In this document: positions 1-64,000 of the stretch, in pieces | How the letters are laid out: each line of letters opens with the position of its first letter | Position numbering within the stretch: position 1 is the first letter of the stretch | Source: Cupriavidus pauculus | Lineage (GTDB): Bacteria; Pseudomonadota; Gammaproteobacteria; Burkholderiales; Burkholderiaceae | Length of the DNA stretch: 64,000 bases | Assembly (NCBI RefSeq): GCF_002858765.1 | Contig: NZ_PJRP01000001.1 | Coordinates: 340,752-404,751, forward strand | Reading direction: 5' to 3' | The notes under the pieces: generated by a model | What the model was told of the DNA's origin: nothing | Databases searched by the model: none | Seen by the model: the letters and a program-made list of their open reading frames with translations, nothing else | Translations under genes and position numbers: made by a program

Positions 1-7
1 TGAACTG

Positions 8-51
8 CACCCCAAAAGTTGGACATAGATCCAACCTTTGGGGTGTTTTTC
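8..51 (+). promoter_or_regulatory. Terminator-like hairpin in the IS left end, abutting orfA
   Basis: Bases 8-22 pair with 31-45 (14 of 15 pairs) around an 8-nt loop. Five T follow, then the orfA ATG at 52. There is no Shine-Dalgarno sequence between the hairpin and the ATG. A transcript entering from outside would form this hairpin and either terminate or hide the start of the transposase frame. The second IS has the same arrangement with a perfect stem. The function is inferred. Confidence 0.6.
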
Positions 52-585
52 ATGACGAAGTACGACGAGGCGCTCAAGCGTCAGGTGGTTAGGGAACATT
101 TGTCGGGGACGATATCGACCACGGCTTTGAGCGAGAAGCATGGGATAGACAGGTCTATAGTTCGTCGCTGGATCAGTGCCTGGGAGCATCATGGAGAAGC
201 CGGGCTGCGCAAGAAGCATGAAGCCTTTGGTGCCGAGTTCAAGCTAGCGGTGCTGCATCATATGTGGCGCCACGAGTTGTCTTATGCGCAGACCAGTGCT
301 GTCTTCGACTTGCGCGATACCGGCGGAGTCAGCCGGTGGGAACGCCAGTATCATGAGGGCGGTATCGATGCCCTCAAGCCGCGCCGCAAAGGCCGGCCAC
401 CCAACATGTCCCAGCCCAAGCAGGATCCCCAACTCACTCCGGAGCCGGCTCAAAACGAGCGCTCGCGCGAGGATTTGCTCAAGGAGAATGAGTATCTGCG
501 CGCGGAGGTGGCGTACCTAAAAAAGTTGGATGCCCTGCTCCGGGCCAAGGAGCAAGCGGCGCCAAAGAAAAAGCGCAAGTCGTGA
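52..585 (+). CDS. IS3-family transposase OrfA (helix-turn-helix)
   Basis: Protein of 177 aa, the DNA-binding subunit of the IS transposase. The N-terminal half contains two helix-turn-helix repeats (around ALSEKHGIDRSIVRRW and SYAQTSAVFDLRDTGGVSRW). A Leu-rich coiled coil near the C-terminus (ENEYLRAEVAYLKKLDALL) is the usual OrfA leucine zipper. The frame is open upstream to 19, but ATG 52 is preferred because it follows the left-end hairpin exactly as in the second IS. An A-AAA-AAG heptamer at 519-525 lies in frame inside the zipper, so part of the translation should shift -1 into OrfB and make a fused OrfAB. Confidence 0.9.
   Translation: MTKYDEALKRQVVREHLSGTISTTALSEKHGIDRSIVRRWISAWEHHGEAGLRKKHEAFGAEFKLAVLHHMWRHELSYAQTSAVFDLRDTGGVSRWERQYHEGGIDALKPRRKGRPPNMSQPKQDPQLTPEPAQNERSREDLLKENEYLRAEVAYLKKLDALLRAKEQAAPKKKRKS
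519..525 (+). other. Programmed -1 frameshift heptamer A-AAA-AAG
   Basis: The heptamer is phased correctly with OrfA codons (..A AAA AAG). After a -1 slip, reading from 525 is open into OrfB without a stop. This is the standard route to the OrfAB transposase in IS3-family elements. The same site recurs in the second IS at 53990-53996. Confidence 0.75.
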
Positions 586-1418
586 ACGCCTTGCGCGAGC
601 ATCACCCGCTGCCAATCCTGCTCAAGATCGCCGCTCTGGCGCGCAGCACGTTCTACTACCAACTCACGGCAAGCAAGGCCGGAGATCGTCACGGGGAACT
701 CAAGGAGCGCATCCAACGTGTGTATGCCGAGCACAAGGGCCGATATGGCTACCGCCGGATTACGGCAACGCTGCGTCAGACGGGGACGTTGATCAATCAC
801 AAAACCGTGCAACGGCTGATGTCGGTGTTGTGGTTGAAGTCGCTCGTGCGGCCCAAGAAGTACCGCTCGTACCGAGGTCAGGTGGGGCGAGTCGCCCCTA
901 ATCTGCTTCAGCGCGAGTTCGAGGCGAGCAAACCGAATGAGAAATGGGTGACGGACGTGACCGAGTTCAACGTAGGCGGCAAGAAGCTGTATCTCTCGCC
1001 CGTCCTGGACCTATACAACGGGGAGATCATCGCTTGGCAAACCAGTGAGCGGCCCGACTTCGCATTGATCCGGGAGATGCTCGACAAGGCATTGCGGAAG
1101 CTGCGACCCGGCGAAGCCCCTTTGCTCCATTCGGATCAGGGCTGGGCCTATCAAATGGCGGCGTATCGCCGAAAGCTGGCCGCACGAGGCTTGCAACAGA
1201 GCATGTCTCGCAAGGGAAACTGCCTGGACAACGCGGCCATGGAAAGCTTCTTCGGCACGCTCAAGTCAGAATGCTTCCGGCTTGAGCGTTTCGCCGATAT
1301 CGACCAACTGCGCAAAGGCATAGCCGAATACATCCGGTACTACAATCACGACCGCATCAAGCTCAAACTAAAAGGGCTGAGCCCCGTGCAATACAGGACT
1401 CAGCCCTTCGCGGCCTAA
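582..1418 (+). CDS. IS3-family transposase OrfB (DDE integrase core)
   Basis: Protein of 278 aa overlapping the OrfA stop by 4 bases (GTGA). It has an N-terminal HTH_21-like region (YGYRRITATLRQTG), then an rve catalytic domain. The three acidic residues fall in WVTDVTEF, LHSDQGWAYQ and NAAMESFFGTLKSE, and the C-terminal YYNHDRIKLKLKGLSP motif is typical of the family. All catalytic residues are present and the frame is intact, so the element may be active. The product is probably mainly made as the OrfAB fusion through the frameshift at 519-525; GTG 582 may allow separate OrfB. Confidence 0.92.
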   Translation: MNALREHHPLPILLKIAALARSTFYYQLTASKAGDRHGELKERIQRVYAEHKGRYGYRRITATLRQTGTLINHKTVQRLMSVLWLKSLVRPKKYRSYRGQVGRVAPNLLQREFEASKPNEKWVTDVTEFNVGGKKLYLSPVLDLYNGEIIAWQTSERPDFALIREMLDKALRKLRPGEAPLLHSDQGWAYQMAAYRRKLAARGLQQSMSRKGNCLDNAAMESFFGTLKSECFRLERFADIDQLRKGIAEYIRYYNHDRIKLKLKGLSPVQYRTQPFAA

Positions 1419-1452
1419 CTTACCCGTCCAACTTTACGGGGTCAGTTCAGCC

Positions 1453-1466
1453 AAGCGGGCGTTTTT
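1453..1466 (+). terminator. Possible right half of a terminator beside the IS
   Basis: Immediately outside the right IS end, AAGCGGGCG is followed by five T. This looks like the 3' arm and U-tract of an intrinsic terminator whose 5' arm would lie to the left of the IS, outside the window. The second IS demonstrably splits a terminator in this way. Half a structure only, so tentative. Confidence 0.3.
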
Positions 1467-1491
1467 CATTGGGCGCGGGACGCGCGCGCTT

Positions 1492-1884
1492 TCAGTATTG
1501 TTCCCACGGCAGTCCCTCGTGGCGCCAGCCGTTGACCGTATTGCGGTGTCGGTGGGTGTCGAGATCGCCCTCGAAGCCGTGCAGCACGTTGTAGACGGTG
1601 GCGAAGCCGGCGCCTTCCAGCGCACGCGCGGCCGCCGACGACCGGTTGCCGCTGCGGCAGATCAGCACCACCGGCCGCGCCGATACCTGCCCGGCCAGTT
1701 TCTTCACGGCTTGGACGAAGTGCGGATTGACCTCCCAGTCGGGGCCGTCGTTCCAGGGCACGTTGTGGGCGCCTTGCGGATGGCCGACGAACAGGTATTC
1801 CATCTCGCTGCGGCAGTCGATGAACAGTGCGTCGGGCTCGCTGCCGAGCAGCGTCAGGGCGTCGTTGGGGCTCAAGTGTTGCAT
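1492..1884 (-). CDS. Rhodanese-domain sulfurtransferase
   Basis: Single-domain rhodanese-like protein of 130 aa without a signal peptide, so probably cytoplasmic. The active-site loop CRSGNRSSAAA (about residues 76-86) contains the catalytic cysteine, and the N-terminal FIDCRSEMEYLFVGHPQGAHNVPW is the conserved CH2A-type region of the fold. Such proteins transfer sulfane sulfur to cyanide or other thiophiles; the real acceptor cannot be told. It is read away from metH, with which it may share the 250-bp spacer as a divergent promoter region. Its 3' end lies 43 bp from the IS. Confidence 0.88.
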   Translation of the reverse strand: MQHLSPNDALTLLGSEPDALFIDCRSEMEYLFVGHPQGAHNVPWNDGPDWEVNPHFVQAVKKLAGQVSARPVVLICRSGNRSSAAARALEGAGFATVYNVLHGFEGDLDTHRHRNTVNGWRHEGLPWEQY

Positions 1885-2133
1885 GGGAACTGACGAAAAT
1901 CGGACGAAAGCAAACGATAGCGGACGGAAGTGAAGGCCAATCGCGGCGGATATTCGTGGCGAATACGTCTCCTAGTGTAGGCGGGGTGTCGCCGGCTGAC
2001 AACCGCGCCGGGCGCGGCGGGCCGCCAGGCGCCTTCCCGCAATCCATTGATCTACCTGATAAAATCGCCCTCTTGCCCAAATTAGCGCATTCGGCCAGCC
2101 GGCCGGGTGCACGCATCACAACCAGGCCCCACC

Positions 2134-3201
2134 ATGAGCGCTGTCAAATCCGCCCCCCGCCCCTATACCCGGGCCGCCAGCCTGCCCCGGCTGCTGCGTG
2201 AACGTATCCTGATTCTCGACGGCGCGATGGGCACGATGATCCAGCGCTACAAGCTGGGTGAGGCCGAGTACCGCGGCACGCGTTTCGTTGACCATCCGAT
2301 CGACGTGAAGGGCAACAACGAACTGCTGCTGCTGACGCGTCCGCAGGTCATCAGTGAGATCCACGAGCAATACCTGGCCGCGGGCGCCGACCTGATCGAG
2401 ACCAACACGTTCGGCGCCACGAGCGTGGCGCAGGAAGACTACAAGATGGCGGAGCTGGCGTACGAGATGAACGTCGAGGCCGCCCGCCTGGCGCGTGCCG
2501 CCTGCGACAAGTACAGCACGCCCGAGAAGCCCCGCTTCGTGGCCGGCGCGTTCGGCCCCACGCCGAAGACGGCCAGCATCAGCCCCGACGTCAACGACCC
2601 CGGCGCGCGCAACATCACGTTCGAGGCCCTGCGCGATTCGTACTACGAACAAGGACGCGGCCTGCTCGAGGGCGGCGCCGACGTGTTCCTGGTCGAGACG
2701 ATCTTCGACACGCTCAATGCCAAGGCGGCGCTGTTCGCCATCGACCAACTGTTCGAGGACACCGGCGAACGCGTGCCCGTGATGATCTCGGGGACCGTGA
2801 CCGACGCATCGGGCCGTATCCTGTCGGGCCAGACCGTGGAAGCGTTCTGGAACAGCCTGCGCCATGCCAAGCCGGTCACGTTCGGCCTGAACTGCGCGCT
2901 GGGCGCCACGCTGATGCGTCCGTACATCGCCGAACTGGCCAAGGTGTGCGACGCCGCGGTGTCGTGCTATCCGAACGCCGGCCTGCCGAATCCGATGAGC
3001 GACACGGGCTTCGACGAAACGCCCGAGGTCACGTCGGCGCTGGTCGAAGAGTTCGCCGGCTCGGGCCTGGTGAACCTGGTGGGCGGTTGCTGCGGCACCA
3101 CGCCGGACCACATTGCCGCCATTGCAAAGCGCGTGGCCGACAAGAAGCCGCGTGCCTGGCCGGGCCAGTACCGTGAAGACACCGAACAGGCCGCCGCCTG
3201 A
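2134..3201 (+). CDS. metH: Methionine synthase, homocysteine-binding subunit (split MetH)
   Basis: Protein of 355 aa matching the N-terminal homocysteine S-methyltransferase module of cobalamin-dependent methionine synthase. It opens with the [12 protein letters not shown] motif (about residues 24-35). The zinc ligands are Cys254 (GLNCALGA) and Cys319/Cys320 ([10 protein letters not shown]). It supplies zinc-activated homocysteine to the methylcobalamin module encoded 33 bp downstream, so the two genes make one enzyme in two chains. ATG 2134 is chosen over an in-frame start at 2107. A TAAAAT hexamer at 2060-2065 could be the -10 box. I found no cobalamin-riboswitch-like sequence in the leader. 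Confidence 0.93.
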
Positions 3202-3234
3202 ACATCGCACGCACCGCATAGATCCAGAGACATC

Positions 3235-5982
<2,748 letters not shown>

Positions 5983-6016
5983 GCAGCATCGCTGCAGCTG
6001 TAAGCAGTTGCAATGA

Positions 6017-6053
6017 CCGGGGCGCCGCGTGACAGCGGCGCCCCGGTTTTTTT
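6017..6053 (+). terminator. Intrinsic terminator after metH
   Basis: A perfect 12-bp GC stem (CCGGGGCGCCGC with its complement) around a GTGACA loop is followed by seven T. It ends the metH operon 34 bp after the stop codon. The rest of the 327-bp gap up to 6309 shows no gene. Confidence 0.92.
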
Positions 6054-6309
6054 ATGGCCCGCTTGTTGGCGATGCCGTTGCCACCGCCATTGAAACGTAA
6101 GGGAAATACGACGAATACGTTATCCGGCGCGGCATGCGGGGCGTCGGCTGGCAATGTTTGCAATGTCTTCACGACTGCTTACAGAACCTGACAAGTGCTC
6201 ACAGACCGGTCGCGGCCGGCTCCATAGACTGGAACCCAGTTCACGTGACACCGCGTGAATGCCGTAGCGAATGTTTCGCTGCGGAGCATTCAGTAAAGGA
6301 GTCTCTCCC

Positions 6310-6705
6310 ATGAAGAAGCTGCTGATCTCCCTGTCCGCCCTGTCGATTGCCGCCGCCTCGTCGTTTGCGATGGCCCAAGGCACTGGTGCCACGGCCGGCA
6401 CCCAAGCGGGCGTCGGCGCCTCTGTGAACGCCCCCTCGCCGAATGCCAGCCCGAACGCGGGGCTGAACGCCGGCGGCGCGGCCGGTGGCGCGGTGACACC
6501 GGCCAGCCCAAGTTCGGCGGATCCGGGTAGCAAGGCCAGCCTGGGTGCGAAGGCCGGCGCCGACACCTCGCTGTCGTCGACGCCGACCGAAAAGGAAAAC
6601 AAGGGCAAGCACACCGGCCATGCCAAGGCCAAGACGAAGAAGGGTGACAAGGAACTGGGCGCCAATGCCGGGGCCGGCGCCGATGCGGGGACGAAGATCC
6701 AGTAA
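6310..6705 (+). CDS. Small Gly/Ala-rich exported protein, function unknown
   Basis: Protein of 131 aa with a clear Sec signal peptide: MKK, a hydrophobic stretch, then AMA-Q with cleavage expected near residue 22. The mature part is low-complexity, rich in Gly, Ala, Asn, Ser and Thr, with a Lys/His-rich patch (EKENKGKHTGHAKAKTKKGDK) before a Gly/Ala tail. There are no cysteines and no catalytic motif. AAAGGAG at 6296-6301 supports ATG 6310 over the upstream in-frame start at 6271. It stands alone between two terminators. It may be a periplasmic or surface intrinsically disordered protein; no function can be assigned. Confidence 0.8.
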   Translation: MKKLLISLSALSIAAASSFAMAQGTGATAGTQAGVGASVNAPSPNASPNAGLNAGGAAGGAVTPASPSSADPGSKASLGAKAGADTSLSSTPTEKENKGKHTGHAKAKTKKGDKELGANAGAGADAGTKIQ

Positions 6706-6771
6706 CCGCATGACGGGATGCCGGGCGGGCCCCTCCAGACCGCCCCATCCCGGCTGAAAGCAAATGGACTG

Positions 6772-6793
6772 ACGGACGCCTTCGGGCGTCCGT
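6772..6793 (+). terminator. UUCG-loop hairpin terminator
   Basis: A perfect 9-bp stem (ACGGACGCC and complement) closes a TTCG tetraloop and is followed by TTGCGTTTGG. It ends the 6310-6705 transcript. The U-tract is interrupted, but the tetraloop hairpin is very stable. Nothing else is seen in the 304-bp gap to 7009 apart from a possible -10 TACAAT at 6941-6946. Confidence 0.75.
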
Positions 6794-7009
6794 TTGCGTT
6801 TGGCGCCGATCCTGCTGCGCCGCGCTGCAGCATTTCTCGTCGGCCCGCCGCCGCCGCAGCCGAGGTTGGCCCGTCTGGCGGTTGTCGCCGTGGCGCGTCA
6901 TGTCAGCCTGACACCGACATATTCAGCGTCGCGCGGGCACTACAATGCAGGAAACCGGCCCGGGCCGTGCTTCGGCACGCGGGCCGCCCTTCTCACCGTG
7001 GAGACACCG

Positions 7010-7642
7010 ATGATCCGCGTCTTGATCGCCGACGATCACGAGATCGTGCGCGCCGGTCTGCGCCAGTTCATTTCAGACGAGCCCGACATCAAGGTGACGG
7101 GCGAAGCCGCCAGCGGCGACGAAGTGATGGCGCAGTTGCGCGATAGCGAGTTCGACGTACTCGTACTCGATATTTCCATGCCGGACCGAAACGGCATCGA
7201 TGTGCTGAAACTGATCCGACAGCGGTTGCCAAACCTGCCGGTACTGATCCTGTCCACATACCCCGAAGACCAGTACGCGATCAACCTGATCCGTGCCGGT
7301 GCCTCGGGCTACCTGACCAAGGAATCCGCACCGGACGATCTGGTCAAGGCCATCCGCACGGTGGCCCAGGGCCGCCGCTACGTGAGCCCCACCGTGGCAG
7401 ACCTGCTGATCGGCGGGCTCGACAAGCCGACCGAACAGCCGGTGCACCAGACGCTTTCCGAGCGCGAATTCCAGATCTTCTGCAAGCTGTCACGCGGCCA
7501 GTCGGTCTCGGTGATCGCTGATGAACTATTTCTGAGTGTGAAGACCGTGAGCACATACCGCTCCCGCATCCTGGAGAAAATGGGCATGAAGACCAATGCC
7601 GACCTGACCTACTACGCCATCAAGAACGGGCTTGTGGAATAG
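7010..7642 (+). CDS. NarL/FixJ-type response regulator
   Basis: Protein of 210 aa. The N-terminal receiver starts MIRVLIADDHEIVRAG, with the phosphoacceptor Asp in VLVLDISMPDRNGIDVL and the conserved Thr and Lys in ILSTYPE and YLTKES. A linker is followed by a LuxR-type HTH (LSEREFQIFCKLSRGQSVSVIADELFLSVKTVSTYRSRILEKM). The true start is ATG 7010, because the upstream extension of the frame is Pro/Arg-rich shadow. The likely partner is the HisKA_3-type kinase encoded convergently at 8194-9585, since this kinase class normally pairs with NarL-type regulators. A lone receiver gene follows. Confidence 0.93.
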   Translation: MIRVLIADDHEIVRAGLRQFISDEPDIKVTGEAASGDEVMAQLRDSEFDVLVLDISMPDRNGIDVLKLIRQRLPNLPVLILSTYPEDQYAINLIRAGASGYLTKESAPDDLVKAIRTVAQGRRYVSPTVADLLIGGLDKPTEQPVHQTLSEREFQIFCKLSRGQSVSVIADELFLSVKTVSTYRSRILEKMGMKTNADLTYYAIKNGLVE

Positions 7643-7711
7643 GCCGGCTTTGTATTCATCGTGCCAGAACCGTTAATCGTCTATCTCTTCGCCTGACAGT
7701 TGCCAAGCGCC

Positions 7712-8119
7712 ATGCCGGAGCAAGCCACGGCCTCCTCGAACCGTTCGCTGCGGGTCCTCCTGATCGAGGACTCCGAAGTATTGCGGGGCATGCTGCTGGA
7801 ATATCTGACGGCTTTTCCGTTCGTCGAGTCGGTGGACTGGGCCGATACCGAAAGCGGCGCGGTCAAGCTGGCCACCCATGGCCAGTACGATGTGTCGATC
7901 GTCGACCTGCAGCTGCGCCAGGGCAACGGCATCAACGTGTTGCGCGAAATGCAGAAGGCCGGCCTGTCCGGCATCCGCATCGTCTACACCAATCATGCGC
8001 AGGTATCGATGTACCGGCGCCAGTGCGCAGAGGCCGGCGCCGACTACTTCTTCGACAAGTCGCTCGAACTGGAACAGGTGTTCCGCGTGATCGAGGACTA
8101 CGCGACCTCCGCCTCGTAA
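7712..8119 (+). CDS. Stand-alone receiver-domain protein (CheY-like)
   Basis: Protein of 135 aa consisting of a single receiver domain with no output domain. The acidic pair is in VLLIEDSEVLRG, the phosphoacceptor Asp in VSIVDLQLRQGNGINVL, Thr in IVYTNHA and Lys in FFDKSLELEQV. ATG 7712 is preferred to TTG 7700. It lies 69 bp after the NarL-type regulator, probably in the same transcript, and faces the convergent sensor kinase gene. It could act as a phosphate sink or competing output of the same kinase; this is inference from position. Confidence 0.88.
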   Translation: MPEQATASSNRSLRVLLIEDSEVLRGMLLEYLTAFPFVESVDWADTESGAVKLATHGQYDVSIVDLQLRQGNGINVLREMQKAGLSGIRIVYTNHAQVSMYRRQCAEAGADYFFDKSLELEQVFRVIEDYATSAS

Positions 8120-8193
8120 CCTCGTAGCTTCATAGATAGCAATTTGACGAAGCCGGCCGAAGATCACGGCCCCGGATCGCCCGGGCCGTACGC

Positions 8194-9585
8194 TCAGGCC
8201 TCGGTGGTCTCTTCGGGAGGCGCCAGCACCGACGTGGTCAATGGCACTTCGACGCGGATCGACACCCCCTTGCCGGGCGCCGAATCCACGTGCATCGTGC
8301 CGCCCAGCGCCAGCACCCGCTGTTCCATTCCCAGCAGGCCGTGATGGCCGGCGGTAGTGCCGGCATCGAAATCGGGCGGCAGGCCGCGGCCGTCGTCGCG
8401 GATGGCCAGCGTCAGTTGCTGCGTGGTGCAGGCCAGCGACACGGAGATGTGCTGCGCTTCGGCGTATTTGCTGGCGTTGTTCAGCGATTCCTGCACGATC
8501 CGGTACAGCGCGATGGCCGCGTTGTCGCGCAGCGGCGGCAGCGACTCGGGCAGGTCGACCTGGGTTTCCCACTGGTTGCGGGCGCCCACGTCTTCCACCT
8601 GCTGCACGATGGCTTCGCGCAGGCCCAGGTTCAGCAGCACAGTGGGGCGCAGGTCCTCAATCAGCCGGCGCTTGATCTGGATGGCCTGGTCGGCATGTTG
8701 CATCACGCGCGTGATCTTGTCGCGCGCCTCGGGGTGCGTCTCCTGCACCCGCATCTTCACCCAGTGCAGGTCGAGTTTGATGGCGGTCAGGATGGCGCCC
8801 AGCTCGTCGTGCAACTCGCGCGACAGGCGCGTCTTCTCGTCCTCGGTCACGCGCTGCAAGTGGGCCGCCAGCGCCGACAGCTGGCGCGTGCGTGCGCGCA
8901 CCTTGCGGTCCAGCCGCGCACTTTCCTCTTCCAGTTGCTCGCGCGCGGCCTCGGCCATCGTCATGCGCCGCTGATGGCCCATGCCCACCGCCACCAGCAG
9001 CAGGATGTTGATCGCGGTCAGCAGCCCGATGCCGTAGCGGGACAACTGGAGGTCGTGCTCGGCGGCTTCGAGGTTGTGGGTGACCGTGCCCGATTCGCGC
9101 ACCTGCAGGTGTTCCAGGCCGCGCCGCGCGCTTTCCATGGTCTGCTTGCCGAAGTCGGTGCGAATCATGTCCAGCGCCACGTCGACGTCGCGCTTGCCGT
9201 AGACCAGCGTCAGCGCCATTTCGTTGAGCTTGCGCGTGACGAACTGCGACGCCTCGCCGAACTGGCGCAGCCCTTCGGGATCATTGGCGTAGTGCTGGCG
9301 GATGCGCGACATCAGCTCGCTGATGTGGGGCAGCGCCTTGTAGTACGGGTCGAGGTAGCTTTCCTTGCCGGTCAGCAGGAAACCGCGCTGGCCGGCCTCG
9401 GCATTGACCAGTTCGGCGATCAGGTCGCCCAGGTCGCTTTGCAGCTGCTGCGAGCGGATGGCTTCGGTGTAGCCCTCGCGCAGGCGCAGGTTTCCGGTTT
9501 CCGATGCGATCAGCACGGCCAGTGTCAGCACGATGCCGCCAGCGAGCAGCAGGGTGTTTCTCAGGAGTAGGGAATGCTTGGCCAT
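8194..9585 (-). CDS. CHASE3-like sensor histidine kinase (HisKA_3)
   Basis: Protein of 463 aa. An N-terminal transmembrane helix (LLLAGGIVLTLAVLIA) is followed by a periplasmic helical sensor of the CHASE3 type (EAGQRGFLLTGKESYLDPY is diagnostic), then a second helix near residues 190-205 (IGLLTAINILLLVAVGM) and a coiled-coil linker. The HisKA_3 dimerisation box contains the phosphorylated His in SRELHDELGAILTAIK. The HATPase domain has N (SLNNASKYAEA) and G boxes (DDGRGL, GHHGLLGMEQR). CHASE3 ligands are mostly unknown. It is convergent with the two receiver genes at 7010-8119, its likely targets. Confidence 0.93.
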   Translation of the reverse strand: MAKHSLLLRNTLLLAGGIVLTLAVLIASETGNLRLREGYTEAIRSQQLQSDLGDLIAELVNAEAGQRGFLLTGKESYLDPYYKALPHISELMSRIRQHYANDPEGLRQFGEASQFVTRKLNEMALTLVYGKRDVDVALDMIRTDFGKQTMESARRGLEHLQVRESGTVTHNLEAAEHDLQLSRYGIGLLTAINILLLVAVGMGHQRRMTMAEAAREQLEEESARLDRKVRARTRQLSALAAHLQRVTEDEKTRLSRELHDELGAILTAIKLDLHWVKMRVQETHPEARDKITRVMQHADQAIQIKRRLIEDLRPTVLLNLGLREAIVQQVEDVGARNQWETQVDLPESLPPLRDNAAIALYRIVQESLNNASKYAEAQHISVSLACTTQQLTLAIRDDGRGLPPDFDAGTTAGHHGLLGMEQRVLALGGTMHVDSAPGKGVSIRVEVPLTTSVLAPPEETTEA

Positions 9586-9866
9586 CGGAAGTCACTGGTT
9601 GATGCGCCGCGTGCCGGGGCGGACGAGCGGCCATGGAATCACATCGCCATGTAGCGGTCAATCGTACCGGGGCCGCACGCGTACCGCATCCGGCGCGAAG
9701 CGGCGCTGGCTGTAGGACTTGGCTGACATCTGAATCGGTCTGGAATCGGTGTGCGGTCCAAGGGTGGAACCCTACGATGAGGCTATGAGCTTGCGCACCG
9801 TGGCGCAAGCCGAACGCACCACCAGCCACCAGGCCGGGTGCGCTCGCTAACCTCGGGAGACTGGTC

Positions 9867-10031
9867 ATGCTGTATTACGCACTCGTCTTTTTCATTGTCG
9901 CCCTGGTGGCGGCCATCTTCGGCTTCGGTGGTATCGCAGCCGGCGCGGTGGAAATCGCGAAGATCCTGTTCTTTATCTTCCTGGTCGTGGCGCTGGTAGC
10001 GGCCGTGATGGGGCTGGTGCGCCGCCGGTAA
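9867..10031 (+). CDS. Small membrane protein, DUF1328 type
   Basis: Protein of 54 aa: a short hydrophobic protein with two transmembrane helices ([21 protein letters not shown] and [19 protein letters not shown]) and an Arg-rich end. It matches the YtjA-like DUF1328 family in length and in the central [15 protein letters not shown] motif. Family members often sit with DUF883 genes, as here (10104), and are linked to general or envelope stress, but no biochemical role is known. A leader of about 280 bp precedes it with no other gene. The start follows CTCGGGAGACTGGTC, a modest ribosome-binding site. Confidence 0.85.
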
Positions 10032-10103
10032 GCGCAGCAGCACGCGTTGCCTGACCGGGGGACGGGCAGGCAACTCCGCCAGGGACTGGACATAGGAGTA
10101 CCC

Positions 10104-10523
10104 ATGCTCACGCAGAATCCAAAGATCCGCAAGGAAATCAACCATCTGCAAGACAACGCCGATTCGGCCGTACGCCAGATCCGGCATGCCGCCCGTGATA
10201 CCCGCGATGCGGTGGGGCCGGTTTCGGACGAGGTGAAGGCGCTGATCGCGCAACTCCAGCAAACCATCGACGTACTGGCGCACGAAGGCTCCGCCGAAGG
10301 CATGGCCGCTGGCCGCCGCCTGCGCGCCCGTGCTCACGAACTCAGCGACCGCATGCGCGAACGCAGCCGCGACGGCATGCATTGGGCACGCGACCAGATG
10401 GACGTGGCCGTCGACCATGGCCGGCAGCGCGTGGTGGACTCGCCGCTGAAGGCGGTTGGCGTGGCCGCGCTGGTCGGCGCCTGTATCGGCCTGATGCTGG
10501 CCGGCCGGCGCAGCGGCGACTAG
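10104..10523 (+). CDS. DUF883 (ElaB/YqjD-like) membrane-anchored protein
   Basis: Protein of 139 aa. A long charged helical region (about residues 5-110, coiled-coil-like) is followed by one C-terminal transmembrane segment with a glycine-rich pattern (AVGVAALVGACIGLMLAGRR), the layout of ElaB/YqjD. In E. coli these proteins bind ribosomes at the inner membrane in stationary phase; whether this holds here is unknown. AGGAG at 10094-10098 fixes the start at ATG 10104. It probably forms a stress-type operon with the DUF1328 gene 72 bp upstream and ends before a terminator. Confidence 0.88.
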   Translation: MLTQNPKIRKEINHLQDNADSAVRQIRHAARDTRDAVGPVSDEVKALIAQLQQTIDVLAHEGSAEGMAAGRRLRARAHELSDRMRERSRDGMHWARDQMDVAVDHGRQRVVDSPLKAVGVAALVGACIGLMLAGRRSGD

Positions 10524-10646
10524 CGCCACGGATACACAGATACGCAGGGAGTCATACGCAGGGAATCAGTCGTTCAAGGGGTATTCCTCTTTCACGCCTT
10601 ACGCCTGCAGCAACCCCCTTTCCGGATATATCCCTGATCCGGGACG

Positions 10647-10680
10647 CCCGGGCACCAAGCGGTGTCCGGGTTCTTTTTTT
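10647..10680 (+). terminator. Intrinsic terminator after the DUF883 gene
   Basis: A 10-bp stem (CCCGGGCACC with GGTGTCCGGG, one G-U pair) around an AAGC loop is followed by TTCTTTTTTT. It lies about 120 bp after the stop codon. The rest of the 310-bp gap to 10833 shows nothing recognisable. Confidence 0.88.
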
Positions 10681-10833
10681 GGGCGCCACGCATGCATGGC
10701 GGCAACCTTTCAATTAGCTTTCTAGGGGGAGGCGAATCGGGGCGGGCGGCCGGGCGGGCCGCCGGTCAGAGGCGGGTATCGGCGCCGCGCGCAGCTGCGC
10801 CGAGGGGCAACGGTCAGGCCGGAGAATGCTGGC

Positions 10834-11154
10834 TCAGACGCCCCACATCACGTCAGTGCCTTCCTTCTGCGACAGGCGCAGCATGTCCAGGAACGGATAG
10901 GCGCGCTGCCCCAGGTGCAGCGGTTCCTCTTCCCGGTCGTCGTCCGGGCCCGGATGCACCGTGGTGTCGGCCGGATGGACCTTCTTGGCGTCCTGGACAG
11001 CGGCTTCCAGCTTGCGGATCGCCGCCGGCATTTCCTCGGTCGTGATCACCCCGCGCTCGCCCAGATGCTTGCCGATGATGCCAAGCAGCGTGATGGCAAG
11101 ATCCTTCATCATGATCAGGTCTTGCGCCGCGTGGGATTTGAAGGTGATCAGCAT
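10834..11154 (-). CDS. DUF1840-family protein
   Basis: Protein of 106 aa, cytoplasmic, no signal or transmembrane segment. MLITFKSHAAQDLIMMKDLAITLLGIIGKHLGERGVIT is the conserved start of DUF1840, a beta-proteobacterial family of unknown function. Acidic and Pro-rich middle part, then a QRAYPFLDMLRLSQKEGTDVMWGV tail. AAAGGAAAC upstream supports ATG at 11154 rather than the longer in-frame start at 11199. It is divergent from argS. Confidence 0.85.
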   Translation of the reverse strand: MLITFKSHAAQDLIMMKDLAITLLGIIGKHLGERGVITTEEMPAAIRKLEAAVQDAKKVHPADTTVHPGPDDDREEEPLHLGQRAYPFLDMLRLSQKEGTDVMWGV

Positions 11155-11339
11155 GATGTTTCCTTTCACGAGTGGCGACATGACTGGCGCGGGGCGCACA
11201 GGTCATCGCATGATGTCAGCATAGCACCTGATAAAATTCCGCGTTTCCCGATTTCCACTGCCGGTTCACGCGGCGGGGCCTTCACTTTTTGCCCCGCCGA
11301 ACCCCGGTCGCATTCCAGCTTTCCAAGGCCCAGATATCC

Positions 11340-13160
11340 ATGCTGCCTGTTCAGACCTCCCAACTCGCCGCCGCGTTCACCGATGCCGTGCGCGCGCTTG
11401 CCCCGGCCGACGCCGCCCTGCCCGCGGTCACGTTCGAGCGCCCCAAGCAGGCCGCGCACGGCGATCTGGCCTGCAACATCGCCATGCAGGTGGCCAAGGC
11501 GCTGAAGACCAATCCGCGCGAACTGGCGCAGAAGGTGGTGGACGCGGTCAAGGCCGACCCGCGCGCATCGGCGCTGGTGGCGGCCCTGGAGATCGCCGGT
11601 CCGGGCTTTATCAACCTGCGCCTGACCCCGGCGGCCCGCGCCGAGGTGCTGCGCGCGGTGCTGGGCGACGGTGACCGCTACGGCGCCCGCCCGGCCGGCG
11701 AGCATGGCCAGGTACTGGTGGAGTTCGTGTCGGCCAACCCCACCGGCCCGCTGCACGTCGGCCACGGCCGGCAGGCCGCGCTGGGCGACGCACTGGCCAA
11801 CCTGCTGGCCTGGCAGGGCTGGAAGGTCCACCGCGAGTTCTACTACAACGACGCCGGCGTGCAGATCCACACCCTGGCGGTGTCGGTCCAGGCCCGGGCG
11901 CGCGGCCTGAAGCCGGGCGACGCCGGCTGGCCCGAGTCGGCCTACAACGGCGACTACATTGCCGACATCGCCGCCGACTTCCTGGCCGGCAAGACGGTCT
12001 CGGCATCGGATGGCGAGCCGGTGACGGCGTCGGGCAACGTGGAAGACGTGGAGTCGATCCGCAAGTTCGCCGTGACCTACCTGCGCAACGAGCAGGACAT
12101 CGACCTGCAGGCGTTCGGCGTGAAGTTCGACCGCTACTACCTGGAGTCGTCGCTGTACAGCGACGGCCGCGTGGAAGGCGCCGTGCAGTCGCTGATCGGC
12201 CGCGGCAAGACGTACGAGAGCGAAGGCGCGCTGTGGCTGCGCACCACTGACGACGGCGACGACAAGGACCGCGTCATGAAGAAGAGCGACGGCACGTACA
12301 CGTACTTCGTGCCGGACGTGGCGTACCACACCACCAAGTGGGAACGCGGCTTCGCCAAGGTCATCAACGTGCAGGGCAGCGACCACCACGGCACCATCGC
12401 CCGCGTGCGCGCCGGCCTGCAGGGCCTGGATATCGGCATTCCCCAGGGCTACCCCGACTACGTGCTGCACAAGATGGTCACTGTGATGAAGAACGGCGAG
12501 GAGGTGAAGATCTCCAAGCGCGCCGGCTCTTATGTGACCGTGCGCGACCTGATCGAGTGGAGCAACGGCGGCGACGAGACCATCCGTGGCTGCCTGGAGG
12601 CCGGCGTGGCCGACTGGCCCGCGCACTTCACGCGCGGCCGCGACGCCGTGCGCTTCTTCCTGCTGTCGCGCAAGGCCGACACCGAGTTCGTGTTCGATGT
12701 GGACCTGGCGCTGAAGCAGAACGACGAGAACCCGGTGTACTACGTGCAGTACGCCCACGCGCGCATCTGCTCGATCTTCGAGGCCTGGGGCGGCGCCGAC
12801 TGGCAGGCGCGCCTGCCCGAACTGGCCAGCGTCGACCTGGCGGCCGTGACCGCCGCCGACGTGAGCCCGCAGGCCATCGCGCTGGGCCGCCGCCTGGCCG
12901 AGTTCCCGGATATGCTGGCCGCGGCTGCCGGCGAACTGGCGCCGCACGCCGTGGCGTTCTACCTGCGCGACCTGGCGGGCGACTTCCACGCGTTCTACAA
13001 CGCCGACCGCGTGCTGGTGGACGACGAGACGGTCAAGCGCGCCCGGCTGGCGCTGCTGGCCGCCACCCGGCAGGTGCTCAAGAACGGCCTGAACGTGATC
13101 GGCGTATCGGCGCCGCAACGGATGGACCGTGCCCCGGAGCAGGAAACGCCCGCGGCTTGA
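11340..13160 (+). CDS. argS: Arginyl-tRNA synthetase
   Basis: Protein of 606 aa, class I aminoacyl-tRNA synthetase that charges tRNA-Arg. The N-terminal Add-1 domain (about 1-110) is followed by the Rossmann catalytic core with [16 protein letters not shown] (HIGH signature HVGH at 139-142), then KISKRAG at about 390 in place of KMSKS, and the C-terminal anticodon-binding helical domain (DALR) ending in the last 120 residues. Length fits the family. Start at ATG 11340 removes a 17-residue in-frame extension without a ribosome-binding site. A TAAAAT hexamer at 11232-11237 is a possible -10 element. Confidence 0.97.
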
Positions 13161-13183
13161 ACTTCGCGTCATCGGACTGGCTC

Positions 13184-13189
13184 TATAAT
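13184..13189 (+). promoter_or_regulatory. Candidate -10 box upstream of the SPOR gene
   Basis: A perfect TATAAT lies 26 bp before the ATG at 13215. TTGAAC at 13157-13162 is 21 bp away, too far for a normal -35, so the -35 element is unclear. Confidence 0.4.
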
Positions 13190-13214
13190 CCCCGGCATCA
13201 CCGAAGAGGACTAC

Positions 13215-13952
13215 ATGCAACACAATGCAAAGCGCGCCCCGCGCGCCGTCCGCCATCGCCAGACGCAGCGTGGCGGCACGTTCCTGGGCCTGGTGCTCGG
13301 GCTGATCGTCGGCCTGGCCATTGCCGTGGTCATCGCGCTGTACATCACCAAGTCGCCGGCGCCGTTCAAGGGCAATGGCAACAGCGGCCCGGCGCCGCGT
13401 CCGACCGAGCCGGGCAACGTGGCCAGCACGCTGCCCAACCCGGCCCAGCAGCCGCAGCAGGCCCAGCCGGGCGCCGAGCCCGCCGATCCGAACAAGCCGC
13501 TGTGGAGCAAGACACCCGCCAAGCCGGTGGGCCAGCCCGAACAGCCGGCCGCGCAGCCGCCCATGGCGACCAGCCGTCCGGCCGACGTGCCGCCCAGCAA
13601 CGGCACGGTGGCCAGCAAGCCGGCCGAGAAGCCGGCGGAAAAGCCCGCGGCGCGTCCCGCCGAAAAGCCGGTGGCCGACCCCATCGCCGAGATTGCCCAG
13701 GCCGATGCCAACAAGGTGGGCTACCTGCTGCAGGTGGGCGCGTTCCGCTCGCAGGACGATGCCGACCGCCAGAAGGCCAACCTGGCCATGCAGGGCTTCG
13801 AGGCCAAGGTGACCGACCGCGACGTCAATGGCGTCAAGATGTACCGCGTCCGTCTGGGGCCGTTCAACCGGATCGAGGACATGAACCGCGCGCGCGACCG
13901 TCTGCAAACGGCCGGTTTCGACGCTTCGGTGATCCGTTTCACGAAGCAGTAA
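13215..13952 (+). CDS. SPOR-domain membrane protein (FtsN-like)
   Basis: Protein of 245 aa with FtsN-like architecture: a short basic cytoplasmic tail, one transmembrane helix (FLGLVLGLIVGLAIAVVIALYIT, about 24-46), a long Pro/Ala/Gln/Lys-rich periplasmic linker with repeated KPAEKPAE-type units, and a C-terminal SPOR domain (about 170-245, YLLQVGAFRSQDDADRQKANL ... YRVRLGPFNRIEDMNRARDRL). SPOR domains bind denuded septal peptidoglycan, so a role in division or envelope remodelling is expected. It sits between argS and dsbA, the common order in this lineage. GAGGA at 13206 precedes the start. Confidence 0.9.
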   Translation: MQHNAKRAPRAVRHRQTQRGGTFLGLVLGLIVGLAIAVVIALYITKSPAPFKGNGNSGPAPRPTEPGNVASTLPNPAQQPQQAQPGAEPADPNKPLWSKTPAKPVGQPEQPAAQPPMATSRPADVPPSNGTVASKPAEKPAEKPAARPAEKPVADPIAEIAQADANKVGYLLQVGAFRSQDDADRQKANLAMQGFEAKVTDRDVNGVKMYRVRLGPFNRIEDMNRARDRLQTAGFDASVIRFTKQ

Positions 13953-14065
13953 TCTGGCGAAATATTCTGAGCTGGGGCACGGGTGCGAACCATGTGCCGC
14001 CGCGCTGGTCATAGACGCTATCCAATCGCTCGTCGAGCAAGTTCAACCCGTAAGGCCCTTCTGAC

Positions 14066-14704
14066 ATGAAGAAAATCGCCGCACTGATCGCCACCGCTGC
14101 CGCCGTAGGCGGCCTGCTGATGTCCGCGCCCGCCGCCATGGCGGCGCCGACGGAAGGCAAGGACTACACGGTTCTGAAAGCCCCGCAGCCGGTGCCGGCT
14201 GGCAAGATCGAGGTGACCGAGTTCTTCTGGTACGGCTGCCCGCACTGCTACGACTTCGAGCCCGAGTTGGAAGCGTGGATCAAGAAGCAGGGCAAGGACG
14301 TGGTGTTCAAGCGCGTGCCGGTGGCCTTCCGCGACGACCTGCTGCCGCATACGAAGATCTTCTACGCGCTGGAGTCGCTGGGCAAGATCGACGCCATGCA
14401 CACCAAGGTGTTCGATGCCATCCACAAGCAGCGCAAGCGCATGGTGGACACCAACGAAATCGCTGATTTCATGGCTGCCAACGGCATCGACCGCAAGCAG
14501 TGGCTGGACACCTACAACTCGTTCTCGGTGACCACCAACTCGCAGCGCGCCAACAAGATTGCCGACGCCTACAAGATCGATGGCGTGCCGACCGTGGTGG
14601 TGCAAGGCAAGTACGAGACCTCGCCGTCGATCGCCGGTACCAAGTCCGCCGCCATCCAGGCGATGGACTTCCTGGTCACGGGCGTGCGCGACAAGAAGCT
14701 CTGA
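14066..14704 (+). CDS. dsbA: Periplasmic thiol:disulfide oxidoreductase DsbA
   Basis: Protein of 212 aa. Signal peptide MKKIAALIATAAAVGGLLMSAPAAMAA with cleavage near residue 26. The thioredoxin fold holds the redox site FFWYGCPHCYDFEPE (CPHC), and the conserved cis-Pro lies in DGVPTVVVQGKY. An inserted helical domain lies between. It introduces disulfides into exported proteins and is reoxidised by DsbB, which is not in the window. A strong terminator follows. Confidence 0.96.
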   Translation: MKKIAALIATAAAVGGLLMSAPAAMAAPTEGKDYTVLKAPQPVPAGKIEVTEFFWYGCPHCYDFEPELEAWIKKQGKDVVFKRVPVAFRDDLLPHTKIFYALESLGKIDAMHTKVFDAIHKQRKRMVDTNEIADFMAANGIDRKQWLDTYNSFSVTTNSQRANKIADAYKIDGVPTVVVQGKYETSPSIAGTKSAAIQAMDFLVTGVRDKKL

Positions 14705-14736
14705 TCGACCGCCTTCCCGGCCGGATCGACGCCAAC

Positions 14737-14773
14737 AGCCCGGTGCAGCCGATGCACCGGGCTGTTTTGTTTT
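14737..14773 (+). terminator. Intrinsic terminator after dsbA
   Basis: An 11-bp perfect stem (AGCCCGGTGCA and complement) around GCCGA is followed by GTTTTGTTTT, starting 33 bp after the dsbA stop. Confidence 0.9.
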
Positions 14774-14799
14774 GGGCCGATGTGGCAATTTGACGCGCC

Positions 14800-14932
14800 G
14801 GCCCTCTCCCCCAACCCCGCTCCCGCGGCGCGGGAGGGGGGTGCAACCCTCGGGCACTCTGAGATGCCGCCGGTGGTCTCTGTCTCCCTCACCCGCTTGT
14901 GAAAGCGGCGCGGGGGAGAGGGCCAGAGTTTC
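14800..14932. repeat. Dispersed CCCTCTCCCC/GGGGAGAGGG palindromic repeat, copy 1
   Basis: Intergenic palindrome starting GCCCTCTCCCCCAACCC and ending GCGGGGGAGAGGGCC, with an internal CTCCCGC...GCGGGAGG palindrome at its left side. It belongs to the same family as the copies at 30627-30668, 37515-37718 and 42058-42187, but is the most diverged. It contains no gene. Confidence 0.75.
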
Positions 14933-14960
14933 CGTTGCCACCCGAGCTATATTCCCACCC

Positions 14961-15758
14961 ATGAACTCCCAGAAAATCTTCCTGACCGGCGCGTCCAGCG
15001 GCATTGGCCAGGCGCTGGCGCGCGCCTACGCCGCGCAGGGCGCGACGCTTGGCCTGGTGGGCCGACGTGAGGACGCGCTTCGCGCCTTTGCCAGCAACCT
15101 GCCCAATCCCGCCGCCGTGCGCGTCTACGCCGTCGATGTCCGCGATGCCGACGCCATGAACGCGGCGGCGGCCGACTTCCTGGCGAATGTCGGGTGTCCC
15201 GATGTGGTCATCGCCAACGCCGGCGTCTCGGTGGGTACCGTCGCCAGCGAGCGTGAGGACCTGGAAGTCTTCCGCACGGTGATGGATACCAACTGGTTTG
15301 GCACGCTGACCACATTTCAGCCATTTCTGGAGCCGATGCGCGCGCAGCCGGCCGGGCCGGACGGTTGGCGCGGCACGCTGGTCGGCATCGCCAGCGTGGC
15401 GGGCGTGCGGGGCCTGCCGGGGGGCGGCGCGTACAGCGCATCGAAGTCGGCCGTGATCAAGCTGCTGGAGAGTCTGCGGCTGGAGCAGTCGCACGAGCGG
15501 ATTCGCGTGGTGACCATCGCGCCGGGCTACATCCGTACGCCGATGACCGCGCATAACCCGTACAAGATGCCGTTCCTGATGGACGCCGATGTGTTCGCGG
15601 GCAAGGCCATCCGCAAGATCGGCGCCGGCACCCGCTTTGCGGTGATTCCGTGGCAGATGGGCGTCGTGGCGTCGATGCTGCACGTGATGCCGCGCTGGCT
15701 CTACGACGCACTGTTCCGGCGCGCGCCGCGCAAGCCGCGCCAGTCGCGGAGCGCGTGA
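14961..15758 (+). CDS. Short-chain dehydrogenase/reductase
   Basis: Protein of 265 aa with a classical SDR Rossmann fold: NAD(P) motif TGASSGIG (about 8-15), NAG in VVIANAGVSVG, catalytic Ser region VGIASVAGVRG and the YxxxK pair in YSASKSAVIK. The terminal IAPGYIRTPMT segment is typical. The substrate is unknown. ATG 14961 is chosen; the longer open frame upstream runs through the repeat and is not coding. It overlaps the next gene by one base (TGATG), indicating translational coupling. Confidence 0.92.
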   Translation: MNSQKIFLTGASSGIGQALARAYAAQGATLGLVGRREDALRAFASNLPNPAAVRVYAVDVRDADAMNAAAADFLANVGCPDVVIANAGVSVGTVASEREDLEVFRTVMDTNWFGTLTTFQPFLEPMRAQPAGPDGWRGTLVGIASVAGVRGLPGGGAYSASKSAVIKLLESLRLEQSHERIRVVTIAPGYIRTPMTAHNPYKMPFLMDADVFAGKAIRKIGAGTRFAVIPWQMGVVASMLHVMPRWLYDALFRRAPRKPRQSRSA

Positions 15759-16612
15759 TGTGGACCGATGCGGTCGGCCAGGTGCATGGCCCGGCGGAAG
15801 GCGCCGATCGCGCCGACGGCGTGGCCGGCACGGTGCGCATCGCGTCGCTGGTGCCGTCGATCACCGAGTTGCTGTTCGACCTGGGGCTGGCTGACCGCAT
15901 CGTGGCGCGCACCGGCTTCTGCATCCATCCGGAACCGGCCGTGCGTGCGGTGGCGAAGGTGGGCGGCACCAAGGACGTCAGGCTCGACCGCCTGCGTGCG
16001 TTGGCGCCCACGCACGTGATCGTCAATATCGACGAAAACCGGCGCGAGACCGTAGACGAAATCCGAAGCTTCGTGCCGCATGTGATCGTCACCCACCCGT
16101 GCCGGCCCGAAGACAATTTCGCGCTCTATGCGCTGCTGGGCGGCATTTTCGGACGGCAGGCCGAGGCGGCCCGGCTGGCGGCCGACCTGCGGGATGCGCT
16201 CGATGCCTTGCGCGCCCGGCCATGGCCCGCGCGCCGCGTGCTCTATGCGATCTGGCAGGACCCGTGGATGACGGTGTCGCGTGAGACCTATATCAGCCAG
16301 ATGCTGGCACTGGTGAACTGGGTCACCTGGCCGGACGCGGCGCCGCAGGCGTGCGTCGATGGCGATTGCAGCCGCCCGAATGCGGCTGGCGAGCGCTATC
16401 CAACCTTCCGCTGGAGCGACGCACTGGTGCGCGATCTGGACGTCGTGTTGCTGTCCACCGAGCCGTACCGCTTCACCGAGGACCACGCGGACGCGCTGGA
16501 GCGGCAGATCGGCAAGCCGGTGCTGCTGGTGGATGGCGAGATGCTGTCGTGGTACGGCAGCCGCGCCGTGGCCGGCGCGCGCTACCTCAAGACGCTGGCG
16601 GAAGGGTTCTAG
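15758..16612 (+). CDS. Helical-backbone metal receptor (BtuF-like) without signal peptide
   Basis: Protein of 284 aa resembling periplasmic binding proteins for B12 or siderophores: VRIASLVPSITELLFDLGLADRIVARTGFC is the conserved opening, followed by KVGGTKDVRLDRLRALAPTHVIVN and a C-terminal lobe (DVVLLSTEPYRF, KPVLLVDGEMLSWYGSR). I see no Sec signal peptide or lipobox, and no ABC permease or ATPase is near, so it may act in the cytoplasm. It is translationally coupled to the SDR and ends convergently with the MBL gene, the stop codons overlapping by 4 bases. Ligand unknown. Confidence 0.85.
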   Translation: MWTDAVGQVHGPAEGADRADGVAGTVRIASLVPSITELLFDLGLADRIVARTGFCIHPEPAVRAVAKVGGTKDVRLDRLRALAPTHVIVNIDENRRETVDEIRSFVPHVIVTHPCRPEDNFALYALLGGIFGRQAEAARLAADLRDALDALRARPWPARRVLYAIWQDPWMTVSRETYISQMLALVNWVTWPDAAPQACVDGDCSRPNAAGERYPTFRWSDALVRDLDVVLLSTEPYRFTEDHADALERQIGKPVLLVDGEMLSWYGSRAVAGARYLKTLAEGF

Positions 16613-17685
16613 GCCTTCGTAAAGCGGACGACGCCGTCGTCGCCCACCTGCCGCACCAGTTCGTCGCGATGCCACAGCGCGTGCAGGTGCGCCAGCGCCT
16701 CGCCCATCGCGAACGTCAGCTGGTGGATGTCGAACTGGCGGCGGAAGATCACGCCGACGATGTCGTGCGCGTTGCACGGCTTCTCCGCGCAGGCGGCCAG
16801 CGTCTCGGCCAGGCGGTCGACGTGGTGCTCGCGCAGCTGCTGGATCCGCGTGTGGAGATTGCGGAACGGCCGACCATGCGACGGCAGGATCAGCACGTCG
16901 TCGGGCAGGTCGCCGTATTTGCCCAGCGAATCGAGATAGAGCTGTAGCGGATTGGCTTCGGGCTCCATGTCGAACACGCTGACATTCGTCGAAATACGAG
17001 GCAGCACCATATCGCCGGAGATCAGCACATTGGTGGCCGCGTTGTACAGCGCCACGTGTTCGGGGGCGTGGCCGTACCCGGTGATGACGCGCCACGATGC
17101 CGTGGCCGGGTCGGCGCCGATCCGCACGGTGTCGCCGTCCATCAGGCGGCGGTACTGGGTGGGCAGGTCGGGCACCAGCGACGGGTAGTAGCTCTTGCGG
17201 GCGCGCAGCTTTTCGAGGTTGTCGGGGTCGGTCAGGCCGTGGCGCGCGAAGTGGCTGGCCGCGAAGTCGCCGCCGGCGTTGGATCCGACGCCCGAGCCAC
17301 CCGCCATGACACGGGCGGACATATAGTCGCCCAGGCTCATCCAAAGCCGCACGTCCCACTTCTTGCAGATCCAGTGCGCCAGGCCGACGTGGTCGGGGTG
17401 GCAATGCGTGACCAGCACGCGCAGCACGGGCAAGCCTTCCAGTTCATTGGCGAAAATGGTTTCCCAATGGGCCTGGATGGTGTCGTTGGTGATGCCGCAA
17501 TCGATGATGGTCCAGCCGTCGCGGCCGTCGATGCGGTCGCGCAGCAGCCACAGGTTGATGTGGTCCAGCGCGAAAGGCAGCGGCATGCGCAGCCAGTACA
17601 CGCCCGGCGCGACCTCCTGGCGGGTGCCCGGATCGGGCATGGTGTCGCCAAACGGATATTGAAGCTGATGTTCGAGTGCGTTCAT
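16609..17685 (-). CDS. MBL-fold metallo-hydrolase
   Basis: Protein of 358 aa, metallo-beta-lactamase fold. The metal motif is VTHCHPDHVG (HxHxDH), with GYGHAPEHVALYN, ISGDMVLP and the final LPSHGRPF supplying further ligands. The C-terminal helical region (LAETLAACAEKPCNAHDIVGVIF ... ALAHLHALWHRDELVRQV) is typical of the glyoxalase-II-related group that hydrolyses thioesters or similar. ATG 17685 is chosen over an upstream in-frame start because it follows the divergent promoter region. It diverges from liuR across a LiuR-like palindrome, so it may be part of the leucine regulon. Confidence 0.88.
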   Translation of the reverse strand: MNALEHQLQYPFGDTMPDPGTRQEVAPGVYWLRMPLPFALDHINLWLLRDRIDGRDGWTIIDCGITNDTIQAHWETIFANELEGLPVLRVLVTHCHPDHVGLAHWICKKWDVRLWMSLGDYMSARVMAGGSGVGSNAGGDFAASHFARHGLTDPDNLEKLRARKSYYPSLVPDLPTQYRRLMDGDTVRIGADPATASWRVITGYGHAPEHVALYNAATNVLISGDMVLPRISTNVSVFDMEPEANPLQLYLDSLGKYGDLPDDVLILPSHGRPFRNLHTRIQQLREHHVDRLAETLAACAEKPCNAHDIVGVIFRRQFDIHQLTFAMGEALAHLHALWHRDELVRQVGDDGVVRFTKA

Positions 17686-17753
17686 GGGGTTTGTCTCGTC
17701 GATATCGGCGTACTCGGCGGGCACGCTCTTGTTCGGATTGTCATGCGAAGCAG

Positions 17754-17775
17754 TTGACGCTAACGTTAACGTCAA
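17754..17775. promoter_or_regulatory. liuR: Candidate LiuR operator, liuR / MBL divergent region
   Basis: Near-perfect inverted repeat: half-sites TTGACGCTAAC and GTTAACGTCAA, with a single mismatch (C instead of T at the seventh base). It matches the perfect palindrome at 18324-18347 upstream of ivd. It probably serves autoregulation of liuR and may control the MBL gene. Confidence 0.7.
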
Positions 17776-17862
17776 TTCGCGAACCCTGCACGTCATCTTA
17801 GACGAAAAAGTTGATGATGCAACGAATCCGCGAACGACCGTTCATTTTTTGCAGGACGCCAT

Positions 17863-18288
17863 ATGTCGGCTCAGCCATCTTCCGCCACCTACACGATTAC
17901 CGATCTTGCACGCGAATTTGAAGTGACGCCGCGTGCGATCCGCTTCTACGAGGACCAGGGCCTGTTGTCGCCAGACCGGGAGGGGCCCAGCGGCCGCAAG
18001 CGCGTCTACAACGGCCGCGAACGCACGCGCCTGAAGCTCACGCTGCGCGGCAAAAGGTTAGGGCTTACTCTCAACGAGATCCGCGAAATTCTGGATCTGT
18101 ATGAGTCGCCGCGCGACACGGCTCCACAGCTTGAACGCTTTCTGCATCTGCTGGCCCAGCATCGCGGCACGCTGGAGCGGCAACTGGAAGACCTGCAGGC
18201 CCAGCTAACTGAGATCGACCAGCATGAACGCCAGTGCAAGACGCTGCTGGCCACACACCATGGCGCCGGCCACACCCACACGGCCTGA
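17863..18288 (+). CDS. liuR: MerR-family regulator of branched-chain acyl-CoA catabolism
   Basis: Protein of 141 aa. The N-terminal winged HTH (YTITDLAREFEVTPRAIRFYEDQGLLSPDREGPSGRKRVYNGRERTRL) is a MerR type, followed by the long dimerisation helix (TLERQLEDLQAQLTEIDQHERQC). There is no metal-binding cysteine loop, which fits LiuR rather than CueR/ZntR types. LiuR proteins control leucine and isovalerate degradation genes in Proteobacteria. It directly precedes ivd, and both leaders carry the same palindrome. Confidence 0.9.
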   Translation: MSAQPSSATYTITDLAREFEVTPRAIRFYEDQGLLSPDREGPSGRKRVYNGRERTRLKLTLRGKRLGLTLNEIREILDLYESPRDTAPQLERFLHLLAQHRGTLERQLEDLQAQLTEIDQHERQCKTLLATHHGAGHTHTA

Positions 18289-18323
18289 TCCTGCCGCGAA
18301 GCCGGCACTTCGTGGCAACTCCA

Positions 18324-18352
18324 ATTGACGTTTACGTAAACGTCAATAAAAT
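18324..18352 (+). promoter_or_regulatory. liuR: ivd promoter with a perfect LiuR-type palindrome in its spacer
   Basis: Bases 18324-18347 form a perfect 24-bp palindrome (half-site ATTGACGTTTAC). Its left part supplies a -35 hexamer TTGACG (18325-18330); 16 bp further lies TAAAAT (18347-18352), a good -10. The operator therefore fills the promoter spacer, the usual position for MerR-family regulators. It lies about 85 bp upstream of ivd. Confidence 0.8.
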
Positions 18353-18435
18353 AGCTCGACACACCGATACCGAACCCTGCGCCGACCGCGACAGCACTGG
18401 CGACAGAACCAGCGACAGAACCAGGAGACAACACC

Positions 18436-19617
18436 ATGACCGAACTTCCCGGCCTCAAATTCGACCTTGGCGAAGACATCGAGATGCTGCGCGAATCGGT
18501 GCGTAGCTGGGCCCAGGCCGAACTGGCGCCGCGCGCCGGCGAGATCGACCGCACCGACCAGTTCCCGATGGACGCGTGGAAGAAGATGGGCGACCTGGGC
18601 GTGCTGGGCATCACCGTGGCCGAGGAGTACGGCGGCGCCAACATGGGCTACCTGGCGCACATGATCGCGATGGAGGAAATCAGCCGCGCGTCGGCATCCG
18701 TGGGCCTGTCATACGGCGCCCACTCGAACCTGTGCGTGAACCAGATCCACCGCAATGGCACGGCCGCGCAGAAGGCCAGGTACCTGCCGAAGCTGGTGTC
18801 GGGCGAATGGATTGGCGCGCTGGCCATGAGCGAGCCGAACGCCGGGTCGGACGTGGTCAGCATGAAGCTGCGCGCGGACTTCAAGGGCGACCGCTTCGTG
18901 CTGAACGGCACCAAGATGTGGATCACCAACGGCCCGGACTGCGACGTGCTGGTGGTCTACGCCAAGACCGAGCCCGACCTGGGTGCGCGCGGCATGACGG
19001 CCTTCATCGTCGAAAAGGGCATGAAGGGGTTCTCGGTGGCGCAGAAGCTCGACAAGCTCGGCATGCGCGGGTCGCACACCGGCGAACTGGTGTTCCAGGA
19101 CGTGGAGGTGCCGGTGGAGAACATCCTCGGAGCCGAAAACAGCGGCGCCAAGGTGCTGATGAGCGGGCTGGACTACGAGCGCGCAGTGCTGTCGGGCGGC
19201 CCGGTTGGCATCATGCAGGCCTGCATGGACGTGGTGACGCCGTACATCCACGATCGCAAGCAGTTTGGCCAGAGCATCGGCGAATTCCAGCTGATCCAGG
19301 GCAAGGTGGCCGACATGTACACGACGCTGCAGGCCGCCCGCAGCTACCTGTACACGGTGGGCAAGAACCTGGATTCGCTGGGCACCGACCACGTGCGCCA
19401 GGTGCGCAAGGACTGCGCCGCGGTGATCCTGTACACGGCCGAGAAGGCGACCTGGATGGCCGGCGAATCGGTGCAGATCCTGGGCGGCAACGGCTATATC
19501 AACGAATACCCGGTGGGCCGCCTGTGGCGCGACGCCAAGCTGTACGAGATTGGTGCGGGGACATCGGAAATCCGCCGCATGCTGATTGGCCGCGAACTGT
19601 TCGCGGAGACGATGTAA
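18436..19617 (+). CDS. ivd: Isovaleryl-CoA dehydrogenase
   Basis: Protein of 393 aa, FAD-dependent acyl-CoA dehydrogenase that oxidises isovaleryl-CoA to 3-methylcrotonyl-CoA in leucine breakdown. The FAD motif region is [19 protein letters not shown]. The catalytic Glu lies in [17 protein letters not shown], as in IVDs, while the position used by most other acyl-CoA dehydrogenases reads [17 protein letters not shown] at 18423 precedes ATG 18436. First gene of the LiuR-controlled block, preceded by the palindromic promoter. Confidence 0.95.
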
Positions 19618-19637
19618 AGCGGAAAAGTGATCCCGGA

Positions 19638-19675
19638 GGCGTTCGGTGGTTACCTGAAAGTAAGTACCGAACGCC
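19638..19675. repeat. Inverted repeat between ivd and aceK
   Basis: A perfect 10-bp stem (GGCGTTCGGT with ACCGAACGCC) encloses an 18-base loop that itself contains TTAC...GTAA. There is no T-run after it, so it is not a simple terminator. It could be an operator or a mRNA hairpin separating ivd from aceK. Function unknown. Confidence 0.6.
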
Positions 19676-19727
19676 ATTACAATTTCGACTGCCAGCCGTT
19701 CTCCCGCTCGTTCGGAACTTTCGCGTC

Positions 19728-21539
19728 ATGTCCCACTTCCCCAAGCTGCTCGCCTCGCAGATTGCCTACGATGTGGCGCGGACCATGCTCGACGGATTCG
19801 ACAAGCACTACCGGCTGTTCCGCGAGGCCGGCGTCACGGCCAAGGCGCGCTTTGAGGCTGGCGACTGGCACGGCCTGCAGGCGCTGCAGCGCGACCGCAT
19901 CGCGTTCTACAACGACCGCGTGCACGAGGCCGTGGTGACGCTGCAGGACGAATACGACGCCGAGCAGCTCGACGACGATATCTGGCAGCAGATCAAGCTC
20001 CACTACATCGGCCTGCTGACCAACCACCACCAGCCCGAACTGGCCGAGACGTTCTTCAACTCGGTCTGCACGCGCATCCTGCATCGCTCGTACTTCAACA
20101 ACGACTTCATCTTCGTGCGGCCGGCGGTTTCCACGGAGTACATCGAGAACGAGGAGTCGCCCACCCGGCCGACCTATCGGGCCTACTACCCGGGCAGCCG
20201 CGAGGGCATGGCCGCGTGCTTCGAGCGGATCGTGCACAACTTCCAGCTCGAAGCGCCGTTCGAGGACCTGAAGCGCGACGTCGGCCATGTACTGCGTGCG
20301 CTCGACGAGCATGCCGGCGAATTCCGCGTCGCGCCCAATTTCCAGGTGCATACGCTGTCGTCGCTGTTCTTCCGCAACAAGACCGCGTTCATCATCGGAC
20401 GGGTGCTGAATGGCGACCAGATGTATCCGATGGCGATTCCGGTGGTGCACGGGCCGTCGGGCAAGCTGGTGCTCGACACCGTGCTGCTGCGCCCGGAACA
20501 GCTTCTGGTGCTGTTCTCGTTCGCGCATGCCTATTTCCTGGTCGACATGGAGATCCCGTCGGCGTACGTGACCTTCCTGCGCGACCTGCTGCCGCGCAAG
20601 GCGCGCGCCGAGATCTACACGTCGCTGGGCCTGCAGAAGCAGGGCAAGAACCTGTTCTATCGCGACTTTTTGCACCATCTGCAGCATTCGTCGGACAAGT
20701 TCGTCGTGGCGCCCGGTATCCAGGGGCTGGTGATGCTGGTGTTCACGCTGCCGTCGTTTCCCTATGTGTTCAAGGTGATCCGCGACGAATTCCCGCCGCC
20801 CAAGGAAACCACGCGCGCGCAGGTGAAATCGAAGTACCAGCTCGTGAAGCAGCACGACCGCGTGGGCCGCATGGCCGATACGCTCGAATACTCGAACGTG
20901 GCCTTCCCGCTGTCGCGCTTCGACGACGCGCTGCTGCGCGAACTGACCCGGCATGTGCCGTCGATGCTCGAATACCAGCGCAGCAGCGACGGCAGCGACG
21001 AGGTTGTGGTGCGCCACCTGTATATCGAGCGGCGCATGACGCCGCTGAACATCTGGCTGCAGGAGGGCACGGACGCCCAGGTGGACCACGGCATCCAGGA
21101 ATATGGCAACGCCATCAAGGAACTGATCGCCGCGAACATCTTCCCGGGCGACATGCTCTACAAGAACTTCGGCGTCACCCGGCACGGCCGCGTGGTGTTC
21201 TACGACTACGACGAAATCGAGTACCTGACCGACTGCAATATCCGGCGCGTGCCCGAGCCGCGCAACGAGGAAGAGGAAATGTCCGGCGAGGTGTGGTACA
21301 CCGTACATCCGCACGACATCTTCCCGGAGACCTATCGCACGTTCCTGCTGGGGGACCCGCGCGTGCGGGCCGCGTTCCTGCGGCACCATTCCGATTTCTT
21401 CGACGCTGCCATGTGGCAGCAACACAAGGACCGGCTGCTGGCCGGCCATGTACATGACTTCTTTGCCTATCCACAACAAGAACGCTTCATCCACCGCTAC
21501 GGCGCAGCAACAATCGACGACGCAAGGAGGGCAGCATGA
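19728..21539 (+). CDS. aceK: Isocitrate dehydrogenase kinase/phosphatase
   Basis: Protein of 603 aa. It phosphorylates and dephosphorylates isocitrate dehydrogenase, switching carbon between the TCA cycle and the glyoxylate shunt. An N-terminal regulatory half is followed by the kinase fold ([16 protein letters not shown] with the ATP-binding Lys, then [20 protein letters not shown] as the catalytic DYDE segment). Length and sequence match the family. ATG 19728 is chosen within a longer open frame that is shadow of ivd. It overlaps the next gene by 4 bases (ATGA). Its place among leucine catabolic genes fits growth on acetyl-CoA-yielding substrates. Confidence 0.96.
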
Positions 21540-22207
21540 CTGATGCCATCGCCCAACTTTTCCGCAACAATCGCGAGTGGGTAGACCGCGTCAACGCGGA
21601 AGACCCGACATTCTTCACGCGCCTGGCCAACCAGCAGGCGCCCGAATACCTGTGGATCGGCTGCTCCGATTCACGCGTGCCCGCCAACCAGATCCTGGGC
21701 CTGGCACCGGGCGAGGTATTTGTACATCGCAATATCGCCAATGTGATTTCGCACAGCGACCTAAACGCGCTGTCGGTGATCCAGTTTGCCGTCGAAGTGC
21801 TGAAGGTGCGCCACATCACTGTGGTGGGCCACTATGGCTGCGGCGGCGTGAAGGTAGCGCTCAAGCGCGAGCGCGTGGGCCTGTGCGACAACTGGCTGCG
21901 CCACGTGCAGGATGTGGCCGACAAGCATTCGGCCTACCTGGGCACCGTGCTGCGCGAGGACGACGCCCACACGCGCCTGTGCGAGCTGAACGTGATCGAG
22001 CAGGTCAACAACATCTGCCAGACCACCGTGCTGCAGGACGCGTGGGACCGTGGCCAGGCGGTGACCGTGCATGGCTGGATCTACGGCGTGTCCGACGGCC
22101 TGCTGCGCGACCTGGGCATGGCGGCCAGCAGCAATGACGAACTGCAGACGCAGATTGCCGCCGCCCTGCAGCAATACGGCGATCCGCCACAAGCATCGAT
22201 TCGCTGA
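21536..22207 (+). CDS. can: Beta-class carbonic anhydrase
   Basis: Protein of 223 aa, zinc enzyme interconverting CO2 and bicarbonate. Zinc ligands are in [13 protein letters not shown] (Cys, Asp-Arg dyad) and [10 protein letters not shown] (His, Cys). Length is typical of E. coli Can. The ATG overlaps the aceK stop. Bicarbonate is a substrate of the biotin-dependent methylcrotonyl-CoA carboxylase encoded downstream, a plausible reason for its position, although the enzyme is also generally needed. Confidence 0.95.
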
Positions 22208-22249
22208 ACGACTACGACTGAAGCCCACCCGCTTCGAGGAGACACAGAC

Positions 22250-23440
22250 ATGCAAAACCCGAACGACCCAATCGTCATCGTTTCCGCCGCACGCACCCCC
22301 ATGGGCGCGTTCCAGAGCGAACTGAGCAGTCTGACCGCGCCGCAGCTTGGCGCCGCCGCCATCCGCGCGGCGGTGGAGCGCGCCGGTATCAAGCCGGAGC
22401 GGGTGCAGGAAGTGGTGTTCGGCTGCGTGCTGCCGGCCGGGCAGGGGCAGGCACCCGCCCGCCAGGCCGCGCTGGGCGCGGGGCTGCCGCTGGACGTGGC
22501 CTGTACCACGGTCAACAAGATGTGCGGGTCGGGCATGCGCGCGGCCATGTCGGTCTACGACGGCCTGCTGGCCGGCTCGTTCGACATCGCCGTGGCCGGG
22601 GGCATGGAAAGCATGACCAACGCGCCGTACCTGATCCCGAAGGGCCGTGGCGGCTACCGCATCGGCCACGGCATGATTTATGACCACATGATGCTGGACG
22701 GCCTGGAAGACGCCTACGACAAGGGTCGCGCCATGGGCACCTTCGGCGAGGACTGCGCCGCCAAGTACCAGTTCACGCGCGAGCAGCAGGACGCGTTCGC
22801 GATGGAATCGGTACGCCGCGCCCAGCGCGCGACCGAGGCAGGCGACTTCCGCTGGGAAATCGCGCCGGTCACGGTGTCGGGCAAGGGCGGCGATACGGTC
22901 ATCGATACCGACGAAGGCCCTCGCCGCATCAAGGTGGACAAGATTCCGTCGCTGAAGCCGGCCTTTGCCAAGGACGGCACGATTACCGCCGCCTCGTCGT
23001 CGTCGATTAACGACGGCGCCGCCGCGCTGGTGATGATGCGCGAATCCACCGCGAAGCAGCTGGGCCTGGTGCCGATCGCTCGCATGCTGGGCCACACGTC
23101 TCACGCGCAGGCGCCGGGCTGGTTCACGACCGCGCCCGTGGAGGCCATCGCCAAGCTGTACCGCAAGCTCGACTGGACCACCGACAGCGTGGACCTGTTC
23201 GAGATCAACGAAGCGTTCGCCGTCGTACCGATGGCCGCCATGCACGACCACAAGATTCCGCATGAGAAGGTCAACATCCACGGCGGGGCCTGCGCACTGG
23301 GCCATCCGATCGGGGCTTCGGGCGCACGCATCATGACCACGCTGATCGGCGCGCTGCGCAAGACCGGCGGCAAGCGCGGCGTGGCCAGCCTGTGCATCGG
23401 CGGGGGCGAAGCCACGGCCGTCGGCATCGAAATCGTCTGA
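22250..23440 (+). CDS. Acetyl-CoA C-acyltransferase (thiolase)
   Basis: Protein of 396 aa, type II thiolase. The acyl-accepting Cys is in VNKMCGSGMRA (about residue 90), the His in NIHGGACALGHPIGASG and the second catalytic Cys in VASLCIGGGEA. It probably interconverts acetoacetyl-CoA and two acetyl-CoA, finishing leucine degradation, but longer substrates cannot be excluded. SD GAGGAG lies upstream. Part of the block between aceK and the second acyl-CoA dehydrogenase. Confidence 0.94.
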   Translation: MQNPNDPIVIVSAARTPMGAFQSELSSLTAPQLGAAAIRAAVERAGIKPERVQEVVFGCVLPAGQGQAPARQAALGAGLPLDVACTTVNKMCGSGMRAAMSVYDGLLAGSFDIAVAGGMESMTNAPYLIPKGRGGYRIGHGMIYDHMMLDGLEDAYDKGRAMGTFGEDCAAKYQFTREQQDAFAMESVRRAQRATEAGDFRWEIAPVTVSGKGGDTVIDTDEGPRRIKVDKIPSLKPAFAKDGTITAASSSSINDGAAALVMMRESTAKQLGLVPIARMLGHTSHAQAPGWFTTAPVEAIAKLYRKLDWTTDSVDLFEINEAFAVVPMAAMHDHKIPHEKVNIHGGACALGHPIGASGARIMTTLIGALRKTGGKRGVASLCIGGGEATAVGIEIV

Positions 23441-23483
23441 TCGACACTCACCACAACACGCTACAACAAGCAGGAGTCTCGCC

Positions 23484-24164
23484 ATGCCTACCGCGCTCGT
23501 CCTTGGTGCTTCCCGGGGTCTCGGCCTTGAATTCGTCCGGCAGTACCGCGCCGATGGCTGGCGCGTGGTGGCTGCCGCGCGCAGTGCCGAAGGCGTGGAG
23601 GCGCTCAAGGCGCTGGGCGCCGAAGCCCACCAGATCGACCTGACCGACGCCGCCGCGGTGGCAGCACTGGGCTGGAAGCTCGATGGCGAGTCGTTCGACG
23701 TGGCCATCTACAACGCCGGCGTAATCGGCCCGCGCACCGAAGGCGCGCAGCCCGTCGCGCAGCCGGAGTTCGATGCCGTGATGCACACCAACGTGCTGGG
23801 GCCGATGATGGCGCTGCCGCTGCTGCTGCCGTTCGTCGAGACCGGCAACCACGGCCGCGGCGGCGTGCTGGCCATACTGTCATCGAAGATGGGCAGTATC
23901 GGCGGCATGGACACCAACGGCGCGTGGATGTATCGCATCAGCAAGGCGGCGGCCAACGCGGTGCTCAAGAGCGTGTCGCTGGACGCCCGCCATGCGATCT
24001 GCGTGGCGCTGCATCCGGGCTGGGTGCAGACCGACATGGGCGGCCCGAACGCCGACCTGACGCCGCAGCAGAGCGTGACCGGCATGCGCCGCACGCTGGC
24101 CGGCCTGACGCACAACGACAACGGCAGCTTCCACAACTACGATGGCGCGGCCATCCCCTGGTAA
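23484..24164 (+). CDS. Short-chain dehydrogenase (C-factor-like SDR)
   Basis: Protein of 226 aa with the SDR motif VLGASRGLGLEFVRQY, NAG in VAIYNAGVIGP, Ser in LAILSSKMGSIGG and the YRISK active-site pair. The shape (short, with LHPGWVQTDMGGPNADL) is that of C-factor-like SDRs. The substrate is unknown. Thirteen bases separate it from the next acyl-CoA dehydrogenase, indicating one operon. Confidence 0.9.
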   Translation: MPTALVLGASRGLGLEFVRQYRADGWRVVAAARSAEGVEALKALGAEAHQIDLTDAAAVAALGWKLDGESFDVAIYNAGVIGPRTEGAQPVAQPEFDAVMHTNVLGPMMALPLLLPFVETGNHGRGGVLAILSSKMGSIGGMDTNGAWMYRISKAAANAVLKSVSLDARHAICVALHPGWVQTDMGGPNADLTPQQSVTGMRRTLAGLTHNDNGSFHNYDGAAIPW

Positions 24165-24176
24165 GGACCGACGCTC

Positions 24177-25307
24177 ATGTTGTTGACCCCCGAGCAGGAA
24201 ATGATCCGTGACGCGGTGCGCCAGTTCGCGCAGGACGTCATCGCGCCGCAGGCCGCGCAGTGGGACCGCGACAAGACTTTTCCCAAGGACGTGCACAAGG
24301 AACTGGCACGGCTGGGCGTCTATGGCGTGGCGGTGCCGGAGGACCTGGGCGGCGCGGGGCTCGATTACCTGTCGCTGGCGCTGATCCTGGAAGAGATCGC
24401 GGCCGGCGATGGCGGCACGTCCACCGTCATCAGCGTCAACAACTGCCCCGTCTGCAGCATGCTGATGGCCTTTGCCAACGACGCGCAGAAGCAGCGCTGG
24501 CTGGTGCCGCTGGCCCGTGGCGAGATGCTCGGCGCGTTCTGCCTGACCGAGCCGCATGTGGGCTCCGATGCCTCGGCGCTGCGCACCACGGCCACGCGCG
24601 ATGGCGACCACTACGTGCTGAACGGCGTGAAGCAGTTCATCACCAGCGGCAAGCATGCCGACGTGGCGATCGTGATGGCCGTGACCGACAAGGCGGCCGG
24701 CAAGCGCGGCATCAGCGCCTTCCTGGTGCCGACCCGCACGCCGGGCTACATCGTCGCGCGCCTGGAAGACAAGCTCGGGCAGCATTCGTCCGATACGGCG
24801 CAGATCGTGTTCGACGATTGCCGCATTCCGGCCGACTGCCTGCTGGGCGAGGAGGGCGCTGGCTACAAGATGGCGCTGTCGGGGCTGGAGGGCGGCCGCA
24901 TCGGCATCGCGTCGCAGAGCATCGGCATGGCCCGCGCCGCGTTCGAGGCCGCGCTGGCCTATGCCAAGGAGCGCGAGAGCTTCGGCCAGCCGCTGTTCCA
25001 GCACCAGGCGGTGCAGTTCCGCCTGGCCGACATGGCCACCCAGATCGATGTGGCGCGGCAGATGGTGTGGCACGCCGCCGCGCTCAAGGACGCCGGCCGG
25101 CCCTGTCTGAAAGAGGCCGCCATGGCCAAGCTGTTCGCCAGCGAGATGGCCGAGCGCGTATGCTCGGACGCGATCCAGGTGTTCGGCGGCTACGGCTATG
25201 TGAACGATTTCCCTGTCGAGCGAATCTATCGGGATGTGCGCGTGTGCCAGATCTATGAAGGCACCAGCGACATCCAGAAGATTCTGATCGCCCGCGCGCT
25301 TGGATGA
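24177..25307 (+). CDS. Acyl-CoA dehydrogenase (short/branched-chain type)
   Basis: Protein of 376 aa. FAD-binding CLTEPHVGSDASALRTTA and the C-terminal catalytic Glu in QIYEGTSDIQKILIARAL place it with short-chain and 2-methyl-branched acyl-CoA dehydrogenases, distinct from the IVD at 18436. It may act on isobutyryl-, 2-methylbutyryl- or butyryl-CoA. It is complete and in the same orientation as the rest of the catabolic block. Confidence 0.92.
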   Translation: MLLTPEQEMIRDAVRQFAQDVIAPQAAQWDRDKTFPKDVHKELARLGVYGVAVPEDLGGAGLDYLSLALILEEIAAGDGGTSTVISVNNCPVCSMLMAFANDAQKQRWLVPLARGEMLGAFCLTEPHVGSDASALRTTATRDGDHYVLNGVKQFITSGKHADVAIVMAVTDKAAGKRGISAFLVPTRTPGYIVARLEDKLGQHSSDTAQIVFDDCRIPADCLLGEEGAGYKMALSGLEGGRIGIASQSIGMARAAFEAALAYAKERESFGQPLFQHQAVQFRLADMATQIDVARQMVWHAAALKDAGRPCLKEAAMAKLFASEMAERVCSDAIQVFGGYGYVNDFPVERIYRDVRVCQIYEGTSDIQKILIARALG

Positions 25308-25358
25308 CAGATCAGCCGTACCCCCGAAACCGTCGCACCTGAACCGGAGCCCCCTGCG

Positions 25359-26018
25359 ATGACCGCACCGATCGATTTTTACTTCGACTTCTCCTCACCC
25401 TACGGTTACTTTGCCAGCACGCGCATCGACGAACTGGCCCAGAAGTACGGCCGGGGCGTGATGTGGCATCCGGTGCTGCTGGGTGTGGTGTTCAAGACCA
25501 CCGGCTCGTCGCCGCTGCCGTCGATCCCGCTCAAGGGCGAGTACTGCTGGCGCGATTTCGAGCGCACCGCGCAGTTCCACGGCATCGACTACAAGCGCCC
25601 GACGCACTTCCCGCTGCCGACACAGCACGCCGCCCGCGCCATGCTGTGGCTGCAGAACCACCACGGCGCCGACCTGGCCGCCGCGTTTGCCAAGGCCGTG
25701 TACCGCGCGCTGTTCGTCGACGACCTGAACATCGCGGAGCCGGCCGAGCTGGCGAAGCTGGCCGAGGCGCTGGGCGTCGATCCGGTGGCGATGAACGAAG
25801 GCGCCACGAGCTACCAGATCAAGGACCAGCTCAAGGCCGAGATCGACGTGGCGATGGCCAAGGGCGTATTTGGCTCGCCGTTTGTCATCATCGACGGTGA
25901 ACCGTTCTGGGGCTTCGACCGCTTCGAGCAGATCGAGGCCCACCTGAAGAGCCGGCGGCAGACCGAACTGCGCGCCGTCGGCGGCAACGAACACAACAAG
26001 GAAAAGAAACCCGCATGA
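25359..26018 (+). CDS. 2-hydroxychromene-2-carboxylate isomerase-like (DsbA-fold, kappa-GST)
   Basis: Protein of 219 aa, thioredoxin fold with a helical insertion. IDFYFDFSSPYGYFASTRIDELAQKYGR is the conserved start of the HCCA isomerase/kappa-class GST family, with Ser in place of the DsbA cysteine, and GVFGSPFVIIDGEPFWGFDRFEQ holds the cis-Pro. The family uses glutathione as cofactor. Actual substrate unknown. It overlaps the next gene by 4 bases (ATGA). Confidence 0.9.
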   Translation: MTAPIDFYFDFSSPYGYFASTRIDELAQKYGRGVMWHPVLLGVVFKTTGSSPLPSIPLKGEYCWRDFERTAQFHGIDYKRPTHFPLPTQHAARAMLWLQNHHGADLAAAFAKAVYRALFVDDLNIAEPAELAKLAEALGVDPVAMNEGATSYQIKDQLKAEIDVAMAKGVFGSPFVIIDGEPFWGFDRFEQIEAHLKSRRQTELRAVGGNEHNKEKKPA

Positions 26019-26701
26019 CCGCAGCAAACCAGGCCGCCCGCTTCGATTGCGTGATCTTCGACTGTGACGGCGTTCTCGTCGACAGCGAACCGATCGTCCA
26101 TCGCGTGCTGAACCGCGTGCTCAACGAGCTTGGCATCGAGATCACGCTCGAGGAATCGATGAAGTGGTTCCTCGGCCGTGCGGTGCGCGACGAGCTTGGC
26201 AATATCGAGGCGCGTCTCGGCAAGCCGCTGCCGCGCAACTTCCTGTCCGAATGGTTCGTGCGGCGCGATGCCGCGCTGATAGAGGAACTGGAAGCCGTGC
26301 CGCACATCCGCCAGACGATCGAAGCCATCCAGGCGCGTGGCCTGCCGGTGTGCGTGGCGTCGGGCGCGGACCGCATCAAGGTCAAGCTCCAGCTGACGCA
26401 TACCGACCTGCTGGGGCTGTTCATGGACCCCAACGACCGCCGCGAGCACATCTTCACGGCCACCGAGGTCGAGCACAGCAAGCCCGCGCCGGACGTCTAC
26501 CTGCTAGCCGCACGCACGATGGGCGTGGAGCCGTCGCGCTGCGCCGTGGTGGAAGACAGCCCCACCGGCGCCACCGCCGGCGTGGCCGCGGGCATGACCG
26601 TGTTCGGCTATGCCGCGCGCACCGATGCCGACGAGCTGCGTGCGGTGGGCGTGAAGACCGTCTTCACCGACATGCGCGACCTGCCGGAGCTGATCGCATG
26701 A
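26015..26701 (+). CDS. HAD-family hydrolase (phosphatase-like)
   Basis: Protein of 228 aa, HAD subfamily IA. Motif I is FDCDGVLVDSEP, motif II ASGAD, motif III Lys in HSKPAPDVYLL and motif IV VEDSPTGATAG. Close in style to beta-phosphoglucomutase/phosphoglycolate phosphatase relatives. Substrate unknown. Coupled by ATGA overlaps to both neighbours. Confidence 0.9.
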   Translation: MTAANQAARFDCVIFDCDGVLVDSEPIVHRVLNRVLNELGIEITLEESMKWFLGRAVRDELGNIEARLGKPLPRNFLSEWFVRRDAALIEELEAVPHIRQTIEAIQARGLPVCVASGADRIKVKLQLTHTDLLGLFMDPNDRREHIFTATEVEHSKPAPDVYLLAARTMGVEPSRCAVVEDSPTGATAGVAAGMTVFGYAARTDADELRAVGVKTVFTDMRDLPELIA

Positions 26702-27132
26702 CAAGGAAGCGACAGTCCGGCGCCGGCGCGGAGCCTTGCCCCTGCGGCAACGGCGCCTATGCCACGTGCTGCGGCCGCTTTCACCGTGGCGAGGCGGTGC
26801 CGCCCACGGCCGAGGCGCTGATGCGCTCGCGCTACAGCGCCTATGTGCTGGGCGACGAAGGCTGGCTGCGCCAGACCTGGCATGTGTCGACGTGTCCTGA
26901 GGACCTGTCGGCCGATGCCGGCACGCGCTGGCTCGGGCTGACGGTGAAGTCCCACGCGCAGCAGGACGACACGCACGCCACGGTGGCCTTCGTGGCGCGC
27001 TACAAGGTGGGCGGGCGCGCGCACCGGCTGGAAGAGCTGAGCCGTTTTGTCTTCGAGCCGCGCGAGCCCGGCACGCCGGCCCGCTGGCTCTACGTGGATG
27101 GCGACCTGAAGGAACAGGAAGGAAAGGAATGA
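26698..27132 (+). CDS. ychJ: YchJ-family SEC-C zinc-motif protein (UPF0225)
   Basis: Protein of 144 aa starting with an N-terminal SEC-C-like metal motif ([15 protein letters not shown]) followed by the NTF2-like YchJ domain ([25 protein letters not shown]). The function of the family is unknown. It overlaps the HAD gene stop (ATGA) and lies within a longer open frame whose upstream part is shadow. Confidence 0.88.
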
Positions 27133-27202
27133 CGTGCGGCGCCCATGCGGCGCACGTTACCGGCTGACCCGGCACGAAAAGCAAGAGAACACAGGAAGAG
27201 AC

Positions 27203-28810
27203 ATGCCCACGCTGGAAACCAAACTGAACGCACGCTCGGAATCGTTCAAGGCCAATGCCGAGTCCATGCAGGCGCTGGTGGCCGACCTCAGGCAGAAGGT
27301 CGCGAAGCTGGCCGAAGGCGGCGGCGAGGAGGCCCGCGCCAAGCACCTGGGCCGCGGCAAGCTGCTGCCGCGAGACCGCGTGCAGCAACTGCTTGATCCG
27401 GGTACGCCGTTCCTGGAGCTGTCGCAACTGGCCGCGTTCGACATGTACGACAATGCGGCCCCCGGCGCGGGCGTCATCACCGGCATCGGTCGCGTGGCGG
27501 GGCAGGAGTGCGTGATCGTCTGCAACGACGCCACGGTCAAGGGAGGCACCTACTACCCGATGACGGTCAAGAAGCACGTGCGGGCGCAGGAGATCGCCGA
27601 GCAGAACAACCTGCCGTGCATCTACCTGGTGGACTCCGGCGGCGCCAACCTGCCGAACCAGGACGACGTGTTCCCGGACCGCGACCACTTCGGTCGCATC
27701 TTCTACAACCAGGCGAACCTGTCGGCCAAGGGCATCCCGCAGATTGCCGTGGTGATGGGCTCGTGCACGGCCGGCGGCGCCTATGTGCCGGCGATGAGCG
27801 ACGAGTCGATCATCGTCAAGAACCAGGGCACGATCTTCCTGGGCGGGCCGCCGCTGGTGAAGGCGGCCACGGGCGAGGAAGTCAGCGCCGAAGACCTGGG
27901 CGGCGCCGACGTGCATACGCGGCTGTCGGGCGTGGCCGACTACTTCGCGCAGAACGATCACCACGCGCTCTCGCTGGCCCGCAATATCGTGCAGCACCTG
28001 AACCGCCGCAAGCCGGACCAGATCCGCCTGCACGAGCCCCAGGAGCCGCTGTACCCGGTGGAAGAACTCCATGGCGTGATCCCTACCGACACGCGCAAGC
28101 CGTACGACGTGCGCGAGGTCATCGCCCGTATCGTCGACGGATCGGAATTCGACGAATTCAAGGCGCGCTACGGCACCACGCTGGTCTGCGGCTTTGCGCG
28201 GATCTGGGGCTACCCGGTGGGCATCATCGCCAACAACGGCATCCTGTTCTCGGAGTCGGCGCTCAAGGGCGCGCACTTCATCGAACTGTGCTGCCAGCGC
28301 AAGATTCCGCTAGTGTTCCTGCAGAACATCACCGGCTTCATGGTGGGCCGCAAGTACGAAAACGAAGGCATTGCGCGCAACGGCGCCAAGATGGTGACGG
28401 CCGTGGCCACGGCCCAGGTGCCCAAGTTCACGGTGATCATCGGCGGCTCGTTCGGCGCCGGCAACTACGGCATGTGCGGCCGTGCGTATTCGCCGCGCTT
28501 CCTGTGGATGTGGCCGAACGCGCGCATCTCGGTGATGGGCGGCGAGCAGGCGGCCAGCGTGCTGGCCACGGTGCGCCGCGACGGCATCGAAGGCAAGGGC
28601 GGCCAGTGGGGCGCCGACGAGGAAGAAGCGTTCAAGGCGCCGATTCGTGACCAGTATGAACGCCAGGGCCATCCGTACTACGCCAGCGCGCGGCTCTGGG
28701 ACGATGGCGTCATCGACCCCGCGCAGACGCGTACTGTGCTGGGCCTTGGCCTGTCCGCCAGCCTCAATGCGCCGATCGGCGACATGAAGTTCGGCGTTTT
28801 CCGCATGTAG
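27203..28810 (+). CDS. liuB: Methylcrotonyl-CoA carboxylase, carboxyltransferase subunit
   Basis: Protein of 535 aa, the beta subunit of 3-methylcrotonyl-CoA carboxylase, moving the carboxyl group from biotin to 3-methylcrotonyl-CoA. Two crotonase-like halves are visible, with the oxyanion-hole glycine motifs [13 protein letters not shown] and [16 protein letters not shown], plus [14 protein letters not shown], typical of MCC rather than propionyl-CoA carboxylase. The matching biotin-carrying subunit gene lies 6.6 kb downstream (35458). ATG 27203 follows AGGAAGAGAC. Confidence 0.95.
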
Positions 28811-28856
28811 TTTTTTTATCGTCTGATTGGTTTTTTCAGGAAGGTTGGTTGTTGTC

Positions 28857-29783
28857 ATGTCCCGAGTTGTTCCCTCCACCTGCCGCGCAGTGGTTGCGCT
28901 GGCCGCGCTGGCCTGCATCGTATGGTGCGGCCCGGCCATCGCGCAGGTGGCGATGCCGGCGCAGTCGGTCGAGCAGGTAGTGATGGTGCCGAAGGTGGGG
29001 GCGGAAGCCACCATCGACCTGGAAACCACGATCGTCCGCCCCGCCGGCGAAGGTCCGTTTCCGATGGTGGTGATCAACCACGGCAAGTCGCCGGGCAAGC
29101 CCGCGTTTCAGGGCCGCGCCCGGTTTGCCGCGCAGACCGCCGAGTTCGTGCGGCGCGGCTATGTGGTGGCGCTGCCGATGCGGCAGGGGTTTTCCAAGTC
29201 GGGCGGCCAGTACGTGGGCGGCAGTTGCGATGTGCGCGGCAACGGGATGATGCAGGCCGAGGACGTGGTGGCGGCGCTGGACTACCTGGTGCAGCAGCCC
29301 TATGTCGACGCCACGCGCATCATCGTGATCGGCCAGTCGCATGGCGGCCTGTCGACCATGGCGCTGTCGGCCATCGGCTACCCCGGCGTGGTGGGCGTGG
29401 TCAATTTCGCGGGCGGCCTGCGCAACGAAAACTGCGTGGGCTGGGAGAACAACCTGATCGACGCGTTTGGGGATTACGGGCGCGTGGCGCGCTATCCGTC
29501 GCTGTGGATCTACGGCGACAACGACAGCTACTGGCCGTGGCCGCTGCCGGAGCGCATGTTCAACAGCTACAAGGCCAATGTCAGCGGCGCGGCGAAGGAT
29601 GCGCGCTTCGTCGACGTTGGCGAGTTCGACGGCGATTCGCACCGCCTGTTCAGCAACCGCGCCGGTGTGGCGGTATGGCTGCCCGAGGTGGACGCGTTCT
29701 TCCGGGGCTTGGGCTTGCCGTTCGACGAGATCCCTGAACGGACCCAGCCCGCCAGAATGAAAACCACCGGCAAGACATCCTGA
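28857..29783 (+). CDS. Secreted alpha/beta hydrolase (dienelactone-hydrolase-like)
   Basis: Protein of 308 aa with a Sec signal peptide (cleavage near AIA-Q, residue 29). Alpha/beta-hydrolase core: VVINHGKSPG oxyanion segment, nucleophile elbow IGQSHGG, acid in YGDNDSYWPW, His in DGDSHRLF. It lies between the two leucine-catabolic genes liuB and liuC but acts in the periplasm, so a direct pathway role is unclear. The gene is preceded by a T-rich spacer without a clear terminator hairpin. Confidence 0.85.
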   Translation: MSRVVPSTCRAVVALAALACIVWCGPAIAQVAMPAQSVEQVVMVPKVGAEATIDLETTIVRPAGEGPFPMVVINHGKSPGKPAFQGRARFAAQTAEFVRRGYVVALPMRQGFSKSGGQYVGGSCDVRGNGMMQAEDVVAALDYLVQQPYVDATRIIVIGQSHGGLSTMALSAIGYPGVVGVVNFAGGLRNENCVGWENNLIDAFGDYGRVARYPSLWIYGDNDSYWPWPLPERMFNSYKANVSGAAKDARFVDVGEFDGDSHRLFSNRAGVAVWLPEVDAFFRGLGLPFDEIPERTQPARMKTTGKTS

Positions 29784-29806
29784 CAATCCAAGAATCCGGA
29801 GGAGAC

Positions 29807-30595
29807 ATGCAATTCACGACGCTTTCCGTGACCGCCGAGCGCCATATCGCCACGGTCACGCTGAACCGGCCCGATGTACGTAATGCGTTCAACGAGACGG
29901 TCATCGCCGAACTGACCGGCGCCTTCCGGGCGCTGGGCGACACGCCCGAGGTGCGCGCGATCGTGCTGACCGGCAACGGCCCGGCGTTCTGCGCCGGTGC
30001 CGATCTGAACTGGATGAAGAAGATGGCCGGCTACTCGGACGACGAGAACCGTGCCGATGCGCTGACGCTGGCGCAGATGCTTCACACGGTCTGGGTCTGC
30101 CCCAAGCCCGTGATCGCGCGCGTGCAGGGCGACACCTACGCCGGCGGCATGGGCCTGGTGGCCGCCTGCGACATCGCGGTGGCGTCCGCCACGGCCAACT
30201 TCTGCCTGTCCGAGGCCAAGCTGGGCCTGCTGCCGGCCACGATCAGCCCCTATGTGATCCGCGCGATGGGCGAGCAGGCCGCGCGCCGCTACTTCATTAC
30301 CGCCGAGCGCTTCGATGCCGCCGAGGCGCTGCGGCTGGGATTCCTGCACGCGGTGGTGCCGCCGCAGGACCTCGACGAGAAAGTGGCCGAGATCGCCGCC
30401 ACGCTCGCCGGCAACAGCCCCAACGCCGTGCGCGAAAGCAAGCGGCTGGTGCAGGAAGTGGCCGGCCGCGAGATCGACAGCGACCTGCTGGCCGACACCG
30501 CCAACCGGATCGCGGCGATCCGGGCATCGGAAGAAGGGCGCGAAGGCGTGCGGTCGTTCCTTGAAAAGCGCGCCCCAGCCTGGAAGCCGCAGTAG
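29807..30595 (+). CDS. liuC: Methylglutaconyl-CoA hydratase (enoyl-CoA hydratase family)
   Basis: Protein of 262 aa, crotonase fold. The CoA/oxyanion motif is LTGNGPAFCAGADLNWMKKM and the second is GDTYAGGMGLVAACDIAVA. FCAGADLNWM and the position between MCC subunit genes identify the hydratase that turns 3-methylglutaconyl-CoA into HMG-CoA. GGAGGAGAC precedes ATG 29807. Confidence 0.92.
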   Translation: MQFTTLSVTAERHIATVTLNRPDVRNAFNETVIAELTGAFRALGDTPEVRAIVLTGNGPAFCAGADLNWMKKMAGYSDDENRADALTLAQMLHTVWVCPKPVIARVQGDTYAGGMGLVAACDIAVASATANFCLSEAKLGLLPATISPYVIRAMGEQAARRYFITAERFDAAEALRLGFLHAVVPPQDLDEKVAEIAATLAGNSPNAVRESKRLVQEVAGREIDSDLLADTANRIAAIRASEEGREGVRSFLEKRAPAWKPQ

Positions 30596-30626
30596 TGCGG
30601 GATGCGGCCGGCGCAAGCCCAGTTTG

Positions 30627-30668
30627 CTCCCCTCTCCCACTCGTGGGAGAGGGGCCGGGGGAGAGGGC
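30627..30668. repeat. Dispersed palindromic repeat, copy 2 (short)
   Basis: A CTCCCCTCTCCCAC / GTGGGAGAGGGG palindrome is followed by CCGGGGGAGAGGGC. It equals the first third of the longer copies at 37515 and 42058, including the preceding TTTGCTCCCC. It lies 31 bp after liuC and could act as a transcript-end hairpin. No gene is seen in the 347 bp between liuC and the bioA start. Confidence 0.8.
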
Positions 30669-30942
30669 AAGCCGGACGGCCGCCACAGAATTTTTTAGCA
30701 GGTATTTGCCCGACGTTACCCGCGAGAAGCGCCATTCCAAGTGCCATGCGCGGCACGGCAGTCAGCAACATCGCGCATATTCGTTCAACCTGACGCCAAC
30801 GCGCTGATAGCGCCTGGTTTGCCAAGACAAGACGGACCTTCCTAACATGAGCCTCCCCAATCCGCCCGCAGCCCTCGCGCGTCCCGGCCATGCCGTGACA
30901 GGCGCCGGCATGGACGGACCTGGCAATCAAAGGAGGGTCCCC

Positions 30943-32358
30943 TTGACACATCCTGTCCCCAATACCGCCGGCGCAGCCGCCGATGACATGCCGCTCGCGG
31001 CACGCAGCCAGCGGGCCGTCTGGCATCCGTGTACGCGCCTGCGCCCCGATGCGGCCGCCAACGAGCCGCCGCTGGCCATCGCCCGCGGCGAAGGGCCGTG
31101 GCTGATCGATGCCGAAGGCCGCCGCTATTTCGACGCCATCAGCTCGTGGTGGGTCAACCTGTTCGGCCACGCCAATCCGGCGATCAATGCCGCGCTGGTC
31201 GCGCAACTGAATACGCTCGAGCACGTGATGCTGGCCGGCTGCACCCACGCCCCGGCCGTGGAACTGGCCGAGCGGCTCGAAGCGCTGACCGGCGGCGTGC
31301 TGGGCAACGCGTTCTATGCGTCCGACGGCGCGTCCGCCGTGGAAATCGCGCTCAAGATGAGCTTCCACTACTGGCGCAATACGGGCCTGTCCGCCAAGCG
31401 CGAGTTCGTGTGCCTGCGCCACGGCTATCACGGCGAAACCGTGGGCGCGCTGGCCGTGACCGACGTGGAGATTTTCCGCGACGCCTACGACCCCCTCACG
31501 CGCCGCGCGCATGTGGTGATGTCGCCCGACGCACGCCAGGCTGGCCGTGGCGAATCGGCTGCCGACGTGGCCAAGCGTGCACTGGCCGAACTGGAAGCGC
31601 TGCTGCGCGAGCGCGCCGGCCAGATCGCCGCGCTGATCGTCGAGCCGCTGGTGCAGGGCGCCGCCGGCATGGCAATGTACGACCCGTCGTACCTGGAAGG
31701 CGCCCGCGCGCTGTGCGACCGCTACCGCGTACACCTGATCGCCGACGAGATCGCCGTGGGCTGCGGCCGCACCGGCACGTTCTTCGCCTGGGAACAGGCA
31801 CGGGGCGGCGAGCCGGTGCCGGCGCATGCCTGGCCCGACTTCCTGTGCCTGTCCAAGGGCATCACGGGCGGCTACCTGCCGTTGTCGCTCGTGCTGTCGC
31901 GCCCGGAAATCCAGCGCGCCTTCGTGGCCGACGACATCGCGCGGAGCTTCCTGCATTCCCATTCCTACACGGGCAATCCGCTGGCGTGCCGCGCGGCACT
32001 GGCCACGCTGGACTTGTTCGCAGCCGACGACGTGCTGGCCCGCAACCGCGAGCGCGCGCAATGGCTGGCTGACGCGATGGCCGGCATTGCCGCCGATCCC
32101 CGCGTCAGCCACGTGCGCCAGCGCGGCATGATCTGGGCCGCCGACATCGACCCCGAGGCCACCGGCCCCGACTTCGCGTCGCGCTTCCATCTGGCCGCCC
32201 GCGAGCGCGGCGTGCTGGCGCGGCCCATCGGCAACACGCTGTACGTGATGCCGCCCTATGTGTTCGACGCCGCGCTGGCCAATTGGCTCGGCGAACAATT
32301 GCTGGGCACGCTGCAAGCAATCCTGCCACCCACCGAGGAGGCCCGCCATGCTGCTTGA
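30943..32358 (+). CDS. bioA: Adenosylmethionine-8-amino-7-oxononanoate aminotransferase
   Basis: Protein of 471 aa, class III PLP aminotransferase making 7,8-diaminopelargonate with AdoMet as amino donor. [10 protein letters not shown] and [17 protein letters not shown] are the BioA substrate motifs; PLP Lys is in [16 protein letters not shown] chose TTG 30943 because AAAGGAGG sits just upstream; an in-frame ATG at 30847 would add 32 residues with no ribosome-binding site and beyond the usual BioA N-terminus. First gene of the bioAFDB operon; overlaps bioF by 11 bases. Confidence 0.92.
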
Positions 32359-33568
32359 CTACCTGAAGCGCGCGGCCGCCGAGCGCGAAGCAAAGTCGCT
32401 GACGCGCCGCCGCCGCATCGCGCACACGGCCTGCGCACCGCACCAGTCGGTCGGGGCGGTCGATGCCACGCCGGCGCCGCTGCTGACCTTCTGCAGCAAC
32501 GACTACCTGGGCCTGGCCAATCACGCGTCGATCGCCCATGCGCTGGCCGATGGCGCGCGCCGCTACGGCGCCGGCAGCGGCGCCTCGCACCTGGTCAGCG
32601 GCCACTCGCTGGCCCATGCGCAACTGGAGCACGAGCTGGCGCGCTGGCTGGCGCCGTATATCCCGCAGGCGCAGGCGCTGTATTTCTGCACCGGCTACAT
32701 GGCCAACCTGGCGGTGCTGACGTCGCTGGGTACGGCCGATGCCACGCTGTTCTGCGAAACGCTCAACCATGCGTCGCTGATCGATGGCGCGCGGCTGGCC
32801 CGCGCCGACGTGCAACGCTACCCGCACGGCGACACGCAGGCGCTCGATGCGCTGCTGCAGGCCAGCCAGGGCAAGCTGAAGCTGATCGTCACCGACAGCG
32901 TGTTCAGCATGGATGGCGACCTGGCGCCGCTGGCCGCGCTGCTGGCGCTGGCCGAGCGCCACGACGCCTGGATCATCGTCGACGACGCACACGGCTTTGG
33001 CGTGCTGGGCGACCACGGGCACGGCGTGCTGGAGCACCTGGGCCTGCGCTCGGAGCGGCTGATCTATGTCGGCACGCTGGGCAAGGCCGCCGGCGTGGCC
33101 GGCGCCTTCGTGGCGGCGCACGAAACGATCGTCGAACACCTGGTCAACACGGCGCGCCCGTATATCTATACGACAGCCGCGCCGCCGGCCGTGGCGCATG
33201 CGCTGCTGACCAGCCTGGAAATCATCGCTGGCGAAGAAGGGCGCACCCGGCGCGCCCACCTGGCCGAACTGATTGCACAACTGCGCCGGGGGCTGGCGAC
33301 GCTGGCCGCGCAGGCCGGCTGGACGCTGGGCAAGAGCGATACCGCGATCCAGCCGCTGATCGTGGGCGACAACGCGGCATCGCTGGCGCTGTCGGCGGCG
33401 CTGGAAGCCGACGGCATCCGCGTGGGCGCGATTCGTCCGCCCACGGTGCCGGCCGGCACGGCGCGGCTGCGCATCACGCTGTCGGCGTCGCACACGGCGG
33501 CCGACGTGGATCGACTGCTCGACGCCATCGCGCGTGCCATGCCCAGCCATCACAAGGAGGCCGCATGA
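32348..33568 (+). CDS. bioF: 8-amino-7-oxononanoate synthase
   Basis: Protein of 406 aa, PLP enzyme condensing pimeloyl-thioester with alanine. [12 protein letters not shown] and [15 protein letters not shown] are conserved; PLP Lys is in [27 protein letters not shown] holds the PLP Asp. Start at ATG 32348 follows AGGAGGCCCGCC. It overlaps both neighbours (bioA by 11 bases, bioD by ATGA), so the operon is tightly coupled. Confidence 0.95.
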
Positions 33569-34314
33569 TCGCCAACAAGCCGGAGCAGTTCGCCTGCTTC
33601 GTGACCGGCACCGATACCGGCGTGGGCAAGACGCACGCCACGGCCACGCTGCTGCATGCGCTGCACGGCGCCGGCTACAGCACGGTGGGCATGAAGCCCG
33701 TGGCGGCCGGGGGGGAATGGCTTGACGACCGCTGGCAGAACGACGATGTCGACCAGCTGCGCGCGGCGGGGTCCGTGATCGTGCCGCAGGAAGAGATGTG
33801 CCCGTTCTTCTTCCGTACGCCGGCGTCGCCGCACCTGGCCGCCGCGCTGGAAGGCGAGCGCATCACGCGCGGGCCGATCCGTGCGGCGTTCGACTCGCTG
33901 TGCACCAAGGCCGATGCCGTGGTGGTGGAGGGCGTGGGCGGCTTTGTCGTGCCGCTGGACGTGGGCGCGGTGCGGTGGAATACCGCCGACCTGGCCGTGA
34001 TGCTGGACCTGCCCGTCATCATGGTGGTGGGCGTACGGCTGGGCTGCCTGAGCCACGCGATGCTGACCGCCGAAGCGGTGCGTGCACGCGGCCTGAAGCT
34101 GGCTGGCTGGATCGCCAACCGCATCGACCCGGACATGCTGCTGCCCACCGAGAACATCGTCACGCTGCAGGACGCGCTGGACGCACCGATGCTGGGCGAA
34201 CTGCCCTGGCAGGTGGCGCCGGCCGTCGCCGCTCAACACTTGGACCTCGCACCGCTGCTGGCCAGCATGCCGCCGGTTGCATCGTCCAACCTCTCCGCGC
34301 CGCGTCACGCCTGA
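33565..34314 (+). CDS. bioD: Dethiobiotin synthetase
   Basis: Protein of 249 aa, ATP-dependent ring-forming step of biotin synthesis. P-loop [15 protein letters not shown] (about 14-28), substrate lysine in [13 protein letters not shown] and [20 protein letters not shown] ends just before the start. ATG 33565 overlaps the bioF stop. Confidence 0.95.
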
Positions 34315-34351
34315 CCCGCGCATCGTGAAACCGAATACGTATTCCCAGAAC

Positions 34352-35392
34352 ATGACCCAAATCGCTGAAAACCAAACCGTCGCCACCATCTCCGCCGAAG
34401 CGCTGCGCCAGTCGGCCCGCAATATCGCCGCCGCCGCACCCAAGGAGGGTGACGCCTGGCGCGTGGACGACGTGGCCGCGCTGTTCGCGCTGCCGTTCAA
34501 CGACCTGCTGTTTCGCGCGCAGCAGGTGCATCGCGAGCACTTCGACGCCAACACCGTGCAGCTGTCGACGCTGCTGTCGATCAAGACCGGCGGCTGCGAG
34601 GAAGATTGCGGCTACTGCCCGCAGAGCGCGCACCACGACGCCGGTGTGACGGCCGAGAAGCTGATGGACCTGGAAGCCGTGCTCGATGCCGCCAAGTCGG
34701 CCAAGGCCAACGGCGCCACGCGCTTCTGCATGGGCGCTGCCTGGCGCAGCCCGAAGGACCGCCACCTGGAGCCGGTGATCGACATGGTGCGCGAGGTGAA
34801 GGCGATGGGCCTGGAAACTTGCGTGACGCTGGGCATGCTCAAGGCCGAACAGGCGCAGCGCCTGAAGGACGCGGGCCTGGACTACTACAACCACAACCTC
34901 GATACGTCGCCCGAGTTCTACGGCAAGATCATCACCACGCGCACGTACCAGGACCGCCTGGACACCATCGGCCATGTGCGCGATGCGGGCATCAACGTCT
35001 GCTGCGGCGGCATCGTGGGCATGGGCGAAGCGCGCGAGGCGCGTGCCGGTCTGATCGCGCAGCTGGCCAACATGGACCCGTACCCCGAGTCGGTACCCAT
35101 CAACAACCTGGTGCAGGTGGAGGGCACGCCGCTGGCGGGCACCGAAGCGCTGGACCCGTTCGAGTTCGTACGCACGATTGCCGTGGCACGCATCACGATG
35201 CCGCGCGCGATGGTGCGCCTGTCCGCCGGCCGCGAGGCCATGGACGACGCGTTGCAGGCGCTGTGCTTCATGGCCGGCGCCAATTCCATTTTCTATGGCG
35301 AGAAGCTGCTGACGACCGGCAACCCGCAAGCCGAGCGCGACCGCGCCCTGCTGGCACGTCTCGATATCCGCACCGAAGGTTACGCGGGGTAA
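34352..35392 (+). CDS. bioB: Biotin synthase
   Basis: Protein of 346 aa, radical SAM enzyme inserting sulfur into dethiobiotin. The [4Fe-4S] motif is [11 protein letters not shown] (Cx3Cx2C) around residue 88, and the [2Fe-2S] ligands lie further on (RFCMG, ETCVTLG, NVCCGG, RLSAGRE). ATG 34352 is chosen over an in-frame start at 34277, which would overlap bioD. Last gene of bioAFDB, 65 bp before the biotin-carrying MCC subunit. Confidence 0.96.
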
Positions 35393-35457
35393 GCGACGTA
35401 CAACCTGCCGATCTGAAGGAGCCTGGCTCGCCTGACCCGGAGACAAAGGGAGGAGCC

Positions 35458-37509
35458 ATGTTCAACAAGATCCTGATCGCCAACCGTGGCGAGATTGCCT
35501 GCCGTGTGGCGGCCACGTGCCGCCGGCTGGGCATCCGTACGGTGGCCGTTTATTCCGACGCCGACGCCGACGCGCGTCACGTCGCCTTCTGCGACGAAGC
35601 CGTGCATATCGGCGGTGCGGCCGCGCGCGACAGCTACCTGCGCGCGGACCACATCATCGAGATGGCAAAGGAAACCGGCGCCCAGGCCATCCACCCGGGC
35701 TACGGCTTCCTGTCGGAGAACGAGGACTTCGCGCGCGCCTGCGCCGAGGCCGGGCTGGTGTTCATTGGCCCGCCGGCTGATGCCATCCACGCGATGGGCA
35801 GCAAGAGCGCGGCCAAGCAGCTGATGGAAAAGGCCGCGGTGCCGCTGGTGCCCGGCTATCACGGCGAGGATCAGGACGCCGCGCTGCTGCGGCGCGAGGC
35901 CGACCGCATTGGCTACCCGGTGCTGCTCAAGGCCAGCGCCGGTGGCGGCGGCAAGGGCATGCGCGTGGTGGAGGCGGGCGACGGCTTCGAGGCCGCGCTG
36001 GCATCGGTCAAGCGCGAGGCGTCGGCCAGCTTCGGCGACGACAAGGTGCTGGTCGAGAAGTACCTGACGCGCCCCCGCCATATCGAAATCCAGGTGTTTG
36101 CCGACACGCAGGGCAACTGCGTCTACCTATTCGAGCGCGACTGCTCGGTGCAGCGCCGCCACCAGAAGGTGCTGGAAGAAGCGCCGGCGCCGGGCATGAC
36201 CGAGGAACGCCGCCGCGCGATGGGCGACGCCGCCGTGGCCTCCGCACGGGCCGTGGGCTACGTGGGCGCCGGCACGGTGGAGTTCATCGCCAACCAGGAC
36301 GGCTCGTTCTACTTCATGGAGATGAACACGCGCCTGCAGGTGGAGCACCCGGTCACCGAGATGATTACCGGCCAGGACCTGGTCGAATGGCAGCTGCGCG
36401 TGGCGGCCGGCGAGCCGCTGCCGCTGACGCAGGCGCAACTGAAGATTGACGGCCACGCGCTGGAAGCGCGGATCTACGCCGAGAATCCGGACAAGGGCTT
36501 CCTGCCGTCGACGGGCACGCTGCGCTTCCTGCGCACGCCGCCGGCGGTGCAGTTCATGCGCGGCGGTGACGCCCATGGCCCGGCGGGCGTGCGGATTGAC
36601 GCTGGGGTGCGCGAAGGCGACACCATCAGCCCGTTCTACGACCCGATGATCGCCAAGCTGATCGTCTGGGGCCGCGACCGCGACGAGGCGCTGTCGCGCA
36701 TGGCGCAGGCGCTGGCCAACTACCACGTGGTGGGACTGTCCACCAACGTGGCCTTCCTGCAGCGGCTGGTCAAGTCCGAGGCCTTCCGCACGGCCGATCT
36801 CGATACGGGCCTGATCGAGCGCAACCAGACCGTGCTGTTCCCTCCGCAGAAATCGGTAGGCATCGAAGCCATTGCGCTGGCCGTGGCGGCGCTGCTCGAA
36901 CGCGACACGCGCGAGCGCCGCGTGGACGAGGCCGACCGCCACTCGCCGTGGACCCACGCCGGCGGCTGGCGCCTGAATGCGCGCGACGTGCGGACGCTGT
37001 ATTTCGAGGGCGCCGGCCACAAGCTGGAAGTGGTGCTCAAGGGCGACGCGCGCGCGATACCGGACCAGCGCCGCCACACGCTGATCTACGCCGACCAGGC
37101 CGCGCCATTCGCCTACACCTTCAACGCCGACGACATTCGCGTGGACCTGGGCACCCGCCGCACGCACGGCCAGGTGCATCTGGAGCGCGACACCTTCCAC
37201 GTGTTCCACGCGGGTCGCCACACGGTGCTGGAATGGCTCGATCCGCTGTCCCACGCCGGAGAGGCGGAGGGCGAGGGCGGCAAGCTGACCGCGCCGATGC
37301 CGGGCAAGGTGATCGCCGTGATGGTCGAGCCGGGTGGCAAGGTCACGCGCGGCACGCCGCTGCTGGTCATGGAGGCCATGAAGATGGAACACACCATCAC
37401 CGCACCGGCCGACGGCGTGGTCAGCGAGGTGCTGTACGGCGTGGGCGAGCAGGTGACTGAAGGCGCCCAGCTGCTGGCGTTCGCGCAGGCGGAAGACGCT
37501 ACTGCCTGA
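35458..37509 (+). CDS. liuD: Methylcrotonyl-CoA carboxylase, biotin carboxylase/BCCP subunit
   Basis: Protein of 683 aa. Biotin carboxylase domain (1-450: MFNKILIANRGEIACRV, ATP-grasp GGGGKGMRVV, MNTRLQVEHPVTE), a linker/BT-like region, and a C-terminal biotinyl domain with the modified Lys in VMEAMKMEHTI (about residue 640). It carboxylates its own biotin for LiuB. Strong SD AGGGAGGAGCC before ATG 35458; the upstream open frame is bioB shadow. The gene follows the biotin operon directly, so cofactor synthesis and the enzyme may be cotranscribed. Confidence 0.95.
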   Translation: MFNKILIANRGEIACRVAATCRRLGIRTVAVYSDADADARHVAFCDEAVHIGGAAARDSYLRADHIIEMAKETGAQAIHPGYGFLSENEDFARACAEAGLVFIGPPADAIHAMGSKSAAKQLMEKAAVPLVPGYHGEDQDAALLRREADRIGYPVLLKASAGGGGKGMRVVEAGDGFEAALASVKREASASFGDDKVLVEKYLTRPRHIEIQVFADTQGNCVYLFERDCSVQRRHQKVLEEAPAPGMTEERRRAMGDAAVASARAVGYVGAGTVEFIANQDGSFYFMEMNTRLQVEHPVTEMITGQDLVEWQLRVAAGEPLPLTQAQLKIDGHALEARIYAENPDKGFLPSTGTLRFLRTPPAVQFMRGGDAHGPAGVRIDAGVREGDTISPFYDPMIAKLIVWGRDRDEALSRMAQALANYHVVGLSTNVAFLQRLVKSEAFRTADLDTGLIERNQTVLFPPQKSVGIEAIALAVAALLERDTRERRVDEADRHSPWTHAGGWRLNARDVRTLYFEGAGHKLEVVLKGDARAIPDQRRHTLIYADQAAPFAYTFNADDIRVDLGTRRTHGQVHLERDTFHVFHAGRHTVLEWLDPLSHAGEAEGEGGKLTAPMPGKVIAVMVEPGGKVTRGTPLLVMEAMKMEHTITAPADGVVSEVLYGVGEQVTEGAQLLAFAQAEDATA

Positions 37510-37514
37510 CGGTT

Positions 37515-37718
37515 TGCTCCCCTCTCCCGCTTGGCGGGAGAGGGGCCGGGGGAGAGGGCGCGGCGGTGCAAACGTCGACAAACCGGCAAGCAGAGCCTCG
37601 ATGCCCTCTCCCCCCACCCCTCTCCCATTTGTTCAGACCAGAGACATCGCTGACACATGTCCTCGCACACCTGTCACCTATGTGTCCAGTCTGAACACCA
37701 TTGCATGGGCGAGGGGAG
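37515..37718. repeat. Dispersed palindromic repeat, copy 3, interrupted by a foldback element
   Basis: Starts CTCCCCTCTCCCGC (37517) and continues with GGGAGAGGGG, a spacer containing CAAACGTCGACAAACCGG and CGATGCCCTCTCC, and CCCCTCTCCCATT. It matches copy 4 (42058-42187) along its length. The 3' palindrome CTCTCCCATT/GCATGGG is broken by a 68-bp insertion at 37630-37697. The surrounding gap (37510-37860) has no gene. Confidence 0.85.
37630..37697. mobile_element. 68-bp foldback (MITE-like) element
   Basis: Ends are TGTTCAGAC and its complement GTCTGAACA; most of the element is self-complementary. It is flanked by 5-bp direct repeats CCATT (37625-37629 and 37698-37702), and removing it restores the uninterrupted CTCCCATTGCATGGG palindrome found in repeat copy 4. 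It carries no gene, so it must have been moved in trans, probably by a transposase recognising TGTTCAGAC ends. Confidence 0.75.
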
Positions 37719-37860
37719 CAGAACCGTCGGTCTCGTGCGCATCGAAGAGGCGAGCAAAGCCGGGCCGCGCATCCTCCTGCCGGTAATCGCACAGCCGGGC
37801 AACGGCGCCCGGGAAAGCGCGCATAATCGTTGGCCTAACCCGTATAACGATGGAGTCGAG

Positions 37861-38802
37861 ATGAAGTTGCAGCTGTACGTGCCGGATGGCCGCTACGCAC
37901 CGTGGATCGAGGGCTTTGCCGAAGTGTTGCCCGAAGCGCAATGCGTGACCTGGGAAGAAAGCCAGGGCCAGCGCGTGGACTACGCCGTGGTGTGGCGCCC
38001 GCCACTGGAAATGCTGCGCGGCCGCACGGACCTGAAGGCTGTCTTCAACCTCGGTGCCGGCGTGGACGGCATCCTGCGCCTGCGCGACAACGACCCCGAG
38101 GCGCTGCCCGCCGGCGTGCCGATCGTGCGGCTGGACGACGCCGGCATGGCCGCCCAGATGAGCGAATACGTGACAGCCGCCGTGCTGCGCTACTTCCGCA
38201 AGCTCGACGCCTATGACGCGCAGGAAACGGCCGGTACGTGGAAATTCCTGAAGCCCCATCGCCGTGCCGATTTCACGATCGGCGTGATGGGCATCGGCAC
38301 GCTGGGCTCGCATATCGCGCGCACGCTGGCCGGCTTCGGCTTTCCGGTGCGCGGCTGGAGCCGTTCGGCCAAGACCGTTGAGGGCGTGCAGCCGTTCCAT
38401 GGCGCGGACGGCCAGGTGGCGTTCCTGGACGGCCTGAAGGTGCTGGTCAACGTGCTGCCGCTGACGCCCGACACCGAGGACATCATCGACACAGGCCTGC
38501 TCTACAAGCTGGCCAAGGGTGCCTACGTGATCAACGTGGCGCGCGGCCAGCACCTGGTGGAAGCCGACCTGCTGGCGGCCGTTCAGGACGGCCAGATCGC
38601 CGGCGCCACGCTGGACGTGTTCCGCACCGAGCCGCTGCCGGCCGACCATCCGTACTGGCAGGAGCCGCGTATCACGATCACGCCGCATATTTCCGCACTG
38701 ACGCTGCGCGAGGACAGCATCGCCCAGATCGCCGGCAAGATCCGCCTGCTGGCGGAAGGCAAGCCGATCGCGGGCGTGGTGGACCTGCAGCGCGGCTACT
38801 AG
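37861..38802 (+). CDS. ghrA: Glyoxylate/hydroxypyruvate reductase (D-2-hydroxyacid dehydrogenase)
   Basis: Protein of 313 aa. NAD(P) motif GIGTLGSHIA (about 142-151), then the catalytic triad of the family: Arg in NVARGQHLVEADLL, Glu in DVFRTEPLP and His in ITITPHISALT. GhrA-like length and layout. It reduces glyoxylate and hydroxypyruvate to glycolate and glycerate. Start at ATG 37861 chosen because the upstream extension crosses the repeat. It could relate to glyoxylate made by the shunt that AceK governs. Confidence 0.9.
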   Translation: MKLQLYVPDGRYAPWIEGFAEVLPEAQCVTWEESQGQRVDYAVVWRPPLEMLRGRTDLKAVFNLGAGVDGILRLRDNDPEALPAGVPIVRLDDAGMAAQMSEYVTAAVLRYFRKLDAYDAQETAGTWKFLKPHRRADFTIGVMGIGTLGSHIARTLAGFGFPVRGWSRSAKTVEGVQPFHGADGQVAFLDGLKVLVNVLPLTPDTEDIIDTGLLYKLAKGAYVINVARGQHLVEADLLAAVQDGQIAGATLDVFRTEPLPADHPYWQEPRITITPHISALTLREDSIAQIAGKIRLLAEGKPIAGVVDLQRGY

Positions 38803-38853
38803 CGCACGGCGGGCCACGGCGCGGCCCGGCGTGACAGCATCGAGGAGACAACC

Positions 38854-39786
38854 ATGACCATCCCCCAATACGTGAAGATCGTCGAAGTGGGGCCGCGCGA
38901 CGGCCTGCAGAACGAGAAAGCGATGGTGCCGGCCGACGTCAAGGTCGCGCTGATCAACAAGCTGACCGACGCCGGCTTCGTCAACATCGAGGCCGCGTCG
39001 TTCGTGTCGCCCAAGTGGGTGCCGCAGATGGCCGACGGGGCCGAGGTGATGGCCCGCATCGAACGCCGGCCCGGCACGCTGTACTCGGTGCTGACGCCGA
39101 ACCTGAAGGGTTTCGAGGGTGCCGTCGCGGCCAGTGCCGACGAAGTGGTGATTTTCGGTGCGGCCAGCGAGGCGTTCTCGCAGAAGAACATCAACTGCTC
39201 GATCGCCGAGTCGATTGCGCGCTTCGAGCCGGTGGCGGCCGCCGCCAAGGAGGCGGGCCTCCGCCTGCGCGGCAGCATTTCTTGCGCGCTTGGCTGTCCG
39301 TACCAGGGCGAAGTGTCGGTCCATGCCGTGGTCGACGTGGTGCGCCGCATGCGCGAGCTGGGCTGCGACGAGATCGACATTGCCGACACCATCGGGGTGG
39401 GCACGCCGCTGAAGGTGCAGGAGGTGATGCGCGCCGTGTCGGCCGAATTCGCCATGGACCGGCTGTCGGGGCACTTCCACGACACCTATGGGCAGGCGCT
39501 GTCGAACATCCTGGCCAGCCTGGAGGTGGGTATCGCCATCTTCCATGCCTCGGTGGCAGGGTTGGGCGGCTGCCCCTATGCCAAGGGCGCCACCGGCAAC
39601 GTGGCTACCGAAGACGTGCTGTACATGCTGCACGGCATGGGTCTGCACACCGGCATCGATCTGGAAGCCGTGGTGCGGGCCGGCGACTATATCTCGCAGG
39701 CCATCGGCCGCCCCAACAGCTCGCGCGTGGGCAAGGCGCTGCTGACAAAGTGGGCGGCAGCGGCCGACGCCACGGTCTGTGTCTGA
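38854..39786 (+). CDS. liuE: Hydroxymethylglutaryl-CoA lyase
   Basis: Protein of 310 aa, TIM-barrel lyase splitting HMG-CoA to acetyl-CoA and acetoacetate, the last step of the leucine pathway. VEVGPRDGLQNE at the N-terminus carries the catalytic Arg-Asp and the metal Asp; the HMG-CoA lyase signature with its Cys is GLGGCPYAKGATGNVATED; HFHDTYGQ gives metal His. GAGGAG precedes the start. Confidence 0.95.
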   Translation: MTIPQYVKIVEVGPRDGLQNEKAMVPADVKVALINKLTDAGFVNIEAASFVSPKWVPQMADGAEVMARIERRPGTLYSVLTPNLKGFEGAVAASADEVVIFGAASEAFSQKNINCSIAESIARFEPVAAAAKEAGLRLRGSISCALGCPYQGEVSVHAVVDVVRRMRELGCDEIDIADTIGVGTPLKVQEVMRAVSAEFAMDRLSGHFHDTYGQALSNILASLEVGIAIFHASVAGLGGCPYAKGATGNVATEDVLYMLHGMGLHTGIDLEAVVRAGDYISQAIGRPNSSRVGKALLTKWAAAADATVCV

Positions 39787-39804
39787 ACCAGGAGAACCCC
39801 AAGC

Positions 39805-40299
39805 ATGAGCGAAAACCCGACGCTTCCCGAATCCGCGCAACGCGTGGCCGAGCTGCTGGCCGGCATCGGCCATGATCGTCCGGTGGTGATGCTGCCGGCC
39901 ACCGGCAAGACGTCGGCCGAGGCCGCCGCTGGTCTGGGATGCACCGTGGCCGAGATCGCCAAGTCGATCATCTTCCGGCGCGTGAAGGACGATGTGCCGG
40001 TGCTGGTCATCGCCAGCGGCAGCAATCGCGTGGACGAGTCGAAGGTGGCCGCCCGCGTGGGCGCGCTGGGCAAGGCCGACGCGAAGTTCGTGCGCGAGAA
40101 GACCGGCTACGCCATCGGCGGTGTGTGCCCGATCGGCCATGCGGTGAAGCCGGTGATGCTGCTGGACGCCGACCTGTTCCGGTACGACAGCGTCTGGGCG
40201 GCCGCCGGCCATCCCCATGCGGTGTTCAACCTGACGCCGCAGCAGTTGCAGGCCATGACCGGCGCCGAAGTGGCCGATGTGGCCCAGGCCCAGGCATGA
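39805..40299 (+). CDS. YbaK/EbsC aminoacyl-tRNA deacylase family protein
   Basis: Protein of 164 aa. Family motifs: EIAKSIIFRRV with the conserved Lys, VLVIASGSNRVDESKVAARVG and GVCPIGHAVKPVMLLD. YbaK-type proteins remove wrongly attached amino acids from tRNA (Cys-tRNA-Pro for YbaK), acting in trans. Eighteen bases after liuE; overlaps the next gene by ATGA. Confidence 0.9.
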   Translation: MSENPTLPESAQRVAELLAGIGHDRPVVMLPATGKTSAEAAAGLGCTVAEIAKSIIFRRVKDDVPVLVIASGSNRVDESKVAARVGALGKADAKFVREKTGYAIGGVCPIGHAVKPVMLLDADLFRYDSVWAAAGHPHAVFNLTPQQLQAMTGAEVADVAQAQA

Positions 40300-40547
40300 C
40301 GCCCGCCCGCCGTCGGCTGCTGGCTGATCTGGTGCGCGGTGCGGCGGCGGCGCAGATCGTGTCGCCGGTGCCGTCGCCGTGCCGCAGCATCTGCAAGATG
40401 GACCGCGACAGCGGCTTCTGCGAAGGTTGCCTGCGCACGATCGCGGAGATCGCGGCGTGGTCGGGCGCCGACGACGAGGAACGCCGCCGCGTCTGGGCGC
40501 TGTTGCCGGCGCGCGTACCGCAACTTTGCGAAGGCAACCCGGCATGA
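40296..40547 (+). CDS. DUF1289-family Cys-rich small protein
   Basis: Protein of 83 aa. The motif PCRSICKMDRDSGFCEGCLRTIAEIAAWSGADDEERRRVW is the DUF1289 signature with four cysteines, likely a small metal-binding motif. No function known. Its start and stop overlap the neighbours by 4 bases each (ATGA), so it is translationally coupled to both. Confidence 0.88.
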   Translation: MTPARRRLLADLVRGAAAAQIVSPVPSPCRSICKMDRDSGFCEGCLRTIAEIAAWSGADDEERRRVWALLPARVPQLCEGNPA

Positions 40548-41488
40548 GCGCGGGAAGCTCGTTGGCTGCGATTGAGTTGCCGGCCACGATGCGCGTGTTC
40601 GAGCGCGGCTGGCTGTCCGCGAACAACGTGCTGTTTGTCGACGACGCCACGCAGGACACCACGCTGGTCGACACCGGCTATGTCACGCACGCTGCCCAGA
40701 CCGTGGCGCTGGTCGATGCCGCGCTCGCCGGCAGGCCGCTGCGGCGCGTCATCAATACCCACCTGCATTCCGACCACTGCGGCGGCAACGCGGCGCTGCA
40801 GCAACGCTGGCAACCGCGCACGGCCATCCCCGCCGCCGAGGCTGCAGCCGTATCGGCCTGGGATGCCGACGCCCTGACCTTCGACGCCACCGGGCAGCAA
40901 TGCGCGCGTTTCACGTTCGACGATGTGCTGCGCGACGGCGGCACGCTGCGGCTGGGTGGGATCGACTGGCGCGTCATCGCCGCGCCGGGCCACGACCCGC
41001 ACGCGGTGATGCTGTTCGCGCCGGCGCAGCGCATCCTGATTTCGGGCGATGCGTTGTGGGAGAACGGCTTCGGCGTGATCTTTCCCGAGCTTGATGGCGA
41101 AAGTGGCTTTGCCGAGCAGGCCGCCATCCTGGCACTGATCGACACGCTCGACGTCCAGCTGGTGATCCCCGGCCATGGACGGCCGTTCGACGATGTGGCC
41201 GGTGCCGTGGCGCGCGCGCGGAGCCGGCTCGATTACCTGCAGGCCGATCCGCTGCGCAACGCCACGCACGCCATGCGCGTGCTCGCCAAGTTCAAGTTGC
41301 TGGAAGCCCAGGCGCTGCCGCGCGAGGCCCTGTTCGCGTGGTTCGCGGCCACGCCGCTGATGCAGCGCATGCATGCGCGCTTCACGCCCGGCCAGCAGCT
41401 GGAGACGGTGTTCGACCAGACGCTGCGGGCGCTGGAGAAGGTGGGCGCCTTGCAGCGTGACGGCAACCTGGTGGCCAACCGGGACTGA
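40544..41488 (+). CDS. MBL-fold hydrolase
   Basis: Protein of 314 aa, metallo-beta-lactamase fold with the canonical site NTHLHSDHCGGN, further His in APGHDPHAVMLF, Asp in LISGDALWENGFGV and His in VIPGHGRPFDD. C-terminal helical region as in glyoxalase-II-like hydrolases. Substrate unknown. Only two bases separate it from the acetyltransferase gene. Confidence 0.88.
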   Translation: MSAGSSLAAIELPATMRVFERGWLSANNVLFVDDATQDTTLVDTGYVTHAAQTVALVDAALAGRPLRRVINTHLHSDHCGGNAALQQRWQPRTAIPAAEAAAVSAWDADALTFDATGQQCARFTFDDVLRDGGTLRLGGIDWRVIAAPGHDPHAVMLFAPAQRILISGDALWENGFGVIFPELDGESGFAEQAAILALIDTLDVQLVIPGHGRPFDDVAGAVARARSRLDYLQADPLRNATHAMRVLAKFKLLEAQALPREALFAWFAATPLMQRMHARFTPGQQLETVFDQTLRALEKVGALQRDGNLVANRD

Positions 41489-41490
41489 CC

Positions 41491-42042
41491 ATGCAGCCGC
41501 TGCGCAGCCAGGCGTTCCAGCTCAGGCCCTTCCGTGCCAGCGACGAGGCCCAGTTCGTCATGGCCGTGCGCGAGTCGATGCCGACGGTGGGGCTGTGGAT
41601 GCCGTGGGCGCGGGCGGACTACAGCATCTACGATGCGCGGGAGTGGTTCGAGCGGTGCGCGACGATGATGGATGAAGGGGCGGCGTACGACATCGGCGTG
41701 TTCTCGCCCGATGGCCGCGAACTCTATGGCGGCGTGGCCATCAACCAGATCCGCCGCGAGGACAATACGGGCAACCTGGGCTACTGGATCCGACAGAGCC
41801 AGCAGCACAAGGGACTGGCGTCGGGCGCGGCGTCGATGATGGCCTGCTACGGCTTTCACACGCTAGGGCTCACACGGCTGGAGATCGTGGCAGTCGAGAC
41901 CAACCTCGCAAGCCGCGCCGTCGCCGAGAAGATCGGTGCCGGGTTCGAGTGCATCGCCCGCAACCGCCTGATCCTGCGCGGGCGGCCCGTGCCGGCGGCG
42001 GTGTATTCGCTGGTGCCCGAGTCATTTTCGATGGGTCGATAG
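41491..42042 (+). CDS. GNAT N-acetyltransferase (RimJ/RimL type)
   Basis: Protein of 183 aa: LRPFRASDEAQFVMAVRES, then GYWIRQSQQHKGLASGAASMMACYGFHTLGLTRLEIVAVETNLASRAVAEKIGA, which holds the acetyl-CoA motif A and the classical RimJ/RimL ending. Likely protein or small-amine acetylation; target unknown. Last gene of the plus-strand catabolic block. Confidence 0.9.
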   Translation: MQPLRSQAFQLRPFRASDEAQFVMAVRESMPTVGLWMPWARADYSIYDAREWFERCATMMDEGAAYDIGVFSPDGRELYGGVAINQIRREDNTGNLGYWIRQSQQHKGLASGAASMMACYGFHTLGLTRLEIVAVETNLASRAVAEKIGAGFECIARNRLILRGRPVPAAVYSLVPESFSMGR

Positions 42043-42057
42043 TGGCGTCAAATTGTG

Positions 42058-42187
42058 TCTCCCCTCTCCCGCGTGCGGGAGAGGGGCCGGGGGAGAGGGC
42101 GCAGCGGTTCAAGTGTCAACAAATCGGCAAGCAGAACCCCGATGCCCTCTCCCCCAACCCCTCTCCCATTGCATGGGAGAGGGGAGC
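42058..42187. repeat. Dispersed palindromic repeat, copy 4 (intact full-length)
   Basis: CTCCCCTCTCCCGC / GCGGGAGAGGGG palindrome, CCGGGGGAGAGGGC, a spacer with CAACAAATCGGCAAGCAG, then CGATGCCCTCTCCCCC and CCCCTCTCCCATTGC / GCATGGGAGAGGGG. It is the intact reference for copy 3. It lies in the convergent gap between the acetyltransferase and TonB-receptor genes, where it could also end transcription from both sides. Confidence 0.85.
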
Positions 42188-42208
42188 CCGACAGCCGCAA
42201 TCCAGCCG

Positions 42209-44377
42209 TCAGAACTGCGTGCGCATCCCGATCCGCACGCTGCGGCCCGGCAGCGGCGCGATATCGCGCAGGATCGACGTGGCGCTGCGTGCCTCGGTGT
42301 TGGTGAGGTTGTCGCCACGGACATAGAACAGCGTCTGCGTGCCCGACAGCTTCATCTTGTAGGTCAGCGCCACGCCCAGCATCGTGTAGGCGTCGGTCGG
42401 CGTGTCGCCGGTTGGCACACGGCTCTGGCGCGCATTCCAGTCCACGTTGACGCGCGCGCCCCACGGGCCGGCGGCGTAGACCAGCGACCCACCCAGGCGC
42501 AGCGGCGACAGGCGTGGCAGCGGCTGGCCATTGCTGCGGTTCTCGCCGTGGACATAGTCGGCGCGAGCCTCGAAATCGAGCGAATCGCTGGTGGTCAGCA
42601 TCTTCTGCAGCAGGCGTGTCTTGCCTTCGGCCTCGAAGCCATACAGCGTGGCCGGCACCCCCATGTACTGGAGTTCAGGCAGCGCGCCGTCGCTGCCGGC
42701 GGCCACCACGTTGCCTTCGGCGTCGCGGTAGCCGCCCGTGTTCAGCAGCGCCAGGTAGTTCTGGAAGCGGCTGTAGTAGCCCGACACGCTGCCGCTATGG
42801 TCGCCCTGCTTGAAGCGCATGCCAAGGTCGATCGACGTGGCGCGCTCCTTGGCGGCGTTCGGGTCGCCCACTTCAAACGATCCCGTGGCCAGATGGGGGC
42901 CGTTCGCGTACAGCTCGTAGAACGTGGGCGCGCGCTCGGTATACGACAGGTTCGACGTGACCGTCCAGATCGGGTTGAGCTTGTAGAGCAGGCCGGCCGA
43001 CGCGCTGCCGGCGTTGAAGCTGCGCTCGGCGTCGCTGAAGCGGTCGTTGCCGTTGGCGCTGGCCTTCACCTTGCTGTGGTCCAGGCGGCCGCCGAAGTTC
43101 AGCTTCAGGTCGCCCGACGAAATCAGCGGCAGCTCCTCGAACACGAAGAACGCGGCGTTGTCGGTGGTCGTGCTCGGCACGAACGCTTCTTCGCCCAGCG
43201 CGGAGAAATCGGTATGGCCGAACTGCGTGCCGATCACGCCGCTCATGTTGCCGATCTTGCCGTGCGTGGCTTCCAGGCGGGCGTCCCAGCCGTGGTTCTT
43301 GAAGGTCGTGCCGGTTTCGCCGCCCTCGATCTCGCGGTGCTCGTAGTCGGTGTAGCTGAACTTGCCCTTCACCGATTCAAAGATGCCGTTGGTGGCGCCG
43401 GCCAGGTTGCGCGATTCGCCCTCCAGCGCAAAGCGGTCCTGGCGCATCTTGATGCGCGCGTCTTCCTCGGCCGGCGTGCCGTAGTCGTTGCGATAGGTCG
43501 ACCAGTTGGCGCCCACGAAGCCGTCGGCCCACGTGTACGAACCGCCCATCGACCCGCCTTCCTGGTGGGCGTTGGTGTTCGGGATCTTGCCGTAGGCCTC
43601 GCTCTCGCCTTCGGGCAGCGGCTGGTTGGCGCGCTGGTTGGCGCTGCGGGCGTAGCCGGGAATGCGCAGGTCGCTGGTCTGGCGCACGAATGCATCGGCG
43701 TGCACCGCGAACTTGCCGTTGCCGGCTTCCAGCATGCCGCTGGCATTGCGGCCCTTGTCGCCGCCGATGGTGCCGCTGACGTCGGCTGCGCCGCTGACGC
43801 CGGTGATCGGATCGCGCGGAATGCGGTTGTCGATCACGTTGACCACGCCGCCCACGGCGTTGCCGCCGTACATCAGCGCGGCTGGGCCACGCACCACTTC
43901 GATCTTTTCGGCCACGAGCGGATCGATGGGCACCGCATGGTCATAGGACAGCGTGGAGGCGTCCAGCGTGGAGCCGCCGTTTTGCAGCACCTTGATGCGG
44001 TCGCCGTCCAGGCCCCGGATGATCGGTCGGCTGGCGTTCGGGCCGAAGTAGCTCGACGTGACGCCCGGCATGCTGTTGAGCGTTTCGCCCAGCGTGCTGG
44101 CCTGGCGCACGGCCAGCGCGTCGCCGCCCAGCGTGGAGACCGGGGCGACCATGTCGTTCAGGTCGCTGCCGAGCGGGTTGGCGGTGACCACCACCTCCTT
44201 CAGGGCCGGGGTGGCCGGCTGTGCAGCAGCGGCCGGCGCGGCTGGCGTGGCTTCGGGGGCGGCCTGCGTGTTGGCCTGGGCGATGGCGTGCGAGGACAGG
44301 CCCGCGGTGATCAATGCGGCAAGCGCCGCCAGCGGGGTGCGACGCACCACCAGAGTACGGTTGGAGTTCGAGTACAT
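42209..44377 (-). CDS. znuD: TonB-dependent outer-membrane receptor (ZnuD-like)
   Basis: Protein of 722 aa. Signal peptide ending SSHAIAQ near residue 34, N-terminal plug with LGETLNSMPGVTSSYFGPNASRPIIRGLDGDRIKVLQNGG, DHAVPIDPLVAEKIEVVRGPAALMYGGNAVGGVVNVID, and a beta-barrel ending in a terminal aromatic (GMRTQF). The plug closely follows the ZnuD zinc receptor pattern. It lies downstream of a DUF2946-like protein and a CobW GTPase with a probable Zur operator, so zinc uptake is the best guess. Start at ATG 44377. Confidence 0.88.
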   Translation of the reverse strand: MYSNSNRTLVVRRTPLAALAALITAGLSSHAIAQANTQAAPEATPAAPAAAAQPATPALKEVVVTANPLGSDLNDMVAPVSTLGGDALAVRQASTLGETLNSMPGVTSSYFGPNASRPIIRGLDGDRIKVLQNGGSTLDASTLSYDHAVPIDPLVAEKIEVVRGPAALMYGGNAVGGVVNVIDNRIPRDPITGVSGAADVSGTIGGDKGRNASGMLEAGNGKFAVHADAFVRQTSDLRIPGYARSANQRANQPLPEGESEAYGKIPNTNAHQEGGSMGGSYTWADGFVGANWSTYRNDYGTPAEEDARIKMRQDRFALEGESRNLAGATNGIFESVKGKFSYTDYEHREIEGGETGTTFKNHGWDARLEATHGKIGNMSGVIGTQFGHTDFSALGEEAFVPSTTTDNAAFFVFEELPLISSGDLKLNFGGRLDHSKVKASANGNDRFSDAERSFNAGSASAGLLYKLNPIWTVTSNLSYTERAPTFYELYANGPHLATGSFEVGDPNAAKERATSIDLGMRFKQGDHSGSVSGYYSRFQNYLALLNTGGYRDAEGNVVAAGSDGALPELQYMGVPATLYGFEAEGKTRLLQKMLTTSDSLDFEARADYVHGENRSNGQPLPRLSPLRLGGSLVYAAGPWGARVNVDWNARQSRVPTGDTPTDAYTMLGVALTYKMKLSGTQTLFYVRGDNLTNTEARSATSILRDIAPLPGRSVRIGMRTQF

Positions 44378-44485
44378 GGCTCGCGATTCGAATTCGGTAT
44401 GGGCGGGCGCAGCCACGGCAATGCGTGGCGTGCCCGGTCAGGCGTGCGCGGGCGCGGGGCATCGCCCCACACACGCGGCTGCAAG

Positions 44486-44905
44486 TCAGGCGAATGCGAA
44501 TGCGGCCGGAGGGGCGCGGGACTGGAAGGCGCGTGCCGCCGGCAGGTCGGGCCAGCGGTAGGCCAGGTTGGCCGGCTTGACCGGCTTGCCGAAGGCGAGG
44601 GACGGCAGCACGAAGCTGCCGAAGTGGGTGTCGGCCAGCGTGGCGCCGTCGAACAGCACGCACGAGTGGAGGCCGAGTTTCAGCGAAAACGGTTCGGCGT
44701 GGCCGGCGTCGGCCGCCCCATCCGGAGTGTCGGTGGATTCGATCTGGGCGACGGCCTGGGGTGCGTTCAGCAGCCCGCCGTGTACCACGCGGTGCACGAG
44801 GCCCACGTGCTGCGCCAGCAGCAGGCACGTGACCAGACACAGCGCCGGCCAGAAGCCGAGGCCGCGCGCGCGCCAGCGGGAGAGGAGCGGGAAATCAGTG
44901 CGCAT
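44486..44905 (-). CDS. DUF2946-like exported protein in the zinc cluster
   Basis: Protein of 139 aa with an N-terminal hydrophobic segment (LGFWPALCLVTCLLLAQHVGLVHRVVHG), His residues after it, and the short SCVLFDGATLADTHFG motif, all typical of DUF2946-like proteins found next to TonB receptors. Probably periplasmic or membrane-anchored; function unknown. ATG 44905 overlaps the end of the cobW gene by 11 bases, indicating coupling; the longer frame upstream is shadow. Confidence 0.75.
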   Translation of the reverse strand: MRTDFPLLSRWRARGLGFWPALCLVTCLLLAQHVGLVHRVVHGGLLNAPQAVAQIESTDTPDGAADAGHAEPFSLKLGLHSCVLFDGATLADTHFGSFVLPSLAFGKPVKPANLAYRWPDLPAARAFQSRAPPAAFAFA

Positions 44906-46079
44906 GCCCGCAGTCGCACGGACCGTCGCCATGGTCATGGCCGTGGTCGTCGCCATGGTCGTGATCATGGTCGTCGTCGAACGCATCGCCCCAGTCCGGG
45001 AACGGATCGGGATACGCCGCCCAGGCCTCGGGGCCGGCCGCCATTTCGTCGTCGGTCAGCAGGCAGGTGTCGAGCTGTGCTTCGAGCGCGGGCACGTCCA
45101 GGTCGGCGCCGATCAGCACCAGTTCCTGGCGGCGGTCGCCATAGGCGGCGGGCAGGCCGTCTTCGAGCAGGTCGGCCTCGATGGCGGCGCGGGCCAGGCC
45201 CTCGGCCGGCCATTCCTCGGCGTCGATCGCCGCCCACCACGCACCTGCCGCGCCTGGGCGGCACACACCGCCGGCCTGGCTCCAGTCGCCGGCAATGTCC
45301 ATGCGGCTGGCCAGCCAGAACAGGCCCTTGGAGCGCAGCACGTCGCCATGCTCGCGCATCCATTCGGTGTGGATCAGGTCGGCAAACCGCTGCGGATGGA
45401 ACGGACGGCGGCGGCGGTACACCAGCGTGGCGATGCCGGCGGCATCGGGCGCGGCGTCGTTCTGCAGCGCCGCCTGCCATCCGGCCGCGTTGGGCGTGGC
45501 TTCCATGTCGAAGCGGCCGGTGCCCAGGATCTGCGCGGCCTGCACGTTGCCATGGCTGGCATCGACGATGCTGGCGCGCGGATTGAGCGCGCGCAGCACC
45601 ACATGCAGGCGGCCCAGTTGGCCGGCGTCGACCAGGTCGATCTTGTTGATGACGATGACGTCGCAGACTTCGATCTGGTCGATCAGTACGTCGACCACGG
45701 TGCGGTCGTCGTCATTGTGCGCGGCCAAGCCACGCGCCGACAGGAAATCGGCGTCGTGAAAATCCGTCAGGAAGCGGCTGGCATCGACCACCGTCACCAG
45801 CGTGTCCAAGTGTGCCACGCCGGGCGCCTGTTCGCCGTGGGCGTCCTCGAACGCGAAGCCTTCGGCGATACCCAGCGGTTCGTCGGTCGGATCGGCCTCG
45901 ATCACCGCGAAGTCGTACTGGCCGGTCTGGGCCAGCCGGTCCACTTCGGCCAGCAGGTCGGCACGGCTGTCGACCACGGCCAGGCGTACCCCGGGCTGCG
46001 ACATCAGCTGATGCAGCACGGTGGTCTTGCCGGCGCCGGTAAATCCGGACAACACGGTGACGGGCAGGCGAGCGGCCAT
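44895..46079 (-). CDS. CobW-family GTPase lacking the CxCC motif
   Basis: Protein of 394 aa. P-loop LSGFTGAGKTTVLHQL, NKID in VIVINKIDLVDA, and the C-terminal CobW domain (RRPFHPQRFADLI, SKGLFWLASRMD). The tail is His/Asp-rich ending CDCGHAH. The switch-region CxCC metal motif, present in the sister protein at 47339 (NGCICCTIRGDL), is absent: the region reads VIEADPTDEPLGIAEGF. First gene of the unit containing the ZnuD-like receptor, preceded by the candidate Zur site. Proposed role: zinc allocation under starvation; metal specificity unproven. Confidence 0.88.
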   Translation of the reverse strand: MAARLPVTVLSGFTGAGKTTVLHQLMSQPGVRLAVVDSRADLLAEVDRLAQTGQYDFAVIEADPTDEPLGIAEGFAFEDAHGEQAPGVAHLDTLVTVVDASRFLTDFHDADFLSARGLAAHNDDDRTVVDVLIDQIEVCDVIVINKIDLVDAGQLGRLHVVLRALNPRASIVDASHGNVQAAQILGTGRFDMEATPNAAGWQAALQNDAAPDAAGIATLVYRRRRPFHPQRFADLIHTEWMREHGDVLRSKGLFWLASRMDIAGDWSQAGGVCRPGAAGAWWAAIDAEEWPAEGLARAAIEADLLEDGLPAAYGDRRQELVLIGADLDVPALEAQLDTCLLTDDEMAAGPEAWAAYPDPFPDWGDAFDDDHDHDHGDDHGHDHGDGPCDCGHAH

Positions 46080-46097
46080 GACGAAAGGACGTTGTTA

Positions 46098-46112
46098 TTG
46101 CAACAAAGTTGC
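46098..46112. promoter_or_regulatory. Candidate Zur operator upstream of the cobW-znuD unit
   Basis: TTGCAACAAAGTTGC, with inverted arms GCAAC and GTTGC, lies 19 bp before the cobW start. It shares TTGCAA-N4-GTTGC with the zur leader (49057-49071). Confidence 0.6.
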
Positions 46113-46216
46113 GACTGTAACAGAAAGCCGGCTGCGGTAACAGGCTGGCGGTATTCCGCAATGGTAGTGCCGTAGCCGTGACGCCACAAAGGCAATCGCG
46201 ATCCGGGCCATGTCCG

Positions 46217-46252
46217 CGCAAAAAGCAAAACGGCCCGGAAGACCGGGCCGTT
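46217..46252 (-). terminator. Intrinsic terminator after dksA
   Basis: On the minus strand a perfect 10-bp stem (AACGGCCCGG and complement, loop TCTT) is followed by TTTGCTTTTTG, starting about 45 bp after the dksA stop. It separates dksA from the cobW-znuD unit. Confidence 0.85.
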
Positions 46253-46297
46253 GGGCGTCGGAGCGGGTCAGCCGCGCGGGGTGACCGCCAAAGACGA

Positions 46298-46984
46298 TCA
46301 GTCGCCGAACAGCTTCTGGCGCAGTTCGCGGCGCTGCTGGGCTTCCAGCGACAGCGTGGCCGTGGGGCGGGCCAGCAGGCGCGGCACGCCGATCGGCTCG
46401 CCGGTTTCCTCGCACCAGCCGTAGTCGCCGGACTCGATGCGCTGCAGCGACTGTTCCACCTTCTTCAGCAGCTTGCGCTCACGGTCGCGCGTGCGCAGTT
46501 CCAGTGCGTGTTCCTCTTCGATCGTCGCACGGTCCGCCGGATCCGGCACGATGACCGTCTCGCGCAGGTGTTCCGTGGTCTGGTCCGCATTCTTGAGGAT
46601 CTCGTCGCGAAGCTGCTCAAGGCGATTCTTGAAGAAGGCGAGCTGCGCCTCGTTCATGTAATCCTTGTCGCTCATCTTCAGGATTTCAGCTTCAGTCAGA
46701 AGTTTGTTGCTGCTCATGGTTCCTGCTGATTCTCTTGTTGATGCGACCGGCGGCGTCTTCGTCCGCTCGGGTGCAGTGGCCGCCCGCTTGCGCGGTGCGA
46801 CTGTTTCACTCTGGCTGGCTGCAGTCTTGCTGCTTCGCGTGCCTCCCTTGGCCTCGCCCGCATCGGCGTGCGCCGTACTGCCGCGGGGAGCTGGCGTCGC
46901 CTTTTCGGGCGGCGCCTTGAGCGTCTCCGCCGCAGCGGTACCTGTCTTGCTGCGGCTTTCCTTGGTCTTTGTTGCGGCTGTCAT
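46298..46984 (-). CDS. dksA: DksA-type transcription factor with degenerate zinc site
   Basis: Protein of 228 aa. A ~100-residue Lys/Ala/Thr-rich N-terminal extension precedes the DksA core: coiled coil with acidic tip VPDPADRATIEEE, then GDYGWCEETGEPIGVPRLLARPTATLSLEAQQRRELRQKLFGD. The zinc-finger cysteines are reduced to one; the other three positions are T, S and A. DksA binds the RNA polymerase secondary channel and with ppGpp redirects transcription. The zinc-less form recalls starvation-type DksA paralogues, but Burkholderiales main DksA may look alike. Start at ATG 46984 after GAGAGGTG. Confidence 0.9.
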   Translation of the reverse strand: MTAATKTKESRSKTGTAAAETLKAPPEKATPAPRGSTAHADAGEAKGGTRSSKTAASQSETVAPRKRAATAPERTKTPPVASTRESAGTMSSNKLLTEAEILKMSDKDYMNEAQLAFFKNRLEQLRDEILKNADQTTEHLRETVIVPDPADRATIEEEHALELRTRDRERKLLKKVEQSLQRIESGDYGWCEETGEPIGVPRLLARPTATLSLEAQQRRELRQKLFGD

Positions 46985-47338
46985 GGGGACACCTCTCTCA
47001 ACGCGTCGAAGAGTGACGGCGCACCGATCGTTGGTCCCCAAGCGGAGGGCGGTCTCCGCACGAAGCCAACGACCGCGCCTGCTGGCGGCTGTGCCTCATG
47101 CTGACGACGACCGCCGCCCTGCAGATACGGGCCGCGACCAGAGGTGCGCCGCCCGTATCAAATCCGGCCTATTGTACTTGAACAAATTTTTCGGAGATAT
47201 GGGAGAAAGACCGACAAGAGACAGGAGTTTTCCCGATATTGCCACCCAAGGGGAGGGTATCGGGCGCTGCCGGGGATGGCTCCGCGCCCGGGCCGCCAAG
47301 CGGCGGCGGGCGCACCTGGCGGCGCGCCCGGGGGAAAG
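46985..47338. other. 354-bp intergenic region, dksA leader
   Basis: No gene recognised. A minus-strand TACAAT (47171-47176) may be a -10 for dksA, without a good -35. The end near 47280-47336 is very GC-rich with inverted repeats that could end the cobW transcript. Confidence 0.4.
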
Positions 47339-48445
<1,107 letters not shown>

Positions 48446-48495
48446 ATTGTTCTGCTCCGAGGAAAGCCGGGATAGGGAGATCGCCCCGTATTCAA

Positions 48496-49026
48496 TCAGT
48501 GATCGGCATGGCTGCCGGGACTGCCTGGCTCCGTGCGTACCTTGCCGCATTCCGCACAGACCCCGTTGACCGTCAGTTCCACGTGATCGACAGCGAATCC
48601 GCTGGGCACCTTGGGCGCCACGGACTTGCCGGCCGATTCCAGGCAGAACGTGCGGTCGCAGCGCGTGCAATGGAAGTGGCTGTGCTGGCGATGCACTTCG
48701 GCGCGTGCGGCCTCGTGCTCCAGCAGCATGAAACGGAAAACGCGGTCGTTGCCGGCACGTTTCTGCGCCAGGCCCTGATCCACCAGCCAGTCCAGCACCC
48801 GGTAGACGGTCACGCGGTCCACGTCGCCATCGGCCGGCAGGCGGTCGATCACTTCCTGATGCGTCAGCGGCGCCTGGGCGTCGATCAGGCACGCCAGGAT
48901 GGCCACGCGCGGCTGGGTGACGCGCGCGCCAAGCTGGCGCAGGCGCGCCTGCGCCGCGTCAAGGCTGCCGGCGGCCGCGTCGTCAGGCGCGGGCGTGGCA
49001 TCCGGATGGGAAGTGGGGCGGTTCAT
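48496..49026 (-). CDS. zur: Zinc uptake regulator Zur (Fur family)
   Basis: Protein of 176 aa. Winged HTH (VTQPRVAILACLIDAQAPLTHQEVIDRLPADGDVDRVTVYRVLDWLVDQGL), then the dimerisation domain with HRQHSHFHCTRCDRTFCLE and CAECGKVR: two CxxC pairs for the structural zinc. The histidine-rich HRQHSHFH sensory site and position beside two CobW genes and a ZnuD-like receptor point to Zur rather than Fur. It would repress zinc-uptake genes when zinc-loaded. The leader carries the TTGCAA-N4-GTTGC motif. Confidence 0.9.
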   Translation of the reverse strand: MNRPTSHPDATPAPDDAAAGSLDAAQARLRQLGARVTQPRVAILACLIDAQAPLTHQEVIDRLPADGDVDRVTVYRVLDWLVDQGLAQKRAGNDRVFRFMLLEHEAARAEVHRQHSHFHCTRCDRTFCLESAGKSVAPKVPSGFAVDHVELTVNGVCAECGKVRTEPGSPGSHADH

Positions 49027-49056
49027 GGCGACGATTTAACCATAGCCCCCGGCGAG

Positions 49057-49071
49057 TTGCAATTCAGTTGC
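49057..49071. promoter_or_regulatory. zur: Candidate Zur operator upstream of zur
   Basis: TTGCAATTCAGTTGC with TGCAA/TTGCA arms, 31 bp before the zur ATG. It matches the site before the cobW-znuD unit at 12 of 15 bases. Confidence 0.6.
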
Positions 49072-49174
49072 ACAAACAGGGTTTTTGGATATTGGAAGGC
49101 GCCCGATAACGTCTGGGTGGTGCGAATGCGCCTATGATCGGCAGGCAAGCCAGACGAAAACCGGAGACCTTGTC

Positions 49175-50086
49175 ATGCAGAACGACGCCAGCGCGCTGCT
49201 GTTCCCCAACTTCGAGTGGTTTCGCCTGAAGGTGGGCGAGGTCGAGATCGGCGGGGTCCGGGGCGGCTCGGGGCCGCCGCTGTTGCTGCTGCACGGCTTC
49301 CCGCAGAGCCACCTGATCTGGCACAAGGTGGCGCCGGCGCTGGCCGACCGCTTCACCGTCATCGCCACCGACCTGCGCGGCTATGGCAACAGCAGCGCGC
49401 CGCCGGGCAGCGCCACGCACGATGTCTATAGCAAGCGCGCGATGGCGCAGGACCAGGTCGAGGTGATGCGCCAGCTCGGTTATCGGCAGTTCGCGCTGTG
49501 CGCCCATGATCGTGGGGCCCGCGTGGCGCATCGGCTTTGCATGGACCATCCCGAGGCGGTCAGCCAGCTCATGCTGCTGGACATCGCCCCCACGCTGGCC
49601 ATGTACGAAGCCACCGACATGGCGTTTGCCGCGGCTTACTGGCACTGGTTCTTCCTGATCCAGCCCGCGCCGTTCCCCGAAACGCTGATCAATGCCGAGC
49701 CCGAGTTCCTGATGGAACGGCTGCTGGGCCTGCGCCACCCGGGCACCGGCCCCAGCCCGTTCGTGCCCGATGCCATGGCCGCCTACGTTGCGGCGATGCG
49801 CGAGCCGGCGCGCGTGCATGCCATGTGCGAGGACTATCGCGCCGCCGCCACCATCGACCTGGACCACGATCGCGCGGACCGCGAAGCCGGCCGCAAACTG
49901 CAGATGCCGGTGCGCGTACTGTGGGGCGAGCACGGTGTGGTGGCCCGCTGCTTCGAGCCGCTGAAGCTCTGGCAGGAAGTGGGCACAAACGTCACGGGCG
50001 CCACGTTGCCGTGCGGCCATTACCTGCCCGAGGAAGCCCCCGAACCGCTGCTCGAAGAAATCCTCAGTTTCATTACATTCTCGTAA
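49175..50086 (+). CDS. Alpha/beta hydrolase, haloacetate/fluoroacetate dehalogenase-like
   Basis: Protein of 303 aa, cytoplasmic. HGFPQSHLIWHKVAP oxyanion strand, nucleophile Asp (not Ser) in ALCAHDRGARVAHRLCMDHPE, halide-pocket AAYWHWFFLIQPAPFPE (HW pair) and C-terminal His in ATLPCGHYLPEEAPE. Asp nucleophile plus YWHW is the pattern of fluoroacetate dehalogenases (DehH1/FAcD) and not of epoxide hydrolases with their Tyr pairs. It may hydrolyse fluoro- or chloroacetate; activity must be considered predicted. ATG 49175. Confidence 0.88.
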   Translation: MQNDASALLFPNFEWFRLKVGEVEIGGVRGGSGPPLLLLHGFPQSHLIWHKVAPALADRFTVIATDLRGYGNSSAPPGSATHDVYSKRAMAQDQVEVMRQLGYRQFALCAHDRGARVAHRLCMDHPEAVSQLMLLDIAPTLAMYEATDMAFAAAYWHWFFLIQPAPFPETLINAEPEFLMERLLGLRHPGTGPSPFVPDAMAAYVAAMREPARVHAMCEDYRAAATIDLDHDRADREAGRKLQMPVRVLWGEHGVVARCFEPLKLWQEVGTNVTGATLPCGHYLPEEAPEPLLEEILSFITFS

Positions 50087-50324
50087 GAAACGCCACTTTC
50101 TCGCGGGTTAGCCCCTATATCTGGTGCTTGTTCGCGATTGCTAACATCCACCTCCGGCTCCGCCTGTCGGCGGGGTTTGACGCTGTCTGGAATCCATACA
50201 TCGTGCCGATGGTCACCGCGTTTTTCCGATATGGATCGACGCGATCGGGGTCGCGAACAACGACAAAACCCGGCGGCACCCACAGCGTTGGAACGGGAAT
50301 CCAAGAGGGAACAGGAGAGACGTA

Positions 50325-51311
50325 ATGAAACGAGTTGCATTGAATATTGCAGCCGTGCTGGCTGTTGCCGGCGTGGGTGCCTTCACGGGAGCGCAGGCGC
50401 AGGAATACCCGGGCAACAAGCCGGTGCAGGCGGTGGTGCCGTTTGCCGCAGGCGGCCCGACCGACAAGGTGGCGCGCGAGCTGACGATGATCATGTCCAA
50501 GCATCTGGGCACGACTATCGTGATCGAGAACCTGGGCGGTGCCGGCGGCACCATCGGCGCCAAGAAAGTGGCGCAGTCCAAGGGCGACGGCTACACGATC
50601 CTGATCCACCATATCGGCATGTCCACGGCCCCGGCGCTGTACCGCAACCTGGGCTTCGATCCGCTCAAGGATTTCGAGATGGTCGGTGAAGTGGCCGACG
50701 TGCCGATGGTGATGGTGGGCAACAAGCAACTGCCGCCCGCTACCTTCAAGGACCTGGTTCCGTACATCAAGGCCAACGCCAGCAAGCTGTCGCTGGCCAA
50801 CGCCGGCATCGGCTCGGCCTCGCACCTGTGCGGCCTGCTGTTCCAGAGCGCGCTCCAGACCGAACTGACCACCGTGCCGTACAAGGGTACTGCCCCGGCG
50901 CTGACCGATATCCTCGGCGGCCAGGTCAACCTGATGTGCGACCAGACCACCAACATCGCCGGCCAGCTCAAGGCAGGCGCGCTGAAGCCGTACGCCGCAA
51001 TGCAGTCGCGCCGCGTGGAAGCGTTCAAGGACATCCCGACTGCCGCCGAACAAGGCATGCCGGGCGTGGAAGTGAAGATCTGGCACGCCATGTACGCGCC
51101 GAAGGGCACGCCGAAGCCGATCATCGACAAGCTGTCGGCCGCGCTGCAGAAGTCGGTGCAAGACCCGAACTTCCGCGCCAAGATGGCAGAACTGGGTGCC
51201 GAAGCCGTACCGGCCCAGCGCGCCACGCCCGATTCGCTGCGCACGTTCCTGACGTCGGAAATCAACAAGTGGACGCCGGTGATCAAGAAGGCTGGCGTGT
51301 ACGCCGACTGA
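50325..51311 (+). CDS. Tripartite tricarboxylate transporter-type binding protein (TctC/Bug)
   Basis: Protein of 328 aa. Signal peptide MKRVALNIAAVLAVAGVGAFTGAQAQ (cleavage near 26), then the Bug fold: VVPFAAGGPTDKVARELT and VIENLGGAGGTIGAKKVAQSKGDGYTI. Such proteins capture carboxylates in the periplasm. No TctA/TctB membrane genes are nearby, which is the rule for many of the numerous Bug genes in Cupriavidus/Bordetella. SD GGAACAGGAGAGACGTA before ATG. Confidence 0.93.
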   Translation: MKRVALNIAAVLAVAGVGAFTGAQAQEYPGNKPVQAVVPFAAGGPTDKVARELTMIMSKHLGTTIVIENLGGAGGTIGAKKVAQSKGDGYTILIHHIGMSTAPALYRNLGFDPLKDFEMVGEVADVPMVMVGNKQLPPATFKDLVPYIKANASKLSLANAGIGSASHLCGLLFQSALQTELTTVPYKGTAPALTDILGGQVNLMCDQTTNIAGQLKAGALKPYAAMQSRRVEAFKDIPTAAEQGMPGVEVKIWHAMYAPKGTPKPIIDKLSAALQKSVQDPNFRAKMAELGAEAVPAQRATPDSLRTFLTSEINKWTPVIKKAGVYAD

Positions 51312-51347
51312 TCTGCCGACTGACTGCCGGGGTTGCTACAGGTGCCG

Positions 51348-51376
51348 AAAAGGCCACGCGATGCGTGGCCTTTTTT
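51348..51376 (+). terminator. Intrinsic terminator after the TctC gene
   Basis: Stem AAAAGGCCACGC with GCGTGGCCTTTT (12 bp perfect), loop GAT, followed by further T, 36 bp after the stop. Confidence 0.93.
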
Positions 51377-51488
51377 GTTTTTGGCGTACCTGTCGCTGCG
51401 CGATGTGCTCCCGGGGCCAGTCGGGCCGGATCCGACGCCTGATTCGGCGATTTCCTATATTGGAAGACTGTTGCCGGCATAGCCGCCT

Positions 51489-51518
51489 CTTGAAAGCCAG
51501 TCATGTGGCGCCACCTAC
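51489..51518 (+). promoter_or_regulatory. Candidate sigma-32 promoter of hslVU
   Basis: CTTGAAA at 51489-51495 is an exact heat-shock -35 element; CCACCTAC begins 15 bp later and is a partial match to the -10 CCCCAT type. It lies 30-60 bp before hslV, which is heat-shock controlled in other proteobacteria. Confidence 0.5.
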
Positions 51519-51548
51519 GCCGCAGAACACCTCTCACGCAAAGGCACC

Positions 51549-52085
51549 ATGGAACAGTATCACGGCACCACCATCGTCAGCGTCCGCCGCGGCAATCAGG
51601 TCGCACTGGGCGGTGACGGCCAGGTCACGCTCGGCAATATCGTGATGAAGGGGACGGCCCGCAAGGTCCGGCGCATTTATAACGGCAAGGTGCTGGTCGG
51701 GTTTGCCGGCAGCACGGCCGATGCCTTCTCGCTGCTCGATCGTTTCGAGGCGAAGCTGGAGAAATACCAGGGCAACCTGACCCGTGCGGCAGTGGACCTG
51801 GCCAAGGACTGGCGTTCGGACCGCGCGCTGCGTCGCCTGGAAGCCATGCTGATCACGGCCGACCGTGACACCACACTGGTCATCACCGGCAATGGCGACG
51901 TGCTCGACCCCGAGGGCGGCATCGCGGCCATCGGCTCGGGCGGCGCGTACGCGCAGTCGGCAGCCAAGGCACTGGTGGAGAACACCGAACTGCCTCCGAA
52001 GGACGTGGTCGAGAAGGCCCTGACCATCGCCGGCGAGCTCTGCATCTATACGAATACCAACTTCGTCATCGAGACCCTCGACTGA
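51549..52085 (+). CDS. hslV: ATP-dependent protease subunit HslV
   Basis: Protein of 178 aa, peptidase of the HslVU (ClpYQ) protease. Processing exposes the catalytic Thr in [25 protein letters not shown]. Proteasome-beta fold; [14 protein letters not shown] is conserved. Cotranscribed with hslU 18 bp downstream. Confidence 0.97.
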
Positions 52086-52103
52086 CGCGCCCAACGGATT
52101 CCC

Positions 52104-53435
52104 ATGTCGCAAACCATGACCCCGTCGGAAATCGTTTCCGAACTCGACAAGCACATCATCGGCCAGAACAAGGCCAAGAAGGCCGTGGCCGTGGCGCTGC
52201 GCAACCGCTGGCGCCGCCAGCAGGTGGACGAGCCGCTGCGCCAGGAAATCACGCCCAAGAACATCCTGATGATCGGACCCACGGGCGTGGGCAAGACCGA
52301 AATTGCACGCCGCCTGGCCAAGCTGGCCGACGCGCCGTTCATCAAGATCGAAGCCACCAAGTTCACCGAAGTGGGCTATGTGGGCCGCGACGTCGACACG
52401 ATCGTGCGCGACCTGGCCGAGATGGCCGTCAAGCAGACGCGCGAATCGGAAATGAAGAAGGTACGCACCAAGGCCGAGGACGCGGCCGAGGACCGCCTGC
52501 TGGACGTGCTGCTGCCGCCGCCGCGCGACATCGGCTTCCAGCAGCACGAGGACAAGGACTCGAACACGCGCCAGGTATTCCGCAAGAAGCTGCGCCAGGG
52601 CGAACTCGACGATAAGGACGTCGAGCTTGAAGTGGCCGCCGGCATGCCGAACATGGACATCATGGGGCCGCCGGGCATGGAAGACATGACCGAGCAGATC
52701 CGCACGATGTTTGCCGGCCTGGGCCAGGGCAAGAAGGCGCGCCGCAAGATGAAGGTCAAGGAAGCGTTCAAGCTGCTGGTCGACGAAGAGGCCGCCAAGC
52801 TGCTGAACGAGGAAGAACTCAAGCACAAGGCCATCGCCAACGTCGAGCAGAACGGCATCGTGTTCCTGGACGAGATCGACAAGATCGCCAGCCGCAGCGA
52901 CGTGGGCGGCGGCGAGGTGTCGCGCCAGGGCGTGCAGCGCGACCTGCTGCCACTGGTAGAAGGCACCACCGTCAACACGAAGTACGGGATGATCAAGACC
53001 GACCACATCCTGTTCATCGCGTCGGGCGCGTTCCATCTGTCCAAGCCGAGCGATCTGATTCCTGAACTGCAGGGCCGTTTCCCGATCCGCGTGGAACTGG
53101 AATCGCTGTCGGTGCAGGATTTCGAGGCCATCCTGACGCAGACCGACGCCAGCCTGACCAAGCAGTACCAGGCGCTGCTGAAGACCGAAGAGGTCGACCT
53201 GCAGTTCGCGTCGGACGGCATCCGCCGCCTGGCCGAGATCGCGTTCTCGGTCAACGAGAAGGTCGAGAACATCGGCGCCCGTCGCCTGTACACGGTGATG
53301 GAGCGACTGCTCGAAGACCTGTCGTTCCACGCCACGAAGTCGTCGGGCAACACCGTGACGATCGATGCCGCGTACGTGGATGACCGCCTGGGCGACTTGG
53401 CGGGCAACGAGGACCTGTCGCGCTACGTGCTGTAA
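52104..53435 (+). CDS. hslU: HslU ATPase/unfoldase of the HslVU protease
   Basis: Protein of 443 aa, AAA+ ATPase. Walker A GPTGVGKT (58-65), Walker B VFLDEIDK (about 253-260), pore GYVGRDVD, I-domain around 110-240, and the C-terminal LSRYVL that inserts into HslV. Its natural terminator is interrupted by an IS element (53475-54923) directly after the stop. Confidence 0.97.
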
Positions 53436-53457
53436 CGCGCGGCCTTCGCCGCAAAGC

Positions 53458-53468
53458 AAAAGAGCCGG
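53458..53468 (+). terminator. hslU terminator, left arm (split by the IS)
   Basis: AAAAGAGCCGG here pairs with CCGGCTCTTTT at 54930-54940, which continues into a T-tract. Removing the IS and one GACT copy restores a hairpin with an 8-nt loop and seven T. The two arms now lie 1.46 kb apart, so the terminator no longer works at its original place. Confidence 0.85.
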
Positions 53469-53481
53469 GCGACTTGAACTG

Positions 53482-53519
53482 CACCCCAAAAGTTGGACAC
53501 CAACTTTTGGGGTGTTTTC
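53482..53519 (+). promoter_or_regulatory. Terminator-like hairpin in the IS left end
   Basis: A perfect 15-bp stem (CACCCCAAAAGTTGG with its complement, loop ACA) followed by TTTTC and the orfA ATG at 53520. No ribosome-binding site precedes that ATG. It could stop or silence read-through from hslU. Confidence 0.65.
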
Positions 53520-54053
53520 ATGTATAGGTACACCGAGCAGTTCAGACTGTCGGTCATCAAGGAGTATCTGACCGGGCACGCAGGGGCCGGCGCGCTCGCC
53601 AAGCGCTATGGGATTGACGAGGGGACGGTGCGGCGGTGGGTTGCAGCCTATCGGCTGCATGGCCAAGCCAGTCTCAAGCGCAGGTACAAGACCTACAGCG
53701 CAGAGTTCAAGCTCTCCGTGCTTGAGCGGATGCGCCGCCAAGGCTTGTCGCATCGGGAAGTGGCGGCGCTGTTCGACATCCGCGGTAGCGGCGCCATTGG
53801 CGTGTGGGAACGCCAGTATGATGCTGGGGGTTTAGAAGCTCTGACGCCTCGCCCCAGGGGACGACGGCCCAGCAAGATGCCACAACGGACTCCCAAGACA
53901 AAGCCATCGCGGTCATCAGGCGACCTGACGCGCACGCGCGAAGAACTCCTTGAAGAGTTGGACTACCTGCGCATGGAGAACGCGTACCTAAAAAAGCTCG
54001 ACGCCTTGGTTCAAGCGAGCAAGACATCTGCGCAACCCAAAAAGCGCAAATAG
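53520..54053 (+). CDS. IS3-family transposase OrfA
   Basis: Protein of 177 aa, same layout as the OrfA at 52-585: two HTH units (KEYLTGHAGAGALAKRYGIDEGTVRRWVAAY, GLSHREVAALFDIRGSGAIGVWERQY), then LDYLRMENAYLKKLDALVQ leucine-zipper. A-AAA-AAG at 53990-53996 is in phase for a -1 frameshift into OrfB. Confidence 0.92.
   Translation: MYRYTEQFRLSVIKEYLTGHAGAGALAKRYGIDEGTVRRWVAAYRLHGQASLKRRYKTYSAEFKLSVLERMRRQGLSHREVAALFDIRGSGAIGVWERQYDAGGLEALTPRPRGRRPSKMPQRTPKTKPSRSSGDLTRTREELLEELDYLRMENAYLKKLDALVQASKTSAQPKKRK
53990..53996 (+). other. Programmed -1 frameshift heptamer A-AAA-AAG
   Basis: In-phase slippery site within the OrfA zipper. OrfB overlaps the OrfA stop by one base (TAG/GTG at 54053), so OrfAB fusion is expected as in the first IS. 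Confidence 0.75.
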
Positions 54054-54889
54054 TGCTTGAGCTGAGGCAGCAGTACCCGTTGGCCGGCTTGCTGAGGGTG
54101 GCAGGACTGGCGCGCAGCACGTTCTACTACCAGCAGGCCGTGCTGCAGGCCCACGACAAATATACGGAGCTGAAAGCGCGCATTCGCGAACTCTTTGCCC
54201 GGCACATGGGCCGTTATGGCTACCGCCGCATCACGGCGGTAATCCGGCAAACCGGCACGATCGTCAACCACAAGACGGTTCAGCGCCTCATGAGAGAGAT
54301 GGGACTGAAGTCGTTGGTCCGGCCGAAGAAATACCGCTCCTACAAGGGCACGGTAGGCCGTGTCGCACCCAATGTTCTGCAACGGCAATTCCAGGCCAGG
54401 CGTCCGAATCGGAAGTGGGTAACCGACGTGACCGAATTCAACGTGGCCGGCGAGAAGCTGTACCTCTCCCCGGTGCTGGACCTGTACAACGGCGAGATCA
54501 TCGCCTACGAGACTGCCCGTAGGCCCACCTTCGAGATGGTGAGCAATATGCTGAAGAAGGCGTTCCGCCGCCTCAGCCCGAAGGACCGACCGCTGCTGCA
54601 TTCCGATCAGGGTTGGCAGTACCAGATGCCGGCCTATCAGCGGATGCTCAAACAGCGCAGAATCCGTCCCAGCATGTCCCGCAAGGGCAATTGCCTCGAC
54701 AACGCCACCATGGAAAGCTTCTTCGGCACCCTGAAGTCCGAGTTCTTCTACCTGAACAAGTTCGCCAGCGTCGAGGAGCTACAGCAAGGCCTGCGCCAAT
54801 ACATTCACTATTACAATCACGACCGCATCAAGCTCAAACTTAAAGGGCTGAGTCCCGTGAAGTACAGGACTCAGCCCTCTCTAGCCTAG
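54053..54889 (+). CDS. IS3-family transposase OrfB (DDE integrase core)
   Basis: Protein of 278 aa. YGYRRITAVIRQTG, then catalytic acids in WVTDVTEFNVAG, LHSDQGWQYQ and NATMESFFGTLKSE, ending YYNHDRIKLKLKGLSPVKYRTQP. All DDE residues present. Differs from the OrfB at 582-1418 at many positions, e.g. the segment after GEIIA and the C-terminal half of the core. Confidence 0.93.
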   Translation: MLELRQQYPLAGLLRVAGLARSTFYYQQAVLQAHDKYTELKARIRELFARHMGRYGYRRITAVIRQTGTIVNHKTVQRLMREMGLKSLVRPKKYRSYKGTVGRVAPNVLQRQFQARRPNRKWVTDVTEFNVAGEKLYLSPVLDLYNGEIIAYETARRPTFEMVSNMLKKAFRRLSPKDRPLLHSDQGWQYQMPAYQRMLKQRRIRPSMSRKGNCLDNATMESFFGTLKSEFFYLNKFASVEELQQGLRQYIHYYNHDRIKLKLKGLSPVKYRTQPSLA

Positions 54890-54929
54890 CAAATCAACTG
54901 TCCAACTTTCTGGGGTCAGTTCAGACTGT

Positions 54930-54943
54930 CCGGCTCTTTTTTT
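54930..54943 (+). terminator. hslU terminator, right arm and T-tract (split by the IS)
   Basis: CCGGCTCTTTT followed by more T, the displaced partner of 53458-53468. Confidence 0.85.
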
Positions 54944-54975
54944 GTCCGCAGGGGCTGGGGGTCTAGGCCCGGCCC

Positions 54976-55533
54976 TCAGTGCGCGTGGCCCGCGTGGCCG
55001 GCATGGGCATCCACCGGGATCACCTCAAGCGCCGGCGCGGGCGACTTCAGCTCGCGCGGGTTCTGGCCCTCGGCCGGAATCTGGGTCCACTCCGACTTGC
55101 CGTTCTCGCACTCCTGCACCACCGGGAAGTACAGCTTGCCGCCCTGCTCGGGCAGCTTCATCAGCAGGCGGAACTCGTCGAAATGCTGGTCGGCCAGCGT
55201 ATTGCCATACCAGCGGATCGTGCGCACGTCGTCCTCGACCGACTTGCCATGCGAGGTATAGGGCTTGGCCAGCTTCGCGCGCTGGACGTCGAGCTGCCAG
55301 CCCGGCTTAGGTTGCGGATGCGCGCCCTGCACGCCATCGGGAATCGTCACCGTGATCGACTTTGTGGCACTGCCATTGCAGCCATGGCCCACCATCAGCA
55401 CGCCCTTGAAGTAACTGCCAGCGGGCGCCTGCTTCTGTTCAAAGACGATGTGGGCGGAGGCCAGCGGCGCGGCGGCCAACAGGGTAACGGACAGGGCGGC
55501 GGGCAGGGCGCCACGGAGGATGCGCGGGATCAT
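54976..55533 (-). CDS. YcnI-family (DUF1775) copper-binding periplasmic protein
   Basis: Protein of 185 aa. Signal peptide cut at ASA-H, so the mature protein would begin with His, as in DUF1775 proteins where the N-terminal His chelates Cu(II). VFEQKQAPAGSYFKGVLMVGHGCNGSATKSITVTIPDGV and the Trp-containing IRWYGNTL/KSEWTQIP are family motifs. The tail (DAHAGHAGHAH) adds further His ligands. Likely copper handling in the periplasm; a copper chaperone PCuAC lies at 58490. Confidence 0.88.
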   Translation of the reverse strand: MIPRILRGALPAALSVTLLAAAPLASAHIVFEQKQAPAGSYFKGVLMVGHGCNGSATKSITVTIPDGVQGAHPQPKPGWQLDVQRAKLAKPYTSHGKSVEDDVRTIRWYGNTLADQHFDEFRLLMKLPEQGGKLYFPVVQECENGKSEWTQIPAEGQNPRELKSPAPALEVIPVDAHAGHAGHAH

Positions 55534-55886
55534 GGAGCGGAGTCGTCTGACTGTGTGACAAAGTGCATCAGTCTAACTTTGCGCACATGGCGCCGACGTG
55601 CGACGTGGTGCCGCAGCAAGGGTGGCAGCGCACGGGCGGGCGGTCAGCAGTTCGGCGGCCCGGTAGCCGGTGCCCACTGGCCGACCTGGCCCGGTTTCGC
55701 GTCGGCGGTGTGTCAAATGCGGCCCGCCCGTTGTCGCACCCGTAACCCTCGTAAGCATTGGTAAGCACACTGGCGCCAATCTTGAAGAAAATGCGACCCT
55801 TGCGCACCTTGTTGGTCACCTTCTTGGTCGATGGGACCGATGCGGGAGCCACCGCATCCTGCGCAAACACCTAAAGGGAGTCAGCC
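55534..55886. other. 353-bp intergenic region
   Basis: No gene or clear terminator seen. It separates the divergent ycnI-like gene from the 55887 gene, and AAAGGGAG near 55873 is the ribosome-binding site of the latter. Confidence 0.5.
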
Positions 55887-56213
55887 ATGCGTACAACCTT
55901 CTTCAAGCGCAACCGCGTGCGCAAGCGCCGGGTGGCCATGGCCACCGCCAGCGTCGTGGCCGCCATTACCGCCGCCACCGTATTCCTCTGCATCCGCCCG
56001 GGCGTGATGACCAACGCCCACGCGGCGGCGGTGCCGTCCGTCAACGTGGCCAAGGCCGGGGACCAGACCGAGCGCCGCGCCGTCGTGGCCGCCACGGCCA
56101 TTTCATCGGGCGCGCTCGTGACGCTGGCCGACCGCCACGCCAGCGATGCCGTGCGCATGGCCGATGCGTCGGACGACGACCTGGGCTGGGACTACGTGCA
56201 GCTGCGCCTGTAA
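55887..56213 (+). CDS. Hypothetical exported or membrane-anchored small protein
   Basis: Protein of 108 aa, not recognised. Very basic start (MRTTFFKRNRVRKRRVAMA), one hydrophobic segment (TASVVAAITAATVFLCI, about 20-36) and a soluble Ala/Val/Asp-rich tail ending GWDYVQLRL. It could be exported or anchored. AAAGGGAG precedes the ATG. It stops 75 bp before the convergent RegA-type gene. Codon use resembles the neighbours. Confidence 0.65.
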   Translation: MRTTFFKRNRVRKRRVAMATASVVAAITAATVFLCIRPGVMTNAHAAAVPSVNVAKAGDQTERRAVVAATAISSGALVTLADRHASDAVRMADASDDDLGWDYVQLRL

Positions 56214-56287
56214 CACGCCGGGCGAAGCCGGCAAGTCGAGTCAGCAGGCATCAGCGCAAATCAGCGCGACGCACGTCGCGACACGAA

Positions 56288-56911
56288 TCAGCGTGACACC
56301 GGGCGCTTGCCCAGCTTGCGTTGCAGCGTGCGCCGATGCATGTTCAGCGCTCGCGCCGTGGCGGAGATATTGCCGCCGTGTTCGGTCAGCACCCGCTGGA
56401 TATGCTCCCACTCAAGTCGGGCCACCGACAGCGGCACCGGTTCTTCCAGCGCGGCCTCGGCTGCATCTTCCGAAACGCCCGCCATCAGCGCGGTCAGAAT
56501 CGAATCGACGTTGGCCGGCTTGGCCAGGTATTCGTCGGCCCCCTGTTTGACCGCTGCCACAGCCGTGGCGATGCTGGCGTAGCCCGTCAGCACCAGAATG
56601 CGCGCATCGGGCAGCGCATGGCGCAGCGGCGCCACCAGATGCAGCCCCGATTCGGCGGGCGCGGTGCCGCTGGCCTCGGGCGGCGGCCCCAGGTGCAGAT
56701 CCAGCGTGACATAGGCAAATGGCGTCTTCGCGGCCAGCGCCAGCGCGCTGCTGCCGTTGTGCGCCACCTGTACGGCGTAGCCGCGGCGCGTCAGCGCACG
56801 GGCCAGCGTGCCGGAAAACACCTCGTCGTCGTCGATTACCAGGAAGGGCATGGCGTCGGGGGCGCTGGTGGCGGCGGATGCTGCAGCTACGTCGGCAGGT
56901 GCGTCGATCAT
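56288..56911 (-). CDS. RegA/PrrA/ActR-type response regulator
   Basis: Protein of 207 aa. Receiver MPFLVIDDDEVFSGTLARAL with phosphoacceptor Asp in YVTLDLHLG, Thr in ILVLTGYAS and Lys in DEYLAKPANV; a short Pro/Glu insert follows the Asp loop. C-terminal Fis-like HTH (EHGGNISATARALNMHRRTLQRKLGKRPV) is characteristic of RegA, PrrA, ActR and RoxR. Its ATG overlaps the kinase stop (TAATG), so the pair is coupled. Such regulators respond to respiratory redox state. Confidence 0.92.
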   Translation of the reverse strand: MIDAPADVAAASAATSAPDAMPFLVIDDDEVFSGTLARALTRRGYAVQVAHNGSSALALAAKTPFAYVTLDLHLGPPPEASGTAPAESGLHLVAPLRHALPDARILVLTGYASIATAVAAVKQGADEYLAKPANVDSILTALMAGVSEDAAEAALEEPVPLSVARLEWEHIQRVLTEHGGNISATARALNMHRRTLQRKLGKRPVSR

Positions 56912-58284
56912 TACGGTTGGAAATCGGATTGCAGGGAGATGGGGTGTGCGGCCGCGCCGGCCAGTGGCAGGCGCAGCTCGGTCACCGTGCCGCCGGCGGG
57001 GTTGTCGAGCCATGCCAGCCCGCCTCCAAGCTGGCGGGCGGCGCTTTGCGCCAGGTACAGGCCGATGCCCTGGCCGCCGTGACTGCTGGCTACCGGCGCT
57101 TCGCCAAGCTGCGCGCGCAGCGCGGGCGCGATGCCGCTGCCGTGGTCGGTCACGCGCCAGACCAGCGCATCGGCGTCCACCGATGCCGTCAGCGACAGCG
57201 GTGGCGCTTGGCGGCTGCCGCTGCCCTCGCCGTACTGGCTGCGCGCGGCGTTGTCCAGCACGATGGTCAGGATCTGGCTCACGCGCGCCGTGTCCACGGC
57301 CTGCGCCGCGGCATCGGGCGGCACGTCGGCCTGCAGGCTGGCCTGCGGATGGCGCAACTGCCAGCGTTCCACAAACGATGCGATCCAGGCGTCGATGCGC
57401 TGCGGCGCCAGCGTCTCGTGGTCTTCGCGCAGCCGCGCCAGAATCGAGCGGCACAGTTCGAGCTGCTGCTCCATCGTGCGCAGGTCGGGCAGGTAGCCGG
57501 CCACCGTGGTGGCGCCGCGCCGGGCGTCCTCGGCATCGGCGCGCAATTCGCCGGCGATCACGGCCAGCGTGGCCAGCGGCGTGCCGATTTCATGCGCCAC
57601 GGCGGCGGCCTGGTCGTTGAGCGCCTCGACCCGCGCCTCGCGCAGCAGCAGTTCGCGCGCGTGGTTGAGCTGCGCGTCGCGCTGGCGCAGCACGTTCGAC
57701 AGCCGCGCCACGAAGAACGCGATCATCACGGCGCTGGCCACGAAATTGAGCCACATCCCGGCCAGGTGATAGTTCACCGCGTTGTCGGGGTTGTGCAGGT
57801 GCAGCGGCAGGTATTCGAGCAGCAGCAGCGAATAGCAGGACAGCGCATAGACCGCCAGCACCACCACCAGCCGCCACGGCAGGATGGCCGCCGCGATGGC
57901 CAGGCCGGGCAGGTAGAACGATACGAACGGGTTGGTGGCGCCCCCGGTATAGAACAGGATGGCCGACAGCGCGGTCAGGTCCACCATCATCTGCACCATC
58001 AGCTCGCCGTCGCCGGGTATGGTGCCCCGCGTGGCATGCCAGCGCAGCCGCGCCACCGAATACAGGTTGAACGTGGTCTGAACCGTAAACAGGAACAGCA
58101 GTGGCTTGTAGGGCAGCATGATGCCGGCGATCGACTCGCATGACACCAGCAGCATGGCCTGGCCGGCCAGCAGGGCCCAGCGCAGCCAGCACAGGCGGCG
58201 CAGGCTGACCAGGCTATGGCGTTGCGCCGGCATGCCGAAAATGGCCGGCAGCGGGGTGGGGGACAGGTCGATCGAGGCGTGCAT
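56911..58284 (-). CDS. RegB/PrrB/RoxS-type redox sensor histidine kinase
   Basis: Protein of 457 aa. About six transmembrane helices in the first 200 residues with GGATNPFVSFYLPG, the quinone-binding heptad (GGxxNPF) of RegB. H-box AAAVAHEIGTPLATLAVIAGELRAD, a Cys soon after (EQQLELCRSILARL) at the place of the redox-active Cys of RegB, then N and G boxes (LDNAARSQYGEGS, DHGSGIAP, GGQGIGLYLAQSAARQLGG). An in-frame ATG at 58323 would add 13 residues and cover the RegA-like site, so 58284 is preferred. Confidence 0.9.
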   Translation of the reverse strand: MHASIDLSPTPLPAIFGMPAQRHSLVSLRRLCWLRWALLAGQAMLLVSCESIAGIMLPYKPLLFLFTVQTTFNLYSVARLRWHATRGTIPGDGELMVQMMVDLTALSAILFYTGGATNPFVSFYLPGLAIAAAILPWRLVVVLAVYALSCYSLLLLEYLPLHLHNPDNAVNYHLAGMWLNFVASAVMIAFFVARLSNVLRQRDAQLNHARELLLREARVEALNDQAAAVAHEIGTPLATLAVIAGELRADAEDARRGATTVAGYLPDLRTMEQQLELCRSILARLREDHETLAPQRIDAWIASFVERWQLRHPQASLQADVPPDAAAQAVDTARVSQILTIVLDNAARSQYGEGSGSRQAPPLSLTASVDADALVWRVTDHGSGIAPALRAQLGEAPVASSHGGQGIGLYLAQSAARQLGGGLAWLDNPAGGTVTELRLPLAGAAAHPISLQSDFQP

Positions 58285-58322
58285 GGCGCGAGTGTAGCAA
58301 TGCTGCGGCAGGGTGCCTGTCA

Positions 58323-58339
58323 TGCGACACCGTGCCGCA
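58323..58339. promoter_or_regulatory. Candidate RegA-type binding site
   Basis: TGCGAC-N5-GCCGCA fits the RegA/PrrA/RoxR-type consensus GCGNC-Nx-GNCGC. It lies between the kinase gene and the divergent PCuAC gene, so it could serve autoregulation or control of the copper chaperone. Confidence 0.5.
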
Positions 58340-58489
58340 TTCTGGGCGGCAGGCGGGGCTGCCAGACTGTCGGGCTATCCGGCGGCAGTCGGGGCGGCAG
58401 GCAGGGCGGCGGGCGGTGACCGGCCGGCCATGGTCTAATGAACGCCCTGAATGTTGTCGCCTTCGATCCGAATCGTGGAGATGTTCCCC

Positions 58490-58987
58490 ATGCAAGTCAA
58501 AGTCCGCGCGGCGCGCGCCGCTTCCATCGTCACCCTTGGCCTGGCCGGCCTGCTGGCCAGCGCCCACGCCATGGCGCAAGTCGACGTCAGCGACGCCTGG
58601 GTGCGCGGCACGGTGCCGGCCCAGACCGCATCGGGCGCGTTCATGACGCTGCATGCGCATGACGCGGCCAAGCTGGTGGGCGTGTCGTCGCCGGTGGCCA
58701 CGGCCGAACTGCACGAAATGAAGATGGACAACAACGTGATGCGGATGCGCCAGATCCCGTCGCTGGACCTGCCGAAGATGCAGGACGTGCAGCTCAAGCC
58801 GGGCGGCTATCATGTGATGCTGATGGGCCTGAAGCAGCAGCTCAAGGCCGGCGATACGGTGCCCATCACACTGAAGATCGAGCAGAACGGCAAGGTGACG
58901 GAACAGACCGTCAAGGCCGAGGTACGCGACGTGACCGCGTCGGCCCAGTCGGGTGGCCACGCCGGCCACATGGATCACAAGCACTGA
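58490..58987 (+). CDS. Periplasmic copper chaperone PCu(A)C
   Basis: Protein of 165 aa. Signal peptide ending AHAMA-Q. The Cu(I) ligands are arranged as H(M)x10Mx21HxM: HEMKMDNNVMRMRQIPS and GGYHVMLMGLKQQLKAGD. The tail GGHAGHMDHKH adds a His/Met-rich extension found in extended PCuAC proteins. PCuAC delivers copper to the CuA site of cytochrome oxidases. Start ATG 58490 after GTGGAG. Divergent from the RegB-type kinase. Confidence 0.93.
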   Translation: MQVKVRAARAASIVTLGLAGLLASAHAMAQVDVSDAWVRGTVPAQTASGAFMTLHAHDAAKLVGVSSPVATAELHEMKMDNNVMRMRQIPSLDLPKMQDVQLKPGGYHVMLMGLKQQLKAGDTVPITLKIEQNGKVTEQTVKAEVRDVTASAQSGGHAGHMDHKH

Positions 58988-59039
58988 TCGGCCCAGGCAC
59001 TGAGCGGCTTGCGCCCGCGGCTCCCGGCATGGCCCCGGG

Positions 59040-59981
59040 TCAGCCGCGCAGGCTGATGGCGGCGGCTTCGGCGTCCGCGTCGGCTGTCGTGGCGGCCTCG
59101 CGCACGCGTTCGCGCAGCCAGGTATGGCCCGGATCGGCCTCGGCCTTTTCGGGCCAGATCATGCTGTAGCTGAAGCCCGGGATCGTAAACGGCGCCTCGA
59201 AGATGGCCAGGCGGCTGTCGGCCAGGGCTTCCAGGCTGCGGCGGGCCGTGGTCAGGACCATGTTGGTACCGACGATCAGCGCCGGCGCCACGCTCCAGTG
59301 GGGCACCGCGCAGGCAATCTTGCGCCGGCCGCCCAGTCGCGTCACGGCGGCATCGATGGCCTCGCCACGCTCGGTGGCCGCCGTGATCAGCACGTGCGAA
59401 CGCGCCAGGTAGGCCACATGGTCGAGCCGGCCGGTGTCGCGCACCGTGGCCGCATCCACCGCGCAGGCAAAATCGTCATCGAACAGCACCGCCGTACGCA
59501 CGCCCTCGGGCTCGAACGAGAAGGCGGCCAGCGCCACGTCCAGCTCGCCGTCGGCAATCTGGGCGGTCATCGCCTCCCGGCTGGACTGCGTCACTACCAG
59601 GTCGATATTGGGCGCCGCCCGGCGCAGGGCGCGCAGCAGGCGAGGCAGAACGACCAGGGCGCCATAGTCGGACATCGCCAGGCGGAACGTGCGCCGCGCC
59701 GTGGCCGGCTGGAACCCGCCTGGGCCCAGCAGGATGCGCACCTGCGCCAGCGCCTCGGCCAGCGGACCGGTCAACTCGTGGGCGCGCGGCGTCAGCACCA
59801 GCCCGCCCTGGCCCCGCACCAGCAACGGGTCGTCCAGCAACTGCCGCAGCCGCGCCAGCGAATGGCTCACGGCCGGCTGGCTCAACTGCAGCCGCAGCGC
59901 GGCGCGCGAGATATGGCGTTCGGCCAGCAGTGCTTCCAGCACCACCAGCAGGTTGAGGTCGATTCCGCGTAGGCTATTCAT
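59040..59981 (-). CDS. LysR-family transcriptional regulator
   Basis: Protein of 313 aa. LysR HTH MNSLRGIDLNLLVVLEALLAERHISRAALRLQLSQPAVSHSLARLRQLLDDPLLVRG, then a periplasmic-binding-like effector domain (FRLAMSDYGALVVLPRLLRALRRAAPNIDLVV). NodD/LinR-like branch by the RGIDLNLL start. No obvious divergent target gene; the cwc gene behind it runs the same way. Effector unknown. Confidence 0.93.
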   Translation of the reverse strand: MNSLRGIDLNLLVVLEALLAERHISRAALRLQLSQPAVSHSLARLRQLLDDPLLVRGQGGLVLTPRAHELTGPLAEALAQVRILLGPGGFQPATARRTFRLAMSDYGALVVLPRLLRALRRAAPNIDLVVTQSSREAMTAQIADGELDVALAAFSFEPEGVRTAVLFDDDFACAVDAATVRDTGRLDHVAYLARSHVLITAATERGEAIDAAVTRLGGRRKIACAVPHWSVAPALIVGTNMVLTTARRSLEALADSRLAIFEAPFTIPGFSYSMIWPEKAEADPGHTWLRERVREAATTADADAEAAAISLRG

Positions 59982-60044
59982 GTCACGAATGTTAAACCGG
60001 ACTGCGTCCGTTTTGTCATTCGCCGAACGCAGGAGCGAAAATTT

Positions 60045-61340
<1,296 letters not shown>

Positions 61341-61352
61341 GCGCGCCCGTCA

Positions 61353-61377
61353 GGGAATCCGCCCCGCGCGGGTTCCC
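61353..61377 (+). terminator. Probable terminator after argB
   Basis: GGGAATCCGC pairs with GCGGGTTCCC (10 bp, one G-U) around a CCCGC loop, then a weak U-tract (GGTCTTCCTCT). Confidence 0.55.
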
Positions 61378-61411
61378 GGTCTTCCTCTCCATTCAGGTTC
61401 ACAATCCAGGC

Positions 61412-62446
61412 GTGTTTATCCGTCAGCCCACCCAGCGTCGCGGCAGGGATCGCGCACGTCGTCTTTCGTCCGGACAGGCCTCGGCCCATCGTCCGCGCCG
61501 GCATCTGCTGCGCGGCGTGGCGGGGGATGTGTCCGGCGATACGGTGTGGCTGTTCGACCTCGACAACACGCTGCACGATGCCTCGCACGCGATCTTCCCG
61601 GCCATCAACCGGCTGATGACCGCATACGTGGCGCGGGTGCTGGGCAGCGACGAGGCCACGGCCAGCCGCGTGCGCGTGGACTACTGGCAGCGCTACGGCG
61701 CCACTCTGCTGGGCATGATTCGCCATCATCAGGTAGACCCGGCGGACTTCCTGCGCGCCGCGCACGACTTTCCCGAACTGGCCGACATGGTGCGCGTGCG
61801 CCGTGGGCTGGTGGCCGGGCTGCGCCGCTTGCCGGGCCGAAAGATCCTGGTGACGAATGCGCCGCGCGACTACGCACTGGCGGTGATGGCCGTGGCCGGC
61901 ATCGACCGCTGCTTCGAGCGCGTGGTGGCCATCGAGGACATGTGGGTGCATGGCCACCTGCGGCCGAAGCCTGACCGGCGAATGCTGCGCCGCCTGCTGG
62001 CGCAGGTTGGCGTGGCGCCGCACCGCGTGGTGCTGGTCGAGGACACGGTGTCGCACCTGAAGCACTATGCCGGCACGGGTATCCGCACGGCCTGGGTCAC
62101 CGGCTTCCTCCGCACGCTGGCGCCGTCGAGGCCTCATGTGGTGCCGGCCCAAGCTGGCGCGGCGCGCGATGTCGCCACGCGGTCGATGCTGGCGGCCGAA
62201 GATCGCCAGCATGTGAGCCACACGGCCCAGGAGCGCTCGGTGACCCTGGTGGCGGCCGAAAGCCAGGACCCGTCCGCCGGCCGGGACGACGAGTCAAGTG
62301 CCCAGACTGCGGCAACGGCGCCACAGATGCTGCCCGATCACGCCCCAAGAGTGCGGGCGCGCGTGGTGAATCGCCCGGGATATGTGGACATAAAAGTACA
62401 ATTGATGCATCAACTCCTACGACAAAAGCGGAGAATCGGGTCATGA
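61412..62446 (+). CDS. Pyrimidine 5'-nucleotidase (HAD family), unusual C-terminal insert
   Basis: Protein of up to 344 aa. HAD motif I VWLFDLDNTLHDAS, motif II ILVTNAPRDYA, Lys in LRPKPDRRML and VLVEDTVSHL, as in UMP/CMP 5'-nucleotidases of this lineage. The GTG 61412 start is uncertain; in-frame GTGs at 61517 and 61529 would give a shorter protein. Between the core and the conserved end (GYVDIKVQLMHQLLRQKR) is an ~80-residue Ala/Ser/Gln-rich insert encoded by DNA with inverted repeats (e.g. 62186-62212). It overlaps slmA by 4 bases (ATGA). Confidence 0.82.
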   Translation: MFIRQPTQRRGRDRARRLSSGQASAHRPRRHLLRGVAGDVSGDTVWLFDLDNTLHDASHAIFPAINRLMTAYVARVLGSDEATASRVRVDYWQRYGATLLGMIRHHQVDPADFLRAAHDFPELADMVRVRRGLVAGLRRLPGRKILVTNAPRDYALAVMAVAGIDRCFERVVAIEDMWVHGHLRPKPDRRMLRRLLAQVGVAPHRVVLVEDTVSHLKHYAGTGIRTAWVTGFLRTLAPSRPHVVPAQAGAARDVATRSMLAAEDRQHVSHTAQERSVTLVAAESQDPSAGRDDESSAQTAATAPQMLPDHAPRVRARVVNRPGYVDIKVQLMHQLLRQKRRIGS

Positions 62447-63099
62447 CGCAAACCATCGCTCGCGAGGCAGAGGCTTTCGTGCCAGTTGCCCCATCGGCCA
62501 TCGAGCCAGAGACCCCGGCACGCAAGCGCCCGCGCCCGGGCGAACGCCGTATCCAGATCCTGCAGACGCTGGCCGGCATGCTCGAGCACCCGCGCGGGGA
62601 AAAGATCACGACGGCCGCGCTGGCCGCGAAGCTGTCGGTGTCCGAGGCGGCCCTGTATCGCCATTTCGCCAGCAAGGCCCAGATGTTTGAAGGTCTGATC
62701 GGCTTTATCGAGCAGACGGTGTTCGGCCTGATCAACCAGATCACCACGCAGGAAGAACACGGCCTGCGCCAGGTGCAGGCCATCGTGCGCATGCTGCTGA
62801 CGTTCGCCGAGAAGAACCCGGGCATGACGCGCGTGCTGACCGGCGAGGCCCTGGTGGGCGAGCACGAGCGCCTGCAGGAACGCATGAACCAGATGGTGGA
62901 TCGGATCGAGGCATCGCTGCGACAGTGCCTGAAGGTGGCGGTCACCCAGGCCGCGTTTCCGGCCGATACCGATATTCCGGTGCGCGTGGCGCTGATTACC
63001 GCGACCGTGCAGGGCCAATGGCACCGCTACGCCCGCAGCGGGTTCCGCAAGCTGCCGAGCGACAACATCGACGCGCAACTGCGCGTGCTGCTGGGGTAA
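62443..63099 (+). CDS. slmA: Nucleoid occlusion factor SlmA
   Basis: Protein of 218 aa, TetR fold. HTH in ITTAALAAKLSVSEAALYRHFASKAQMFEGLIGFIEQTVFGLINQI matches SlmA; RRIQILQTLAGMLEHPRGEKITTAAL is the typical start. SlmA binds chromosome sites and blocks FtsZ ring assembly over the nucleoid. Coupled by overlap to the upstream gene. Confidence 0.93.
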   Translation: MTQTIAREAEAFVPVAPSAIEPETPARKRPRPGERRIQILQTLAGMLEHPRGEKITTAALAAKLSVSEAALYRHFASKAQMFEGLIGFIEQTVFGLINQITTQEEHGLRQVQAIVRMLLTFAEKNPGMTRVLTGEALVGEHERLQERMNQMVDRIEASLRQCLKVAVTQAAFPADTDIPVRVALITATVQGQWHRYARSGFRKLPSDNIDAQLRVLLG

Positions 63100-63146
63100 A
63101 TACCCCGCGCCGGCAGGCGGTCATGCGTTTGGCCGGCGCTTTGCAC

Positions 63147-63152
63147 TATAAT
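63147..63152 (+). promoter_or_regulatory. -10 box of the metX riboswitch transcript
   Basis: A perfect TATAAT. No good -35 lies 16-18 bp upstream. Transcription would start near 63159, exactly at the riboswitch. Confidence 0.6.
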
Positions 63153-63158
63153 GTGCGG

Positions 63159-63245
63159 GTCGCGCCGATTTGATGACTGGCTTGCGGGCGCGCGGCACCC
63201 TGGGAAAATTCTCCGGGTGCCAATATAAATGCGGCTAAAGAGGTT
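63159..63245 (+). ncRNA. SAM-II (SAM-alpha) type riboswitch with an inserted hairpin
   Basis: Order of conserved elements: TCGCGCC, GATTTGA, CTTGCGGGCGCG (closing the first stem with GCGCC), and a 3' part TAAATGCGGCTAAAGAGG close to the SAM-II consensus. Between them, CACCC/GGGTG forms an extra hairpin (63196-63220) not present in the compact alpha-proteobacterial form. It sits before metX, a classic SAM-II target. Adenosylmethionine binding is inferred. Confidence 0.75.
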
Positions 63246-63309
63246 GGGTCGGTGCCTCGCGGATAAATCATCCACGCTCCAGCACCGGCACGCGGAATCC
63301 CGCGAAAAG

Positions 63310-63356
63310 CCCGACTTGGCTGCGAATCCTACGCATTGGCCGGTCGGGTTTTTTTT
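63310..63356 (+). terminator. Attenuator-type terminator between riboswitch and metX
   Basis: CCCGAC (63310) pairs with GTCGGG (63343-63348) followed by eight T, with an inner TGCG/CGCA stem. Lying after the riboswitch and 30 bp before metX, it could make control transcriptional. Confidence 0.85.
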
Positions 63357-63385
63357 CGCCTGCTGACTTGACGCGGGCCTGCTCC

Positions 63386-64000
63386 ATGACCGATGTCGCT
63401 CCTCCCGCTGGCGTGCTCGATGTGCCGACCGATTCCGTCGGCGTCGTCACGCCCCAGCGCCTGCATTTCGCCGAGCCGCTGAAGCTCCGCAACGGCAGCC
63501 AGATTGCCGGATACGACCTGATGGTCGAGACCTACGGCACGCTCAATGCCTCGCGCAGCAATGCCGTGCTGGTGTGCCACGCCCTCAATGCCTCGCACCA
63601 CGTGGCCGGCATTGCCGCCGACAACCCGCGCGATATCGGCTGGTGGGACAACATGGTTGGCCCCGGCAAGCCGCTCGATACCAACCGGTTCTTTGTCATC
63701 GGCGTAAATAACCTGGGGTCGTGTTTCGGCTCCACGGGGCCGATGAGCACCAACCCGGCGACAGGCACGCCCTACGGCGCGCTGTTTCCGGTGGTGACCG
63801 TGGAAGACTGGGTCAATGCGCAGGCGCGCGTGGCCGATCACTTCGGCATCGAGCAGTTCGCGGCGGTCATGGGCGGCAGCCTGGGCGGCATGCAGGCGGT
63901 GGCCTGGAGCCTGATGTACCCGGACCGCCTGCGCCACTGCATCGTGGTGGCCTCCACCCCCAAGCTGTCGGCGCAGAACATCGCGTTCAACGAGGTGGCA
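63386..64000 (+). CDS. metX: Homoserine O-acetyltransferase (partial, cut by the window end)
   Basis: The first 205 residues are present; no stop is reached. [49 protein letters not shown] and the nucleophile elbow [12 protein letters not shown] (Ser) are MetX motifs. Activates homoserine for methionine synthesis. Preceded by SAM-II-like riboswitch and terminator, so it should fall when AdoMet is high. ATG 63386. Confidence 0.95.

Follow-up and report, generated by a model that had tools for sequence, protein, structure and literature searches.

A SAM-II-type leader with an inserted hairpin and a predicted partner-swap terminator upstream of metX in Cupriavidus pauculus

Upstream of metX in Cupriavidus pauculus lies a leader that carries the segments of a SAM-II riboswitch, falls below the threshold of the SAM-II family model and ends in an intrinsic terminator, which raises the questions of what kind of RNA it is and at which step it may control the gene. 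The leader occupies positions 63147-63356 of the window (the whole 64,000-nucleotide stretch of DNA analysed here), between slmA (62443-63099; NCBIfam SlmA, 302 bits) and metX, whose ATG stands at 63386 on the plus strand and which runs past the window end at 64000. In the genome MetX has 390 amino acids, its best NCBIfam model is homoserine O-succinyltransferase (MetX_succinyl, 688 bits, cut-off 560), and metW (278 bits, NCBIfam) is the next gene downstream.

An earlier note, made from the letters of the sequence, had described a TATAAT box, SAM-II segments, a CACCC/GGGTG hairpin in the linker and a T-tailed terminator in series before metX, and all of these were located by direct reading on the plus strand. 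The TATAAT box (63147-63152) has no recognisable -35 element, and a consensus promoter scan found no sigma-70 -35/-10 pair in the window leader; judging from the position of the box, P1 would start at or near +1. The P1 stem-loop (63161-63192) is closed by CGCGCC (63161-63166) and GGCGCG (63187-63192), and its loop contains the L1 motif GATTTGA (from 63167) and the 5′ pseudoknot strand GACTGGCTTGC (63175-63185), whose CTTGC end lies at 63185. The linker between P1 and the 3′ pseudoknot strand holds the inserted 28-nt hairpin GGCACCC..GGGTGCC (63194-63221), and an A-rich linker follows before the 3′ pseudoknot strand of P2 (GCGGCTAAAGAGG, 63231-63243; GCGGCTAAAGAGGT, 63231-63244), which contains the invariant GCTAAA. 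Further downstream are a spacer hairpin GTCGGTGC..GCACCGGC (63248-63289), which is predicted with the aptamer locked and, in a shorter form, for the free nascent RNA, and the intrinsic terminator (approximately 63307-63356; eight-T run 63349-63356), which a consensus scan did not call in the window under its stem and loop rules. Named genomes were scanned with the metX protein, and among the best 80 of 575 relatives the same ordered core was present upstream of metX at 79 loci, including those of Cupriavidus, Ralstonia, Pandoraea, Paraburkholderia, Trinickia, Caballeronia and others, all with the insert; the one locus without it, L048, is truncated 4 nt upstream of the gene match, and its row was dropped.

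SAM-II has been reported from alpha-proteobacteria and a few others, with Bordetella bronchiseptica appearing in a legend of the available text (Corbino 2005, PMC1273637). The window has no Rfam match at gathering thresholds, and with lax filters the family model RF00521 (SAM_alpha) matched only 63161-63192, at 19.8 bits, with a second weak match of 10.7 bits in the region. The earlier note had named the lack of a significant SAM-II covariance match as grounds for giving up the class, and such a match was indeed not obtained for the window itself (19.8 bits against a gathering score of 36), whereas L007, an insert-free metX leader from another family of the order with its gene confirmed as MetX, passes at 40.5 bits. 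None of 20 other insert-bearing loci scanned (13 metX loci and 7 further) passed RF00521; of the short-linker loci, 8 of 13 in a second set passed, reaching up to 52 bits, and L005, L006 and four metZ loci stayed below threshold. Since an insert-free leader with the same core passes, the failure on the window is likely due to the inserted hairpin. The leader shares with terminator-type members of RF00521 the P1 stem, the H-type pseudoknot P2, the GATTTGA/CTTGC/GCTAAA core, a methionine gene, a downstream terminator and a promoter element just before P1, and differs from them in the linker insert, so that the family model covers only half of the window RNA. RF01726 (SAM-II; "SAM-II long loops" in PMC2864571) had no match in the C. 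pauculus genome at E ≤ 10.

The core itself was assessed in 62 aligned sequences comprising metX, metZ and insert-free leaders. The P1 and P2 pairs were formed in 98.3% of 806 cells, compared with 38-55% in slid controls, and 36 cells carried changes in both partners, a number that none of 500 shuffles reached (6.7 in shuffles). P1 was paired in 97.8% of cells, with both-side changes in three of its six pairs. P2 was paired in 96.8-100% of cells, and its outer helix showed both-side changes in two of three pairs, although these mostly represent one split between metX-type and metZ-type sequences and hence few events; the inner four pairs are invariant and thus uninformative on covariation. GATTTG, TTGC and GCTAAA were invariant in all rows, which had partly been gathered by such motifs. 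Taken with the RF00521 score of L007, the covariation and the invariant core bear out the SAM-II identity proposed in the earlier note: by sequence and structure the leader is a SAM-II-type riboswitch, from which we infer that it binds SAM. Membership of this class is in itself ordinary.

A different account would treat the leader as an independent beta-proteobacterial RNA that recognises another ligand and merely looks like SAM-II. Leyn 2014 (PMC4239095) described a "metXZ" element upstream of metXW or metZ in 35 beta-proteobacterial genomes, called it novel, named no ligand in the text available, and confined SAM_alpha to Rhizobiales and Rhodobacterales, and the score of the window below the RF00521 threshold would suit such an account. 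We consider it very unlikely, given that insert-free relatives with the same core pass RF00521, that P1 and P2 covary around the invariant segments, and that the genes served belong to methionine biosynthesis. Rather than a separate RNA, we argue that metXZ may be the insert-bearing variant of SAM-II, an identity drawn from gene, taxon and anatomy. Like the leaders studied here, the element lies upstream of metXW or metZ in Ralstonia, Burkholderia and others and consists of a pseudoknot followed by a terminator; it differs in that terminators are described as consistently present in the accessible part of PMC4239095, whereas our script called none in 47 of 79 metX leaders. If this identity is true, a published orphan regulatory RNA would gain its ligand. 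An equation of metXZ with SAM-II was not found in the open literature, most subscription journals lying outside the search, and as far as searched the insert, the link between metXZ and SAM-II and the terminator mimicry described below are new.

The linker is lengthened in all 79 core-bearing metX leaders, with 60-100 nt from GATTTG to GCTAAA, and in 47 aligned metX rows the inserted segment varies in sequence and in length (18-58 nt, flanks included). With its flanks, the window insert folds at -19.5 kcal/mol; over the 47 rows the mean folding z was -3.6 relative to single-base shuffles, and 46 fell below -1. The six-pair stem of the insert reached 88.2% pairing, against 59.4% in shuffled and 27-51% in slid controls. 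It had 97 cells changed on both sides (41.7 ± 6.6 in shuffles) and a covariation score of 0.750 (0.254 in shuffles), neither of which any of 500 shuffles reached. Taken alone, the number of pairs and the number of pair types were ordinary, being equalled or exceeded in 272 and 119 of the 500 shuffles, respectively. The stem covariation thus backs the inserted hairpin of the earlier note, and inserted stem-loops are tolerated by many riboswitches (Barrick and Breaker 2007, PMC2258182). A role of this hairpin as a switch part was considered and rejected, as shuffling it left the terminator probability normal (71 and 69 of 200 shuffles at or below the real value at 63345 and 63347). Since shuffling had no clear effect on the terminator, the hairpin is probably a spacer or stabiliser.

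In the window the hairpin sits between P1 and P2, at the site of P3 in SAM-V, so that the leader shares with SAM-V (RF01826) both the core fold and a hairpin at the P3 site. According to the accessible text of PMC6061858, P3 follows P1 in SAM-V and is a SAM-V feature absent in SAM-II, while the cores of the two classes superimpose at 0.373 Å, and the leader might on these grounds be taken for a member of SAM-V. RF01826, however, found no match in the C. pauculus genome at E ≤ 10, nor in the region; insert-free relatives score with RF00521; and the insert, which differs between loci in both sequence and size, is lacking at 65 of 90 order-wide loci, so that we regard membership in SAM-V as highly improbable. 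SAM-V is described as translational and as belonging to marine alpha-proteobacteria and Bacteroidetes (PMC6061858). If the SAM-II assignment with a P3-like insert is true, the boundary between SAM-II and SAM-V would be blurred at the P3 hairpin.

Regarding the mode of action, the earlier note started from the premise that SAM-II is thought to act on translation, which is wrong: most SAM-II riboswitches are described as transcriptional (PMC6061858), and many representatives carry putative terminators (Corbino 2005, PMC1273637), which accompany SAM-II in alpha- and beta-proteobacteria (Barrick and Breaker 2007, PMC2258182). A review that, in its available text, groups SAM-II with direct, translational occlusion of the ribosome site (PMC10907184) may explain the premise. 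Transcriptional control as such is ordinary for this class. The SAM-II riboswitch of Sinorhizobium meliloti metZ likewise has a terminator after the aptamer, predicted to form on SAM binding, and differs from the present leader in that no inserted hairpin is mentioned in the accessible text (PMC9373788).

Our script called a terminator in 32 of the 79 metX leaders, namely in Cupriavidus, Ralstonia and two further Burkholderiaceae loci, and a TATAAT box no more than 40 nt upstream of P1 was present in all 32 of them and in none of the other 47. A 15-pair duplex (-22.5 kcal/mol) can form in the window between the terminator 5′ arm and the extended 3′ pseudoknot strand; 11 of 1000 arm shuffles matched it, and the count was 49 of 1000 when the shorter 16-nt strand was used by itself. 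When the nascent RNA was folded free, with 3′ ends at 63327-63347, the antiterminator had a probability of 0.72-0.91 and the terminator of at most 0.005, whereas with the aptamer locked the terminator reached 0.88 at 63345 and 0.93 at 63347. At equilibrium, every end from 63349, the first position of the U run, onward favours the terminator whether the aptamer is free or locked (0.83-0.95), so the model has to rely on kinetic trapping, with the decision falling before the U run is completed. The low free-state value depends on the 3′ strand together with its extension: shuffled versions of 63229-63251 matched it in 1 and 2 of 200 trials at 63345 and 63347 and otherwise let the terminator form sooner. 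The result was less clear when the 3′ strand was shuffled without the extension (14 and 13 of 200). Another candidate for the switch element, the segment 63243-63255, was rejected: it pairs with the aptamer 5′ strand in the minimum free energy fold of the full-length RNA, but the nascent folds favour pairing of the 3′ strand with the terminator 5′ arm.

On these folds, we propose that P1 and the inserted hairpin would fold first. As long as SAM is absent, an antiterminator would form from the terminator 5′ arm at 63309-63323 and the 3′ pseudoknot strand (63231-63237, continued by 63242-63249), the terminator 3′ arm would be available to the 5′ pseudoknot strand, and metXW would be transcribed. 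With SAM, the two pseudoknot strands would pair with each other and free the terminator arms, and transcription would stop at the U run, which is the OFF state; the terminator would in this way serve as a decoy for the aptamer's own strands. Averaged over the 32 terminator-type leaders, the terminator had a probability of 0.11 free and 0.61 locked at two bases short of the U run, and of 0.50 free and 0.91 locked at the U run. The antiterminator pairing stayed below 0.1 two bases before the U run in seven of the 32 (L031, L034 and L043-L047); in L043 the script had chosen a wrong hairpin, and in L044-L047 the free and locked states were almost equal. The switch in the window is thus supported by nascent-RNA folds and shuffles, in line with the earlier note's step from terminator to transcriptional control, and the support across Burkholderiales is statistical and incomplete. 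We consider it quite probable, on this modelling, that the leader belongs to the SAM-II class and acts as an OFF switch on transcription, with a P3-like insert between P1 and the 3′ pseudoknot strand and a partner-swap terminator; the kinetics and the direction of control in the cell are predictions of this model.

The 47 metX leaders in which the script found no terminator belong to Paraburkholderia and relatives. Shortly upstream of the gene, 42 of them have a near-exact complement of GCGGCTAAA, and its pairing was at or below 10 of 200 shuffles in 38 of the 47. In such leaders the complement is followed by a Shine-Dalgarno-like GGCGG, which can pair with the complement too. Folding was limited to the 39 of 79 leaders that have both motifs: locking the aptamer lowered the accessibility of the Shine-Dalgarno-like site from 0.12 to 0.00, and in the free state the complement paired almost as often with that site (0.47) as with the 3′ strand (0.50), with the anti-sequestor almost absent in 10 of the 39. 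This is suggestive, not strong, modelling evidence that the same aptamer stands before an apparent Shine-Dalgarno platform in Paraburkholderia and relatives, which, if true, would let control at transcription and control at translation be compared cleanly in natural leaders that share an aptamer. Five Pandoraea metX leaders (L053, L082, L084, L089 and L096) keep aptamer and insert and show neither terminator nor anti-sequestor motif.

Could the window leader, too, act on the translation of metX, its terminator being constitutive or leaky? In the related genera just described, the same aptamer comes without a terminator, and a perfect or nearly perfect complement of the 3′ strand directly precedes a GGCGG complementary to it. 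This would speak for translational control, as would S. meliloti metA, where a SAM-II riboswitch is followed by a terminator not predicted to be SAM-responsive (PMC9373788, in the text available). In the window, however, the aptamer ends about 140 nt before metX with the terminator in between, the predicted folding switch engages the terminator arms, and TATAAT box and terminator occur together in 32 of 32 leaders, so that we think translational control unlikely here and retain the transcriptional switch as the preferred reading.

The terminator 5′ arm (CCCGACTTGGCTGCG; GACTTGGCTGCG) resembles the aptamer 5′ pseudoknot strand GACTGGCTTGCG, so that both are able to pair with the 3′ pseudoknot strand. 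At L133, the same site as the window, pairing of the terminator 3′ arm with the aptamer 5′ strand (-20.0 kcal/mol) was matched by 0 of 200 shuffles, and pairing of the 5′ arm in the same test by 17 of 200. The sample was then 104 leaders, made up of the 90 order-wide loci and 14 earlier loci. The script called a terminator in 93, one of them false, and found none in 11, some of which show a stem with a broken T run missed by the rule. After removal of L135 (not a real terminator), L145 (3′ strand mis-set) and repeats, 83 distinct terminators were left. Of the two arms, the 5′ arm was the better partner for the 3′ strand in 67 of the 83 and the 3′ arm the better partner for the 5′ strand in 64, counts that are not independent because the leaders and genomes are related. 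At the 5% shuffle level, the 3′ strand paired with the 5′ arm in 37, the 5′ strand with the 3′ arm in 31, either in 52 and neither in 31 of the 83. A broader reading, for which the case seems evenly balanced, is that metXZ is a large, mostly unannotated SAM-II branch whose terminator evolved as a mimic of the pseudoknot, both arms acting as decoys and all strands exchanging partners when the ligand binds. One aptamer with its P3-like hairpin would then serve two outputs, a terminator in Cupriavidus and Ralstonia and a Shine-Dalgarno sequestor in Paraburkholderia, Caballeronia, Trinickia and relatives, the change between them having been made by reusing a single complement of the 3′ strand.

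For its distribution, a model (R1) was built from the 62 sequences with P1 only, and with its rough E-values the motif was present at E ≤ 0.01 in 259 of 399 sampled Burkholderiales genomes and 119 of 158 genera. If these are true members, the standard library misses many copies of a methionine riboswitch. A pattern search with a linker long enough to match the window gave 15 of 249; with a too-short linker it gave 3 of 399 genomes. At the 90 order-wide loci, which are mostly best matches, 65 linkers were short, lacking the insert, and 25 were long. The C. pauculus genome has one R1 copy at E ≤ 1, and a candidate second copy (RF00521, contig 2, 15 bits) was rejected, as R1 gave it no support.

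Burkholderia-group genomes have a copy before metZ, and the two metZ genes tested encode O-succinylhomoserine sulfhydrylase (L103, 751 bits; L118, 708 bits; NCBIfam). L145 and L152 have SAM-II-like leaders and terminators before metH, whose best NCBIfam match is methionine synthase, the genes being cut by the locus ends. Together with the metX leaders, these would extend the regulon over metX, metZ and metH. RF02424 (Bp2_287, "Burkholderia sRNA") was passed by 30 of 130 family genomes. It covers the metZ SAM-II leader and terminator in the inspected loci L103-L132, being built on the strand opposite metZ, and also matches the window at 63136-63354 on the minus strand. RF02424 is apparently an antisense reading of the SAM-II leader; if this is true, an Rfam "sRNA" family would be a riboswitch on the wrong strand. 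A search of the main text of PMC3521395 for "287" found nothing.

Some arrangements of more than one element were seen in passing. L006 (1339-1558) has tandem SAM-II-like aptamers, with a terminator after the first and the second running into GAGGAGATG, a possible ribosome site; the 115-amino-acid open reading frame downstream has no NCBIfam model match. By eye, L147 apparently has a second, partial SAM-II-like core after its first terminator, at about 1600. On the minus strand of L005, a short contig for which contamination is possible, a SAM-II-like aptamer stands beside a start codon, and a SAM-I/IV match (RF01725, 58.6 bits) lies about 500 nt upstream on the same strand (1495-1559 and 2050-2156).
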